A DNA stretch of 58,243 nt, taken from contig PKUH01000087.1 of the NCBI GenBank assembly GCA_002869615.1, positions 1 to 58,243 of the forward strand, written 5' to 3'. A program made the position numbers and the translations under genes. The notes below the pieces were generated by a model, which saw only the letters and a program-made list of their open reading frames with translations, was not told the origin of the DNA and made no database searches. The DNA is from Desulfuromonas sp. (GTDB lineage Bacteria; Desulfobacterota; Desulfuromonadia; Desulfuromonadales; UBA2294). Positions 1 through 58,243 of this stretch are shown here, one piece after another; position 1 is the stretch's first letter, and each line of letters starts with the position of its first letter.

Positions 1-1
1 A

Positions 2-285
2 GCCCCCTGCAAGGGAGCCGTTTTCTGCATACTCTTTTATGGCTCAATAAAAGAGTATGGCGGAGTGCGCGGCCGCGACCGCGCGGTTCTTCCTGTCTTT
101 GTTCTTCAGGTCAGGGGGACACTTCCCTGTACTTCGTGTAGTGTCCCCACCTGACTGTGTCTCCATCCAACCAGTCAAGGTCGCTGGTATCGAACGGCGG
201 GCTCCTGATTCTTCTTGCTTGTCCTGAGCCAGCTTAAGGGTGAGTCTAATGCTGTATTCACTCTAATCGGGGAAGAACCTTTTTC
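2..285. repeat. Intergenic repeat family A, copy 1 (structured, non-coding)
   Basis: Positions 2-90 are identical to 32069-32157, and similarity continues in patches to about 285 (shared 'TGTCCTGAGCC' and 'AATGCTGTATTCAC' blocks). The element is a chain of hairpins: a 12-bp perfect stem (29-40 with 47-58, loop GGCTCA), a GC stem (67-72 with 79-84), and GGGGACACT (115-123) with AGTGTCCCC (140-148). The first bases, CCCCCTGCAAGGGAGCC followed by TTTT, resemble a terminator. No coding frame is convincing. It may begin before the window edge. GGGGACAC-type palindromes are often seen in IS200-like/REP-associated repeats, but no transposase gene is present here, so that link is an inference. Confidence 0.8.
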
Positions 286-313
286 TTTAGCCGCCCAAAC
301 CCTATCTTAACAA

Positions 314-343
314 TTGACCTGAGCGAAGAAGGTACTGTATCAT
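314..343 (+). promoter_or_regulatory. Candidate sigma-70 promoter of prfC
   Basis: TTGACC (314-319), an 18-nt spacer and TATCAT (338-343) lie about 50 nt before the prfC start, just after the end of repeat A. Read by eye from consensus similarity only. Confidence 0.45.
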
Positions 344-392
344 CCGGCGTTTGTTAAACCGCAATCAAATGAACGACCATTGAGGAACAGTT

Positions 393-1976
393 TTGAGCAA
401 CCTGAAAAAGGAAATCGCCCGGCGCAGGACGTTCGGCATCATCAGTCATCCGGATGCCGGGAAGACCACTCTGACCGAAAAGCTACTGCTCTTTGGCGGA
501 GCGATCCAGATGGCCGGCGCAGTCAAGGCTCGGAAAGCGGCCCGACATGCCACCAGTGACTGGATGGCGATGGAACAGGAACGCGGCATTTCAGTCACTA
601 CATCGGTGATGAAATTCCACTACCGCGACTTTGAAGTCAACCTGCTCGACACCCCGGGCCACCAGGATTTTTCCGAAGACACCTACCGGGTTCTGACAGC
701 GGTCGATTCGGCCTTGATGGTAATCGATTCGGCCAAGGGGGTTGAGCCACAGACCGAAAAATTGATGGAGGTCTGCCGGATGCGCAACACACCGGTCATC
801 ACCTTCATTAACAAGCTCGACCGTGAGGGACAGGACCCGCTCGACCTGCTCTCCGATATCGAGGAGAAACTGCAGATTGAATGTGCCCCCCTCGCCTGGC
901 CGATCGGTATGGGCAAACGTTTCAAGGGAGTCTACAACCTGTACAAAAAACAACTTAATCTTTTCACCCCTGGCGCCGAAACCCGCGAGCAGGAGATCAT
1001 CACCATCGAAAACATCGACGATCCGAAGCTCGATGAGCTTCTCGGTTCACAGGCCGAGGAGCTGCGTGACGACATCGAACTGCTTGAAGGTGCTGCCAAC
1101 CCGTTCAACCTCGATGACTATCTCAAGGCTCACCAGACACCGGTATTTTTCGGCAGTGCAATCAACAACTTTGGCGTTCAGGAGATGCTCGATGCTTTCG
1201 TCGAGCTGGCGCCGGCGCCGATCCCGCGTGCAGCCGCTAGCCGGGAAGTCAAGCCGGACGAGGAATCCTTCTCCGGGTTTGTCTTCAAGATTCAGGCGAA
1301 TATGGACCCGGCGCATCGCGACCGGATTGCCTTTTTGCGGATTTGCTCGGGTAAATACACGCGCGGCATGAAAGTCAGGCATCACCGGATCGGTCGCGAC
1401 GTCACCTTCCCGAACGCGACGATCTTTATGGCCCAGGATCGGCATAATGTTGAAGAGGCCTTTCCGGGCGACATCATCGGTATCCATAATCATGGCACCG
1501 TCAAGATCGGCGACACCTTCACCAGCAAGGAAGAATTGAAGTTTACCGGCATCCCGAACTTTGCTCCGGAACACTTCCGCCGGGTCCGCCTGAAGAACCC
1601 GCTCAAGGTCAAGCAGCTCGACAAGGGTCTGACCCAACTCGCCGAGGAAGGAGCGGTCCAGGTTTTCCGGCCTTTAATCGGCGCCGACTGGATCCTCGGT
1701 GCGGTCGGTGTGCTCCAGTTTGATGTCACGATGGCCCGCCTGAAAGATGAATACGGGGTCGACGCCGTCTATGAGCCGGTCGAATATGCAACCGCCCGCT
1801 GGATTGATGCTGAAGACCCCAAAAAGCTCGACGAGTTCCGTCGGAAGAACGAAATGGCCCTGGCCTATGATGCCGAAGGAAATCTTGCCTACCTCGCTTC
1901 CAGCGACTGGCGGCTCGGTCATGTCGCCGAGCAATGGCCCGACATCATCTTTAACAAAACCCGGGAGCATGCTTAA
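393..1976 (+). CDS. prfC: Peptide chain release factor 3 (RF3)
   Basis: This is a cytosolic translational GTPase that removes RF1/RF2 from the ribosome after peptide release. The 527-residue length is that of RF3. Visible G motifs are the P-loop SHPDAGKTT (18-26), RGISVT (64-69), DTPGHQDF (86-93) and NKLD (140-143); the RF3-typical beta-barrel and C-terminal domains follow. The start is TTG at 393, chosen because GAGGAA lies 6-11 nt upstream and the protein begins at the usual RF3 N-terminus. It appears monocistronic: a promoter-like site precedes it and the next gene has its own promoter. Identification is secure; only the exact start is inferred. Confidence 0.97.
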
Positions 1977-1978
1977 GA

Positions 1979-2052
1979 TCAGTAGTCAGTAGTCAGTAGT
2001 CAGAATACAGTCTTAATTATTTCTTGTTTACAATTTATAGCTTACAGCTATA
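1979..2052. repeat. TCAGTAG tandem repeat and TATAGCT-TAC-AGCTATA palindrome
   Basis: Directly after prfC, the heptamer TCAGTAG is repeated three times and followed by TCAG (1979-2003). Some 30 nt later comes a perfect palindrome with 7-bp arms (2036-2042 and 2046-2052), 16 nt upstream of the promoter of the next gene. The heptamer resembles the TCAGT(T/A)GTCAGTA words at 56166-56180. Whether the palindrome is an operator or part of a repeat cannot be told from one copy. Confidence 0.6.
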
Positions 2053-2068
2053 GCCCACACCTTCCCTA

Positions 2069-2096
2069 TTGACAGAACCATCACGATCGCTATCCT
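2069..2096 (+). promoter_or_regulatory. Candidate sigma-70 promoter
   Basis: TTGACA (2069-2074), a 16-nt spacer and TATCCT (2091-2096), about 36 nt before the oxidoreductase start. Confidence 0.5.
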
Positions 2097-2131
2097 CGAA
2101 TAAACTGATTTTATTCGGGAGTTTTTGATTT

Positions 2132-3223
2132 ATGGGGAAGCACCTCGTTCTGGTTGGTGGTGGTCACGCCCATCTGACAACCCTGCAAAACCTGAAAAAG
2201 TTGACCGGCCGTGGTCATCGCGTCACCCTGGTCAGCTCATCGCCTTTCCATGATTATTCCGGAATGGGCCCCGGCCTGCTCTCCGGCCAATACAGCCTGC
2301 ATGAACTCCGATTTAATATTTTCCGAATGGCCGTAAATGGCGGTGCCGAATTTATCGAAGCGTCCGCCACCAGGCTCGATCCGGACAAAAAGGAACTGCA
2401 CCTCAGTAATGGCTCCGCGCTCGCCTACGATGTCATTTCCTTCAACACCGGCAGTCACGTCACCCTGGAGATTCCGAAATCAGCTCTCGGACAGACGGTT
2501 TTTCCGGTGAAACCGATTGCCAACCTTTTCCATGCCCGCGAGAAAATTCTGAGTCACAAGAAGACCCCGGGCGAGCGTCTCACCCTCCTGGTTGTCGGTG
2601 GAGGACCGGCCGGCTGTGAAATCGTCGGCAACCTTCAGGAACTGATCAAAAAAGAGAACATTCAGGCAGATATTGTCGTTGCCGCCGGCAGTCAACTCCT
2701 GGACAAGCAATCACAAGCTTTCAGGAACCGGACCAGGTTACTTCTGGCGCAAGAGCCGCTTCAACTGCTTGAGGGCGTCCGGGTCACCACACTCGGTAAG
2801 AATGAAGCCAAACTTGATGACGGCCGCCACATCGAGTTTGATTACGCTTTTATCGCCAGCGGCATCACCGCATCCGCGCCGGTTCCGGCGGATGGACTCA
2901 TCGTCAACAGCTTTCTCCAGTCACCAAAATTCCCCGAGCTGTTCGGTGGCGGTGATTGTATCAGCTTCGAGAAGCAACCGCTCGACAAGGTCGGAGTTTA
3001 CGCGGTCCGGCAAAACCCGATCCTGTACCACAATCTGCTCGCCTCTCTGGAAAACCGGAAGTTCAAAGCATTCATCCCGCAAAAAAATTACCTGCTGATT
3101 CTCAACCTCGGACTGAATCGCGCCATTGCCTTACGGAACAAAATGATCTGGTCCGGCGGCTTCGTAAAACTTCTGAAATCATTCATTGACCGGAAATTCG
3201 TAAAAAAATTTCAACTCGGCTGA
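2132..3223 (+). CDS. FAD/NAD(P)-dependent oxidoreductase (NDH-2 / SelD-partner type)
   Basis: This 363-residue pyridine nucleotide-disulfide-type flavoprotein has an N-terminal dinucleotide-binding motif VLVGGGHAHL (residues 6-15), a second Rossmann motif VVGGGPAGCE (about 154-163) and the FAD-binding FGGGDC signature (271-276). No redox-active CxxC is visible, so it fits type II NADH dehydrogenase-like or sulfide:quinone reductase-like enzymes better than thioredoxin or lipoamide reductases. The 'GGGHAH' start is typical of the oxidoreductase module that in some bacteria is fused to SelD; no selD lies nearby. No signal peptide is seen. The last 40 residues are basic and hydrophobic (WSGGFVKLLKSFIDRK), perhaps for membrane attachment. 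The electron acceptor is unknown. Confidence 0.85.
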   Translation: MGKHLVLVGGGHAHLTTLQNLKKLTGRGHRVTLVSSSPFHDYSGMGPGLLSGQYSLHELRFNIFRMAVNGGAEFIEASATRLDPDKKELHLSNGSALAYDVISFNTGSHVTLEIPKSALGQTVFPVKPIANLFHAREKILSHKKTPGERLTLLVVGGGPAGCEIVGNLQELIKKENIQADIVVAAGSQLLDKQSQAFRNRTRLLLAQEPLQLLEGVRVTTLGKNEAKLDDGRHIEFDYAFIASGITASAPVPADGLIVNSFLQSPKFPELFGGGDCISFEKQPLDKVGVYAVRQNPILYHNLLASLENRKFKAFIPQKNYLLILNLGLNRAIALRNKMIWSGGFVKLLKSFIDRKFVKKFQLG

Positions 3224-3497
3224 ACCATCAACCGCCAGAAACCCAGTTGAACATCGCTGTAAAACCGCTACGTTTCGGTAGACGAAACAACGTCTCATTT
3301 TAACCTTGCAATTTTAAAACATTATTTTATAATGACACCACTATCGTTATTTTGAGCTTTTTCCTGAAGCGGAATATTGGTGTTTGCAAATGTATATAAA
3401 ACTTTATTTTAAATGCAAAGAGACAAAAAATAAAAACATAACTTATTGATATAACGTATTTTTTATTTTTTAGACGACTCAGGAATCAATATTATGG

Positions 3498-3526
3498 TTG
3501 ACAAGAATAAAACACTGCATTATCTT
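3498..3526 (+). promoter_or_regulatory. Candidate promoter P1 of the symporter operon
   Basis: TTGACA (3498-3503), a 17-nt spacer and TATCTT (3521-3526), directly after the AT-rich stretch. Transcription from here would give a leader of about 320 nt. Confidence 0.5.
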
Positions 3527-3708
3527 CATCGTCCAAAAGCAGTTCGCTGTTTTATTCTTGACATTATCCGGGAAAGCCTAGAAATCGGCGACCGCAGAAA
3601 ACAACCCGGAGTGGAGAAACCAGGGAGGATTTCCGGCGACACCTGATCGAAACCGGCACTATTTAAGTCAGGGTGGTCAGGGTTTGCAGAAATCTTTCCG
3701 GTTGCAGG

Positions 3709-3736
3709 TTGTAAAAACAAAACGACCTGATATAAC
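3709..3736 (+). promoter_or_regulatory. Candidate promoter P2 of the symporter operon
   Basis: TTGTAA (3709-3714), a 16-nt spacer and TATAAC (3731-3736), about 120 nt before the small-subunit start. Confidence 0.35.
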
Positions 3737-3855
3737 AGATAAGGTAATTGCGGGACACATCTCGCAGAAGGTACGGCTAGTTCGGCAATAGCGCAGGACT
3801 CACTTTTCGCGTTCGGAAGTAAGGACGTCTTATTAATTGAGAGGAGGATTTTTTT

Positions 3856-4110
3856 ATGGCACACGATGAAAAAGGTTATTGGAAGGCCACTCTGGGTCTG
3901 ATCAGGAACATCCTGATCGTCTGGTTTATCGTATCCTATGGCTGCGGTATCCTGTTTGCACCGGCACTCAACAGCATCAGCGTTGGTGGGTATCCGTTGG
4001 GCTTCTGGTTCGCCCAGCAAGGTGCGATGTACGTTTTCGTTGCTCTGATCTTCATTTACGCCAAGTTAATGGGGAAGATCGACGAAAAATTTGATGTTCA
4101 AGAGCAATAA
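3856..4110 (+). CDS. Sodium:solute symporter small subunit (DUF4212)
   Basis: This 84-residue inner-membrane protein has two hydrophobic segments (about 14-36 and 48-70) and a charged C-terminus. The N-terminal 'YWKATLGLI' pattern and the position 15 nt before a large SSS-family transporter identify it as the DUF4212 small subunit of VC_2705-type symporters. The start follows a strong GAGAGGAGGA ribosome site. It is presumably required for assembly or activity of the large subunit; the transported solute, probably a short-chain carboxylate such as acetate, is inferred from the family. Confidence 0.9.
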   Translation: MAHDEKGYWKATLGLIRNILIVWFIVSYGCGILFAPALNSISVGGYPLGFWFAQQGAMYVFVALIFIYAKLMGKIDEKFDVQEQ

Positions 4111-4125
4111 AGGAGGAATAAAGTA

Positions 4126-5958
4126 ATGGATCTTCAAACAACCACTTATATCATTGTCGGTCTTTCCTTCGCGCTCTACATCGGAATTGCGATCTGGGCT
4201 CGCGCAGGAAGCACCAAAGAATTTTATGTAGCCGGCGGCGGTGTCCACCCGGTTATCAACGGTATGGCAACCGGCGCTGACTGGATGTCGGCAGCGTCCT
4301 TTATCTCGATGGCTGGCCTCATCGCCAACATGGGCTACGGCGGCGCGCTCTTCCTCATGGGCTGGACCGGCGGCTACGTCCTTCTGGCAATGCTGCTTGC
4401 CCCGTACCTGCGGAAATTCGGCAAATTTACCGTTCCCCAGTTCTTCGGCACCCGCTATTACTCCAAGGGCGCCAGTACGGTTGCGGTTATGTGTCTGCTC
4501 GCCGCTTCGACGACCTACATCATCGGCCAGATGACCGGCGTCGGGGTTGCCTTCTCGCGCTTCCTCGGTGTTTCGAACACATCCGGTATCTTTATCGGCA
4601 TGGGTATCGTTTTCGCCTACGCCGTCTTCGGCGGCATGAAAGGCATCACCTACACCCAGGTTGCCCAGTACTGTGTTCTGATTCTCGCCTACACGGTTCC
4701 GGCAGTCTTTATCTCGCTGCAACTCACCGGCAACCCGCTGCCGCAGCTCGGCCTCGGTTCCGACATGGCCGGCAGCAACATGTACCTGCTCGAAAAGCTT
4801 GACCTGATCGTTACCGACCTCGGTTTCGGCAAGTACACGACCCAGATGCCGGGCAGCATGCTCAACATGTTTGTTTACACGGTTTCCCTGATGATCGGTA
4901 CGGCTGGTCTGCCGCACGTCATCATCCGCTTCTTCACCGTTCCGAAGGTTAAGGACGCACGTTCCTCGGCTGGCTGGGCACTGGTCTTCATCGCGATCCT
5001 CTACACCACGGCTCCTGCCGTTGCTGCAATGGCCCGCATGAACCTGCACACCACCGTTAACAAGGCCTTTGTCGGCGCCGAAATCGGCGATGTTTTCGCC
5101 CCTGAAAACAGCATCATGTACGATGAGCGTCCCGACTGGATGAAGCGTTGGGAAGTCACCGGTCTGCTCAAATGGAAAGACGCCAACGGTGATGGCCGTA
5201 TCCAGTACTTCAACCAAAAGTCCAAAAATGCCGAGTTTGTTGCCAAGGCCAAGAATGCTGGCTGGGTAGATTCAGAAGGCAACCTGGCCAGCGAACTGAC
5301 GGTTAACCGCGACATCATGGTTCTCGCCAACCCGGAAATCGCGCTGCTGCCGAACTGGGTTATCGCCCTGGTTGCTGCCGGTGGTCTCGCTGCTGCACTC
5401 TCGACCGCAGCCGGCCTGCTCCTGGCAATTTCCTCAGCGATCTCGCATGACCTTCTGAAAGAGAAGTGGATGCCTGACATGAGCGAAAAAGCTGAACTGA
5501 TGGCTGGTAAGATTGCCATGGCATGTGCCATTATCGTCGCCGGTTATCTTGGTCTTAACCCGCCGGGTTTCGCCGCCGGTACCGTTGCGATCGCCTTCGG
5601 TCTGGCCGCATCCTCGATCTTCCCGGCACTGATGATGGGCATCTTCAGCAAGACGATGAACAAGCAGGGCGCCATGGCCGGCATGCTCGCCGGTATCGGC
5701 ATCACCATGCTCTACGTCTTCGCTCACAAGGGCCTGTTCTTCATCAAGGGCACCGAGTTCCTCGGCCTCTTCGGCGGCAAAGCGAACTTCTTCTTCGGCA
5801 TCTCGCAGAACGCCTTTGGTGCAATCGGCGCGCTGATTAACTTCATAGTTGCCTTCGCAGTCAAGAACATGACTGAGCCGGTTCCGGCCGACATCGCAGC
5901 CATGGTCGAAGACGTTCGTATCCCGCGTGGATCAAAAGAAGTTGATGGTGCCCACTAA
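4126..5958 (+). CDS. Sodium:solute symporter large subunit, VC_2705 subfamily
   Basis: This 610-residue polytopic inner-membrane protein of the SSS family is related to ActP-type acetate permeases. Many hydrophobic segments are visible, with the SSS-typical early region GMATGADWMSAASFISMAG. It is longer than classical ActP because of a soluble insertion around residues 305-400. That insertion carries D352-A-N-G-D-G-R-I359, which looks like an EF-hand/dockerin calcium loop. The ribosome site is AAAGGAGG. It forms an operon with the small subunit and is closed by a strong terminator. Related loci carry the same pair next to a cNMP/CBS/DUF294 protein, as here, which suggests second-messenger or nucleotide control of uptake. 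Confidence 0.92.
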   Translation: MDLQTTTYIIVGLSFALYIGIAIWARAGSTKEFYVAGGGVHPVINGMATGADWMSAASFISMAGLIANMGYGGALFLMGWTGGYVLLAMLLAPYLRKFGKFTVPQFFGTRYYSKGASTVAVMCLLAASTTYIIGQMTGVGVAFSRFLGVSNTSGIFIGMGIVFAYAVFGGMKGITYTQVAQYCVLILAYTVPAVFISLQLTGNPLPQLGLGSDMAGSNMYLLEKLDLIVTDLGFGKYTTQMPGSMLNMFVYTVSLMIGTAGLPHVIIRFFTVPKVKDARSSAGWALVFIAILYTTAPAVAAMARMNLHTTVNKAFVGAEIGDVFAPENSIMYDERPDWMKRWEVTGLLKWKDANGDGRIQYFNQKSKNAEFVAKAKNAGWVDSEGNLASELTVNRDIMVLANPEIALLPNWVIALVAAGGLAAALSTAAGLLLAISSAISHDLLKEKWMPDMSEKAELMAGKIAMACAIIVAGYLGLNPPGFAAGTVAIAFGLAASSIFPALMMGIFSKTMNKQGAMAGMLAGIGITMLYVFAHKGLFFIKGTEFLGLFGGKANFFFGISQNAFGAIGALINFIVAFAVKNMTEPVPADIAAMVEDVRIPRGSKEVDGAH

Positions 5959-5998
5959 ACAAACTTTACTGATTTTATTAGAATGACTGGTTTCATTG

Positions 5999-6028
5999 CC
6001 CCGCCAGCGCTGCTGGCGGGGTTTCTTT
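5999..6028 (+). terminator. Rho-independent terminator of the symporter operon
   Basis: A 10-bp perfect GC-rich stem CCCCGCCAGC/GCTGGCGGGG with a GCT loop is followed by TTTCTTTT. Confidence 0.93.
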
Positions 6029-6114
6029 TCAGATTTCCCTTGATTTGTCGTCTTTTGTTCGGGTACAACTGATGCGCTTTCACCCCGAATTAATCTTCCT
6101 GTCTGGAGTTGATC

Positions 6115-6507
6115 ATGGTACTTGATGTTGGCGTTGCGGTAAAATTGATGTTGTTTATTGCCCTGTTCCCGATGGCTTTTTTCTGGCTGCGGCGAGCTTA
6201 CCGGATTTTCATCAAAAAAGATTACTCCGACGTCGCCCTGAAACGGGGAGAGTCACCGGCCGACCCAAAAAAATGGGCAAAAGTAGTCGGCATCCTTAAC
6301 CTTCTCACCGGAGGGTGTGCCGCATGGATCATCCTGGCGATTTTTTCCTGGGGTGCTTTCGGCATCAGACTCGGCCTTTCAATGGAGTATGACACCTGGA
6401 GCGCCATCGCCGGCTCGACCATCTGGATCAAGATTTTTGCCGACTACATCATCAAAACCCAGGCCCACCCTTTCAAATTCGGGCGGAACAAAAAAGCCGA
6501 GAAGTAA
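6115..6507 (+). CDS. Small membrane protein of unknown function in the symporter locus
   Basis: The 130-residue product has an N-terminal hydrophobic helix (about 6-26), a basic cytosolic loop containing 'KKDYSDVALKRGESPADPKKWAK' elements, and two further hydrophobic stretches (about 60-85 and 95-112). It ends in a lysine-rich tail. The family is not recognised. The start is the ATG at 6115 rather than TTG 6109 because GGAG at 6104-6107 gives 7-nt spacing to the ATG. It lies between the symporter terminator and the cNMP/CBS protein, so a supporting role for the transporter is possible but only positional. Confidence 0.75.
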   Translation: MVLDVGVAVKLMLFIALFPMAFFWLRRAYRIFIKKDYSDVALKRGESPADPKKWAKVVGILNLLTGGCAAWIILAIFSWGAFGIRLGLSMEYDTWSAIAGSTIWIKIFADYIIKTQAHPFKFGRNKKAEK

Positions 6508-6645
6508 TCGTTCGGTCCGGACTGTTGCGCTTGCCATTTTGTTCGATATCCCTTTTTTCCAAAGCTTTGTTATGCTATCGTTCTTGATGATGTCCGGCCT
6601 GCGGACATTTAGCTTCTGCCATTTCAAAACGTCCGGGAGCACAAT

Positions 6646-8559
6646 ATGGGTCTGACCAGACAGCTGAGGGATACCGAACCGTTCAAACACCTGCCGGAAG
6701 AGGTTTATGAAGACCTGAACCAGGCCTCTGAAGTCCGGAAATTCCCACCCCACACTCACATATTCAACCAGGACGACACACCGACCGGATATCTCTATGT
6801 CATCAAACAGGGGGTTGTCGAAATTGTTGCCCTGACTCCCGGCGGCGGTGAAATGATCGTCGATTACCGGAATGAAGGTTCCTTTTTTGGCGGCACCCCG
6901 GTGTTCACAAGCGAAGGCTATACGGCCGGAGCCCGAACCGCTTCGGAAACAGAATGCTACCTGATTCCGGAAGACATCCTGATCAAGATAGACAATCGAT
7001 ACCCGCAGATTACCGAATATTTCAACAAGGCCCTTTACTCCCGGGTTCGCAGCCTCTACTCCGAGATGGTCAACGATCACTCACAGAAGGCGCTCACCCA
7101 GATGGAGGCCTATCCGTTCCAGAAGCGACTTTCCGAAATCATGTCATCGCCGGTTGAGACCTGCGACTTGAGCACCCCGGTCCGCTCAATCGCCCAGCGG
7201 ATGACCCTGCGCGGCATCGGTGCGATCATGGTCACCGACGACAGCAACAAACCGATTGGCATCATCACCGAACGCGATCTCGTCTCCAAGGTGTTGGCGC
7301 GCGAAGATGCCGAAATCAAAAAAACAGTTGCCAGCGATGTCATGACGGCCAACCCGCACTCGATGTCGCCTGATACCTACATGTACGAAGCAACAACCTT
7401 CATGATGGCTCATAAAATAAAGCACATGCCGATCATGGAGGGTAATGTAATTGTCGGAATCGTAACCATGCAGGATCTGATGCGGTTCCGGAGCCAGAAG
7501 TCGATGCTTCTGGTCGGCAATGTTAAGAACGCGAAAACGATCGAAGAGCTGGTGTCGGCCCGCAAGGAAATCGTCAAAGTCGCGCGCGCCCTGATGAGCG
7601 AGACCCGTTCCGCATTTGAAACAATGGAAATTCTTTCCTATGTTCACCACCGTTTGTTGCAGCGATGTTATGAGATCGTGCTCGAAGAGGCCGAGGACGA
7701 GGGGTTAAGCCCTCCGGATATCCGCTTTTGCCTGATGATAATGGGGAGCGGCGGCCGCAAGGAGATGTTGCTCAATCCGGACCAGGATAATGGTTTTATT
7801 TACGAGAATTTCCCCGACGAGAAACAGGCCGAGGTCGATGCCTTTTTCGTTCCATTTTCAGAACGACTGGTCACCGCTTTTGAGAAAATTGGCTATCCGC
7901 TCTGCAATGGCGAGGTGATGGTCAACAATCCGCTCTGGCGCGGCCGTCTCTGCGACTGGCAAAAGAGGCTTGCCGGCTGGTTTGGCCAACCGGCTCCGAA
8001 GAGCGTCATGTACTCGACGATTTTCCTCGACTTCCATCCCCTTGTCGGCGAAGCATCCCTCTGCAGCGACTTACATGACATCGTACATAGCGAGCTTCGA
8101 AACAACCCGGGATTTTTCTATTATATGGTTGAGAATGATCTCAAGCACAAACCACCGGTCGGCATTATCAAGAAGTTTGTTCTCGAGAAAGACAAGGAAC
8201 ACAAGGGTGAACTCTCCCTTAAACAGTCCGGGTCGGTCTTTATCGTCGACTGTGTGCGCATGTTCCTGCTCGAGCAGGGAATCGATGCGATCACCACAAT
8301 TGAACGCCTTGACAAGCTGGTTGAGTTGGAAATCTTCAATCAGGAAACCGCTGAACATCTCAAGGCAGCGCTTGAATCATTTACCTTCTTGCGCTTACGC
8401 CATGAAGTAGCGTTGATTGAACAGGGCGAAAAACCGACCCACTATATCGACCCTTACTCCCTTCCAAAGAACGAGCAGGATCTGCTTCAGGAAGCCTTTC
8501 GGGCCGCAGCGAAATTGCAGGATTCGACCCGGCGGCATTTCGGTCAGGGTATCCTCTGA
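6646..8559 (+). CDS. cNMP-binding / CBS-pair / DUF294 nucleotidyltransferase-like regulator
   Basis: This 637-residue cytosolic protein has four modules. A cyclic-nucleotide-binding beta-barrel (about 15-130) contains GYLYVIKQGVVEI. Two CBS domains follow (about 163-217 and 228-283), both with G-I-[IV]-T-x-x-D-L. A DUF294/GlnD-like nucleotidyltransferase domain carries GSGGRKE and DQDNG (367-382), and a DUF294 C-terminal domain spans about 480-625. The nucleotidyltransferase residues look intact. Such proteins accompany VC_2705-type symporters in other bacteria, so it is probably a regulator that senses a nucleotide and controls uptake; the modified target is unknown. GGGAG 7 nt upstream supports the start. 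Confidence 0.92.
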   Translation: MGLTRQLRDTEPFKHLPEEVYEDLNQASEVRKFPPHTHIFNQDDTPTGYLYVIKQGVVEIVALTPGGGEMIVDYRNEGSFFGGTPVFTSEGYTAGARTASETECYLIPEDILIKIDNRYPQITEYFNKALYSRVRSLYSEMVNDHSQKALTQMEAYPFQKRLSEIMSSPVETCDLSTPVRSIAQRMTLRGIGAIMVTDDSNKPIGIITERDLVSKVLAREDAEIKKTVASDVMTANPHSMSPDTYMYEATTFMMAHKIKHMPIMEGNVIVGIVTMQDLMRFRSQKSMLLVGNVKNAKTIEELVSARKEIVKVARALMSETRSAFETMEILSYVHHRLLQRCYEIVLEEAEDEGLSPPDIRFCLMIMGSGGRKEMLLNPDQDNGFIYENFPDEKQAEVDAFFVPFSERLVTAFEKIGYPLCNGEVMVNNPLWRGRLCDWQKRLAGWFGQPAPKSVMYSTIFLDFHPLVGEASLCSDLHDIVHSELRNNPGFFYYMVENDLKHKPPVGIIKKFVLEKDKEHKGELSLKQSGSVFIVDCVRMFLLEQGIDAITTIERLDKLVELEIFNQETAEHLKAALESFTFLRLRHEVALIEQGEKPTHYIDPYSLPKNEQDLLQEAFRAAAKLQDSTRRHFGQGIL

Positions 8560-8617
8560 AAATCAGCCTCCTGACCCGGCCCCCGGAAGCATCTCCTCCT
8601 GCCTGAGGACGCGGCAT

Positions 8618-9085
8618 TCAGCTTTTCAGAATATTGATACAGAGGCAGTCTGCCTCGGCAAAGACCGTTCCGACGGCATCGACTATGCGGCCGTGGACGG
8701 TTATCTTGCGTCCCTCGACCTTGATTATTTCACTTTCAACCTGCATAACGGTCAGCAATGGCAGTAACTGACGGAACTGGATACTGAGCGTACCAACAAC
8801 GACCTGATGGCCGGCGGCCCAGGCAGCCAGACCGAGAACCTCGTCCAGAACGGCCGCCATCGCACCACCATGAGCATGCCCGGGCGGACCTTCCGTCTCC
8901 GGACCGAACCAGGCGCGGGCAACAAGGCTGCCACCTTCATCCTTGTAGTAACGGACGCGAAAACGATCCCCCTCCGGATCTCCGGAGACAAATCGGAGAG
9001 AATTCCCGACCAGACTCGGCGCATCAAAAGGTGTCCATTCCGATTCTCCCTGCAGGTCAAAATCTACAGAACCATTTGCTGACAC
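8618..9085 (-). CDS. PaaI-like hotdog-fold thioesterase
   Basis: This protein of about 155 residues has the hotdog signature HGGAMAAVLDEVLG, typical of the PaaI/YdiI class of acyl-CoA thioesterases; the Asp/Glu in 'LDE' is the usual catalytic position. The ATG at 9091 directly abuts the ribosome site AGTGGGGA, so the GTG two codons later (9085), with 6-nt spacing, is the likelier start. It lies only a few bases after the histidine kinase stop, on the same strand, and is probably co-transcribed. The substrate is unknown. The end is convergent with the cNMP/CBS gene, with no clear terminator between. Confidence 0.87.
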   Translation of the reverse strand: MSANGSVDFDLQGESEWTPFDAPSLVGNSLRFVSGDPEGDRFRVRYYKDEGGSLVARAWFGPETEGPPGHAHGGAMAAVLDEVLGLAAWAAGHQVVVGTLSIQFRQLLPLLTVMQVESEIIKVEGRKITVHGRIVDAVGTVFAEADCLCINILKS

Positions 9086-9099
9086 GATCATTCCCCACT

Positions 9100-10953
9100 T
9101 TAATTGATTGATTGCGCACCTTTATTCGGCAGGTGTACCGCTACTGTCGTCCCCTCACCAAAACGGCTGCTCACCTCAATATCGCCACCATGTAAATCGA
9201 TAATATGCTTGGTGATACTCATGCCAAGGCCGAGACCCTGACGCGCAGTATCGGTCTGATCGACCCGGTAGAATTTATCGAAAATGTGTTCAATCTGTTC
9301 AGCCGTCATGCCAAGGCCCTGATCAGCAATAGCGAAACGGCAAGACCCCGCTTCTTTTTTGCATTCAACCCGGATATCGCCTCCAGCAGGAGAATACTTG
9401 ACGGCATTACTGAGAAGGTTTTCCAGCACTTGTTCAATCCGAACCGGGTCGGCATACAGGGTGCAATTCCGACATTCGCTTTCAAGAATAAATTCATGCT
9501 TAATGCTTGACTGGCGATAAACATCAACCAGGCGTTCGAGAACCATACTGAGATCAAACTCGACCCGGGAAATTGATATCTCATAGCCGGCCTCAATTCT
9601 GCTGACATCGAGAAGGTCATCGACAATTCGCGACAGTGATTCTGCCTTCCGGTATATGTAGTCGAGAAATTCCGTGCGCTGTTCCTCTTTCAATTGAGCC
9701 GCTGTTTCACTGACCAACAGTTCCGAATACCCCATAATCGATGCAAGAGGAGTCATCAATTCGTGGGCCGCCATAGCCAGAAAATCCCGTTTCATGTAAT
9801 CAATCTGGCGCTCAACAGTCACATCCTGAAGCAAAACAACAGAACCAAGAACCTGCCCGCCCCGATCACTAAATACCGAGGATCGGGCCTGTAAAATCCG
9901 GGGCCGCTCCGGAGCCGGGCGAGCGATTTCAAAATCGATGTTTTTACTCCCGGAAGAAGACAGGGCCTCGGATAAAACGTCACGAAGAGATTCTGACATC
10001 CCGATTTCATGGATCGACTTTCCTACTGCTTGCGAATGAGAAACACCGACCAGAAGTTCGGCCTGATGATTCATCAAAACAACGCTTTCGGTCTGATCAA
10101 CAACCAGAATGCCATCTTTCACCGACCGGACAATGCCATCAACCTTATCCTTGGCGGCCTCCATGTCGATTAATGCTTCCGACAATGCCGACTGCGCTAG
10201 AGTTTTCTCTGCTACCTCATCATTCAGGTTCTCATTGAGACGCATTAACTCCCCGGTTCTTTCAGCAATTCTCTCTTCCAGTTCTTCATTGTTTTGTCGT
10301 AGTTCCTGCTCGGCCCTCACCCGGGCAACAATGGACTGATCGGCATGCCGGAGAGCGTAATAAAGCAATGACAGGAGCAGAAAAGAGACCAAACCAAGCA
10401 TTACAATTGAATGATTAGTCAGGTCTTCGATGGCTTGACTACTGTGTGAAACATCATAATAGGTCTCGACTGCGCCATGAAATTCGCTGCCGAGCATTAT
10501 CGGCACATAGGTTTCTACAAGATCGAATTTAACAATCTCCATTTCGGCGGTAAAACTATCCTTCTGAACCGTTTTGGAGTAAACCTTTCCAGCCGCAACC
10601 TGATTGTGGAAATAGTCATTTTTATTAATGTTACCAATTTCCTTAGGCAGGGTTGAGTACACAATTTTTCCGCCGGGATCAAAGACTCGCAACTTGATCA
10701 GAGCCTCATCCTGTTTGAAACGACCGACATCCTGACCAATCGAAGCAGGAATAGTCCCAACCTCAATCGGCTGATTTTTAAGATCATGTGAACGAACCAG
10801 AAAAGAGACGTATCTGATCGCTTCGTCTTCAGCATTTTCAATCAGGAGTTCACGATAGTCAGGATGAATAACGAAATAGACATAAAGCAACAACGATACG
10901 GAAAGCAGCAGAGCCGCATAAAAGATATTATTTAAAGTGCGTGTTTTCAGCAT
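9100..10953 (-). CDS. Membrane sensor histidine kinase with extracytoplasmic sensor and PAS domains
   Basis: This 617-residue kinase has a first membrane helix (about 9-29), a periplasmic sensor region (about 30-180, Cache-like in layout) and a second helix (about 182-200). A coiled coil (about 208-270) leads to a PAS domain (about 272-380), HisKA with phospho-acceptor H397 in 'AAHELMTP', and HATPase_c. The N-box is at 512-516, DQGLG at 544-548, the F-box FDKFYR at 558-563 and GLGLG at 573-577, so all catalytic boxes look intact. No response regulator is adjacent, so it is an orphan kinase here. The thioesterase follows in the same transcript. The signal is unknown. Confidence 0.92.
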   Translation of the reverse strand: MLKTRTLNNIFYAALLLSVSLLLYVYFVIHPDYRELLIENAEDEAIRYVSFLVRSHDLKNQPIEVGTIPASIGQDVGRFKQDEALIKLRVFDPGGKIVYSTLPKEIGNINKNDYFHNQVAAGKVYSKTVQKDSFTAEMEIVKFDLVETYVPIMLGSEFHGAVETYYDVSHSSQAIEDLTNHSIVMLGLVSFLLLSLLYYALRHADQSIVARVRAEQELRQNNEELEERIAERTGELMRLNENLNDEVAEKTLAQSALSEALIDMEAAKDKVDGIVRSVKDGILVVDQTESVVLMNHQAELLVGVSHSQAVGKSIHEIGMSESLRDVLSEALSSSGSKNIDFEIARPAPERPRILQARSSVFSDRGGQVLGSVVLLQDVTVERQIDYMKRDFLAMAAHELMTPLASIMGYSELLVSETAAQLKEEQRTEFLDYIYRKAESLSRIVDDLLDVSRIEAGYEISISRVEFDLSMVLERLVDVYRQSSIKHEFILESECRNCTLYADPVRIEQVLENLLSNAVKYSPAGGDIRVECKKEAGSCRFAIADQGLGMTAEQIEHIFDKFYRVDQTDTARQGLGLGMSITKHIIDLHGGDIEVSSRFGEGTTVAVHLPNKGAQSIN

Positions 10954-11280
10954 GACCTAAGCTTACCCCTCCAACAAAAAAAATCCGGTAAAAACAGACC
11001 CTTAGAATGTAGCAATTATCATTCCAGATCGAAATCAGTCGACAACCGGCGCAAAGAGTTACATGTTACACTTTCTGGCCCACAAAACTGTGGGAAATAA
11101 CGGTTAGCAATAGCGGGTTTTGCCGCTATCAACATGTCGGATATACGGATTATTGAGCCTGGAACAAGAAAACTGCAAGAAACATCTTGTCGGTGTCGCC
11201 CGAGCTGTGATAGCTTTCGCAATCGGACACTATCTAATCGCGCCTGCCTGAAAGGCGACGACAGCAAACGGAGGTTTACC
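10954..11280 (+). promoter_or_regulatory. Divergent intergenic region with a structured leader before the lipoprotein gene
   Basis: The 327-bp region between the divergent kinase and lipoprotein genes contains successive hairpins on the plus strand: CCCACA/TGTGGG (11079-11094), ATAGCGG/CCGCTAT (11110-11129), a GTGTC/GACAC stem enclosing AGCT/AGCT (11193-11230), and GCCT/AGGC (11246-11256), ending at the GGAGG ribosome site. None matches a riboswitch class I could recognise; the GEMM/cyclic-dinucleotide consensus was looked for and not seen. Confidence 0.4.
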
Positions 11281-12063
11281 GTGAAAAACGTATGGACTCT
11301 TATTCTCGCCGGAATTCTGGCTCTGGCCATTACCGGCTGCAAGAACGAAACACCAAAACAGGAAACAACACCATCTACTCAGCCAACGGCAACACAACCT
11401 GCGGCAACCGGAAAAACCGGAACCGTTGTGGAAACCATGAATTCCGGTGGATACACATATATTCAGTTTGACACGGGAACAGAGAAAATCTGGGCGGCAG
11501 CGCCGGAGGTTGCCGTCAATGTCGGTGACCCGGTCATCGTCCCCGATGGCATGCCAATGAAAGACTACACCAGCAAAACGCTGGAACGGACTTTTGACGT
11601 CCTCTATTTTGTCGACAACATCGTCGTCGGTGGCGCCACAGCCGGAGCCGCTGGTGAAGGCCTGCCGGAAGGCCACCCGGATCCCGCCGCCATGCAGGGC
11701 GCTGAGGATCACAGCCGACCGGAGGTTGCAAAGAGCGACCTTGACATGTCTGGTCTGAGCAAACCTGAAGGCGGCAAAACCGTCGGTGAAATTTTTGCGG
11801 AAAAAGACAAATTAGCGGGCCAGGCGGTAACTATCCGCGCCAAGGTTGCCAAGTTCAGCCCGGAGATTATGGGCACTAACTGGCTCCACCTTCAGGATGG
11901 CACCGGCGAAGCCGGAACCGATGACCTGACAATAACCAGCCCGGTAACCGCCAATGTCGGTGATACGGTACTCGTCAAGGGGGTTGTCACCACAAACAAG
12001 GACTTCGGCTTCGGCTACAAATATGACGTTATCATTGAAAAAGCCGAGGTCACAATCGAATAG
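11281..12063 (+). CDS. OB-fold-containing lipoprotein
   Basis: The 260-residue protein starts with a lipoprotein signal peptide and lipobox (L-A-I-T-G-C20), followed by a Thr/Gln/Pro-rich linker (about 22-50). A first domain (about 50-125) contains GYTYIQFDTGTEKIWAAAPE. The C-terminal domain (about 160-260) has the pattern G-x-x-V-x-[IV]-R-A-K-V ... N-W-L-H-L-Q-D-G-T-G of bacterial OB-fold 'nucleotide-binding' proteins. The function is unproven; as an envelope lipoprotein it is unlikely to bind DNA. The GTG start at 11281 is chosen over the upstream ATG because GGAGG precedes it and the signal peptide starts there. A strong terminator follows. Confidence 0.85.
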   Translation: MKNVWTLILAGILALAITGCKNETPKQETTPSTQPTATQPAATGKTGTVVETMNSGGYTYIQFDTGTEKIWAAAPEVAVNVGDPVIVPDGMPMKDYTSKTLERTFDVLYFVDNIVVGGATAGAAGEGLPEGHPDPAAMQGAEDHSRPEVAKSDLDMSGLSKPEGGKTVGEIFAEKDKLAGQAVTIRAKVAKFSPEIMGTNWLHLQDGTGEAGTDDLTITSPVTANVGDTVLVKGVVTTNKDFGFGYKYDVIIEKAEVTIE

Positions 12064-12081
12064 CTCCGGCGATCTTTCATC

Positions 12082-12115
12082 AAAAGCCCCGGCAAAAAAA
12101 TGCCGGGGCTTTTTT
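12082..12115 (+). terminator. Rho-independent terminator
   Basis: A 9-bp perfect stem GCCCCGGCA/TGCCGGGGC with an A-rich loop, followed by TTTTTT. Confidence 0.95.
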
Positions 12116-12232
12116 GTTTCATCCTACTTTCAATTTTCAACTCACAATAACCACATAAACGAATCATCGGCTTGTGATTACATGGCCGCTTCAGCTACAA
12201 TGTAGATGTCATAAAAAAAGGGGGAATGAAAT

Positions 12233-12607
12233 ATGCCTGTCAATGAACTGATTGAGCAACTGCAGCAGGGTAGCGGACTGGCCCGGGCCCGGGCAGCATC
12301 CGATCTCGGAAAACTCGGCAACACCGAGGCAGCCTCGCCTTTGCGGGCAGCGCTTGACGATAAAAACTCAACTGTGCGCAGTAATGCTGCCTTTGCCCTC
12401 GGTGAAATCGGCGATACGGTTGCGACGGGACAGTTGATCAAGCTACTGCAGGACGAAGACCAGTGGGTCAGAAAAAGCGCTGCCAAGGCGCTTGGTATCC
12501 TTCGGGCCAAGGAAGCGGAAGGGGCCCTGGAAAAAGCGCTCAACGATTCGTCCGAACAGGTTCAACGCAATGCCAGACGCAGCCTCGAAAAGATCAGGGA
12601 GGGCTGA
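12233..12607 (+). CDS. HEAT-repeat protein (PBS-lyase-like repeats)
   Basis: This 124-residue all-helical repeat protein has about four HEAT units of the phycobilisome-lyase type, with recurring 'A..LG.LG...A...L...L.D....VR..AA.ALG.I' spacing from residue 8 to 120. It has no signal peptide or membrane segment and is presumably a cytosolic protein-binding scaffold; the partner is unknown. GGGGGA 7 nt upstream of the ATG supports the start. Its stop is 2 nt before the TTG start of the protease gene, so the two are co-transcribed and likely translationally coupled. Confidence 0.85.
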   Translation: MPVNELIEQLQQGSGLARARAASDLGKLGNTEAASPLRAALDDKNSTVRSNAAFALGEIGDTVATGQLIKLLQDEDQWVRKSAAKALGILRAKEAEGALEKALNDSSEQVQRNARRSLEKIREG

Positions 12608-12609
12608 TC

Positions 12610-13293
12610 TTGACGCGCTTTCTTCTCTGCATCATCACTCTAGCTCTTTTTTCCGGCTCAGCCCAACCCGCCGGCGCAATTGTCAAGTACGTCGACGAAA
12701 ACGGTCGAACAATTTTTGTTGACGACGAAAGCAAAATCCCGGCACGCTACCTGGACCGGACGCAAAAGCTGGAAGGTCTGCCCCAACTCTCGGAGAAAGA
12801 GAGAGTCGAACGGGCCGAAAGGCTGCGCAAGGCCCGGCAACGGCAGCGGAATGAACTTGACCGAAAAAGACAACAAAGAGCCAGGGAAGAGCTGCAAGAG
12901 AAGCTTGAAACGCCGATTGTCGTCCGCGGCCACCAGGTTTTGGTGCCGATTGAAGTCGGCTATGGTCAACAGAGTCTTGATGTCATGATGCTGCTTGACA
13001 CCGGTGCTTCATCAACCGTATTTCACAATGATGCCCTGAAACGTCTCGGCATTCCGGAAGATGAAGGGCGGATCTCATACGCTTCGGGGGCGGGCGGCTA
13101 CAAGATCAAAACCAGAAACATTCAATTCCGTTTTATCAAGGTCGGACCATTCAAGGTCGACCGAACGACCGCTTTTGTTATCAACAACCGCAATGGCGAC
13201 CCCGGCTTTGATGGCTTTCTCGGAATGGATTTTCTCAGGTACATACCTTACGAGATTGACTTCGACCGGCAGATAATTCGCTGGCAACGCTAG
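12610..13293 (+). CDS. Periplasmic retropepsin-like aspartic protease with N-terminal DUF4124-like segment
   Basis: The 227-residue exported protein has a signal peptide (about 1-23), a short beta segment 'KYVDENGRTIFVDDESKIP' resembling DUF4124, and a highly charged coiled coil (about 60-100). A single retropepsin-like domain (about 104-227) carries the catalytic DTGAS motif (130-134) and a downstream hydrophobic-hydrophobic-G pair (FLGMDFL). A single catalytic Asp implies dimerisation, as in retropepsins. The longest frame would start far inside the HEAT gene; the TTG at 12610 is preferred for its GGGAGGG ribosome site and signal peptide. The substrate is unknown. Confidence 0.83.
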   Translation: MTRFLLCIITLALFSGSAQPAGAIVKYVDENGRTIFVDDESKIPARYLDRTQKLEGLPQLSEKERVERAERLRKARQRQRNELDRKRQQRAREELQEKLETPIVVRGHQVLVPIEVGYGQQSLDVMMLLDTGASSTVFHNDALKRLGIPEDEGRISYASGAGGYKIKTRNIQFRFIKVGPFKVDRTTAFVINNRNGDPGFDGFLGMDFLRYIPYEIDFDRQIIRWQR

Positions 13294-13364
13294 GCCGCGC
13301 CCGGATAAGACTTTACGGTTCTTCAGCTAATCCGACCGCGACGCCGAACACTTGCCGTCGGCAG

Positions 13365-14567
13365 TCATCCACCCTCGCCAATATCGACTGAACTGGCAAC
13401 ATCTGCGCTTTCCTGGTCGGTTTCCCGCGGCAGCAGGACCCACATCTTGCCATCCTGCTTCATCCGCCCGGCGAGGGCTCCAGCCTCGTCGCCCATTCCC
13501 CAGAAAAAATCGGCCCGGACCTGCCCCTTGATTGCACCACCAGTATCCTGGGCGACCATCAGCTTCCGTAAAGGGCGGGGATCATACGGCCAGGTCGTTG
13601 ACAGAAAAACAGGAGCCCCGAGCGGCACTGTACGCGGATCAACCGCCAGACTGACTTCCGGGGCAAGAGGAATGCCGAGCGACCCCGGAGGGCTCTGTAC
13701 ATCCGGTTCAAGTTCACGGAAAAAGATAAAACTCGGATTCTCGCCAAGCAGATCCCAAACCTGATCAGAATTCTCCCGAGCCCAGCGCCTGATATTCTGC
13801 ATCGACATCTGGTTACGGGTCATTTCTCCCCGTTCGATCAGCAAGCGGCCGATAGAGCGGTAGGGATGACCGTTCTGCTCGGCATAATTGACCATGACCG
13901 ACTTGCCATTTTCGAGTCGGATCCGGCCGGAACCCTGGATATGGAGAAAGAAGAGTTCCACCGGATCGTCAACCCAGAACAGTTCCTTCCCGGAGAGAGT
14001 CTCAACCCCCTGGTCAAGCTCGGCCCGGGTATAATACGGCACAACCCTGCGGCCCTCGACCCGGCCACGCAACCGGTAGGAACCAAGCTCCGGATAAACC
14101 TCTCGCAAATCAATCACCATAAGGTCATCGGGAACAGCATAGAGCGGATAGGCAAAACGTTCGGTCCGGATTCGACTGCCGTCAAGATCCGGTACGTAGT
14201 AGCCGGTAATCGTACCGGTATCACTGCCATCCTGGTTGCGGATCTTGTGCGGCACGAACCATTTCTCATAATACTGCATCAGTGTCGTGCCGCTTTTGGC
14301 CGGCAGTTCATCGGCCGCTTCGCAGGCGGCGGCCCATTCCTGCTTGCGCCGCAGCACCTGGCAGCTGTCGACGAAGGCTTCAAAGGATGCCAGCAGATCG
14401 ACTCCCGGCCACCCGTCGATTTCATCCCAGCCGACCGGCTGCAGTGTTTCGACCGCTTCCGGCGGCGGCTCAATCGGCGTCGGCGGAACGGTGCAGGCCG
14501 TTACAACGACCAACCCCAGTCCGACAATGATCCTTTGCAACAGGATACGGATTTTCAATTCGGTCAA
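13365..14567 (-). CDS. mltA: Membrane-bound lytic murein transglycosylase A
   Basis: This 400-residue lipoprotein cleaves the beta-1,4 bond of peptidoglycan to form 1,6-anhydromuramic ends. The lipobox is V-V-T-A-C near residue 25. The MltA insert domain includes GTITGYYVPDLDGSR, and the C-terminal 3D domain carries the catalytic Asp in VAQDTGGAIKG (D341). The longest frame begins 20 codons earlier, but a TTG at 14567 follows GGGAG with 8-nt spacing and gives a compact signal peptide, so it is used. It is convergent with the protease gene and 75 nt from priA. Confidence 0.94.
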   Translation of the reverse strand: MTELKIRILLQRIIVGLGLVVVTACTVPPTPIEPPPEAVETLQPVGWDEIDGWPGVDLLASFEAFVDSCQVLRRKQEWAAACEAADELPAKSGTTLMQYYEKWFVPHKIRNQDGSDTGTITGYYVPDLDGSRIRTERFAYPLYAVPDDLMVIDLREVYPELGSYRLRGRVEGRRVVPYYTRAELDQGVETLSGKELFWVDDPVELFFLHIQGSGRIRLENGKSVMVNYAEQNGHPYRSIGRLLIERGEMTRNQMSMQNIRRWARENSDQVWDLLGENPSFIFFRELEPDVQSPPGSLGIPLAPEVSLAVDPRTVPLGAPVFLSTTWPYDPRPLRKLMVAQDTGGAIKGQVRADFFWGMGDEAGALAGRMKQDGKMWVLLPRETDQESADVASSVDIGEGG

Positions 14568-14642
14568 AATAATAACTCCCTGCAAAAAATGGTGACGCAT
14601 TGAAGGGTATTGTACCCCGAGTCGCAAAGATAAGGAAACCTC

Positions 14643-16835
14643 TTACAACATGTCAACCGGATCAACATCAGTCGTAAGCCTGACCCCGGCCGGCATCTCT
14701 TTTGTCAATGGCCCAAGATACTGGAGCAGCCGATGCAGTGGCATCCGCGTTGCCGACTTGAGCAGGATCTGGTTCCGGGTTTTGCCCCGCAGCCGGGCCA
14801 ACGGACATGGGGCCGGGCCGAGGACTTCGACCTCCCGGCCATAGTGCTGCAATCCGCCGACGAGAACCTCGCCGGCCCGGGCAACCTTCGTTTCGTCGTT
14901 TCCGGAAACGACCAGATTGACCAGGTAGCCGAAAGGTGGATAACCGAGCGGCTCTCGGCAGGTAATCTCGTGCTCGTAAAACGCTTTATAGTCATGTGCG
15001 GCCGCACACTGCAGAGCATAATGCTCCGGCGACCAGGTTTGGACCATGACGCGACCGGCTTTGTCACCACGGCCGGCCCGGCCGGCAACCTGAACCAGCA
15101 GTGAAAAGGTTCTTTCGGCGCTACGGAAATCGGGAAAGTTCAGGCTATTGTCGGCATCAACAACACCGACCAGGGTCACGTTGGGAAAATCATGCCCCTT
15201 GGCGACCATCTGGGTTCCGACCAGAATATCGACTTCGTTTGCCATCACCCGGTCAATCAGGCGTTGATGGGCACCCTTGGCGGTCGTCGTATCCCGATCC
15301 ATTCGGGCAATCCGGCAATCCGGAAAATGTTTGCCGAGTTCATCCTCCAGCCGCTCGGTACCGGTTCCTTCCGGAAGCAGGTTGTGGCCGGCACAGCGCG
15401 GGCAGACATCGGGCGGCACCTGGTCGAAATCACAGTAGTGGCAGAGCAGCTTGCGGGCCGACTGGTGGTAGGTCAGGGTAATGGCACAATTGGGGCAGCG
15501 CAATCCGAAGCCACAATCGGAACAGATCAGGTAGGGTGCAAAACCGCGGCGATTGAGCAACAATAACACCTGTTCGCCCCGCTCAATATGATGCCCCAGA
15601 GCTTCGAGCATCGGGGGTGAAAGAGCCCCGCATGCCTCCTGCTCACGCATATCGATCATCTCGACATCCGGCAGCTTCCGCCCGGCGACCCGACCGCTCA
15701 GCGGCAGATAAAGCATCTCGTCAGTTCCGCAAGCCCGCCGATAAACCGGCAGTGACGGGGTTGCACTACCGAGCAGAACCAGTGAACCGGCAGCCTGACC
15801 GCGCAACAGGGCAAGATCACGGGCGTTGTAGCGAAATCCTTCCGATTGTTTGTAGCTCGATTCATGCTCTTCATCAACAACGATGACTCCGAGATTGTCA
15901 CAGGGAGCAAAAACCGCCGAACGGGCGCCGATAACGATCTGCACCTCGTCTCTGGCAATACTGCGCCAGGCATCGTAACGTTCACCATCCGACAATCCCG
16001 AGTGGAGGACCGCCAGGACGATGTTGCGATGGGCAAACCGTGAGCGGAAGCGGCTGACCAGTTGCGGCGTCAGGGCAATTTCCGGGACCAGGACCAACGC
16101 CTGCCGTCCGGCCGCCACGGTCTCGGCTATGAGCCGAAGGTAAACTTCCGTCTTGCCACTACCGGTGACACCATGCAGCAAGGCCGCAGCAAAACTGTTT
16201 TCCCGTAATTTACTTAACAGCGCGTCAATTGCGACCTGTTGGCTGGTATCGGGAACCGGCTCAGTTTCATCGATGATCGGCACGTCGCGGAACGGGTCGC
16301 GGCTCCGTTCTATGTCACGAACACTGATCAGCCCTAATTCCTGAAGGCGCTCGAGGGCAGCATAGGGCGCATTGAAAACACTGCGCAGTTCACTCAGCTC
16401 GACCTCACCCTTTTCCCGAATCAGTGCCAGTAACTGCTGCTGTTTCCGACCACTCGGAGAATCCTCACCGGGGAGCGCCGTATAGACTTTTTCGTGGAGA
16501 ATCCGGACATCGCTCCCCTTACCGGCAAGACCGGCCGGCAGGGCCGTACGGCATGCTTCGCCAAGAGGGTAACGGTAATAGGCAGCAGCTTTCCGGATAA
16601 ATTCAGTCCAGCCGGAAGCAAAGAGGCGTTCTGTATCAAGTATTTCCTTGATCGGCTTCAGGCCCTCAATCGAACCTTCGGCAATAGCAAGAAGGTAGCC
16701 GGTTGCGGTGCGTCGACCAAGTGGAACCCGGACCCGGACCCCCGGAATCGCCGTCGCGATCAGTTCTTCCGGAACCTTGTAGGAGAGAGTCTTGTCAAGC
16801 GGTGCGGCCACCGCAACTTCGGCAACAGTCGCCAT
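14643..16835 (-). CDS. priA: Primosomal protein N', replication restart helicase
   Basis: This 730-residue 3'-to-5' DNA helicase recognises stalled forks and reloads the replisome. It has an N-terminal fork-binding region (about 1-105), a winged-helix region, the Walker A GVTGSGKT (222-229), the DEEH box (321-324) and an eight-cysteine zinc insertion (C438, 441, 447, 450, 465, 468, 478, 481). The start at 16835 (MATVAEVAV) matches the usual PriA N-terminus; the longer frame would run back into the zinc-finger gene. That gene stops 6 nt upstream, so the pair is co-transcribed. Confidence 0.96.
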   Translation of the reverse strand: MATVAEVAVAAPLDKTLSYKVPEELIATAIPGVRVRVPLGRRTATGYLLAIAEGSIEGLKPIKEILDTERLFASGWTEFIRKAAAYYRYPLGEACRTALPAGLAGKGSDVRILHEKVYTALPGEDSPSGRKQQQLLALIREKGEVELSELRSVFNAPYAALERLQELGLISVRDIERSRDPFRDVPIIDETEPVPDTSQQVAIDALLSKLRENSFAAALLHGVTGSGKTEVYLRLIAETVAAGRQALVLVPEIALTPQLVSRFRSRFAHRNIVLAVLHSGLSDGERYDAWRSIARDEVQIVIGARSAVFAPCDNLGVIVVDEEHESSYKQSEGFRYNARDLALLRGQAAGSLVLLGSATPSLPVYRRACGTDEMLYLPLSGRVAGRKLPDVEMIDMREQEACGALSPPMLEALGHHIERGEQVLLLLNRRGFAPYLICSDCGFGLRCPNCAITLTYHQSARKLLCHYCDFDQVPPDVCPRCAGHNLLPEGTGTERLEDELGKHFPDCRIARMDRDTTTAKGAHQRLIDRVMANEVDILVGTQMVAKGHDFPNVTLVGVVDADNSLNFPDFRSAERTFSLLVQVAGRAGRGDKAGRVMVQTWSPEHYALQCAAAHDYKAFYEHEITCREPLGYPPFGYLVNLVVSGNDETKVARAGEVLVGGLQHYGREVEVLGPAPCPLARLRGKTRNQILLKSATRMPLHRLLQYLGPLTKEMPAGVRLTTDVDPVDML

Positions 16836-16840
16836 AACAA

Positions 16841-17200
16841 TCAGCTTTTTCGTTCCCGGGAGGTCTGGCAATCGATACAGAAGGGAGCTTCCGGACGGGC
16901 TTTGAGACGGGCGAGTTCGATCGCCTCCTCACATTCAAGACAGAAACCGTAAGCTTCCGATTCGATCCGCTGCAGCGCTGCCCTGATCTGCTTGAGCCGT
17001 TGCGCGGCAACCTGCTGGCTCGCCTGTGACATGCTCTGTTGCTGCAGTGCATCCATCCGGGAAAGCCGGCCTATCGGCTGTTCGAGCGAAACCGGCTTTG
17101 ATCCGTTCTCGGAATTTTCGATCAATCTTTCGAGCTCGGCCCGGCGAGTCAGCAGCAATGCCTTAATTTCATCAATCTGTCGGAGATCAAATTCAGTCAT
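16841..17200 (-). CDS. DksA/TraR-type zinc-finger protein
   Basis: The 119-residue protein has a long helical coiled coil (about 5-80) followed by a C4 zinc finger, C87-x2-C90 ... C108-x2-C111. That is the layout of DksA/TraR proteins, which insert into the RNA polymerase secondary channel. The coiled-coil tip lacks an obvious acidic DxxDxA motif, so it may be a DksA-like paralogue rather than the main DksA. GGAG five bases before the ATG fixes the start. It is transcribed with priA, and a perfect bidirectional terminator separates it from the flavodiiron gene upstream. Confidence 0.88.
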   Translation of the reverse strand: MTEFDLRQIDEIKALLLTRRAELERLIENSENGSKPVSLEQPIGRLSRMDALQQQSMSQASQQVAAQRLKQIRAALQRIESEAYGFCLECEEAIELARLKARPEAPFCIDCQTSRERKS

Positions 17201-17256
17201 AAGATCTCCATATTAATACAGTTCCGGGCCAACAACCAGACCTTGATCACCCGAAA

Positions 17257-17293
17257 CACAAAAAGACCGGATTTGAAGTCCGGTCTTTTTGTG
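17257..17293. terminator. Bidirectional rho-independent terminator
   Basis: A 15-bp perfect inverted repeat (17257-17271 with 17279-17293, loop TTTGAAG), GC in the centre with A and T runs on both sides. On the minus strand it ends the flavodiiron transcript before the zinc-finger gene. Confidence 0.95.
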
Positions 17294-17314
17294 AAACAAG
17301 GGTTGCAGGGCCGG

Positions 17315-18502
17315 CTACTCTTCACAAAGGACCGCTCCGGCAACCTGGTCAGCAAACTTGCGACAGGACTCCATATTCTCGTCCGTCGGCGTGAAGCGGA
17401 ACGAGAGTGAATCGGCTGCCAGTTTGAATTTAAGACCGGCCAACCGCTGTTCGACCATCTTGACCGCTTCGCCGCTCCAGCCGAAGGAGCCGAAAACCGC
17501 AGCGAGCCGGCTGTTTGGAGTGACCGAGGATATCAGCGACAGGGCGTGCCAGACATGCGGCGGTGCATCTCGCTGAATCGTCGGTGTCCCGATCAGGAGA
17601 ACATCGGCCTGTTCAAGAGCATTGCGATAATCATCATCGCGCATATCACTCAGACCAAAACGGATCACTTCAAGCCCTTGCCCCTCAAGTTCTTTTTGCA
17701 CGACGTCAGCCATATCTCCGGTATTGCCGTGGCTCGACAGCACCGCCATCACCGCCTTTGGTTTTTCGCCCCGGGGTGGCGGTGCCGCCCAACGCTTGTA
17801 GGCACTGATTGCACCTTTACCGGTTTCGCGCCGGATCGGCCCGTGTGAAGGGCAGACCATCCTGATCGGCAATCCTTCAAGCTTGGCCGTCGCATCACGG
17901 ATCTTGTCCTTGAACGGCCGCATGATACAGTCAAAATAGAAAAAGAAATCGTACGAAAAATCAGCAATCTGATCATCGAAAATTTTGTCCGGACAGTAAT
18001 GCGAACCGAAGGCATCACACGGAAAAAGAAGTTCGTCCTCAACCAGGTACGTGAACATGGTGTCGGGCCAATGGAGATAGGGAGCGAGAATGAACCGGAG
18101 GGTTTTCCCTCCGAGATCGACCTCTTCACCTTCACTGACAACATGACAGTTGAAATCGCGATTGAGCAGCTGCTTGAGGAAATTCTCGGCCGCCTTGGTG
18201 CAATAGACGGTAATATCCGGATTGGCCTCGAGGAGGTTAACGACCGAACCGGAATGATCCGGTTCGGTATGATTGACGACAACGATATCAACCTTGGCCG
18301 GATCAATTTTCTCGCCAACCTTTGCCAGGAAATCGTCGGCAAAAGTTGCCTTGACCGTATCAATCAGAGCCGTTTTCTCCGATCCCTGAATCAGGTATGA
18401 GTTATAAGTCGTCCCGTTGTGTGTCGGGAACAGATCATCAAAAACCTTAAGGTCCGGGTGTGGAACCCCGACCCAGTGTACGGCATCACAAACTTCAATC
18501 AC
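17315..18502 (-). CDS. Flavodiiron protein (FprA family; oxygen/NO reductase)
   Basis: This protein of about 395 residues combines a metallo-beta-lactamase-like diiron domain with a C-terminal flavodoxin domain. Diiron ligands are visible as H78-x-E80-x-D82-H83, H144, D163 and H220; the FMN-binding loop is SSHGNTGD (256-263). It reduces O2 or NO in the cytoplasm of anaerobes, usually with electrons from rubredoxin. The GTG at 18502 has no nearby ribosome site. The only strong one (AAGGAG, 18526-18531) fits an ATT codon at 18517-18515, which would add LDKA-type residues seen in homologues; see findings. Confidence 0.95.
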   Translation of the reverse strand: MIEVCDAVHWVGVPHPDLKVFDDLFPTHNGTTYNSYLIQGSEKTALIDTVKATFADDFLAKVGEKIDPAKVDIVVVNHTEPDHSGSVVNLLEANPDITVYCTKAAENFLKQLLNRDFNCHVVSEGEEVDLGGKTLRFILAPYLHWPDTMFTYLVEDELLFPCDAFGSHYCPDKIFDDQIADFSYDFFFYFDCIMRPFKDKIRDATAKLEGLPIRMVCPSHGPIRRETGKGAISAYKRWAAPPPRGEKPKAVMAVLSSHGNTGDMADVVQKELEGQGLEVIRFGLSDMRDDDYRNALEQADVLLIGTPTIQRDAPPHVWHALSLISSVTPNSRLAAVFGSFGWSGEAVKMVEQRLAGLKFKLAADSLSFRFTPTDENMESCRKFADQVAGAVLCEE

Positions 18503-18565
18503 GGCCTTGTCGAGAATTGCAAACTCTCCTTTACAAGAATTAATTACTAATTCGGATAACTATAA

Positions 18566-18694
18566 TCACTCTTCGGCATTCTGACAAGTCCGGTCATCGA
18601 AATATTGCCGGATGACGGTGAAGTCGTCGACTCCGGCAAGCAGTAGCTGCGCTGATATCTCAACCGCGGCAACGGCACCAGCTTTCTGACCCAC
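18566..18694 (-). CDS. Doubtful small ORF between the DAHP synthase and flavodiiron genes
   Basis: A 42-codon GTG-initiated frame (ending ...FDDRTCQNAEE) fills the 207-bp gap between the two minus-strand genes. Its composition is protein-like (AGAVAAVEISAQLLLAGVDD), but there is no ribosome site, and the frame begins 16 nt after the aroF stop. It could be a coding remnant. A hairpin TTTCTG/CAGAAA overlaps its start. Confidence 0.2.
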   Translation of the reverse strand: MGQKAGAVAAVEISAQLLLAGVDDFTVIRQYFDDRTCQNAEE

Positions 18695-18709
18695 CAGAAA
18701 TCAGCATGA

Positions 18710-19741
18710 TTACGCTTCAGGCGAATCGGGCTGATTGACAAGAAAATCGATGAGTCTGCCGGTCTCTTTCATAAAGCTGCCGAACTCAACGCCCGGCAAG
18801 CTTTGGGCGCCATCGCAGAGCGCCTTGTCCGGATCGGGATGAACTTCAACCATGATGCCGTGGGCACCGGCCACCAGGGCGGCCCGGGTCATGACCGGAA
18901 CCAGTGAGCGTTTGCCGGTCGCGTGGCTCGGATCGACGATAATCGGCAGATGAGACATTTCACGGATCAGCGGTACGACTGACAGGTCAAGAGTATTCCG
19001 GGTCGCTTTTTCAAAAGTCCGGATTCCCCGTTCGCAGAGCACGACCTGGCGATTTCCTTCAGCCAGCAGATACTCGGCCGCCGCAAGGAACTCTTCTATC
19101 GTCGCACTCATCCCCCGTTTGAGCAGAACCGGCTTGTCGACCCTGCCGACTTCTTTCAGCAGGTCGAAATTCTGCATGTTGCGGGCGCCGATCTGAAGCA
19201 TATCGGCACATCGACAAACATCGTCAAGCTGATCGATCCGCATCACTTCTGTGACCACCGGCAACCCCGTCGCCGCTCCGGCGCGACGCAACAGCTCGAG
19301 CCCCTCAACACCGAGACCCTGAAAGGAATGCGGTCCGGTCCGGGGCTTGAATGCGCCGCCACGCAGAATACCGGCCCCTGCCTTTTTAACCTGCTCGGCA
19401 GCAGCAAAAATCTGTTCTTCGCTCTCGATCGAACAGGGACCGGCCATTATCACCGGCCGCTGCCCATCACCAATCCGGACGCCGGCAACATCGACCACCG
19501 ATGGTTCCGGATGAAAATCCCTCGATACCAGCTTGTATGGCTTGCTGACATGAATAACTTCACGAACTCCCGGCAACTCACGGATTGTCGTATCATCAAC
19601 ATAACCCTGGTTACCGAGAACCCCGATCGCCGTTCGCAGGCTCCCGGGAATCGGCTCGGCCCGCAGACCCATCGCCTGAACAGCAGCTTCAACAGCATCG
19701 ATCTCGGCATCGGTGGCGTCGTGCGCCATGACAATCAACAT
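18710..19741 (-). CDS. aroF: 3-deoxy-7-phosphoheptulonate (DAHP) synthase
   Basis: This 343-residue enzyme condenses phosphoenolpyruvate with erythrose-4-phosphate, the first step of the shikimate pathway. An N-terminal ferredoxin-like regulatory domain (about 1-75) precedes the TIM barrel, as in the type I-beta family of Thermotoga and Geobacter. Barrel motifs include MAGPCSIES, GGAFKPRTGPHSFQG, LLKRGM and DPSHATGKR. The N-terminal domain suggests feedback control by an aromatic amino acid. GGGAGA 6 nt upstream supports the ATG. The symbol follows common usage for this family in Geobacteraceae. Confidence 0.94.
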   Translation of the reverse strand: MLIVMAHDATDAEIDAVEAAVQAMGLRAEPIPGSLRTAIGVLGNQGYVDDTTIRELPGVREVIHVSKPYKLVSRDFHPEPSVVDVAGVRIGDGQRPVIMAGPCSIESEEQIFAAAEQVKKAGAGILRGGAFKPRTGPHSFQGLGVEGLELLRRAGAATGLPVVTEVMRIDQLDDVCRCADMLQIGARNMQNFDLLKEVGRVDKPVLLKRGMSATIEEFLAAAEYLLAEGNRQVVLCERGIRTFEKATRNTLDLSVVPLIREMSHLPIIVDPSHATGKRSLVPVMTRAALVAGAHGIMVEVHPDPDKALCDGAQSLPGVEFGSFMKETGRLIDFLVNQPDSPEA

Positions 19742-19853
19742 CAGATTTCTCCCTTGCAGTCATTCAACAAACGATCCGGCCCAGGTTCAAACCGGCAGAG
19801 TCTAAGATTATCCGGCAACACTGAAGAATGCAACTGTTTCCACTTTTATCTGT

Positions 19854-19882
19854 TTGGCAAAATGGCCGTTTTCAAGTATCCT
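19854..19882 (+). promoter_or_regulatory. Candidate promoter for the cytochrome-trmB-truD operon
   Basis: TTGGCA (19854-19859), a 17-nt spacer and TATCCT (19877-19882), about 55 nt before the cytochrome start. Confidence 0.4.
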
Positions 19883-19937
19883 TGATGACCCCGGACGCCA
19901 ACGAAGGCCGAGGCCTGTCCGGTAAACGGAGCCCCCG

Positions 19938-20252
19938 ATGAAACTCTTCGCAGGTATTACGATAACGGCGCTGGTTCTGCTGGCGCAGCCGGTTGAAAGC
20001 CGGACCGATGACAGTGCAGCCCTGCGCCTGATCGCCACCCAGGGCTGCCGTGGATGCCATGTTATTGCCGGTCTGGGCGGCAACTTCGGGCCGAACCTGG
20101 ATCAGGTCGGATCCCGGCTGAAACGCTACCAGATTCAACAGAAGCTGATCGATCCCAAAACCGACAACCCGGAATCGGTCATGCCCGACATCAGGCACCT
20201 CTCGCTGGAGGAGCAAATCGTATTGTCCGATTATCTTGCCAGTCTGAAATAA
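19938..20252 (+). CDS. Small monohaem c-type cytochrome
   Basis: This 104-residue exported class I cytochrome has a signal peptide (about 1-21), the haem site C37-R-G-C-H41 and a probable distal ligand M82 in 'ESVMPDI'. It lacks a lipobox, so it should be soluble in the periplasm. The size and 'NFGPNLDQVGSRL' region match short cytochromes linked to terminal oxidases or reductases; the partner is unknown. trmB follows only 17 nt downstream, an unusual operon partner that may reflect chance co-transcription. Confidence 0.92.
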   Translation: MKLFAGITITALVLLAQPVESRTDDSAALRLIATQGCRGCHVIAGLGGNFGPNLDQVGSRLKRYQIQQKLIDPKTDNPESVMPDIRHLSLEEQIVLSDYLASLK

Positions 20253-20269
20253 CCGTACACGGAACCACG

Positions 20270-20971
20270 ATGACCCAACGAATGATTGAAATAAACTCGC
20301 CGTATTTCATTCCGGAAGAGCAGCTGAAATCAGCGGAACCGCTGGCCCGGTTGTTCCCTGGGGATCAGCCGATTGCTCTCGAAATCGGCTGTGGAACCGG
20401 CCATTTTGTTGCCGAATTGGCCACAGCCAACCCGGGGACCAATTATATTGCTATCGATATTTACAACAAGGGCTGTTACAAGACCTGCAAAAAAATCGAG
20501 GCGCAGGGTCTCGAAAACGTACTGGTGATGCGGATCGAAGCACGCTACCTGCTGACCCACTACATCGAAAAACAGAGTCTGGCCGCTGTCTACATTAACT
20601 GCCCAGATCCCTGGCCGAAAAAGAGGCATCGCTCGAGACGACTGGTCAATGAGTCATTCATGGAACTGCTTCTCCACTATCTGGAACCGGAAGGAGATTT
20701 CTACTTCAGCACCGATTTTACCGACTATGCCGAACAGGTTGGGGGCATGCTGCCGAATGCCAGAGGGTATCAAAATTGTCTCGGGACGCCATGGGTCAAC
20801 CATCTGCCGAATTATCCGATTTCAAAGTACATGCAGCGTTTCCTTGATCGCGGACAACCGATCTATTTCATGCATTACCGAAAACTGGGCAACGTGTCCC
20901 TATCCGAACTCTCACAACCCGAGATCCTCTGCGGCTTCCGCTCCCGCTGGGGGCGGGCCGGCAATGAGTGA
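20270..20971 (+). CDS. trmB: tRNA (guanine-N7-)-methyltransferase
   Basis: This 233-residue SAM-dependent enzyme forms m7G46 in tRNA. The SAM motif is EIGCGTG (38-44), and the TrmB signature PDPWPKKRH lies at 112-120. The longest frame starts inside the cytochrome gene, so the ATG at 20270 (MTQRMIEINSPYF) was chosen. Its end overlaps truD (ATG at 20964 before the stop at 20971), indicating translational coupling of two tRNA-modification enzymes. Confidence 0.94.
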   Translation: MTQRMIEINSPYFIPEEQLKSAEPLARLFPGDQPIALEIGCGTGHFVAELATANPGTNYIAIDIYNKGCYKTCKKIEAQGLENVLVMRIEARYLLTHYIEKQSLAAVYINCPDPWPKKRHRSRRLVNESFMELLLHYLEPEGDFYFSTDFTDYAEQVGGMLPNARGYQNCLGTPWVNHLPNYPISKYMQRFLDRGQPIYFMHYRKLGNVSLSELSQPEILCGFRSRWGRAGNE

Positions 20972-22175
20972 GCATTATCTCACAGCGGAGATTCCGGGAA
21001 CTGGCGGTACCATCAAGGAGACCGCTGATGATTTCCATGTCGAGGAGATTCCGCTTTACCAACCTTCCGGCGAAGGAGAACATCTCTACCTGACCGTTGA
21101 AAAGAAAGACCTGACGACCCAGCAATTGCTGCGTCATGCCGCCCAAACTTTCAAGGTCCAGGAACGGGAGATCGGATATGCCGGGCTCAAGGACGCGAAG
21201 GCGACAACCATCCAGACAATCTCTCTGCCGCTGGTTGAACCGGACCAGGCGGAGCGGATAGAAACCGGGCAGATCAGTATGGTTTCGGCGCGGCGGCATC
21301 GCAACAAGCTGCGGCCCGGGCATCTGCTCGGCAACCGCTTTCAAATCCGGATTGCCGATCCGGAGCCGGATGCCCTGGAGCGGGCCCGAACAATTCTCGA
21401 GATCCTCGAAAAGAGAGGGATGCCGAACTACTTTGGCCGCCAACGTTACGGGATTCTCGGCAATTCCCATCTGGTCGGTCGATCGATCATGAAGCAGGAT
21501 TACGAAACAGGTTGCCGCCTGGTGATCGGCGACCCGGAATTGATCGAACATCCGGCCTGGAAAGAAGCCGCTGAGCTGTTTTTATCAGGCGACCTGCAAA
21601 AGGCAGTTGAGCGCCTTCCCCGACACTGCCGTTACGAACGGCAGGTTATCACCGACCTCATCCGTGGACGCAGCGCCAAAAAGACACTCCTTGGTCTGCC
21701 GCGCAACATGCTCAGGCTTTACCTTTCAGCCTGCCAGTCTTCCCTGTTCGACCGAATCATCGACATGCGTCTGGCAACAATCGATAAAATCTGGCCTGGC
21801 GACATCGCCTACAAGCACCAGAATGGAGCCTGTTTCAGAGTTGAAAACGAATCGGCCGAACAGCAGCGGGCCGACAGCTTTGAAATCAGTGCAACAGCTC
21901 CCCTTTTTGGCCATAAAACCATGCTGGCCAGAAGCCAGAGCGGGATCATTGAAGAATCCCTGCTCGAAAAAGAAAAATTGCAGTTGGGTGATTTCAAACT
22001 TGGCCGCGGTCTCGACATGCCGGGAGAACGCCGGCCGATTCGTATCCCGGTTTCCGACATTGAGATCGAGATGGAGCAGAAAGATCTGTTACTTCGATTT
22101 GCTCTTCCAAAAGGGAGCTTTGCGACCAGCCTGCTGCGGGAAGTAACGAAATCCATTTCTCCGCACATTCAATGA
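20964..22175 (+). CDS. truD: tRNA pseudouridine(13) synthase
   Basis: This 403-residue enzyme isomerises U13 of tRNA-Glu. The TruD signature G-L-K-D77-A-K-A-T-T-I-Q contains the catalytic Asp, and 'GMPNYFGRQRYG' precedes the TRUD insertion domain. The longest frame extends back through trmB; the ATG at 20964 is taken because TruD homologues start there and it lies in the 8-nt overlap with trmB. No strong terminator follows. Confidence 0.95.
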   Translation: MSEHYLTAEIPGTGGTIKETADDFHVEEIPLYQPSGEGEHLYLTVEKKDLTTQQLLRHAAQTFKVQEREIGYAGLKDAKATTIQTISLPLVEPDQAERIETGQISMVSARRHRNKLRPGHLLGNRFQIRIADPEPDALERARTILEILEKRGMPNYFGRQRYGILGNSHLVGRSIMKQDYETGCRLVIGDPELIEHPAWKEAAELFLSGDLQKAVERLPRHCRYERQVITDLIRGRSAKKTLLGLPRNMLRLYLSACQSSLFDRIIDMRLATIDKIWPGDIAYKHQNGACFRVENESAEQQRADSFEISATAPLFGHKTMLARSQSGIIEESLLEKEKLQLGDFKLGRGLDMPGERRPIRIPVSDIEIEMEQKDLLLRFALPKGSFATSLLREVTKSISPHIQ

Positions 22176-22272
22176 CGCCCGGTTACGGGTAAACATAATT
22201 GAACACTGGTTCTGCATGTTTGTGCAGTTGCATTTCGGTTGCGGACACGAAAACAGTCCCGGGTTCTGATTT

Positions 22273-22383
22273 TCACAGCAACAGCCGCTTTCTCGCATTC
22301 TCTCCAGGGAATCCCTCGTTTATGTAATTTTCAACAATATCAACAGCACGACCATGCTCACGCTGATCCTTGATCAGGTATTT
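22273..22383 (-). pseudogene. Possible coding remnant
   Basis: An open stretch of 36 codons without a start codon reads KYLIKDQREHGRAVDIVENY, then INEGFPGENARKRLLL and a stop. It has the amphipathic, charged composition of a real protein C-terminus, unlike the flanking sequence, and is preceded in frame by TAA. It may be the tail of a decayed gene. The family is not recognised. Confidence 0.3.
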
Positions 22384-22441
22384 TTAGCGACGGGAAGAAC
22401 GCATTCAATAATAAAAATCTCACTTAAAGAGCTCCATTAAA

Positions 22442-22470
22442 TTGACACCTGCTTCACTTTTTGCTAAAAG
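22442..22470 (+). promoter_or_regulatory. Candidate promoter
   Basis: TTGACA (22442-22447), a 17-nt spacer and TAAAAG (22465-22470), 42 nt before the isomerase start. Confidence 0.4.
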
Positions 22471-22512
22471 AAATGCGAAAATAAAACGGTTTTTTACTCG
22501 GGATAAATACTG

Positions 22513-23343
22513 ATGAAGCTCATTCTTTCCGCCGGATCGCTTTACACCTTGCCGATGCACCATGTTTTCGAACTGGCCCGGCGAACCGGCTTTGACGGAA
22601 TGGAAGTCATTATCAACCAGGATTTTCAGTACGGCCGCAACCTCGACCTGCTCAATGAACTGAAGCAGATAATGCCGATCACCTCCCTGCACGCCCCGTT
22701 CATCATCCTCGACAACTGGGGAAACAAGGTTGACCAGCTGCGCAAAACAGCCGATCTTGCCATCGAGGCCGACATCCCGTTAGTTACATTCCACCCCCCT
22801 TCCTGGGCGGCCATGGAATGGAGATTTCTCCGTTTTATGCGTTCGGTTGATGATTTCCAGGAAGAGATCGGCCAGAACCTCGTGACGATTACAATCGAGA
22901 ACATGCCACACACCGGACCGCTCAAAACAAGTACCTACATGATGAACAATACGCGAAACCTGATTGACTTCATGCAGCAGCACAACCTGTTCCTGACATT
23001 CGACACGGCTCACATGGGGACAGCCAACACAAATTTCCTGATCGACTTTCACCAATTTTACGATTCCGGAATGATGCGGCACATTCACTTTTCCGATTAC
23101 ACAAACGGCCGGGAACATCTTTTGCCGGGACACGGTTCATTACCGCTGACCCGGTTTCTGAATCACCTGCGGGAAACCGATTATGACCGGACCATTACTC
23201 TCGAATTATCCCCACAGGAATTCCCGGAGGAAGAAGAACTGATTCTTGATGTTCTGGGCGAGGTCCACGATTATTTATGCCGTGAAACGAGAAAAGCGGA
23301 AGGGCGCGAAGAGTGCAAGGTCATCCAGATGTATCAGGTGTAG
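22513..23343 (+). CDS. Sugar phosphate isomerase/epimerase family protein (xylose isomerase-like TIM barrel)
   Basis: The 276-residue protein has the AP-endonuclease-2/xylose isomerase-like barrel pattern: 'FDGMEVIIN' (strand 1-2), 'SLHAPF', 'LVTFHPP', 'TIENMP', 'FDTAHMG', 'HIHFSDY' and 'TLELSP', with the Glu, His and Asp metal ligands in the usual places. The substrate cannot be deduced; the family includes sugar isomerases, hydroxypyruvate isomerase-like enzymes and DNA endonuclease IV-like folds. The ATG follows CGGGA. It is convergent with the UspA gene, 14 nt apart. Confidence 0.85.
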   Translation: MKLILSAGSLYTLPMHHVFELARRTGFDGMEVIINQDFQYGRNLDLLNELKQIMPITSLHAPFIILDNWGNKVDQLRKTADLAIEADIPLVTFHPPSWAAMEWRFLRFMRSVDDFQEEIGQNLVTITIENMPHTGPLKTSTYMMNNTRNLIDFMQQHNLFLTFDTAHMGTANTNFLIDFHQFYDSGMMRHIHFSDYTNGREHLLPGHGSLPLTRFLNHLRETDYDRTITLELSPQEFPEEEELILDVLGEVHDYLCRETRKAEGREECKVIQMYQV

Positions 23344-23357
23344 GTTTGATCTCTCTA

Positions 23358-23807
23358 TCAGCGTACAACGTATACCGAAACATGAGCGTGCAATGCAACA
23401 TCAATCGAAACTGAGCCCTGCAAAGCTCTTTTGACCCGCCCTTTTCCGGATGAGCCGATCACAATCACATCACATTCTCTTTCTTCGGCAACCCTGATAA
23501 TCTCTTCAGCCGGATCGCCATAGGCAATAACACTCTCAAATCCGATTTCCGCCTCTCGAGCCGCCTTTTCAATGACATAGAACATCTGCTTGCGAATAGA
23601 CTCATGATCGGAGACCATGCGGTCATCCGGAACAGCAAGAGAATCGACCGCCGGAGCATCCGATTTCGGCAACACCAGGACGGCATAGATGCGGCTCTTG
23701 ACCCTCCCGCGCGAAATGGTGGCCATCCGCACCGCTTCTTCAGCCGCCTTGTCGGATTGGGGAGAACCATCGATTGCAACAACAATTTTTTTACTCAGAT
23801 TCAGCAT
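23358..23807 (-). CDS. Universal stress protein (UspA family, ATP-binding type)
   Basis: This 149-residue cytosolic protein has VVAIDGSPQSDKA near the N-terminus (D13) and the nucleotide loop G-S-S-G-x9-G-S near residues 117-131. That G-2x-G-9x-G[ST] pattern marks the ATP-binding subgroup. Usp proteins modulate survival under stress or stationary phase; no partner gene is adjacent. The upstream region is shared with the divergent IclR gene. Confidence 0.92.
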   Translation of the reverse strand: MLNLSKKIVVAIDGSPQSDKAAEEAVRMATISRGRVKSRIYAVLVLPKSDAPAVDSLAVPDDRMVSDHESIRKQMFYVIEKAAREAEIGFESVIAYGDPAEEIIRVAEERECDVIVIGSSGKGRVKRALQGSVSIDVALHAHVSVYVVR

Positions 23808-23910
23808 AAGCGCGTTCCGTTAAATGAATTTGGGTTCAATCTAGCGAACGGGCACCAACCTGTCAACAACTCACGGGAGAAAACAAAAAGAGGAAAAAAG
23901 TAGCGGTCTG

Positions 23911-23939
23911 TTGACATTTTTAAAACAACATTTTATTAT
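23911..23939 (+). promoter_or_regulatory. Near-consensus sigma-70 promoter, distal
   Basis: TTGACA (23911-23916), a 17-nt spacer and TATTAT (23934-23939). It is the best promoter match seen in the window and starts about 175 nt before the IclR gene. Confidence 0.55.
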
Positions 23940-24038
23940 TCACAAACCAGACATCAGAAGGGAGCTTTATCCGGTTTCAGTCAGCTAGTTGCAAGGGTTC
24001 GGTGGCCTGGAACAGATTTCTCATTTTTTGCTTTATAT

Positions 24039-24068
24039 TTGACAACCTCCCACTGATTCCATTATAAC
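24039..24068 (+). promoter_or_regulatory. Candidate promoter of the IclR gene, proximal
   Basis: TTGACA (24039-24044), an 18-nt spacer and TATAAC (24063-24068), about 54 nt before the start. Confidence 0.5.
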
Positions 24069-24121
24069 TCATCAGGTGTAATGACCTGAATTCAGGAAGG
24101 CAAGAGGGGCTCGCAAAACAC

Positions 24122-24904
24122 ATGGCCAGAAAAGAAAAATCGGAATATATCATTCAGGCAGTTTCCCATGCTCTCGATCTTCTCGAACAGTTCCACGACG
24201 ATGTTGACGAACTCGGCGTCACCGAACTGAGTAAAAGGTTGAAACTGCACAAGAACAACGTCTTTCGCCTTCTGGCAACGCTTGAATCGCGCGGTTATAT
24301 CGAACAGAACCGGGCAACCGAGAACTACCGTCTCGGCCTCAAGTCCCTTGAACTCGGCCAGACCTTTATCAAGCAGATGGGCTTGCTCCGGCAAGCCAAG
24401 CCGATTCTCGAGAAACTGGTCGAGGATTGCAACGAGACCTCCTATGTCTCGATTTTCAAGGAAACGCATAGCGTTTACCTGGACGTTATCGAAACAGATC
24501 TGACGGTTCGGGTCGTCTCCCGGGTCGGCTCTCGGTTGCCAGCCTACTGCACCGCCTCTGGGAAAATGCACCTTTCACATTTATCGGAAGAGGAATTGCT
24601 GGAAATATTCCCTGACGAGGAGATGAAGTCATTTACACCGAACACCCTCGCCAAACGTTCCGATCTCTTTGCCGAGCTGGAAAAAATTGCCGCGCAGGGT
24701 TACGCCATCGACAACGAAGAACTCGATCCGGGTGTCCGTTGTATCGCTGCTCCGATTCGCGACTACACGCGCCGGATTGTCGGCGCGATCAGTATCTCCG
24801 GCCCTTCGATGCGCCTGACCGACGAACGGATTGAAAATGAGCTCATCCCTCTCGCTGTCAAATCGAGCGAGGAGCTTTCAACCCGCCTCGGCTTCCACAA
24901 GTAG
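24122..24904 (+). CDS. IclR-family transcriptional regulator
   Basis: The 260-residue regulator has an N-terminal winged helix-turn-helix (about 8-75: HALDLLEQF ... LGVTELSKRLKLHKNNVFRLLATLE) and a C-terminal IclR effector domain (about 80-255) with 'SRVGSRLPAYCTASGKMHLS' and 'VRCIAAPIRD'. IclR proteins usually control catabolic genes and bind small aromatic or organic acids; the ligand and targets are unknown. It has two promoter candidates and its own terminator, so it is probably a single-gene unit. Confidence 0.94.
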   Translation: MARKEKSEYIIQAVSHALDLLEQFHDDVDELGVTELSKRLKLHKNNVFRLLATLESRGYIEQNRATENYRLGLKSLELGQTFIKQMGLLRQAKPILEKLVEDCNETSYVSIFKETHSVYLDVIETDLTVRVVSRVGSRLPAYCTASGKMHLSHLSEEELLEIFPDEEMKSFTPNTLAKRSDLFAELEKIAAQGYAIDNEELDPGVRCIAAPIRDYTRRIVGAISISGPSMRLTDERIENELIPLAVKSSEELSTRLGFHK

Positions 24905-24924
24905 TACGAACCTGGGTATATTTC

Positions 24925-24960
24925 AAAAGGCCTTTCCATACAGCGGAAAGGCCTTTTTTA
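24925..24960 (+). terminator. Rho-independent terminator after the IclR gene
   Basis: A perfect 13-bp stem AAAAGGCCTTTCC/GGAAAGGCCTTTT with a short loop, followed by T residues. Confidence 0.93.
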
Positions 24961-25254
24961 TAAAAAGACAACACATCACCCGTTCGCACCTTCCCACTCA
25001 AGAATCCGGCACATCCTGGCTATAGCTACTGACCGAAACTCTCGCGATTCTTTAGACCTGCCCCCCCAGGCTCAATATCCCGACCAGGCCTCCTGCAATG
25101 ATTAGCAAGGCCCATGACACCCTATCCTAATTGACAAAACCGCCGACACTGATAAACTTGAACTGTATAAAATTACTGCAAAAATCAGCTTTTTCCATGC
25201 AGAAACGTATCATTTTACGGGACCTGAAGAGAGCATAAATGCGACCATTCAGAT
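24961..25254. other. Gene-poor region before the hydrolase gene
   Basis: Promoter-like CCGACA (25143-25148), a 17-nt spacer and TATAAA (25166-25171) could serve the hydrolase. On the minus strand a 22-codon hydrophobic frame (GTG 25120 to TAA 25052, SWALLIIAGGLVGILSLGGQ) follows an AGGATAGG sequence. It could be a tiny membrane peptide or a remnant; evidence is weak. Confidence 0.3.
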
Positions 25255-26082
25255 ATGAGTGAACCGAACATTGAACCGTTAACAATATGTGCCGACGATA
25301 AGCGGGTCAACCTGCCGGAGAACATGCCTTTCCGCATATCCGGCTCGGCCGGAAACCGGGTCGGCATCCTGCTGGTTCACGGTTTTACAGGCTCGCCCTG
25401 GGAAATGCGGGCAATCGGCCGTGACCTTGCCGGCTCAGTCGAGCAGGTACTGGCAATCCGCCTGCCTGGGCACGGAACAACAGCCGAAGATCTGTCTGCC
25501 CGAACATACAATGAGTGGCTGTCAGCGGTCGAGGAAGGTTACCGGAAACTTGCCTTATCCTGCGATCACGTTATTGGTATCGGGCTCAGCACCGGCGCCC
25601 TGCTGCTTTTGTTGTCTGCAGAATCATGCCCTTACAGCGGACTGGTTCTGTTGTCACCCTACATCCGGCTGCGCCAGTTTCTGGCGCGTAATGTCGGGCT
25701 GCTGAAGTACGTATTCAAATACAACCGCCGGCCGATAGAAGCTGAATACTCACCCTATTACTATCGGGACCGCCCTCTTGCCGGAGTGCACCAGATCAAC
25801 CGCCTGATTAAACGGGTCAAAAAAGTTCTCAAGCGGATTAAGATGCCGGTTTTAATCGCCTCGGCCGCCGGCGACATCACGGTTGACGCCGGCAGTGCCA
25901 TAACGATTTACAACCGGACCGGGAGCCACAGAAAGGAATACTACAGGTTTGGCAAAGAAGTGCCACATGTCCTGACGACGCCGCAGAATCCGCGGCTGGA
26001 TGTTATACTGGAGATAACGAGACGGTACGTAACGGCCCTTACTCCGGAGCGCGCCGGGTCAACTCCCGATAAAGCCGCCTGA
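25255..26082 (+). CDS. Alpha/beta hydrolase (carboxylesterase / monoacylglycerol lipase type)
   Basis: This 275-residue cytosolic serine hydrolase has an oxyanion-hole motif HGFTGS (42-47), the nucleophile elbow G-L-S112-T-G, an acid at D207 or D211 (GDITVD) and a probable catalytic H238 in 'EVPHVL'. The layout matches EST30-type carboxylesterases. The substrate is unknown; esters of fatty or short acids are typical. Its last 44 bases overlap the convergent coaE gene. Confidence 0.88.
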   Translation: MSEPNIEPLTICADDKRVNLPENMPFRISGSAGNRVGILLVHGFTGSPWEMRAIGRDLAGSVEQVLAIRLPGHGTTAEDLSARTYNEWLSAVEEGYRKLALSCDHVIGIGLSTGALLLLLSAESCPYSGLVLLSPYIRLRQFLARNVGLLKYVFKYNRRPIEAEYSPYYYRDRPLAGVHQINRLIKRVKKVLKRIKMPVLIASAAGDITVDAGSAITIYNRTGSHRKEYYRFGKEVPHVLTTPQNPRLDVILEITRRYVTALTPERAGSTPDKAA

Positions 26083-26644
26083 CCTGCGCTTCTGTTTCGA
26101 CCAACGAGCCGGAATTGTTTATGAGGTAATCGGCCCGGCGTATCTTTTCGGTTAACGGCATCTGGGCAGCAACACGGGCTGTCGCCTCGGCATGATCGAT
26201 TCCGTCACGCGCGATCAGGCGCTGCAGCTGAATTTCCGGTTCAACGGTTACGACCAGGACCTGATCGACCCGTGATTCAGCGCCGGCTTCAAAAAGGAGC
26301 GGCGCTTCATAAACGATCAATGGATAATCGGCCGCCGCCTGCAGATGTGAAAGCTTTTGTTCAGCCAACCGCCCGATAGCCGGGTGGGTAATTCGGTTCA
26401 ACATCGCACGGGCCGCCGGATCGAAAAAAACGATACCAGCGAGGGCATCCCGATTGAGCGTCCCGTCGGCATTAAGGATCGATTCACCGAAATAAGCGCA
26501 CAGTTGCTGCAGAACCGCGGTGCCGGGGGCAACCGCTTCACGCGCAATATCATCTGCACTGACAGATACGGCACCGAGCTTGACCAGCATTTCAGTTACG
26601 GAACTTTTACCGGTGGCGATACCACCGGTGACACCAAGAACCAT
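26039..26644 (-). CDS. coaE: Dephospho-CoA kinase
   Basis: This 201-residue P-loop kinase catalyses the last step of coenzyme A synthesis, phosphorylating the 3'-hydroxyl of dephospho-CoA. It has the P-loop GGIATGKS (7-14), 'SADDIAREAVAPGT' and 'YEAPLLFEAG', all typical of CoaE. The 3' end overlaps the convergent hydrolase gene by 44 nt. The divergent acyl-CoA synthetase, a CoA-using enzyme, begins about 106 nt from its start. Confidence 0.96.
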   Translation of the reverse strand: MVLGVTGGIATGKSSVTEMLVKLGAVSVSADDIAREAVAPGTAVLQQLCAYFGESILNADGTLNRDALAGIVFFDPAARAMLNRITHPAIGRLAEQKLSHLQAAADYPLIVYEAPLLFEAGAESRVDQVLVVTVEPEIQLQRLIARDGIDHAEATARVAAQMPLTEKIRRADYLINNSGSLVETEAQVRRLYRELTRRAPE

Positions 26645-26750
26645 GACGCGTCTTCCTCCGGATACGGATTCATTGACAGCGTTTCATTTTAAGTATTCGC
26701 TGTCAAGTCTGGTGAGCCATCCATCGGAAGATACGGAAAGTGAGGTTAAC

Positions 26751-28589
26751 ATGAGCGATACTCTTATCCGCATGATCCTGCGCCAGGCCGAACGTTACGG
26801 TTCACGGCCGGCGCTCCAGGAGAAAGTTGACGGCCATTACAAGGATATAAGCTGGCAACAGATGGCCGACCAGTCCAGGATATCGGCCCGGGCCCTGCTT
26901 TCCATGGGGCTTGAGCGCGGCGACCGCGTCGCCATCATGGCCCCCAATTCTCCCGATTGGGTCTACGCCGACCTGGCTGCTCTGAGCTGCGGTGCCATCA
27001 GCGTCCCGGTCTATCACACCGAGGGTTTGTCGACCCTTAAACATATCATCAATGACTCCGGCAGCCGTTTTCTGTTTCTCGCTTCACCGTTTCTGACCAC
27101 GGAACTCGCCGAACAGTGGGAAGATTTTGCGCCGCTGGAAAAAGTCATTCTTTTTGAAGGAGAGACCGAACACGACAACTTCATGTCGCTTGAATCGTTC
27201 CGCCAGCAGGCCGATTCTGTTACCGACAGCCGGGTCGATCAACTGGTCGACGCCGGCAAAGGTGAAGATCTCGCCACCCTGGTCTACACCTCCGGGACAA
27301 CCGGCACACCAAAAGGAGCGATGTTGACGCATAACAACATCCTCTCCAATATCGAAGCCTGCAGTCAACTTTACGATATTTACGATTCCGACACCTGCCT
27401 CTCCTTTCTGCCGTTGTCACACATCTTCGAAAGAATGGCGGGATACTACTTCATGCTGAGCAAAGGGGTGACCATTGCTTACGCCGAAAACATCGATTCG
27501 GTGCCGCTCAACCTGACCGAGGTCCGGCCGCAGATTGTCATCAGCGTTCCGCGTCTCTATGAAAAAATGTTTGCCCGGGTCATGGAACGGGTTCTGGCCG
27601 GCCCCTGGGTGCGCAAGCAACTCTTTTTTGCGGCCCTGAAGATAGGTCGCGCTCACGTTAACCGGCTACTGTCCGGGCAGACCGATCCCCTACCGCTGCG
27701 GATCGGCATTGCCGCTGCCGGCAAGCTGGTGTTTTCCAAGCTGCATGAACGGCTCGGCGGAAATCTCCGTTTCTTTATCTCCGGTGGCGCTCCACTGGTC
27801 AGGAATGTCGCCGAATTCTTCCTTGCCGCCGGCATCCCGATCTACGAGGGATACGGTCTTACCGAAACATCGCCGGTGCTCGCCGCCAACAAACCGGACG
27901 GCATCCGCCTCGGTACGGTCGGCAAACCTCTCCCCAACACTGAGATAAAAATCGCCGATGATGGCGAGATTCTTGTTTCCGGCCCCGGTATCTTCCAGGG
28001 TTATTGGCAGAACGATGAAAAGACAGGCGAGGTTTTGACGGATGGCTGGTTCCATACCGGGGATATCGGCGAAATAGACGACGATGGATTCCTCAAGATC
28101 ACCGATCGCAAGAAAGACCTGATCGTCACCGCCGGCGGCAAGAACATTGCCCCACAGTATCTCGAAAACCTGTTCAAGACTGACAAGTACCTGGCCAACG
28201 CGATGATCTACGGCGATGACAAGCCGTACCTGACAGCCCTGCTCGTACCGAACTTCGACAACATTGAAAAATACGCCGATTACAAGAAGATTGACTACCT
28301 TAACCATTGCGATCTCGTCAATCACCCCCGGGTGCTGGACCTGATCCGCCGCCGTGTCGATAAAATCCAGGATGAACTCCCCTCGTACAACCGGATCAAG
28401 CGTTTCACCCTGATCAACCGGGATTTCAGTTCAGATGAGGGCGAGGTAACGCCAACGCTCAAGGTCCGAAGACGTGAAGTTTCGAATAACTTCAAAAAAG
28501 TACTTGAAGGTATGTACGTGGCCGAAGGGCACGGTAAACACGATGCCGGATTCTGCGTTATTGAAAATAGCGAAAGCGAAGACAAGTAG
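26751..28589 (+). CDS. Long-chain acyl-CoA synthetase (AMP-forming)
   Basis: This 612-residue adenylate-forming enzyme activates fatty acids to acyl-CoA. The AMP loop is YTSGTTGTPKG (179-189); other motifs are 'FISGGAPL', 'GYGLTETSPV', 'DGWFHTGDIG' and 'ITDRKKDLIVTAGGKNIAPQ'. The size and motifs match FadD15/ACSL-type enzymes. The longest frame runs back through coaE on the opposite strand; the ATG at 26751 is preferred for its GAGGT ribosome site. It was not possible to tell whether its role is fatty acid use or recycling. Confidence 0.95.
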   Translation: MSDTLIRMILRQAERYGSRPALQEKVDGHYKDISWQQMADQSRISARALLSMGLERGDRVAIMAPNSPDWVYADLAALSCGAISVPVYHTEGLSTLKHIINDSGSRFLFLASPFLTTELAEQWEDFAPLEKVILFEGETEHDNFMSLESFRQQADSVTDSRVDQLVDAGKGEDLATLVYTSGTTGTPKGAMLTHNNILSNIEACSQLYDIYDSDTCLSFLPLSHIFERMAGYYFMLSKGVTIAYAENIDSVPLNLTEVRPQIVISVPRLYEKMFARVMERVLAGPWVRKQLFFAALKIGRAHVNRLLSGQTDPLPLRIGIAAAGKLVFSKLHERLGGNLRFFISGGAPLVRNVAEFFLAAGIPIYEGYGLTETSPVLAANKPDGIRLGTVGKPLPNTEIKIADDGEILVSGPGIFQGYWQNDEKTGEVLTDGWFHTGDIGEIDDDGFLKITDRKKDLIVTAGGKNIAPQYLENLFKTDKYLANAMIYGDDKPYLTALLVPNFDNIEKYADYKKIDYLNHCDLVNHPRVLDLIRRRVDKIQDELPSYNRIKRFTLINRDFSSDEGEVTPTLKVRRREVSNNFKKVLEGMYVAEGHGKHDAGFCVIENSESEDK

Positions 28590-28658
28590 CCGGCCATATT
28601 ATAATAAATGATTGTGATGCCTGTTTACTTTTGTCGTATGAAAAGCTATTTTAGGTGT

Positions 28659-28671
28659 ATGGTTTAACCAT
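28659..28671. promoter_or_regulatory. ATGGTT-T-AACCAT palindrome upstream of the HEAT/HD-GYP operon
   Basis: A perfect 6-bp-arm palindrome lies 16 nt before the TTG start and just upstream of the GGAGGGG ribosome site. It could be a repressor half-site or a small hairpin affecting initiation. Confidence 0.35.
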
Positions 28672-28686
28672 CCTGACGGAGGGGTT

Positions 28687-30252
28687 TTGAGCGACAACCA
28701 GCAAAATCATACCGGGCTTGAAAATGCCCTTAAAAACCTGGTCAAGCTGATCAAGGCGGTGCAGTACTATCCGCCGACCCACCCGACCCTCAAACAGGCC
28801 TTACATGAAACAGCAAAAAGTATCCTGTCACTGATAACCGATGATGATGAGTTTGTCTGTGCCGTCAAAAAAGATGGGTTTTATCTCGAAGACAAGCCGG
28901 TGGCGCACAAGAATCCGATTCTTGCCAAATTGGCGCCATTCCTGTTTTCCCGACGCATTAACCACCTGATGTTCCTCCCGGATCTTGATGTCAACGATCT
29001 CCAGGCCTTTGCCCGTTGTCTTACCCTGGAAGCAACCGAGATCCAGAAAATGGGCGGAATTCACGAACTGCTGATGAAAGCCCGTGTTTCGACGATCTGG
29101 GTCAACATGGTCGAACCGGCCCAGTTCATGGAGCTCAAAAAAGAGCTCGAAGCCGAGAAAGAAAAATTCGTCGGTGAGCAGGACGAGGAAGAAAGGGAAC
29201 AGAAACAGGAGCAGGAACTGACCGAAGAGGAACGGAGTCTCGAAAAAATTCTGCGCGAGCTGCAGCAGGAAGCAGTCGACCAACGCTTTCGCTACCTCAT
29301 ACAGGAACTGACGCCGCACATTCATCTCAACCTGACCGAGACCGGCCGGCCACTCGTCCTCGAAGCGATCAACTACCTGGCTGACATCTCGAAAGACGAG
29401 GAAGTGAGTAACAACCGCCGAGACTACTGTCTCAACGCCCTTGATCAGCTTGCGTCCGAGGATGTCCTTGATTTCCTGGTGATGATTCTCTGCAGCAAGG
29501 ATTCGTGGGACGCCCTGCGCGAGGGGGTCATGCGGGCCCTGGTCTCGCTTAAAGGAAAAATCGTCGTCTGGCGTCTGATGGACCACCTTTCCGAAGAGAG
29601 CGATGGACAGGTCCGGAAATCACTTGCCGAAGTTCTGATCCGCCAGGATCTTGCGGCAATGCCGATCCTCTTTGAATATCTCGACGATGACCGCTGGTTT
29701 GTCGTTCGCAATGCAGTTGCCATTCTTGGTGAAATCCGTCGCGAAGAATCAACGGAACATTTGCAGAAAACGCTTGGCCATCGCGATGTCCGGGTCCGCC
29801 GTGAAACAATCCGTGCTCTGACCAAGATTGGCGGTGCCAATGCAATCGGTGTTTTGCTTCGCACGGTTGTCGCCGGCGATCCTGATTTGAGTCGCCAGGC
29901 ACTCCTGTCTCTCGGTGCCATGAAAAATGCCGCGGCGGTTCCAACTCTGGTCAAGATGGTTAAGGAAATGCCGAACTCCCCGGCAATGGCCGATATCAAG
30001 AAAGATGCGATCAAGGCGCTCGGAGAAATCGGATCGCCTGAAGCTTTGCCGGTACTGACCGATATCTACAATTCCAAAGCCTTCTGGCGCCGCACCCTGC
30101 TCGACGAAATCCGTGCCTCTGCAATCGCCGCAATCGGCGTTATCCCGAGTGAGCAACGTCTGCAACTTCTACAAAGTGCAGCCAACGACAATTCCGATGT
30201 CGTCGCCCGGGCCGCGACCAAGGCGCTCAAACAGCTTAAACGTAACGAATAA
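28687..30252 (+). CDS. HEAT-repeat protein with N-terminal module shared with the adjacent HD-GYP protein
   Basis: The 521-residue cytosolic protein has three parts. The N-terminal module (about 10-145) contains 'YYPPTHPTLKQA', 'GFYLEDKPV' and 'LPDLDVNDLQAFARCL'. A Glu-rich coiled-coil linker (about 148-200) leads to a long HEAT array (about 205-518) with repeated 'VRNAVAILGEI' and 'VRRETIRALTKIG' units. TTG at 28687 follows GGAGGGG. It is 3 nt from the HD-GYP gene, with which it shares the N-terminal module, so the two probably form one signalling unit, for example scaffold and effector. The function is otherwise unknown. Confidence 0.85.
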   Translation: MSDNQQNHTGLENALKNLVKLIKAVQYYPPTHPTLKQALHETAKSILSLITDDDEFVCAVKKDGFYLEDKPVAHKNPILAKLAPFLFSRRINHLMFLPDLDVNDLQAFARCLTLEATEIQKMGGIHELLMKARVSTIWVNMVEPAQFMELKKELEAEKEKFVGEQDEEEREQKQEQELTEEERSLEKILRELQQEAVDQRFRYLIQELTPHIHLNLTETGRPLVLEAINYLADISKDEEVSNNRRDYCLNALDQLASEDVLDFLVMILCSKDSWDALREGVMRALVSLKGKIVVWRLMDHLSEESDGQVRKSLAEVLIRQDLAAMPILFEYLDDDRWFVVRNAVAILGEIRREESTEHLQKTLGHRDVRVRRETIRALTKIGGANAIGVLLRTVVAGDPDLSRQALLSLGAMKNAAAVPTLVKMVKEMPNSPAMADIKKDAIKALGEIGSPEALPVLTDIYNSKAFWRRTLLDEIRASAIAAIGVIPSEQRLQLLQSAANDNSDVVARAATKALKQLKRNE

Positions 30253-30255
30253 TTT

Positions 30256-31596
30256 ATGAGCTACGAACACCACCAGACACTGATCCAGGGGCTGGCCGGT
30301 GCCCTCAAGGGGTTGCGCCTCTACCCGATACAGCATCCTGCAATCGAACAGCGGACGCGTGACCTGCAAAACGCTTTCACCCAGTTGTTCAGCCACCAGG
30401 AAGTCATCCGTATGGGCCTGCTTGAAGGGACCCTTTTCGTCGAAGACTCTCTTTTCCCTGACGATAACCCGGCAGCAATCGAAATGACCGGCATTCTCGA
30501 TAACCTCGAAATCGAGGGGCTCGAGTTCTTCTCCGGGCTCGGCAAAGACGAGATCGAGCATTTCCTTGAAATCATCAGCAAACCACCCGGCAAAGGTGAT
30601 GACTTCATAAGCTTCATGCTTGAGAACGGCCCTGAGCATATCAAGGTCGCATCGGTTGAAACCGTCGATGATGCCAAAGAATCAGATTCACCGCGCAAGG
30701 TTTACGGCAAGGCACTCAAGGTCATCAATACTATCTTTGATGATGTCAGGATGGGGCGCATCCCCTCCTCAGACGAAGCTGTCGGCGTCGTCAAGAATAT
30801 GGCCCGACTGACCCTCGAAGATCCGCACGCCCTGTTTGCGCTTTCCCTGCTTAAAGATTACGACAACTATACCTTTACCCATTCGGTCAATGTTTCGGTG
30901 CTCGCACTCTCGGTCGGTCGTGCCTGCGCCTGTTCAGAGGAAGAACTTCGCCTGCTCGGCCTCGGCGGACTGCTACACGACATCGGCAAACTGAAGATTG
31001 ACGTCAAGATTATCAACAAGCCCGGCAAGCTGAATGATGAAGAGTTTAAAACGATCAAGACCCATCCGACCCTCGGCATGGCTATCGTCAAGGAGATGGA
31101 AGGGACAACGCAGGAGGTTATCGACATCGTTCATTGCCATCATCTCCGCTACGATCGTAATGGCTACCCCGAAGATGCCCGTGGAAAAAAGATTTCGCGC
31201 CTCGTTGACATGTCGGCGATCGCCGACACCTACGACGCCATGACCACAATGCGCTCCTACCAGAACCCGATGACGCCGCGTAAAGCAATCGAAGTCATCG
31301 AAGGGCTGGCCGGCAGCACTCTCAACCCGCAATTTGTTGAACGGTTCTCCTACTCACTCGGAACCTACCCGGTCGGCACCCTGGTCCGGCTTGACACCAA
31401 TGAAATCGGTTTGGTTATGGAAGTCGGCAAAAAGAATCCGGACGACGTCTTCCTTAAGATCCTGTTCGGCAAGGTTGGTGAAAAGCTGCCCGATCCGTAC
31501 ATGCTTGAGCTCAGTGGTTCCGATGTCATCCGAATCACCGGCGAGGTCGATCCGTTTATCAAAGGGATTGAGGTGACGGATTACTTCACCAAGTAA
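30256..31596 (+). CDS. HD-GYP domain protein (cyclic-di-nucleotide phosphodiesterase-like)
   Basis: The 446-residue cytosolic protein has an N-terminal module (about 6-135; LYPIQHPAIEQ, GTLFVEDSLF) like that of the preceding HEAT protein, then an HD-GYP domain (about 195-370). H241-D242 in 'LLHDIGK' and HH (295-296) are present. The GYP loop reads D300-R-N-G-Y-P instead of D-G-x-G-Y-P, so it is slightly degenerate. A C-terminal beta-rich tail follows. Family members hydrolyse cyclic di-GMP or 3',3'-cGAMP; activity here is likely but not certain. No REC domain is attached. Confidence 0.9.
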   Translation: MSYEHHQTLIQGLAGALKGLRLYPIQHPAIEQRTRDLQNAFTQLFSHQEVIRMGLLEGTLFVEDSLFPDDNPAAIEMTGILDNLEIEGLEFFSGLGKDEIEHFLEIISKPPGKGDDFISFMLENGPEHIKVASVETVDDAKESDSPRKVYGKALKVINTIFDDVRMGRIPSSDEAVGVVKNMARLTLEDPHALFALSLLKDYDNYTFTHSVNVSVLALSVGRACACSEEELRLLGLGGLLHDIGKLKIDVKIINKPGKLNDEEFKTIKTHPTLGMAIVKEMEGTTQEVIDIVHCHHLRYDRNGYPEDARGKKISRLVDMSAIADTYDAMTTMRSYQNPMTPRKAIEVIEGLAGSTLNPQFVERFSYSLGTYPVGTLVRLDTNEIGLVMEVGKKNPDDVFLKILFGKVGEKLPDPYMLELSGSDVIRITGEVDPFIKGIEVTDYFTK

Positions 31597-32068
31597 TTAC
31601 CTTTGTGAAAACCCGATTACATACAAAAAAAGGTTCAAAGCATTTTCCCGGGAGTTAAGTGGTGCGTACTCAAATTCCGTCATATTTTCCCAATCGCATC
31701 CGAAAAGCATAAAACCAGTTCGCCGATATCGCCCGGCCCACCCGCCTGATGATCAGGTTCCCTCACTGCGCAGATTTCAATCCGTCAGTCACTGGCGTTA
31801 CCTGAACGCCGGATTAAAATACGCTCGCTCGGCGGTTTTACATATAAGACAGCTGTAAGTTTTAAGCTGTCAGAGGAAGTCAGGAAAAGTCTCAATACTT
31901 TAAAATCAAAGCCTTTGACTAACCCCCGGTGCTCTTGAGGTCGCACCTGTCAGCGCAATCACTGAACCGCAGCCCGACCGCAACCGCCACAGCGACGAGC
32001 TGTGTTTGCCTCAAGGCAAACTCCCTGGCAGCAAAGTTGAACATAATCAATTCAGACCGCACAAAAAG
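31597..32068. other. 472-bp gene-free region before repeat A copy 2
   Basis: No coding frame is credible. It holds hairpins: GACAGCT/AGCTGTC (31848-31871) and GTTTGCC-TCAA-GGCAAAC (32004-32021). The former contains GCTGTAAG/AAGCTGT words reminiscent of the TATAGCT palindrome at 2036-2052. It may be a graveyard of repeats or contain an untranslated RNA. Confidence 0.4.
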
Positions 32069-32302
32069 GCCCCCTGCAAGGGAGCCGTTTTCTGCATACT
32101 CTTTTATGGCTCAATAAAAGAGTATGGCGGAGTGCGCGGCCGCGACCGCGCGGTTCTCCTGTCTTCTGCCTTCAGGGGGGACACTTCCCTGGACTTCGGG
32201 TAGTGTCCCCAACTAGCAGTGTCCCCATCCATCTTGCCTGTCCTGAGCCCACTGAAGGGGGGGGAATGTAATGCTGTATTCACACTCATCTGCGAAAAAC
32301 CA
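32069..32302. repeat. Intergenic repeat family A, copy 2
   Basis: The first 89 bases (32069-32157) are identical to 2-90. The three stems recur (32096-32107/32114-32125; 32134-32139/32146-32151; 32177-32185/32202-32210), although the sequence between them has diverged. The conserved pairing in the GGGGACACT stem despite loop changes suggests that the structure matters or is recent. Both copies have the same orientation, about 32 kb apart. Confidence 0.85.
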
Positions 32303-32303
32303 A

Positions 32304-32327
32304 AAAAGCCGCAAAAGCGGCCTTTTT
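32304..32327. terminator. Bidirectional terminator between repeat A and the HEAT gene
   Basis: GCCGC-AAAA-GCGGC stem flanked by A and T runs. On the minus strand it gives GCGGC followed by TTTTTT, directly after the HEAT-protein stop. Confidence 0.85.
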
Positions 32328-32351
32328 GATGCATATAAATGTAAAAAAATT

Positions 32352-32918
32352 TTAAACTTCCAGCTCCGCCAACGCCAGCGCCGCTGCCTTGCGTACCGAT
32401 GGCCGCGCATCGCGCAAAGCACCGAGGATCGGCTCCTCCGCTTCCGGCACCCCGATCCTGCCGAGTGACTGCAGAGCCGAGCAAACCAGAGCATCATCAT
32501 CACCATCGAGCAATCCGGACAGGTGCGGCACAAGCCGCTTGTCGGGGAAATTACCGAGGGCATCAGCGGCATGCACCCGTACCGAAGGATCGGGATCTTT
32601 GAGATGTTTGCCGATATTCATGATGGTCTTGGCGTTTTTCTTTTCGCCGAGTATTTGCAAGGCGAGCCCGCGCATATTGGCGTCATCTTCACCGAGAATC
32701 TTGATCAGCGGCGGGAAGGCTTTTTCGCTGTGAATTCTGCCGAGCGAAAGAATCGCCTTCGCCTTGAAGGCCCGATTATCGCCATCAAGATGCGCAAGGA
32801 TCGTATCGAGCTGCATGCCGGCCTCGACTTTCTCCATTGCCGAGGCGACAGCGGCCCGTACCTCCTCGTCGGAGTCATTAATCAGGCTGCGCAGGGCTTC
32901 CAGGCGATCTGACAGCAT
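32352..32918 (-). CDS. HEAT-repeat protein
   Basis: This 188-residue all-helical protein is composed of about five HEAT units (for example 'VRAAVASAMEKV', 'FKAKAILSLGRI', 'MRGLALQILGE', 'VRVHAADALGNF', 'VRKAAALALAEL'). It has no signal peptide. It is the third HEAT protein of the window. It follows ssb by about 20 nt and is probably co-transcribed, so a link with DNA metabolism is possible but unproven. Confidence 0.85.
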   Translation of the reverse strand: MLSDRLEALRSLINDSDEEVRAAVASAMEKVEAGMQLDTILAHLDGDNRAFKAKAILSLGRIHSEKAFPPLIKILGEDDANMRGLALQILGEKKNAKTIMNIGKHLKDPDPSVRVHAADALGNFPDKRLVPHLSGLLDGDDDALVCSALQSLGRIGVPEAEEPILGALRDARPSVRKAAALALAELEV

Positions 32919-32938
32919 TTACAAATCCCCTATGTTCA

Positions 32939-33373
32939 TCAGAACGGAATATCGTCATCCGGATTGAATGACGGTTCCTCAACTTGCGGTTCAGGGCGCT
33001 GGTCGAAATCATCGCCGCCACGGCTCCGACCGCCGCCATCATCGCCCCGGCTACCGAGCATCTGCATCTGATCGGCAACGATTTCAGTGATATAGCGCTT
33101 ATTGCCATCGCGATCATCATAGGATCGGGTCTGAATCCGCCCCTCGATATAGATCTGTTTTCCCTTGTGCAGGTATTTTCCACAGATTTCTGCCAGGTTG
33201 CGCCAAGTGACGATGTTGTGCCACTCGGTTTTTTCCTGCTGCTCGCCACTACGGTCCTTGTAGCGTTCTGACGTCGCCAGTGAAAACGTGGCAACGGCGG
33301 TGCCGGATGAAGTGTAGCGCAGCTCCGGATCCTTGCCGAGATTTCCAACCAGAATGACCTTGTTTACCGACAT
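32939..33373 (-). CDS. ssb: Single-stranded DNA-binding protein
   Basis: This 144-residue OB-fold protein protects single-stranded DNA and recruits repair and replication enzymes. It begins [20 protein letters not shown] and has '[19 protein letters not shown]' in the OB domain, a Gly/Arg/Asp-rich linker and the acidic tail DDDIPF that binds partners. The start at 33373 has GGAG spaced 5-6 nt; the longer frame adds seven residues not found in SSB. Confidence 0.97.
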
Positions 33374-33515
33374 GTGAACTCCCTCCATCAACACAAATTA
33401 GAATACTGAGTTTAACTGAAAGGCCCAGGACTGTAAAGCCTTTCCAAAAAGATTTGACTCCCTTCATGATTATCCATAGACTGTCCTTTTTACATACATT
33501 TTCAGGCCTGCTTAA

Positions 33516-34235
33516 ATGCTCAGAACAATTATCTTTTTCGGGACTTACATCCCCTTCACCGGGCTCTGTATCCTGCTGGCGATCATGGTGTCGCTCTGCA
33601 GTACGGCAAACCGCGTCCATCAGGTTGCCAGATGGTGGGGCAAGGTGGCCCTCTGGCTCGGCGGTGTCCGGATTGAAACGACCGGCAGCGAGCACATCGA
33701 AGCGCATCGGCCAACTATTTATATGGCCAACCATCAGAGTAATTTCGATATCCCGATTCTCTACTCCGGCCTGCCAATCCAGTTCCGCTGGCTCGCCAAA
33801 AAGGAGTTGTTTGATGTCCCTTTCTTCGGCAACGCCATGCAGCGAGCCGGCTACATACCGGTCGACCGCGGCAACCGCAAACGGGCTATTGCCAGCATGG
33901 ACTATGCGGCAGACAGGATACGTCAGGGAGCCTCGGTTATCATTTTCCCGGAAGGGACCCGTTCTCCTGACGGCAACCTGCTATCATTCAAAAAGGGTGG
34001 CTTCATGCTCGCCCTGCAGTCGGGAGCACCGATCGTTCCGATAGCAATCAGCGGCAGTCGCGATCTGATGCCGAAAAACCAGCTACGCATCCGCGGCGGC
34101 ACGGTTAATCTGACAATTTTCCCGGCCATTGACACCACCGGCCTGACCGAGAACGATCGCGACCATTTGATAGCTACTGTTGTGTCTTCAATCTCTTCCG
34201 CAGTCACCGTTTCTCAGGAACCGGTCGATGCCTGA
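33516..34235 (+). CDS. plsC: 1-acyl-sn-glycerol-3-phosphate acyltransferase
   Basis: This 239-residue membrane-associated enzyme makes phosphatidic acid from lysophosphatidic acid. An N-terminal hydrophobic helix (about 3-28) precedes the HX4D motif N-H73-Q-S-N-F-D78 and the glycerophosphate-binding FPEGTRS (144-150). The ribosome site before the ATG is weak. The 3' end overlaps the RNase J start (ATGCCTGA, 8 nt), beginning the plsC-rnj-uppP-ftsK cluster. Confidence 0.94.
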   Translation: MLRTIIFFGTYIPFTGLCILLAIMVSLCSTANRVHQVARWWGKVALWLGGVRIETTGSEHIEAHRPTIYMANHQSNFDIPILYSGLPIQFRWLAKKELFDVPFFGNAMQRAGYIPVDRGNRKRAIASMDYAADRIRQGASVIIFPEGTRSPDGNLLSFKKGGFMLALQSGAPIVPIAISGSRDLMPKNQLRIRGGTVNLTIFPAIDTTGLTENDRDHLIATVVSSISSAVTVSQEPVDA

Positions 34236-35910
34236 ACTTTCGTCTCTCGCCGAAGACCAGGTCCGGCTTTTGCCGCTCGGCGGGCTCGGCGAGATCGGCC
34301 TCAACATGATGGCGCTCGAGCATCAGAGCAAGATCGTCATTATCGACTGTGGCCTGATGTTCCCTGAAGCCTACATGCTCGGCATCGACATCGTCATCCC
34401 GGATACGTCCATTCTTGAGGAGCGGGTTGCCGATATCTGCGGACTGCTTTTGACTCATGGCCACGAAGATCACATCGGCGCCATTCCATTTCTGATTGAC
34501 AAGCTCGGCTTCCCCCCGGTGTATGGAACCCGGCTGACCCTCGGCCTGCTCAAGGGAAAACTGGTTGAACACGATCTCGATTCCCGGGTCGACTGCCATG
34601 AGGTCAGCTTGCGACAGCCGCTTGAACTCGGCCCTTTTACAGTCGAATTTTTCCGCGCCGCCCACTCGATCGTCGACGGGACCGGTCTGGCAATCCGTAC
34701 CGGTGCCGGCCTGATCGTCCACACCGGTGATTTCAAGCTTGATCCGACGCCGGTCGATGGCGAGCAGACGGACCTCGCTTTTCTGAAAAAATGCGGCGAC
34801 GAAGGGGTCAGATTGCTGCTCGCCGATTCGACCAATATTGAAAAAGAGGGTCATACCCGCTCGGAAAAAGAGGTTGGTGAGGCCTTTGTCGAAATCATGC
34901 CGCAGTGCCGGGGGCAGGTTGTGATGGCGACTTTTTCCTCCAACATTCACCGCATTCAACAGATTGTCGATGCCGCCGTTGCAAGTCATCGAAAGATTCT
35001 GATCAACGGCCGCAGCATGGTCAATAATATCGCCATTGCCCGCCAACTCGGCTACCTTCATATTCCGGACGAAGCCCTGATCGACCTGCGCGACTACCGA
35101 ACCCTGCCCCCTCATCAGATCATGGTACTGACCACCGGCAGCCAGGGTGAGCCGCTCAGCTCACTGACCCGCATCGCCATGGATTAGCACAAGCAGATCA
35201 GACTTGCCTCCGGCGACACGGTGATTCTTTCATCAAAATTCATCCCCGGCAACGAGAAGGCTATCGCCAGCATGATCAACCATATCTACCGTCGTGGCGC
35301 CGAGGTTCACTACGAAACGACCAGTGAAATCCATGTCTCCGGTCATGCCGCCCGCGAGGAGCTGCGCCAGGTTATTGAACTGACCCGGCCAGAGTGCTTT
35401 GTCCCGGTGCACGGTGAGTACCGTCACCTGGTCAAACACGCCGATCTGGCCAGGGATACCGGTCTGAACCCGGCAGCGGTACCGGTACTGGAAAACGGGA
35501 CATCCTTGCGCCTTTCTCCGACTGCAATAGAAATCGGAGAGAAATTCAATTCGGGACGGATTTTTGTAGACGGCAAAGGGGTCGGCGACGTAGGATTCAT
35601 GGAATTGCGCGACCGTAGCCACCTCGCCCATCACGGCATGGTTGTCGTGATGCTCGGGTTGGACCGTATGACCGGGAAAATCGTGTACGGTCCGGAGTTG
35701 ATGACGCGTGGATTTCTGATTGAAGATGACCATCATGATTTTCTTGAACAGGCGCGGCAGGTGATCGTTGAAATGCTGGCCGAACATTCACTCGAGGCTC
35801 TTTCGGATTGCGAAGAACTGCGGGTCGAAGTCAGAAGGTCCTTGCGCCGTTTTTTCAACAAAAGTATTGAACGTCGCCCGATGATTCTGCCAATTATCCT
35901 GGAGTTTTAA
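34228..35910 (+). CDS. rnj: Ribonuclease J, interrupted by an in-frame TAG at codon 320
   Basis: The frame would encode about 560 residues, the normal RNase J length, a metallo-beta-lactamase/beta-CASP endo- and 5'-exoribonuclease. It has the metal motif H77-G-H79-E-D81-H82, 'HTGDFKLDPTP', the beta-CASP domain (about 210-340), motif C in IHVSGHA and a C-terminal domain. TAG at 35185-35187 falls between 'TRIAMD' and 'HKQIRLASGD'; the frame is unchanged on both sides. Stopping there would remove the C-terminal His motifs needed for catalysis. Re-initiation at GTG 35221 lacks a ribosome site. The gene may be mutated, read through, or contain a sequencing error. uppP follows after 3 nt. Confidence 0.9.
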
Positions 35911-35913
35911 TAA

Positions 35914-36705
35914 ATGACCCTCGAACAGGCGATAGCACTCGGCGCCCTGCAGGGTGCCACCGAATTTCTGCCGGTCTCCTCAAGCGGCCACCGGGCGATC
36001 GCCCAGAGCCTGATCAGCGGCTTTTCACAACCGGGTGTCCTCTTTGACGTACTGTTGCATGTCGGCACCATGATCGCCGTCGCCATTTATTTCTGGAAGG
36101 ATCTCCGAAAGCTCTTGACTGCTCCTTTCCGCCAGGACGATTCGGCCGGGAATGATCGTCGCATGCTGCTGCTACTGATCGTCGGTTCGATTCCAACCGC
36201 GATCATCGGTCTGGCCGGCAAGGATTATGCGACCGCCCTGTTTCACAATATTCCGGTCGTTGCCGCCATGCTGATCGTCACCGGATCGATTCTCTTCATC
36301 AGTGAACGGCTGCGCAAAGGTGAGGGTAGCAGCAACATCGGTTACGGCGATGCGATCATTGCCGGTATTGCCCAGGGACTGGCAATCATTCCCGGCATCT
36401 CGCGTTCCGGCTCGACCATAGCCAGCCTGTTGCTACGCGGCATCGACGGCGAGAGCGCCGCCCGTTTCTCCTTTCTGCTGGCAATGCCGGCAATCTTCGG
36501 TGCAACCCTGCTCTCACTTGACGACATTCAAAAGGTTTCCCCGGCGGAGATGACCAGCTACATTGCCGGAACCGGTGCGGCCCTGATGATCGGCCTCTTG
36601 TCAATCCATTTTCTTTTAGCGATAATACGACGCAAACGACTCTACTATTTTGCAATATACTGCTGGGTGGCCGGGGCACTTTTCATGACCCTCTCCCTGA
36701 CCTGA
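35914..36705 (+). CDS. uppP: Undecaprenyl-diphosphatase
   Basis: This 263-residue polytopic inner-membrane enzyme (BacA/UppP) dephosphorylates undecaprenyl diphosphate to recycle the lipid carrier for peptidoglycan. The two catalytic motifs are GATEFLPVSSSGH (14-26) and PGISRSGSTI (about 164-173). It lies 3 nt after rnj and 10 nt before ftsK. Confidence 0.97.
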   Translation: MTLEQAIALGALQGATEFLPVSSSGHRAIAQSLISGFSQPGVLFDVLLHVGTMIAVAIYFWKDLRKLLTAPFRQDDSAGNDRRMLLLLIVGSIPTAIIGLAGKDYATALFHNIPVVAAMLIVTGSILFISERLRKGEGSSNIGYGDAIIAGIAQGLAIIPGISRSGSTIASLLLRGIDGESAARFSFLLAMPAIFGATLLSLDDIQKVSPAEMTSYIAGTGAALMIGLLSIHFLLAIIRRKRLYYFAIYCWVAGALFMTLSLT

Positions 36706-36715
36706 TAGGGAATTC

Positions 36716-39004
36716 ATGAGCAAACAAGAAAAAAAACCGCTATTTCGGGAACATCTCAAGAAAGAGATTATCGGTCTTATCTGGCTGGCGATCGGCGCCT
36801 ACCTGTTGCTCTGCCTGCTGACCTTCAACAGCGCCGACCCGTCGTTCAATAACAACCTCCATCCGGACAGAATTTCCAACTTCGGAGGCGTTATCGGATC
36901 ACACATGACAGATCTGCTCTACCAGGGCTTCGGCATTCCGATTCTGCTTGTCCCCTGTGCCTTTCTTCTGTTCGCCTGGAAACTGCTCAAGTTTCGCGAC
37001 CTGCATGTCAAACCGTACAAGGTCGGCGCCTTTCTGTTGCTGATCCTTTCTCTCGACGGGCTGTTCGCCCTGCATATCAGCGCTTTCAATTTCCTCGGCG
37101 AAACAATCCACCGTCCGGGTGGCGCCGTCGGCGCAATCCTTGGCGGAGCCCTCGAAAAATACCTCAACACCTCCGGCGCCACCATCTTTCTGCTCGTATT
37201 CCTGATCGTCGCCCTGATGCTGGTTGCCCGCTTTTCGGTGGTTCTTTTCCTCGAAGGGGTTCTGGCCAGGCTCGCCGAATTTCTTGAGAAACGGCGTGAG
37301 GCTCATGAAGCACGCAAACTGCAGAAGGCGAAAGAGAAGGGACTCAGGATCGAAACGGCGCCCAAGGTAACGCCGCCGGAGAAAACGAAAAAAGTCCCAC
37401 CCAAAAAACAGGAAAAAAAGAAATCGAAAAAAGATATTGAAGGCCAGGAGGCTTTTGACTTTCTTGAACCGACCGGCACCTATCACATGCCGCAACTGTC
37501 GCTACTCGATCATGAGGGTGGCGAACCGGCACCGATCGACAAGGATGCCCTGACGATGAATGCCCGTATCCTCGAGAAAAAGTTGAAGGACTTCGGGGTC
37601 GAGGGCGAAGTGGTCGAAGTCAAACCGGGACCGGTCGTCACGATGTACGAGTTTCTGCCGGCCCCGGGGGTCAAGGTCAGCAAGATCGCCGGCCTTTCCG
37701 ACGATCTGACGATGGCGCTCTCGGCACTTTCGATCCGCATTGTCGCGCCGATCCCGGGTCGCGGCGTCGTCGGCATCGAAATTCCGAACAAGGACCGTGA
37801 GACCGTCTATCTCAAGGACATTTTCCAGTCATCCGAGTTCCAGAACTCACGCAGCCGGCTGCCGATGGCGCTCGGCAAGGACATCTTCGGTCACACCATC
37901 GTCTCCGACCTGGTCAAAATGCCGCACCTGCTGGTCGCCGGCGCCACCGGCAGCGGTAAATCGGTTTCGGTCAACACCATGATTCTCTCCCTGCTCTACC
38001 GGTCTTCACCGGAAGACGTGCGGCTGATCATGATTGATCCGAAGATGCTGGAACTTTCGATCTACGAGGGGATTCCGCACCTGCTGCTGCCGGTTGTGAC
38101 CAACCCGAAAAAGGCGGCCCTGGCCCTCGCCTGGGCGGTGCGGGAGATGGAGCGGCGTTACAAACTGATGGCCGACAAGGGCGTGCGCAACATCGACGGC
38201 TACAACAAGAAACTGGTCAAGGAAGAGAAGGAAGCTGCTGCCGGACGCAAGAGCAAGGAGGACCCGCAGGTAAAGCAGGACGATTTTCTCGAGGAGGAGC
38301 TGCCGGAAATCGAGATCGCCGAAGACGAAGAGCTTGAACATGGCCACCTGCCGCAACTCGTCATTATCGTCGATGAACTGGCCGACCTGATGATGGTCGC
38401 CGGACGTGATATCGAGGAATCGGTTGCCCGCCTCGCCCAGATGGCCCGCGCTGCCGGAATCCACCTGATACTGGCAACCCAGCGGCCGAGCGTCGATGTT
38501 ATCACCGGCCTGATCAAGGCAAATTTCCCGACCCGGATATCCTTCAAGGTCTTCTCGCGCACCGACTCGCGCACCATCCTCGATTCGATGGGAGCCGAAT
38601 CGCTGCTCGGCATGGGCGACATGCTCTACCTGCCACCCGGCACCGGCGCATTGCAGCGCGTTCACGGCGCGTTTGTTTCCGAAGTCGAGGTCCAGCGGGT
38701 CGTTGACTTCCTCGGCAAACAGGGGCAGCCGGAATACGACAAGACGATCCTTGAAACACCGGCTTCCGGCGAAGGTGGGCCGGGCGGTTTCGAGGAGGAA
38801 GAGGACGAAAAATGGGACGAGGCGCTCGCCCTGGTTGCCAACAAGCAACAGGCCTCGATCTCGATGATCCAGCGCCATCTGCGCATCGGCTACAACCGGG
38901 CCGCCCGGATGATTGAGAAGATGGAGCAGGAAGGGATTATCGGTCCGTCCGATGGCACCAGCCGGCCGAGAGAAGTTTTCCTTAACAAGATTGAGAATCC
39001 GTAA
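36716..39004 (+). CDS. ftsK: DNA translocase FtsK/SpoIIIE
   Basis: This 762-residue septal DNA pump has an N-terminal membrane domain with four hydrophobic segments (about 20-180) and a short, highly charged Lys-rich linker (about 190-250). The RecA-like motor carries Walker A GATGSGKS (409-416) and Walker B IIVDELADLMM. A C-terminal winged-helix gamma domain (about 695-762) would read KOPS sites. The linker is much shorter than in E. coli FtsK, as in SpoIIIE-like proteins. A perfect bidirectional terminator follows. Confidence 0.97.
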   Translation: MSKQEKKPLFREHLKKEIIGLIWLAIGAYLLLCLLTFNSADPSFNNNLHPDRISNFGGVIGSHMTDLLYQGFGIPILLVPCAFLLFAWKLLKFRDLHVKPYKVGAFLLLILSLDGLFALHISAFNFLGETIHRPGGAVGAILGGALEKYLNTSGATIFLLVFLIVALMLVARFSVVLFLEGVLARLAEFLEKRREAHEARKLQKAKEKGLRIETAPKVTPPEKTKKVPPKKQEKKKSKKDIEGQEAFDFLEPTGTYHMPQLSLLDHEGGEPAPIDKDALTMNARILEKKLKDFGVEGEVVEVKPGPVVTMYEFLPAPGVKVSKIAGLSDDLTMALSALSIRIVAPIPGRGVVGIEIPNKDRETVYLKDIFQSSEFQNSRSRLPMALGKDIFGHTIVSDLVKMPHLLVAGATGSGKSVSVNTMILSLLYRSSPEDVRLIMIDPKMLELSIYEGIPHLLLPVVTNPKKAALALAWAVREMERRYKLMADKGVRNIDGYNKKLVKEEKEAAAGRKSKEDPQVKQDDFLEEELPEIEIAEDEELEHGHLPQLVIIVDELADLMMVAGRDIEESVARLAQMARAAGIHLILATQRPSVDVITGLIKANFPTRISFKVFSRTDSRTILDSMGAESLLGMGDMLYLPPGTGALQRVHGAFVSEVEVQRVVDFLGKQGQPEYDKTILETPASGEGGPGGFEEEEDEKWDEALALVANKQQASISMIQRHLRIGYNRAARMIEKMEQEGIIGPSDGTSRPREVFLNKIENP

Positions 39005-39033
39005 ATAACGAAAAAACAGAAGACAAGAGACAG

Positions 39034-39072
39034 AATAAAGAAGGGCGATGTATTACATCGCCCTTCTTTATT
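39034..39072. terminator. Bidirectional terminator between ftsK and the cytochrome operon
   Basis: A perfect 19-bp inverted repeat with a single central base; the effective hairpin is GAAGGGCGATG/CATCGCCCTTC with T-rich flanks on both strands. It ends ftsK on the plus strand and the peptide/cytochrome operon on the minus strand, 20 nt after the peptide stop. Confidence 0.94.
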
Positions 39073-39092
39073 TCAATATAAATTGATTTCGT

Positions 39093-39149
39093 TTAGCAGG
39101 GATGGACGTTGCCGCTCCCTACTACTTTCGGTTTCATGTATTTCTTCAT
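39093..39149 (-). CDS. 18-residue peptide gene at the end of the cytochrome operon
   Basis: The ORF encodes MKKYMKPKVVGSGNVHPC and ends with TAA. It has the canonical ribosome site AAGGAG (39161-39156) with 6-nt spacing. It begins 34 nt after the multihaem cytochrome stop, on the same strand, and 20 nt before a strong terminator, so it is the last gene of the operon. The sequence fits the leader pattern YxxPx[LV]xxxGxV (Y4, P7, V9, G13, V15) known from lasso-type RiPP precursors, but only His-Pro-Cys follows. There is no signal peptide. No RiPP enzyme gene is in the window. It may be a minimal modified peptide, a small regulator or a structural peptide. Confidence 0.7.
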   Translation of the reverse strand: MKKYMKPKVVGSGNVHPC

Positions 39150-39183
39150 AACTTTCTCCTTCTTTCAAAATTTGTTATTTATT

Positions 39184-41463
39184 TTATTGTTGTGGCGCCA
39201 AAACATTCCAGCCATTGGCGGTCGTATCTTTCCGGTGACAGTTGTTCATGGCCTGCTTAGCCCAGGTATCAGTCGCCAAAGGTCCCAATGTTGTTGCACC
39301 ACCACCATCAGGGCCGCTGGCCGAAACACTCCAGTTGGAAATCGTGTAATCGAGGCAGTTCGTCACCAACAATGCCGGCAGACCTGACGCATGCGGCGTA
39401 TGACATTTGGAGCAGGAAAAATCATGCGCTCGACCACTACCGCTACCGTTGCTGCCAATCCCCGTCGCCGAATACCAAGTCGAGTAACCAGCCCCACGGA
39501 CGAGAGTACCAGCCGTTCCACCATAGTAGCCGGTGTTACGTGGTGGAGCAGTGCCGCTATTCCCCTTGTCGGGAGTATCCTGTTTGCCGTTTGAACCAAA
39601 AGGGAGAGTCTTGAAACGCTCATTGTTTCCATCCCACTTTTGATCTCCCCAACGGGAATCATCCACAACATTATCGGCACCCTGGCCAGCCATGAAAAAC
39701 CCCATGCTCAAATTAACAACACTGTTGATACCATCTCGATCACGTGCATCAAACAAATTAACCCCCGCACTGCCCGAACCACCGAGTACAGCATTTGAAT
39801 GACCATTGGTGCCAATCCAGAGGTTTTCAGCAGAGTAATAATCCATGGTATCTACATCGCTGCCATGGCAAAGGACACAGAGCCCTGCGGATGAAGCAAG
39901 GGACTCTCCGGATGTCGGGAAATTATTATTCTGGTCGATCTGGTAACCACCAAGCTGGTTGCCCCCGGAGGTATCGGTTCGGATACGCGGAACCGTGTCG
40001 GTACCATCAAAATGTGACCACTGGTTACCAGTCCAGCCGTCTCCACTTTGAGGCGGGCGTTCAAAGGTATCTGCCATGTAGGGGTTATGCATCCATGTGC
40101 CGCGGAGATAAGGAGCGGTATCTGGATCGTCTCCGGCAGCGATCACGCCACTGTGATCGGCCGTTCCGTGCACATCATGACAATAACTGCAGCGAATTCG
40201 GCTCACCGGTTCAAGTACCGGGCTACCAATTCCTGCCGGGTCGTTGTCACGCAAGGTTCCGGCCGGCCAGTTAATATTATGTTCTACCGAAGAGCTGACT
40301 CCATCTCCGATTAGATTACTGTCGATATCATTTGCCGTGTGAATCGACAAAGTTGGCCGGGGAGGAATGACGGTACTATCCAAGGTAAACGTTACAGCCG
40401 TCCAATCCTGACCTCCAGAAACGGTAAATCCGTGATCTATCAAAGCATCCCATTCAGACGGCCCTGCCCCATGGCAATCCCAGCATATTTCGGCTTCGCT
40501 TGTTGCACTAATCAGTGTCGCATTACCCCCAAGACCAATCCCGCCGGTTTTCTGATAATCGATACCGACCTTTGCATTGTTCGGAATGATAATATCACCA
40601 CTATGTCCCGTGTGACATTCTATACACTGAGCCGTCCATTGGAAATCAGTCAGGCCAACGATCGGGTCAGTACCGTCAACACGCAGATGTGTACCAATGG
40701 CAGGAATGGTTGCACCTGCCTTGTCCAACACTTTAGGTGCATCTGCACTTAGGCTCGAATTGACATCGTGACACTCGACGCAGTGTCGCTTTTTGAAGCC
40801 GTCGCTGTGCATATGACAGGTGGCACAGTTGTCTCCCCAGGCATGGCTCTGAAAATCACCGACACCAGAATCACCTCCGGTCGTCGGACCGGCATTATGA
40901 CAGATCTGGCAGGGACCATTGTTGGATGCACCCCGGCTGAAATCATTGTTGTTCTCGAAGACAACATCAACCAAGGCACCGAGCCCCCCCTGACCGGCCG
41001 GTCGTTCAACTCTGATCTGCGGAACTGGCAAATCAGGGCGAGGGGGTACGGTATCATTATAATCAAGCTCCATCCCTACCAGCTTGGTGTTATAGTTTCC
41101 TGCGCCATTAGCGTTTGGCCAAGGCAAGGGGGATGTCGGTTCTTCCGGATCACCATTGGTGTGAGGATTGTGACATTCGAGACAAGTGATATAACCCGGA
41201 TTTCCTGCGCCAACATTACCCGGATCATGTATCGACGCTTCAGTGGCGATACTCAAAGGACCATGACAACTGATGCAAGTCGCCTCCGAAGAAACATCAG
41301 TCAAAAGCCCACCTCCGAAAATACTTGGACCAGCATGCAATTGATGACAGGTGTCACAAGCATTATAATTATAATGGGCTGCGATTAAAGCTTCAGAGTT
41401 CTGTGGCACAAACAAACTGCCCAGAATCCCCACCAACAAGAAGAGGCTTTGAATATTCTTCAT
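39184..41463 (-). CDS. Exported multihaem c-type cytochrome (11 CxxCH, plus one CX38CH)
   Basis: The 759-residue protein has a signal peptide (about 1-25) and eleven CxxCH haem sites: CDTCH (36-40), CISCH, CLECH, CQICH, CATCH, CVECH, CIECH, CWDCH, CSYCH, CVLCH and CSKCH. Near the C-terminus C703 and C742-H743 form a widely spaced C-X38-C-H. Haem density is low, with long Gly/Asn/Asp-rich linkers typical of extracellular or outer-surface cytochromes of Geobacter relatives. It probably takes part in extracellular electron transfer. GGGGAGG precedes the ATG, which overlaps the lipoprotein stop by one base. No porin gene of a porin-cytochrome conduit is present. Confidence 0.94.
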   Translation of the reverse strand: MKNIQSLFLLVGILGSLFVPQNSEALIAAHYNYNACDTCHQLHAGPSIFGGGLLTDVSSEATCISCHGPLSIATEASIHDPGNVGAGNPGYITCLECHNPHTNGDPEEPTSPLPWPNANGAGNYNTKLVGMELDYNDTVPPRPDLPVPQIRVERPAGQGGLGALVDVVFENNNDFSRGASNNGPCQICHNAGPTTGGDSGVGDFQSHAWGDNCATCHMHSDGFKKRHCVECHDVNSSLSADAPKVLDKAGATIPAIGTHLRVDGTDPIVGLTDFQWTAQCIECHTGHSGDIIIPNNAKVGIDYQKTGGIGLGGNATLISATSEAEICWDCHGAGPSEWDALIDHGFTVSGGQDWTAVTFTLDSTVIPPRPTLSIHTANDIDSNLIGDGVSSSVEHNINWPAGTLRDNDPAGIGSPVLEPVSRIRCSYCHDVHGTADHSGVIAAGDDPDTAPYLRGTWMHNPYMADTFERPPQSGDGWTGNQWSHFDGTDTVPRIRTDTSGGNQLGGYQIDQNNNFPTSGESLASSAGLCVLCHGSDVDTMDYYSAENLWIGTNGHSNAVLGGSGSAGVNLFDARDRDGINSVVNLSMGFFMAGQGADNVVDDSRWGDQKWDGNNERFKTLPFGSNGKQDTPDKGNSGTAPPRNTGYYGGTAGTLVRGAGYSTWYSATGIGSNGSGSGRAHDFSCSKCHTPHASGLPALLVTNCLDYTISNWSVSASGPDGGGATTLGPLATDTWAKQAMNNCHRKDTTANGWNVLAPQQ

Positions 41464-42410
41464 TACGGCACCTCCCCTTCACCCGGATATACAACAACAC
41501 GACCATTTCGATTATCTGCCACATAAACGTCACGTGTCACCGGCTCAACATAGACATCTAGTGGATAAAAAAGTTCGCCGTCGGCCGCTCCGCGCACTCC
41601 GATTGTCTTGACGGAACTTTTCGTCAAAAGATCGTAAACCTGGATTTCCGATGCCCCTGCATCTGCAATAAAAAGAAATTTATTGCCCGAAGAGTTGAAT
41701 CCGATGCAAAGTCCTTGTGGTGTTGAAAAGGACTGGCTAGAACTCAGGCTGCCGCCCGAGACAACTGCAACAATTTCATCGATCAGAATACCGGACGAAT
41801 CGAAGATTCTAACCCTTGGAAGAATGCCGCCTCCAGGATCACCAAAATCGCTGACGTAAAGATTCCCTGTCTGTTGATCCACGGTCAGAGCTGTTGGTCG
41901 GGCAAGGTTAGCGCTTACAACAGTATTGATTTCATTGCCATCTACAGAATTGAAAGCTCTGATTGCAAGAGCCTTGGCATCAAGGACATAGACTGTACCG
42001 GATGTCTTATCAATGGAAAGATCATTAACATCAGAAAAAATTCCGGTTTGATCTTCGAGATAAAAAAGAAAACTTCCAGAACTATTATAAACCTCTACTG
42101 AGCGGGTTGAACGATTTCCGATAAAGACTTTTCCGGAATAAGACAACACACAAGTTGGTTGCCCGGCTATACTGAAACATTGAGTCGGCTCTAAACTTAG
42201 CTGATCGACAAAACAGACTCTACCGGTAGAATAATCGGAAACAATAATGGCAGAGTTACCAGCAGCAGACAAACGGGCCGGTGATGAGAGTGCCGATGGC
42301 GGAGAGGATTTGGTCGGCACCGGATTGCTGTTATCACAACCAACAACAAGCGCCAGCGAAATCAACACTCCGAACATGTTTTTTAGACAAAAAAACTCTT
42401 TCAGACGCAT
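41463..42410 (-). CDS. NHL-repeat beta-propeller lipoprotein
   Basis: The 315-residue lipoprotein has lipobox L-V-V-G-C25 and a Ser/Pro linker. About five or six NHL blades follow, for example 'NDLSIDKTSGTVYVLDAKALAIRAF' in pieces, 'TALTVDQQTGNLYVSDFG' and 'LDVYVEPVTRDVYVADNRNGRVVVY'. NHL proteins often sit beside multihaem cytochromes in metal-reducing deltaproteobacteria. It probably lies at the outer membrane and docks the cytochrome or its partners. It is first in the operon; GGGAG supports the start and a palindromic site lies upstream. Confidence 0.9.
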   Translation of the reverse strand: MRLKEFFCLKNMFGVLISLALVVGCDNSNPVPTKSSPPSALSSPARLSAAGNSAIIVSDYSTGRVCFVDQLSLEPTQCFSIAGQPTCVLSYSGKVFIGNRSTRSVEVYNSSGSFLFYLEDQTGIFSDVNDLSIDKTSGTVYVLDAKALAIRAFNSVDGNEINTVVSANLARPTALTVDQQTGNLYVSDFGDPGGGILPRVRIFDSSGILIDEIVAVVSGGSLSSSQSFSTPQGLCIGFNSSGNKFLFIADAGASEIQVYDLLTKSSVKTIGVRGAADGELFYPLDVYVEPVTRDVYVADNRNGRVVVYPGEGEVP

Positions 42411-42451
42411 GGGGTTACTCCCGGAAAGAAAAATTATCTATATTAGACATC

Positions 42452-42476
42452 TGTAACTATTTGAATTTTAGTTACA
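42452..42476. promoter_or_regulatory. Palindromic operator candidate TGTAACTA-N9-TAGTTACA
   Basis: Perfect 8-bp arms (42452-42459 and 42469-42476) lie 42 nt upstream of the lipoprotein-cytochrome operon, near a minus-strand TAATAT that could be its -10 element. The A/T-rich spacer and dyad look more like a dimeric-regulator site than a terminator. The cognate regulator is not known. Confidence 0.5.
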
Positions 42477-42615
42477 AACATTGCAAAATTCATTCCCTCA
42501 AAAACACGAATTCCCAACAAAACATCGAACTGCTTTTCTTCCCAAAAAAGCCTTTTCCTGTTAAGCTATAACCAACCTGAATCACAGGGTTTTTATTTTT
42601 TGTATAAGAGGATAA

Positions 42616-43365
42616 ATGGACCCGAAACAGCTCGAAATAATCCTGCTGGAGTTGCAGCAGGGCAAGGCAGACATTGAAGATATCATGCAAAAACTGCGTG
42701 ATTTGCCTTTTGAGGAGACCGGCGAAGCAACCATCGACCATCACCGTGAACTCCGTCAGGGCGTGCCGGAAGTGATCTTCGGCGAGGGGAAAACGGTCGA
42801 ACAACTGCAGAAAATTATCGGCCGGATGAGCGAGAACGGCAGCAACGTCCTCACCACCCGGATCGATGCCGAAAAGGCAGAAAAGTTGCTCGGACAATTT
42901 CCGGAAGCCGAATATGACCCACTGGCCAGGACTCTCAGCCTGATCAGTAAAAAGATCGAATTCACTGGCCGCGGAAAAATCCTCGTGGTTTGCGCCGGTA
43001 CCTCCGACCTACCGGTGGCTCGTGAAGCGATTGTCACCGCGCGCATGCTCGGCAACGAAGTTGAAGAACTGGTCGATGTCGGCGTGGCCGGCATCCATCG
43101 CCTGCTTGCCAAGACCGGAAAACTCCATGACGCCGCCGTCATTATCGTCGTCGCCGGCATGGAGGGGGCCCTTCCTTCGGTGGTCGGCGGCTTGGTCGGC
43201 GTACCGGTGATTGCTGTCCCGACTTCAGTCGGCTACGGCGCCGCCTTCGGCGGTATCGCCGCTCTGCTCGGCATGCTCAACTCCTGCGCCAGCGGTGTGA
43301 CCGTTGTTAATATCGACAACGGCTTCGGCGCGGCCTTTGCCGCGAACAGGATAAACAAGGGATAA
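42616..43365 (+). CDS. larB: Nickel-pincer cofactor biosynthesis protein LarB
   Basis: The 249-residue protein carboxylates and hydrolyses nicotinic acid adenine dinucleotide, the first step of the nickel-pincer nucleotide cofactor of lactate racemase-type enzymes. The PurE-like C-terminal half shows 'VVCAGTSDLPVAREA', 'DVGVAGIHRLLA', 'VVAGMEGALPSVVGGLV' and 'SVGYGA', all typical of LarB. larC lies downstream, separated by a repeat. No larA or larE is present in the window. Confidence 0.95.
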   Translation: MDPKQLEIILLELQQGKADIEDIMQKLRDLPFEETGEATIDHHRELRQGVPEVIFGEGKTVEQLQKIIGRMSENGSNVLTTRIDAEKAEKLLGQFPEAEYDPLARTLSLISKKIEFTGRGKILVVCAGTSDLPVAREAIVTARMLGNEVEELVDVGVAGIHRLLAKTGKLHDAAVIIVVAGMEGALPSVVGGLVGVPVIAVPTSVGYGAAFGGIAALLGMLNSCASGVTVVNIDNGFGAAFAANRINKG

Positions 43366-43394
43366 GGTGTAAAGGGGAAAGGTTAAAAAACCCT

Positions 43395-43630
43395 CTTCCC
43401 CGTGCGACGCCGCCGCAGAGCAGTGGAGTTTTACAGGAATTTGAGGGAAAACTGTCTGAGGACAGAAGTGCCCGAAGGGGACTGACGGACGAGTTTTTTT
43501 CCGAGCTGTAAAACGGAACGGAACGAAGGGAACCCGCCAACGGCGGGCAAGGAACCCGGGGCGCCTTTCTTTGCTTCGTTTCTTTGGGCGAGCAAAGAAA
43601 TGAAGGCGTCATGCAGGGACGCAACCCCGC
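43395..43630. repeat. Intergenic repeat family B between larB and larC
   Basis: This GC-rich, non-coding insert contains three hairpins in series: CTGTC-TGAG-GACAG (43452-43465), CCCGCC-AAC-GGCGGG (43533-43547) and TTTCTTTGCT/AGCAAAGAAA (43566-43575 with 43591-43600) with a GCGCC/GGCGT base. From memory, elements with 'CTGTCTGAGGACAG' and 'CTTTCTTTG...GCAAAGAAA' recur between genes in many proteobacteria; only one copy is in this window. Confidence 0.65.
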
Positions 43631-43663
43631 GACTTCGATTTTAAGGAATTACCTAAAGAAGCC

Positions 43664-44851
43664 ATGCGCACCCTCTATCTCGACACTTTTTCCGGCATCG
43701 CCGGCGACATGTTTCTTGGCCTGATGCTTGACCTCGGTGTCGACAAAGAAACTATTCTAACCGAACTTAATAAGCTTGGTCTGGCTGGCTACACCATCGC
43801 TGCCCGCATCGAAAAACGCTGCGGTATTGCCGGGACCTACGTCGATATCAGTTATGATGAAGATCAGCCGGCCCGCACCTGGCAATCGATCGATCACATG
43901 ATTGCCGACTCTGACATGGAACAGTTGGACAAGGATCTGGCGCGCCGGATTTTCAAACGGCTCGGCGAGGCGGAGGCAAAAATTCACGGCATCTCTCTTG
44001 AAAAGGTTCATTTTCATGAAGTCGGCGCCATTGACTCGATCATCGATATCGTCGGAGCCGCTATTGCCATCAACCGGCTTGGCGTCGAACAGGTTTTCTG
44101 CTCTCCACTTCCGCTCGGTCTCGGTTCGATCAACTCGGCCCACGGCACCTACCCGTTACCGGCCCCGGCAACCCTCGAAGTTTTGAGCGGCTTTCCGGTC
44201 GGCACCGATGACTCCAGCCTTGAGCTGGTGACACCGACCGGTGCGGTGATCGCTGTCGAGCTCGCCACCTTCGTGCCGATGCCGGAAATGGTCATTGAGA
44301 AGATCGGCTATGGCCTTGGCACACGCGATTTGCAGCAGAGACCGAACGTGCTGCGCGGCATTATCGGCGACGCCGATGAAATCGGAGAAAACTTTGATTC
44401 GGTCAGCGTTATCGAAACCCATCTCGACGACTGCAACCCGGAATGGCTCGGCTACCTGATGAACCATCTCTTCGAAAACGGCGCCCTTGATGTCGCCTAC
44501 ACGCCGCTGCAGATGAAGAAGAACCGCCCCGGCATCAGGGTCACAGTGATCTCTCCACCCGAAAAGGAGCTCGTTCTCGAATCAAATCTTTTGGAAAACA
44601 GCTCCGCCATCGGCGTCCGCCGCTATCGGACCCGGCGCCGTAAACTTGGCCGCAAAACCGAGATGGTCACCACCAGCCTCGGTGACGTTGCGCTCAAATG
44701 CCTGTATGACGATAATAAGCTGGTCCGTGTCACTCCGGAATACGAAAGTTGCCGACAGCTCGCCGAACAGAACAAGGTGCCGCTGCCTGAAGTCTATCGA
44801 CTGGCCGAGCGAGCGGCCGACCACCTCTTCAATGACCGGGGGGACTTATGA
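43664..44851 (+). CDS. larC: Nickel-pincer cofactor biosynthesis protein LarC (nickel insertion)
   Basis: The 395-residue protein inserts nickel into the pincer cofactor in a CTP-dependent way. 'DTFSGIAGDMFLGLMLDLG' in two parts at the N-terminus, 'VHFHEVGAIDSIIDIVG' and 'GTYPLPAPATLE' are LarC signatures. In Lactobacillus the gene is split into larC1/larC2 and joined by frameshifting; here it is one continuous frame. The stop overlaps pgpA (ATGA), starting the larC-pgpA-cinA-thpR chain. Confidence 0.95.
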   Translation: MRTLYLDTFSGIAGDMFLGLMLDLGVDKETILTELNKLGLAGYTIAARIEKRCGIAGTYVDISYDEDQPARTWQSIDHMIADSDMEQLDKDLARRIFKRLGEAEAKIHGISLEKVHFHEVGAIDSIIDIVGAAIAINRLGVEQVFCSPLPLGLGSINSAHGTYPLPAPATLEVLSGFPVGTDDSSLELVTPTGAVIAVELATFVPMPEMVIEKIGYGLGTRDLQQRPNVLRGIIGDADEIGENFDSVSVIETHLDDCNPEWLGYLMNHLFENGALDVAYTPLQMKKNRPGIRVTVISPPEKELVLESNLLENSSAIGVRRYRTRRRKLGRKTEMVTTSLGDVALKCLYDDNKLVRVTPEYESCRQLAEQNKVPLPEVYRLAERAADHLFNDRGDL

Positions 44852-45321
44852 CCCGCTTCATCCTGTTTCTTTCCAGTAATGCCGGACTCGGTTATGCCCC
44901 GTATGCCTCCGGTACCGTCGGCACCCTTGCCGGTATCCCTGTTTTCTGGTTAATGGCACCGATGCCAGCATGGCTCTACGGAGTCACCTGGCTCGGTCTT
45001 CTGGCGATCTCGTTCTGGGCCTCCGACTTTGCCGGCAAGCATTACGGCGTCGTCGATGACGGCCGGATTGTCATTGACGAACTGGTCGGCTACCTGGTCA
45101 CGGTCGCCTTTTTGCCATTTACCTGGACAACCGCAATTCTCGGTTTCCTCTTCTTCCGCCTGTTCGATATCACCAAGCCATACCCCGCTTCCTGGTTTGA
45201 CAAAAAGATGAAAAACGGCATCGGCGTCGTCCTCGACGATGTCGTCGCCGGCATCTATGGTGCTATCGCTCTGCAGATCTGCCTGCGCTGGCTGATCCCC
45301 TGGATAAAGGAAATATTCTGA
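44848..45321 (+). CDS. pgpA: Phosphatidylglycerophosphatase A
   Basis: The 157-residue integral membrane phosphatase makes phosphatidylglycerol. It has 'GYAPYASGTVGTLAGIP', 'IDELVGYLV', 'FFRLFDITKPYPASWFDKK' and 'GIGVVLDDVVAGIY', the usual PgpA motifs with metal-binding acidic residues. It overlaps larC by 4 nt and cinA by 1 nt. Confidence 0.95.
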   Translation: MTRFILFLSSNAGLGYAPYASGTVGTLAGIPVFWLMAPMPAWLYGVTWLGLLAISFWASDFAGKHYGVVDDGRIVIDELVGYLVTVAFLPFTWTTAILGFLFFRLFDITKPYPASWFDKKMKNGIGVVLDDVVAGIYGAIALQICLRWLIPWIKEIF

Positions 45322-46556
45322 TGCCAAAGATTGCGATCCTTGCCATCGGCGACGAACTGCTCAACGGCAGCCTCAGCGATACCAACAGCGCAGCTATCGC
45401 CCGCCTGCTGGCCCAGGATGGTTTTATCATCAGCGAGGTTCGGATCGTCGGCGACGAGACCGGGTCGATGACCTCCGCCGTTGCAGAACTGGCCGGCCGC
45501 TTCGATGTCCTGATCACGACCGGCGGACTCGGTCCGACGACGGACGACCTCACCGCCGAAGCCCTGGCCGTAGCCTGCGGGACCGAGCTCGCCCTGAATG
45601 AAGATGCGCTCCGGCTGGTCGATGCTTATTTCGAACGACTCGGCCGACCGAAACACCAACGCAATATCAAGTCGGCAACAATGCCGATCGGCGCCACCCC
45701 CCTGCAGAACCCGCGCGGCACCGCTCCCGGCATACAGCTGCAGCGGGGAACCTGCCAGATTTTTTCACTGCCGGGCGTCCCCGATGAAATGACGGCGATG
45801 ATCGATTCGGCGATCCGGCCGGAACTGGTCAGAATATTCGGTCGTCAGCCCTATGAACCGGAACGGATCCTGACCCTGTTCGGCATTCCGGAGCCATTGG
45901 TCGAAGAGAAACTTCTGGCGGTCGGACTGCCTGTGGGGGTCGCATTGGCGTTCGGCGTTGAATTCCCGCTGGTCCTGGTCAAACTCCGGGCAACTGGCGC
46001 GAATGCCGCCGGCCGGCTTGACCAGGCGGTAGCAATCGTCGAATCGGTTTATATCGAACAGATCGTTGCCCGCGGTAGCGCCACGCTGGCTGACACAACC
46101 GCAGCCATGTTGATTGAGTCAGGGAAAACTCTCGCCCTGGCCGAATCATGCACCGGGGGGCTGATCGGCAAGATGTTGACTGACATCCCCGGATCATCCG
46201 CCTTCCTCGACCGCGGCGCCATCACCTATTCCAACCAGGCCAAGCATGACTGGCTGAATGTCAGCAAGAAAATTCTTGAAGAAGAAGGCGCGGTCAGCGA
46301 ATCCTGCGCCCGGGCCATGGCCGAGGGCATTCGGCAATCAGCCGCGACCGATTACGCCCTGGCGGTGACCGGCATCGCCGGACCGGACGGCGGCACCACA
46401 GAAAAACCGGTCGGAACCGTATTTGTCGGATTGGCTGGTCCGGCCGGAACCATTGTCGAGCGCTATCAATTCACTGGTGACCGCGGTCGCATCAGGATGC
46501 GCACAGCCTGTGCCGGCCTGGCGATGCTGCAGCAGCGGCTGCGCAAAGAATCATGA
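45321..46556 (+). CDS. cinA: CinA-family nicotinamide mononucleotide deamidase-related protein
   Basis: The 411-residue protein has an N-terminal MoCF-like domain (about 4-170; 'IGDELLNGSLSDTNS', 'TTGGLGPTTDD') and a C-terminal PncC-type NMN amidase domain (about 250-405; 'AESCTGGLIGKMLTDIPGSS' and 'AVTGIAGPDGGT'). CinA proteins salvage pyridine nucleotides (ADP-ribose pyrophosphatase and NMN deamidase). It lies two genes upstream of recA, the order also known from other bacteria. It overlaps thpR by 4 nt. Confidence 0.94.
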   Translation: MPKIAILAIGDELLNGSLSDTNSAAIARLLAQDGFIISEVRIVGDETGSMTSAVAELAGRFDVLITTGGLGPTTDDLTAEALAVACGTELALNEDALRLVDAYFERLGRPKHQRNIKSATMPIGATPLQNPRGTAPGIQLQRGTCQIFSLPGVPDEMTAMIDSAIRPELVRIFGRQPYEPERILTLFGIPEPLVEEKLLAVGLPVGVALAFGVEFPLVLVKLRATGANAAGRLDQAVAIVESVYIEQIVARGSATLADTTAAMLIESGKTLALAESCTGGLIGKMLTDIPGSSAFLDRGAITYSNQAKHDWLNVSKKILEEEGAVSESCARAMAEGIRQSAATDYALAVTGIAGPDGGTTEKPVGTVFVGLAGPAGTIVERYQFTGDRGRIRMRTACAGLAMLQQRLRKES

Positions 46557-47122
46557 TGCCGGAGAAACCGGTTCGCTGTTTCATTGCCATCCCGCTTTCC
46601 GAGCCGGTCAAGGCTGCCATTACCTCTATCCAGAGGCGCCTGCAACAGGACTTGCCGGGCACCCGTTGGACCAAACCGGAGACGATGCATCTGACCCTTC
46701 ATTTTTTCGGCGAACTCGGCTACGAGAACCTTGATAAAGCAGGCTCGGTTATGGTATCGATAGGGAGTTTATTCCGGCCTTTTACAATTGCACTTCACGG
46801 CCTCGGGGCGTTCCCGTCCCCGGACCGTGCCAGGGTGTTCTGGCTGGGGATAAAGAGCGCCAGCCTGACCATGCTTCACACGCATCTGCTCGAAAAGCTT
46901 GCGTCGGCTGGTTTTACCTGCGAAGAACGGCCCTTCGAGCCGCACATCACGCTCGGCCGGAGCCGCAGGGGCATGCAAAAGGCGGGACATATTCTGTCCC
47001 ATGAGGGGGATATGTTTGCAGGTGAGATGACGGTCGACCGGCTGGTTCTTTACGAAAGCGAACTGCTTTCGTCAGGAGCTGTCCACCACCCTCGACAGAC
47101 GATTCATTTCACTGCAGACTGA
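46553..47122 (+). CDS. thpR: RNA 2',3'-cyclic phosphodiesterase
   Basis: The 189-residue 2H phosphoesterase has paired catalytic motifs H46-L-T48 and H131-I-T133, the '[11 protein letters not shown]' start and '[16 protein letters not shown]'. The family opens 2',3'-cyclic phosphates and has RNA ligase-like activity in vitro. It overlaps the cinA end (ATGA). A second ATG immediately follows the first, so the start may be either. Confidence 0.93.
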
Positions 47123-47132
47123 ATTCAGGAGC

Positions 47133-47167
47133 ATAAAGCGCCAGTCATCTCCGGTCTGCCGCTTTAT
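47133..47167 (+). other. Hairpin in the recA leader
   Basis: ATAAAGCG (47133-47140) and CGCTTTAT (47160-47167) form a perfect 8-bp stem enclosing 19 nt, directly before the GAGGAGG ribosome site of recA. No LexA-box pattern that I recognise is present in the 64-nt gap. Confidence 0.4.
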
Positions 47168-47186
47168 CAGAGGAGGAAAAACCGAC

Positions 47187-48215
47187 ATGTCCGACAACAA
47201 CCGCGAAAGAGCCATCGATCTGGCAATGAGTCAGATTGAAAAACAGTTCGGCAAAGGGAGCATAATGCGCCTCGGCGAGGATACGGTCCTGCCCGGCATA
47301 CAAGGAATTTCAACAGGCGCCCTGAGCCTCGATATCGCCCTCGGCGTCGGCGGTGTGCCGCGCGGCCGAATCGTTGAAATCTATGGTCCGGAATCATCCG
47401 GCAAGACGACCCTGGCTCTGCATATTGCGGCCGAAGCCCAGAAGACTGGCGGCATCGCTGCTTTTGTTGATGCCGAGCATGCCCTCGATATCTCTTATGC
47501 CAAAAAACTTGGCGTCAACGCCGACGATCTGCTGGTTTCACAGCCCGACACCGGCGAGCAGGCCCTCGAAATTGTCGAGGTTCTGGTCCGCAGCGGCGCC
47601 ATTGATGTCCTCGTCGTCGATTCGGTCGCAGCCCTGGTGCCGCGCGCTGAAATCGAAGGTGAAATGGGTGATTCGCACATGGGCCTGCAGGCCCGTCTGA
47701 TGTCGCAGGCCTTGCGCAAACTGACGGCGACCATCAGCAAATCAAACTGCTGCGTTATCTTTATCAACCAGATCCGGATGAAAATCGGGGTCATGTTCGG
47801 CAACCCCGAAACAACCACCGGCGGCAACGCACTGAAATTCTATTCATCGGTCCGGATGGATATCCGCCGGATCGGCGCCCTGAAACAGGGCCAGGACGTG
47901 ATCGGCAACCGGACCCGGGTCAAAATCGTCAAGAACAAGGTCGCACCGCCATTCAAGGAAGTCGAGTTTGATATCATGTATGGGCAAGGCATCTCCCGGG
48001 TCGGCGACCTGCTCGATCTCGCGACCGAGGCTGAGATCGTCGAAAAAAGCGGGGCCTGGTTCTCTTACGGTGAGGACCGGATCGGCCAGGGACGTGAAAA
48101 CGTCAAGGTGTTCCTCAAGGAGAACCCGGACATCGCAGCCGATATCGAAAAGAAGTTACGTGAGAAACTTGAGCTTGCGGTTTCCGAATCGCAGGCTGAG
48201 GCTGAGGAGGCCTGA
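47187..48215 (+). CDS. recA: Recombinase A
   Basis: The 342-residue ATPase drives strand exchange and LexA cleavage. It has Walker A GPESSGKT (67-74), '[20 protein letters not shown]' (Walker B and L1 start), L2 '[19 protein letters not shown]' and the acidic C-terminal tail 'SQAEAEEA'. A strong GAGGAGG site precedes the ATG. It is followed after 3 nt by the pilT-like gene, then recX. Confidence 0.98.
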
Positions 48216-48218
48216 TCG

Positions 48219-49370
48219 ATGAATCTGACCGATATCCTGGGTATGGGAATGAAGGCACGGGCTTCAGACATTCATCTTAAGCCGGGCCTGCCGCCGGTAT
48301 ACCGGATTGACGGCACCTTGCGCCCGCATCCGAAACTGCCACGCCTGACCCCTGAACTGACCCATGATTTCGCCATGGAAATCATGAACGACATCCAGAA
48401 GGTCCGTTTCGAAGAAATCCACGAAGTCGATCTGAGCTACGGTGTCCCCGGACTCGGTCGTTTCCGTGTCAACGCCTTTACCCAGCGCGGGTCGGTCTCG
48501 CTGGTCTTTCGTTTCATCCCTTTTGAAATCAAGGGCATTGAGGATCTGACCCTGCCGCCGGTCATCAAAAAGATCGCTTCCGAGAACCGCGGTCTCGTCC
48601 TGGTTACCGGAGCCACCGGCTCCGGCAAATCGACGACACTGGCATCGATGATCGACTACATCAATGCCGAACGAACAGCCCATATTGTCACTATTGAGGA
48701 TCCGATTGAATACCTGCACCGTGACAAGAAGTGTATTATCAATCAACGTGAGGTCGGCTTCGACACTGAAGGATACGATGTCGCCTTGAAAAGTGCCTTG
48801 CGCCAGGATCCCGACGTCATTCTGGTCGGCGAGATGCGAGACTTTGAAACGATCGAAACAGCGATCACCGCTGCCGAAACGGGTCACCTTGTTCTTTCAA
48901 CCCTGCATACTATTGACGCCCCGGAGACGATCAACCGGATCATTTCGGTTTATCCGCCCTACCAGCAACGTCAGGTGAGGATGCAGTTGGCCGGGATCAT
49001 CAAGGGCGTTGTTTCACAGCGTCTTGTCCCTCGCGCCGACGGCAAAGGCCGGGTTCCGGCAGTCGAGGTCATGGTTTCAACGGCGCGGGTCCGCGAACTG
49101 ATTGATGACAAGGAAAAAACCAGACTGCTTCGTGATACGATCCAGGCCGGCTATACGAGCTACGGAATGCAGACCTTCGACCAGTCTTTGATGTGGCTCC
49201 TGAAACAGGAAATCATAACCTTTGAAGAGGCCTTGCGCCAGTGCTCGAATCCGGATGACTTTAAACTCAAGGTTTCCGGGGTTTCATCTACATCCGATCT
49301 CTCATGGGAAGATTTTGACAAGGACAAGGAGAATGAGGGGTCCGAAGATCCGGAAATCGAACGATTCTGA
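48219..49370 (+). CDS. PilT/PilU-like type IV pilus retraction ATPase
   Basis: The 383-residue GspE/PilT-family ATPase has 'ASDIHLKPGLPPVYRIDG' at the N-terminus, Walker A GATGSGKS (131-138), an Asp box 'IVTIEDPIEYLH', the Walker B region 'DVILVGEMRD' and the His box 'TGHLVLSTLHT'. The C-terminal AIRNLIRE signature of canonical PilT is replaced by RVRELIDD, and an acidic tail (about 355-383) is added, so it is closer to PilU or a secondary PilT. It lies between recA and recX, an order known in Geobacteraceae. No pilin genes are nearby. Confidence 0.92.
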   Translation: MNLTDILGMGMKARASDIHLKPGLPPVYRIDGTLRPHPKLPRLTPELTHDFAMEIMNDIQKVRFEEIHEVDLSYGVPGLGRFRVNAFTQRGSVSLVFRFIPFEIKGIEDLTLPPVIKKIASENRGLVLVTGATGSGKSTTLASMIDYINAERTAHIVTIEDPIEYLHRDKKCIINQREVGFDTEGYDVALKSALRQDPDVILVGEMRDFETIETAITAAETGHLVLSTLHTIDAPETINRIISVYPPYQQRQVRMQLAGIIKGVVSQRLVPRADGKGRVPAVEVMVSTARVRELIDDKEKTRLLRDTIQAGYTSYGMQTFDQSLMWLLKQEIITFEEALRQCSNPDDFKLKVSGVSSTSDLSWEDFDKDKENEGSEDPEIERF

Positions 49371-49812
49371 TCCGTTTACCGTCGCCCTGAGGTTGTTGAC
49401 CTATCGTGACCGGAGCACGACCGAGCTGACCAGAAAGTTGCGGGAACGCGGTTTTGGACAAAACGATATCGATCCGGTTCTTAACCGCTGCCTCGAACTT
49501 GGATACCTGAGCGATGAGCGTTTCGCATTTTCCCGCGCCCGGGCACTGGTCAGCAGTGGCCGGGCGGTCGGTATCCGGGCCCTGAACGAACTGAAAAAAG
49601 CCGGAGTCGCTATCGATCTTGCTGAACGGGCGCTGGCCGAGGCGGAAACCGAGCAGGACTTACCAGATCTAATGGATGAAATTCGTCGGCGGAAATTTCC
49701 CGATTTTGAATTTGACACGGCGACAGAAAAAGAAAAAAACCGGGTCCTCAATTTTTTTCGGCGCCGCGGCTTCCCGGTTTCAATGATACTGACTGTTTTA
49801 AAAAGCGAATGA
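49333..49812 (+). CDS. recX: RecA regulatory protein RecX
   Basis: The 159-residue helical protein modulates RecA filaments. It has the RecX three-helix repeats: 'ALRLLTYRDRSTTELTRKL' (module 1), 'YLSDERFAFSRARAL' (module 2) and 'KNRVLNFFRRRGFPVSMI' (module 3). The ATG at 49333 is chosen over the longer frame, with AGGA 8 nt upstream; it overlaps the pilT-like gene by 38 nt. Confidence 0.92.
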   Translation: MRGPKIRKSNDSDPFTVALRLLTYRDRSTTELTRKLRERGFGQNDIDPVLNRCLELGYLSDERFAFSRARALVSSGRAVGIRALNELKKAGVAIDLAERALAEAETEQDLPDLMDEIRRRKFPDFEFDTATEKEKNRVLNFFRRRGFPVSMILTVLKSE

Positions 49813-49830
49813 CAGCACAATTAATCCGGG

Positions 49831-50018
49831 CACCAGGGCACGAAGGACACCAGGGAAGACCAAAAAATCGGATTATTTAACGGAGAGTCGGAGAGAAAAT
49901 CAAATATTTCCTGAGGAGCTGACATAAAAACGGTAGGTTTTTTGACTGGTTCACCTCTATGTACCCGGCGTGAATAATCAGCTCTTGACGTTCCTGGTAC
50001 ACTTGGTGCCTTGGTGGC
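49831..50018. repeat. Intergenic repeat family D upstream of alaS
   Basis: The plus strand carries CACCAGGG-CACGAAGGA-CACCAGGG (49831-49855) and GGAGAGTCGGAGAG (49882-49895). At the other end the related words appear in inverted orientation, CTTGGTGCCTTGGTGG (50002-50017). The result is an imperfect inverted repeat bracketing about 140 bp. Similar CACGAAGG/GCAGAG tandem words occur between genes in diverse bacteria (recalled, not searched). alaS starts 55 nt later. Confidence 0.55.
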
Positions 50019-50072
50019 AACCAAATTCAATAATGGGTGCAAAATGCAAACACCCGCAGAAGGATACGAAAC

Positions 50073-52709
50073 ATGACTGGCAGTGAAATTCGCAAACGCT
50101 TCCTCGATTATTTTGCCAAGCACGGACATACGGTTGTGCCATCATCATCACTGGTCCCGCACAACGATCCGACCCTGCTGTTCACCAACGCCGGGATGAA
50201 CCAGTTCAAAGACTGTTTTCTCGGTGATGAGAAACGCGATTATGTTCGTGCCGCTTCATCACAGAAATGTGTTCGCGCCGGGGGCAAACACAACGATCTG
50301 GAGAATGTCGGCCGGACTGCGCGGCATCATACTTTTTTCGAAATGCTCGGCAATTTCTCTTTCGGCGATTACTTCAAAAAAGAGGCGATTGCCTTCGCCT
50401 GGGAATTTCTCACCAGGGACCTTGGACTCGACATCAAACGACTCTACGTCACCGTCTACACCGATGATGACGAAGCGGCCGACATCTGGCACGAACAGGA
50501 GGGTGTCCCACGCGAGCGTATTTTCCGCTTCGAGGAGGATAACTTCTGGGCGATGGGCGACACCGGCCCGTGCGGACCCTGCTCGGAAATTTTCTGGGAC
50601 AACGGCCCGGAGATGAGCTGCGGATCGCCCGACTGTAACGTCGGCTGCGACTGCGACCGCTACATGGAGATCTGGAACAACGTCTTCATGCAGTTTGACC
50701 GTCAACCCGACGGGGAACTGGTGCCACTGCCGAAGCCGGCGGTTGATACCGGTATGGGCCTCGAACGGATTACCACCGTCATGCAGGGCGTCCAGTCGAA
50801 TTATGATACCGATCTGCTGCGCGGCATCATTGGCTACATCGAAAAGCTGGCCGGCAAAAGCTACGGTGACAACGATGAGAATGATGTCTCGATGCGGGTT
50901 ATGGCCGATCACAGCCGGGCCACCGCCTTTCTTATTTCGGATGGAGTTCTGCCGAGCAACGAGGGGCGCGGCTATGTTCTGCGCCGGATCATGCGCCGGG
51001 CGATGCGTCATGCCAAAATGCTCGGGTTCGAAGAGCCGGTCCTGTTCCAGACCTGCCGTTTCGTTATGGAAAGTATGTCCGAAGCCTACCCGGAAGTCAT
51101 CGACCGGATGGAATACGTTGCCAAGGTGGTCATCAACGAGGAAGAGCGCTTCATCCAGACCCTCGGCAACGGCCTGCGTATCCTCAATGAGGAGATCGAA
51201 AAGCTCGAAAAAACCGGCAAAAAAGAGGTCCCCGGCGATGTTGTGTTCAAGCTTTACGACACTTACGGATTTCCGATCGACCTGACTGCCGATATTGTTG
51301 AAAAAGACGGCCTGACTCTCGACGAAAAGGGTTTCGAGACCTGTATGGAAGAGCAGCGGCAAAAGGCGCGGCAACACTGGAAGGGATCCGGTGAAGAGGC
51401 GGTGGCCGGCGTCTACAAACAGCTCCTTGAAAAAGGCATCGCAAGCGAATTCAGTGGTTACCATACGACCTCGGACAACAGCAATATCACGATTATCCTG
51501 AAAGACGGCAGCAGTGTCGACTCAGCCAGCGAAGGCGATGCCGTCGAAATCATCACGGCATTGACCCCCTTCTACGGAGAGTCGGGCGGTCAGGTCGGTG
51601 ACAGCGGTACTATCAGCAACAAAACGGTTCGAATCGAAATCAACGACACCCGCAAACCGACCGGTGGATTGATAGTCCATGTCGGTAAAATCACCTCCGG
51701 CTCGGTCAAAGTCGGTGACGCAGTCGAGCTGAATGTCGATACCGAAAAGCGCCAGGCAACCGCGCTCAATCATACGGCAACACATATCCTTCAGGCTGCC
51801 CTGGTCGATATCCTCGGCGACCATGTCAAGCAGGCCGGTTCACTGGTCACGCCGGAACGGCTCCGCTTTGACTTTACCCACTTTTCCGCCTTGAGCGCCG
51901 AAGAAATCACCCGGATTGAGGATGAAGTCAACCGGCGTATCCGTCAAAACCGTGCCGTCGACTCCGAAGAGATGTCGGCCGACGAAGCCATTTCATCCGG
52001 GGCGACTGCCCTGTTCGGCGAAAAATATGGCGACACCGTCCGCGTCATTTCGGTCGGCGATTTCAGCAAGGAACTCTGTGGCGGCACCCATGCCCGGGCC
52101 GCCCGCGATATCGGCTTGTTCAAGATCGTCTCAGAAGGCGGCATTGCCGCCGGCGTTCGCCGAATTGAAGCCCTGACTGGCGGCAATGCGATCCGGACCA
52201 TCCATGAGCAGGAACAGACTATCCGCTCGATCGCCGATTTACTCAAAAGCGAACCGGGCAAAGTCGAAACCCGCATACAAAAGCTGATTGAACAGCAAAA
52301 AGAGTTGGAAAAAGAGATGGCAACCCTGCAGTCGCGCCTCAATTCAGAGCGTTCCGGCGATTTGATCGATCAGGCACAGGAGATTAACGGCATCAAGGTT
52401 CTGGCGGCGCGGACCGATGGACTTGATGGTAAAAAAATGCGCGAAATGGCCGATCAGCTGCGCGACAAACTGGCGTCCGGAGTCATTATTCTCGGTGGTG
52501 AGAATGATGGCAAGGCGGCCCTGCTCGTCGCTGTCACCTCCGATTTGACAGACAGGCTGCAGGCAGGGACGATCATCAGAAGCCTCGCCGAGCAGGTTGG
52601 TGGTCGCGGAGGTGGTCGACCGGAGCTCGCACAGGCCGGCGGCAGCGAGCCGAAGAATCTTGACAAAGCCCTGAGCAGCGCCACTGAGCTGGTTGCCGCT
52701 TCTCTGTAA
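50073..52709 (+). CDS. alaS: Alanine--tRNA ligase
   Basis: The 878-residue enzyme has a class II catalytic core ('[15 protein letters not shown]', '[21 protein letters not shown]' in parts, '[10 protein letters not shown]'), a helical tRNA-binding domain, and an editing domain with zinc ligands in 'NHTATHILQ' and 'CGGTHA'. The C-terminal coiled coil and C-Ala/DHHA1 domain end in '[15 protein letters not shown]'. The ATG at 50073 has AAGGA upstream and is the standard AlaRS start. The cupin and REC-kinase genes follow closely. Confidence 0.98.
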
Positions 52710-52727
52710 ATTTGACAGGAGCAACTG

Positions 52728-53075
52728 ATGAAGACTGGAAAAATAGTTACTGCGTCTGAACAGGAAGAGTACGCACACCCGAAGCATGAGCGTTTTTTTC
52801 TGCGTGATGTCGTTACCGCAGAGAGCAACCCCGCTCTCTCGGTACACCGTGGACGGATTGAACCGGGTGGCGAAATCTTCCCGCATACGCACGACGGCCA
52901 GGCAGAGACCTTCTACATCCTGAAAGGGTCGGCTATTTGCACAATGGGAGCAGAGACCTCGATGGTCACTGCCGGACAGTGTTGCGTAGCACCATCCGGT
53001 GTAACCCACGGGCTGAAAAACGAAGGTGACGAACCGGTTGAGTTGATGGCTCTGTTCACCCCGCCCCTCAAATAG
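52728..53075 (+). CDS. Small cupin-domain protein
   Basis: The 115-residue single-domain cupin has metal ligands in the usual motifs: H53-x-H55-x4-E60 (PHTHDGQAETFYILKG) and H94 (GVTHGL). Small cupins bind a metal and act as enzymes or ligand sensors; no substrate is evident. GACAGGAG lies 8 nt before the ATG. It sits 18 nt after alaS and 12 nt before the REC-kinase gene, so it is possibly a sensory partner of the latter. Confidence 0.88.
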   Translation: MKTGKIVTASEQEEYAHPKHERFFLRDVVTAESNPALSVHRGRIEPGGEIFPHTHDGQAETFYILKGSAICTMGAETSMVTAGQCCVAPSGVTHGLKNEGDEPVELMALFTPPLK

Positions 53076-53087
53076 ACAGGAGAAACC

Positions 53088-54209
53088 TTGCCACTTGTCC
53101 TCGAAAACCGGAGATCACTTGAGATGCGCCAGGAGGGTCCGACTGTTCTCGTCGTTGATGACGAAGCGGTTATCCGGGACCTATGTATCAGGGCATTAAA
53201 ATCGTTCAATGTCATTGAAGCGGCAAATGGCCAAGAGGCCCTTGATATTCTACAAAAGAAAGACGTTGATGTCGTTCTGACCGATATCATGATGCCGCAC
53301 ACCAATGGCATCGATCTGCTGCAGCAGATCAAGGAAAAGCAACCGAACCAGCCGGTTATTGTCATGACCGGGTATGCTGATAAGGACGTTATTCTCAAGG
53401 CCCTCAAGGCTGATGCCGATGATTTCATCAGCAAACCGATCAATCTGCTCCAACTTAGAACAACCATCGACAAGGTTCTCGAAAAAAAAGCACTCCGCGA
53501 AGAACTTGTTCAGCTCAAAAAAATGGACCAGCTCAAGACCGATTTTCTCGGACTTGTCTCACACAAGCTTAAGACACCGATTACCGCCCTCTCGCTTTTT
53601 ATCCAGAACCTTTCCCGCGGCGTCGGCGATCCGGACGATCCGAACTTCCAGAAACACCTGCAACTGATGCAGGAAGAATCGAACTATCTGGTGTACCTGA
53701 TTCAGGACCTTCTCTACTATAGTGAAATCATTCTTCAGGAAAGCCCTCTCAAACTGGCTGAATCGGATTTGCGCTCAGTTGTAATGGCTACTTTCATTGA
53801 GGCTCAGGCTACCGCCGCGAACAAGGGGATTCGGCTGGTTAATAACCTCCCGCAGGAATGTCCACCGACCCGATTTGACCGCAAAAGGATCCGTTTTGTG
53901 ATCCAGGCTCTGCTTGACAATGCTATTAAATTCACTCCGCCCGGTGGTGATGTGACCGTATTCGGAGAGTATGGCGACAACGCCTGCAAACTCGGCATCC
54001 GTGACACCGGTCCCGGCATAGAAGAAAACGAACAGAAAAAGGTTTTTGAAAAATTCTACCAGGTCGACCCTTTGCGTACGGGCCAGATCCGTGGTTTCGG
54101 CCTCGGCCTCTTTTATGCCCGCCAGTTTGCCCGGGCTCATGGCGGTAATGTCCAGCTCGAAAGCGAACCGGGCAAGGGGACCACTGCCTGGCTTAACCTG
54201 CCCCGCTGA
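53088..54209 (+). CDS. Soluble response-regulator/histidine kinase hybrid (REC-HisKA-HATPase)
   Basis: The 373-residue cytosolic protein has an N-terminal receiver domain (about 18-135) with acidic pocket D24-D25, acceptor D66, T93 and K115. A HisKA domain with H158 (SHKLKTP) and an HATPase domain (N-box ALLDNAIKF, 'DTGPGI', 'FEKFYQVD', 'GFGLGL') follow. The receiver in front of the kinase suggests input from another kinase. TTG at 53088 follows AGGAG with 6-nt spacing; the in-frame ATG 12 codons later would also keep the full receiver. No DNA-binding output domain is present. Confidence 0.92.
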   Translation: MPLVLENRRSLEMRQEGPTVLVVDDEAVIRDLCIRALKSFNVIEAANGQEALDILQKKDVDVVLTDIMMPHTNGIDLLQQIKEKQPNQPVIVMTGYADKDVILKALKADADDFISKPINLLQLRTTIDKVLEKKALREELVQLKKMDQLKTDFLGLVSHKLKTPITALSLFIQNLSRGVGDPDDPNFQKHLQLMQEESNYLVYLIQDLLYYSEIILQESPLKLAESDLRSVVMATFIEAQATAANKGIRLVNNLPQECPPTRFDRKRIRFVIQALLDNAIKFTPPGGDVTVFGEYGDNACKLGIRDTGPGIEENEQKKVFEKFYQVDPLRTGQIRGFGLGLFYARQFARAHGGNVQLESEPGKGTTAWLNLPR

Positions 54210-54245
54210 AAAGCTCCAAGCTCCCTTTTTATGCCTATTTAGCCT

Positions 54246-54273
54246 TTGTCTTTAAAATCCTCTGTGCTATATT
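54246..54273 (+). promoter_or_regulatory. Candidate promoter of hslVU
   Basis: TTGTCT (54246-54251), a 16-nt spacer and TATATT (54268-54273), 40 nt before hslV. A sigma-32-type heat-shock consensus was looked for and not seen. Confidence 0.4.
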
Positions 54274-54312
54274 TTTCTTTTGCAAAAAACCTCATCATCT
54301 CGGGAGAATACA

Positions 54313-54840
54313 ATGTTTCGCGGAACAACCATTACCTGCGTTCGTAAAGAAGCGGATGTCGCGATGGCCGGGGACGGTCAGGTCAGCGTCGGCAGCACTG
54401 TCATGAAGCACTCGGCGAGCAAGGTCCGTCGATTATTTGATGGCAAGGTCCTTGCCGGTTTCGCCGGCAGTACAGCCGATGCCTTCACGCTTTTTGAAAA
54501 ATTTGACGCCAAACTGCAGGAGTTTCAGGGGAACCTTCCGCGCGCCGCTGTCGCCCTGGCCAAGGACTGGCGAACCGACAAGGTGCTGCGTCGTCTTGAA
54601 GCATTAATGATTGTCGCTGACCGGGAGAATACTCTGGTCCTCTCCGGTGCCGGGGATGTGATCGAACCGGATGACGGTATTGCGGCAATCGGTTCCGGCG
54701 GCTCTTTTGCCCTGGCAGCCGGCCGCGCTCTCCTGCGCAACACTGAACTCGATGCCAAATCGATTGCTGAAAAAGCGCTCTACCTGGCTGCTGAAATTTG
54801 TGTTTACACCAATGATCGCCTGACCGTGGAGACTCTGTAG
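54313..54840 (+). CDS. hslV: ATP-dependent protease subunit HslV
   Basis: The 175-residue proteasome-like peptidase forms the proteolytic core of HslUV. The protein begins M-F-R-G before T5-T6; the catalytic N-terminal Thr (T5) would be exposed by removal of this short propeptide. '[22 protein letters not shown]' in parts and '[15 protein letters not shown]' are HslV signatures. The ATG at 54313 has GGGAG upstream; the longer frame adds residues not seen in HslV. Its TAG overlaps the GTG start of hslU by one base. Confidence 0.97.
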
Positions 54841-56162
54841 TGACCAACTTCACCCCACGTGAAATCGTTTCCGAACTTGATCGTTATATTGTCGGTCAGC
54901 GGGAAGCAAAACGGGCGGTAGCCGTCGCGCTGCGCAATCGCTGGCGTCGTCAGCAGGTTGGCCCGGAGCTGCGTGATGAGATCGCGCCGAAGAACATCAT
55001 CATGATCGGACCAACCGGGGTCGGCAAGACTGAAATCGCCCGGCGCCTCGCCAAATTGGCCCAGGCACCATTCATCAAGGTTGAGGCGAGCAAATTTACC
55101 GAGGTCGGTTATGTCGGACGTGATGTCGAGAGCATGGTTCGTGATCTTGTCGACCTGGCAGTGCTGTTGGTCAAGGATGAAGAAGCGCAGCGGCAAAGGG
55201 TCAAGGCCGAACAGAACGCCGAGGAACGGATTCTCGACCTTCTATTGCCGGGGGAAGCGGAAACAGAAAACGAGGAACAGCAAGCCTCGACCCGGGAAAA
55301 GCTGCGCAAATTATTGCGTAAGGGCGCACTGAACGAGCGCTACGTCGAACTCGAAACCGAAGAGGCCTCGATGCCGACCATGCAGCTCTTCACACCTCAA
55401 GGGCAGGAAGATCTCGGCTTTAACATGAAGGATATGCTCGGAAACTTCTTCCCGAAACGGACCAAACAGCGCCGCATGAAAGTGGCCGAAGCACTGGAAC
55501 AGCTGACCCAGGAGGAGGCTGAAAAACTGGTCGACATGGACAAGGTTTCAACCCTCGCCCGGGAACGGACAGAACAGACCGGCATCATTTTTATCGATGA
55601 AATTGACAAGATTGCCAGCAAGGACGGGGTCCATGGTCCGGAAGTTTCGCGTGAAGGCGTGCAACGCGACATCCTGCCAATCGTTGAAGGGAGTACGGTC
55701 AATACCAAGCATGGTCCGGTCAAAACCGATCATATCCTCTTCGTTGCGGCCGGAGCGTTCCACATGGCCAAACAGTCAGACCTGATTCCAGAACTGCAGG
55801 GCCGTTTTCCGATCCGGGTCGAACTGAACAGTCTCGGTGAGGAGGAGTTCGTCCGGATTCTCACTGAACCGAAAAATGCGTTGATCCGTCAGTATATAGC
55901 GTTGATGGAAACGGAAAAGGTTACCCTCGATTTCGCTGACGATGCAATCCGTGAACTGGCAAAAACAGCGACCAGGGTCAATGAACAAACCGAGAATATA
56001 GGGGCCCGCCGCCTGCACACCATCATGGAGAAACTGCTCGAGGAGATCTCTTTTGATGCACCGGAGATGGCCAGCAGGAAGGTGAAGATCGACGCCGGTT
56101 TTGTCGCTGAGAAACTAGCCGGCATTGCCGGTGATGAGGATTTGTCGCGATACATTTTGTAA
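54840..56162 (+). CDS. hslU: HslU unfoldase, ATPase subunit of HslUV
   Basis: The 440-residue AAA+ ATPase unfolds substrates for HslV. It has Walker A GPTGVGKT (57-64), the pore motif '[11 protein letters not shown]', a variable I-domain (about 110-230), Walker B '[11 protein letters not shown]' and sensor 2 in '[15 protein letters not shown]'. It ends with 'DLSRYIL', the conserved HslU tail that inserts into HslV. The start is GTG, coupled to hslV. Confidence 0.97.
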
Positions 56163-57158
<996 letters not shown>

Positions 57159-57159
<1 letters not shown>

Positions 57160-58243
57160 TGAACGATTCACAGAATTGGATACAAAGAGGTGAAGCCTGC
57201 ATTACCGGAACCTATGGACGTTTTCCGCTGGTAGCGGTCAGGGGTGAGGGCTGCCGATTGTTCGATGCCGAGGGCAAAAGCTACCTCGATTTTCTTGCCG
57301 GGGTCGCCGTCAACAACATTGGACATTGTCATCCGAAGGTCGTTAAGGCGCTCAGGGAGCAGGCTGAAAAGCTGATCCATTGCTCGAACTATTTCCACAT
57401 TCCACACCAGATCGAACTCGGCGAAATCCTGTGCCAACACTCTTTTGCCGACAAGGCCTTCTTTTGCAACTCCGGGGCCGAGGCAAACGAAGCGGCAATG
57501 AAACTGGTCCGGAAATACAGTGCCGAAAAGCATGGGCCAAACCGCTTTGAGGTGATTACCGCCCTCGCCTCTTTCCATGGCCGGACCATCGGCACCATCA
57601 GTGCCACCGGCCAGGAAAAAGTCAGGGCCGGATTTTTGCCGATGGTCCCGGGCTTCAAATATGTTCCGTTTGGCGATATTCAGGCGTTGCGCACAGCAAT
57701 AACCCCCAACACCTGCGCGGTCATGCTTGAACCTGTCCAGGGCGAAGGGGGCGTCAACGTACCGCCGCCCGGTTACCTGAAAGCGGTCCGCGAGGTCTGT
57801 AGCGAAAAAGAGCTGGTCCTGGTTTACGACGAGGTCCAGGTCGGATGTGGCCGGACCGGCAAGCTCTTTGCCTACGAACATGCAGGTGTTGAACCTGATG
57901 TCATGACCCTGGCCAAGGCCTTGGCCGGCGGGCCGCCAATTGGGGCCATGCTGGCCAGGGACGAATTCGCCGCTGCTCTCGGTCCGGGCACCCACGGCTC
58001 AACCTTCGGCGGCAATCCACTGATGACCGCCGCCGGCCTTGCTGCTATGGATGTCCTGTTGAATGACGGCATTCTCGAGAACTGTCAGCAAATGGGTGAT
58101 TATCTGCGGCAACAGCTTGAAAAAATGGCCGAAAAACACTCTTTCATCAAGGAAGTCAGAGGGCTCGGCCTGATCCTCGGCATGCAACTTGACATCGAAG
58201 GGGCCGGGATCGTCACCAAGGCGCTCGAGCGGGGGCTGCTGAT
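57159..58243 (+). CDS. argD: Acetylornithine aminotransferase, N-terminal 361 residues (cut by window end)
   Basis: This PLP-dependent class III aminotransferase converts N-acetylglutamate semialdehyde to N-acetylornithine. It has 'GVAVNNIGHCHPKVV', 'FCNSGAEANEAAMKLVRKY', 'SFHGRT', 'EPVQGEGGV', 'YDEVQVGCGRTGKLFAYEH' and the PLP-lysine region 'TLAKALAGGPPIGAM'. The ATG at 57159 overlaps the argB stop (TAATG). The frame is open to the window edge; about 35-40 residues are missing. argB-argD is the usual order in Geobacter-type arginine operons. Confidence 0.96.

Follow-up and report, generated by a model that had tools for sequence, protein, structure and literature searches.

The peptide gene and its family

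The window, which here means the whole stretch of 58,243 nucleotides analysed from Desulfuromonas sp. contig PKUH01000087.1, contains an operon on its reverse strand, in the order NHL-repeat protein, multihaem cytochrome with 11 CXXCH motifs, and 18-residue peptide (Table 1). A gap of 34 nt separates the stop codon of the cytochrome gene from the peptide ORF. The peptide consists of a leader-like part, MKKYMKPKVVG, and a core, SGNVHPC. An inverted repeat with arms of 19 nt each lies 3' of the peptide gene, and can act as a terminator both for it and for the converging ftsK-like gene, since it is located between the two. The ribosome-binding site and its spacing, the 34-nt gap, and the 19-nt repeat are all as described in the first-pass annotation.

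Table 1. Features of the peptide operon in the window
Feature	Position	Strand	Remarks
Perfect inverted repeat, probable two-way terminator, between peptide gene and ftsK-like gene	39034..39072	.	arms 39034-39052 and 39054-39072
18-residue peptide gene, probable precursor	39093..39149	-	18 codons and TAA; reads MKKYMKPKVVGSGNVHPC
Ribosome-binding site AAGGAG	39156..39161	-	6 nt before the peptide ATG
759-aa secreted multihaem cytochrome, 11 CXXCH	39184..41463	-	directly upstream of the peptide gene
C-terminal cytochrome module	39190..39435	-	H.FSCSKCH.PHA..LP.L..TNCLD...NCHR...GWN
NHL-repeat beta-propeller protein	41463..42410	-	first gene of the operon

The family was first sought with a degenerate pattern for KPxxxGxGxxHPC. 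Four further copies were found in the same genome, which makes five paralogues in total, and 18 loci in other Desulfuromonadales-type genomes were matched by the same pattern. All loci from this search have strong ribosome sites. One match in Comamonas (L013) was rejected as a chance match. The reversed control pattern had no matches in the genomes of the order. The five copies in one genome, the empty control and the conserved frame put the ORF beyond chance, and the 18-codon ORF is a genuine gene.

In total, 131 distinct copies encoding 77 distinct peptides were collected from Desulfuromonadia, and the frame is conserved among them. The family consensus is near M-K-K-Y-x-K-P-x-V-V-G-S-x-N-V-H-P-C. 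A conserved family overlooked by gene calling, as the first-pass annotation suspected, is thus present. Counted from the C-terminus, Pro -12 is invariant (131/131), and Tyr -15 (129/131), Lys -13 (128/131), Gly -8 (130/131) and Ser -7 (130/131) are nearly so. AAGGAG or AGGAGG is seen upstream of 99 copies, and some Shine-Dalgarno sequence upstream of 127. Across the 131 copies pN is 0.16 and pS is 0.74 (pN/pS about 0.22). Ser -7 is encoded by AGY in 84 copies and by TCN in 46. No single synonymous substitution joins these two codon sets, which indicates that the amino acid, not the nucleotide sequence, is kept. The invariance of His-Pro-Cys is partly by construction, as HPC formed part of the search pattern. 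A less biased look was obtained by seeking short ORFs behind the radical SAM gene of GeoRSP cassettes (see below) by ribosome site and length only. The short ORF in this gap is the family peptide in 14 of 15 cassettes.

The leader motif proposed at first, YxxPxVxxxG, stands in part. YxKPxV is leader-like and conserved, but G13 of the window peptide is variable (S 83, G 27, A 19, N 2 of 131), and it is G11 that is conserved (130/131). The suggestion that only HPC is left as a core is not supported, as conservation beyond the leader motif extends over the whole of S-x-[NSD]-V-H-P-C.

No pattern match in the order, with two mismatches allowed, has selenocysteine in place of the last Cys, and no NCBIfam model matched the peptide padded with X. 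Geothermobacter hydrogeniphilus HR-1 carries a copy (L020). Outside the order, the peptide reads MKK(Q/R)xYxKPxVVGSA[ND]VHPC. One copy (G076:C131:10717-10758) ends with NVHPR by a change of TGC to CGC and is possibly dead. At L167 (G125:C41), two tandem peptide genes at 5896 and 5999, 103 nt apart, are located behind a 30-haem cytochrome.

The GeoRSP cassette and the partner proteins

One of the paralogues in the same genome, MRKYQKPRVVGSSNVHPC (L032:8324-8380, contig G000:C108), lies inside a GeoRSP cassette. It is flanked by a radical SAM/SPASM gene and a SPASM-only gene, with a PqqD-like gene upstream. RRE (PqqD-like) and radical SAM genes, which had been proposed as something to look for elsewhere in this genome, are therefore present. 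The radical SAM/SPASM protein passes TIGR04303 (GeoRSP_rSAM) with 433.6 bits against a cut-off of 400, and contains CX3CX2C. The PqqD-like protein reaches 93.7 bits for TIGR04302 (cut-off 100), which is its best match over the full length, and exceeds the cut-off of PF05402. The SPASM-only protein scores 100.2 bits for TIGR04304, below the cut-off of 300, yet this is its best match and covers the full model. By this TIGR04304 score, the cassette is a diverged relative of GeoRSP. After GeoRSP, the closest models of the radical SAM protein are heme b synthase AhbD, mycofactocin maturase and NirJ; among solved structures, PqqE (6c8v) is the closest to it in sequence.

The cassette consists of genes for NosD-like beta-helix proteins, a phosphonate-type binding protein, a TPR protein, YedE, PqqD, the radical SAM protein, the peptide, the SPASM protein and a cysteine desulfurase, in this order, which is kept in most of the Desulfuromonadales-type cassettes examined. 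In Geobacterales-type cassettes, a peptide copy beside the radical SAM gene was not found; several genomes with such cassettes keep peptide copies behind cytochromes. With YedE, cysteine desulfurase, NosD-like and ResB-like genes as neighbours, the system may involve sulfur or selenium chemistry and the assembly of metal centres or cytochromes in the periplasm. YedE was rejected as a marker of the system, being found also in genomes without GeoRSP. At L138, L143, L148, L149, L175 and L211, ORFs that by eye look ResB-like, of the kind involved in cytochrome c biogenesis, are seen a few kb away from peptide copies; the Geobacterales-type GeoRSP region of L211 has a match to PF05140. The selD gene of the Desulfuromonas genome (L214, G000:C106:47319-48242) contains an in-frame TGA, probably a selenocysteine codon.

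The GeoRSP radical SAM gene is present in 51 of the 136 genomes of the order, and the peptide in all of these 51. Among the 85 genomes without the radical SAM gene, the peptide is found in six, all of them 70-91% complete, and is absent from 79. In one of these six (L270, G046:C72:5800-8700), the radical SAM gene is in two overlapping frames beside an intact peptide gene, because of either an assembly error or decay. Outside the order, the pattern search gave no match in 12 of 29 genomes with the radical SAM gene, for which divergence of the peptide is assumed, and no peptide copy was found close to that gene.

Outside the cassettes, 77 copies have a same-strand gene upstream, which encodes a multihaem cytochrome in 54 cases, an FG-GAP/ASPIC protein in 12 and an HD-domain protein in five. 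The association with cytochromes proposed in the first-pass annotation is supported. The gap between a cytochrome or FG-GAP/ASPIC gene and the peptide gene is 11-296 nt, and mostly 20-90 nt behind cytochromes. Some copies adjoin HD-domain or rhodanese genes.

A C-terminal module with CSKCH, TNCLD, NCHR and GWN is common to 27 of the peptide-adjoining cytochromes. Within the order, its profile is limited to genomes with GeoRSP or the peptide: of the 45 genomes (among 136) that have it, 43 are positive for the radical SAM gene and two are incomplete and peptide-positive. Paired-CXXCH cytochromes are seen in 115 of the 136 genomes, so the restriction of the module is specific and is not explained by cytochrome content alone. 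Within these 115 genomes, the association of the module with GeoRSP has a Fisher P-value of 6e-21, which ignores phylogeny. Module cytochromes do not, as a strict rule, have an adjoining peptide gene: of 40 further ones, about 39 lack a peptide gene immediately downstream. The link to the peptide must consequently act in trans. No reliable structure was predicted for the cytochrome C-terminus (mean pLDDT 34). The terminal xxNCH motif, in the window and in similar cytochromes, resembles half a CXXCH; NCH could be a one-cysteine haem site, or the NCH and TNC cysteines could form a disulfide, and both are possible.

The C-terminal profile of the FG-GAP proteins is found in 39 genomes: 36 with the radical SAM gene, and G129, G130 and G131. 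G129, which is 79% complete, has the peptide only, while G130 and G131 have neither. All 37 profile-bearing genomes with GeoRSP or the peptide contain the sequence GFCAQ. In G130 and G131 (L255 and L256; G130:C96 and G131:C7), it is replaced by GFSAQ, a change of Cys to Ser. Their proteins share 81-84% identity with the orthologue in the congener G132 (L257, G132:C150) and retain the other three mature cysteines. Both genomes belong to one genus, and the change probably occurred only once, but it points at one cysteine of the FG-GAP protein.

Interpretation as a probable precursor peptide

The peptide gene is a short translated gene with modifying enzymes beside it or co-occurring with it, as is characteristic of RiPP precursors. 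It is likely that the peptide is a RiPP-type precursor of GeoRSP, with a leader read by the PqqD-like protein and a core modified by the radical SAM enzyme, and that the product is for secreted redox proteins. The precursor status is well supported; the chemistry and the role are inferred.

The occurrence of the cytochrome module and of the FG-GAP cysteine follows that of GeoRSP, as would also be seen if the radical SAM enzyme acted mainly on the C-termini of these proteins and the peptide were a helper, such as a leader in trans, rather than a substrate. This is improbable, as the leader motif of the peptide is followed by a conserved core of its own, and the partners are secreted, whereas radical SAM enzymes work in the cytoplasm.

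There is also little reason to expect that the peptide stays unmodified and is a small cytochrome subunit, either structural or binding haem or metal, with its His and Cys as direct ligands and the link to GeoRSP incidental. Such a subunit would suit the adjoining multihaem cytochromes, mostly at gaps of 20-90 nt, and the conserved H and C, but would leave the cassette copy, the 51/51 co-occurrence and the leader-like YxKPxVxG half unexplained. Direct binding of metal or haem, as raised in the first-pass annotation, may nevertheless occur.

RiPP-type genes and several paralogues per genome might equally suit an antimicrobial or a pheromone. Such a role in competition or signalling is just as doubtful as the subunit, since the core hardly varies between genera and orders, the copies reside in cytochrome operons, and no obvious immunity or peptide-export genes are seen in the cassettes examined. 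The lasso-type peptide considered in the first-pass annotation is not supported, as the window peptide contains no Asp/Glu to act as acceptor 7-9 residues into the core, and no lasso protease or cyclase genes are seen in the cassettes examined.

A leader peptide or attenuator regulating neighbouring genes, a role that was likewise raised at first and that a short ORF beside a hairpin could suggest, is very improbable, because the peptide gene normally comes last, with a terminator and no regulated gene behind it, and its amino-acid sequence is conserved across different neighbours.

For the GeoRSP precursor, the following scheme can be proposed. By analogy, a YxxP-type leader would be bound by a PqqD-like RRE and the core modified by a radical SAM/SPASM protein. 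The N-terminal half, K-Y-x-K-P-x-V-x-G, would act as the leader that the PqqD-like protein recognises and binds. The conserved end, S-x-[NSD]-V-H-P-C, would be the core modified by the GeoRSP radical SAM/SPASM enzyme and its SPASM-only partner, as the cassette and the co-occurrence suggest. Copies at the end of cytochrome and FG-GAP/ASPIC operons would provide the peptide at the same time as the cytochromes and FG-GAP/ASPIC proteins. To these secreted redox proteins, the mature product might contribute a small redox or metal-binding group derived from the peptide, or it might form an adduct at a cysteine close to their C-terminus. That the product engages a cysteine near the C-terminus of its partner is a tentative proposal. 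It can further be speculated, with some reserve, that the product is a cofactor or adduct made from the peptide and dedicated to extracellular electron transfer. GeoRSP would convert the S-x-N-V-H-P-C tail into a redox or metal-binding group, possibly with extra sulfur or selenium, and this group would be attached to, or dock on, a cysteine at the C-terminus of multihaem cytochromes and FG-GAP proteins of the outer surface. The extra sulfur or selenium is considered because the cassette encodes a YedE transporter and a cysteine desulfurase.

If this is true, extracellular electron transfer uses a ribosomally made, radical SAM-modified peptide, and the way in which such cytochromes would be expressed, purified and interpreted is altered. 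The candidate dependents include large secreted cytochromes of the kind used in metal and electrode respiration. The idea could be put to the test in culture, for example with Geothermobacter hydrogeniphilus HR-1.

Comparison with known systems

GeoRSP is already named in NCBIfam (TIGR04302 for PqqD, TIGR04303 for radical SAM/SPASM, and TIGR04304 for SPASM). The cassette described here has relatives of all three, with a peptide gene inside. No precursor model for GeoRSP was found in NCBIfam, and most precursor copies are elsewhere, beside cytochromes. In the open literature, no paper on the GeoRSP system, its precursor or a cytochrome link was found; an earlier mention in subscription journals or in the texts of NCBIfam entries is possible. 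As far as found, the precursor and the cytochrome link appear undescribed. GeoRSP, a named but apparently orphan radical SAM system so far, thus gains a precise candidate substrate and a set of candidate dependent proteins.

Geobacter has also given its name to the geopeptide maturase family (TIGR04280), whose members are radical SAM peptide maturases. This family was rejected here, as the best score in the Desulfuromonas genome is 32 bits against a cut-off of 400.

The PQQ system (PqqA, PqqD and PqqE) also combines a PqqD-like RRE protein with a SPASM radical SAM protein, and its precursor PqqA is similar in length to the present peptide. Unlike PqqA, the present peptide has no Glu-Tyr pair, and the cassette has a SPASM-only partner, YedE and desulfurase genes.

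In the mycofactocin system, a short peptide with a conserved end is accompanied by a maturase and by dependent redox proteins that vanish with it (PMC3023750). The conserved C-terminal motif, the radical SAM/SPASM protein with a small RRE-type protein, the sporadic distribution and the dependent redox proteins are features that MftA, MftB and MftC share with the system described here. The radical SAM protein of the cassette scores 191 bits with the mycofactocin maturase model and does not reach its cut-off of 265. The mycofactocin precursor ends with Val-Tyr, while the present peptide ends with VHPC. Different from mycofactocin, several precursor copies are present per genome, and no glycosyltransferase is seen in the cassette. 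In place of the nicotinoproteins of mycofactocin, the partners here are secreted multihaem cytochromes and FG-GAP proteins.
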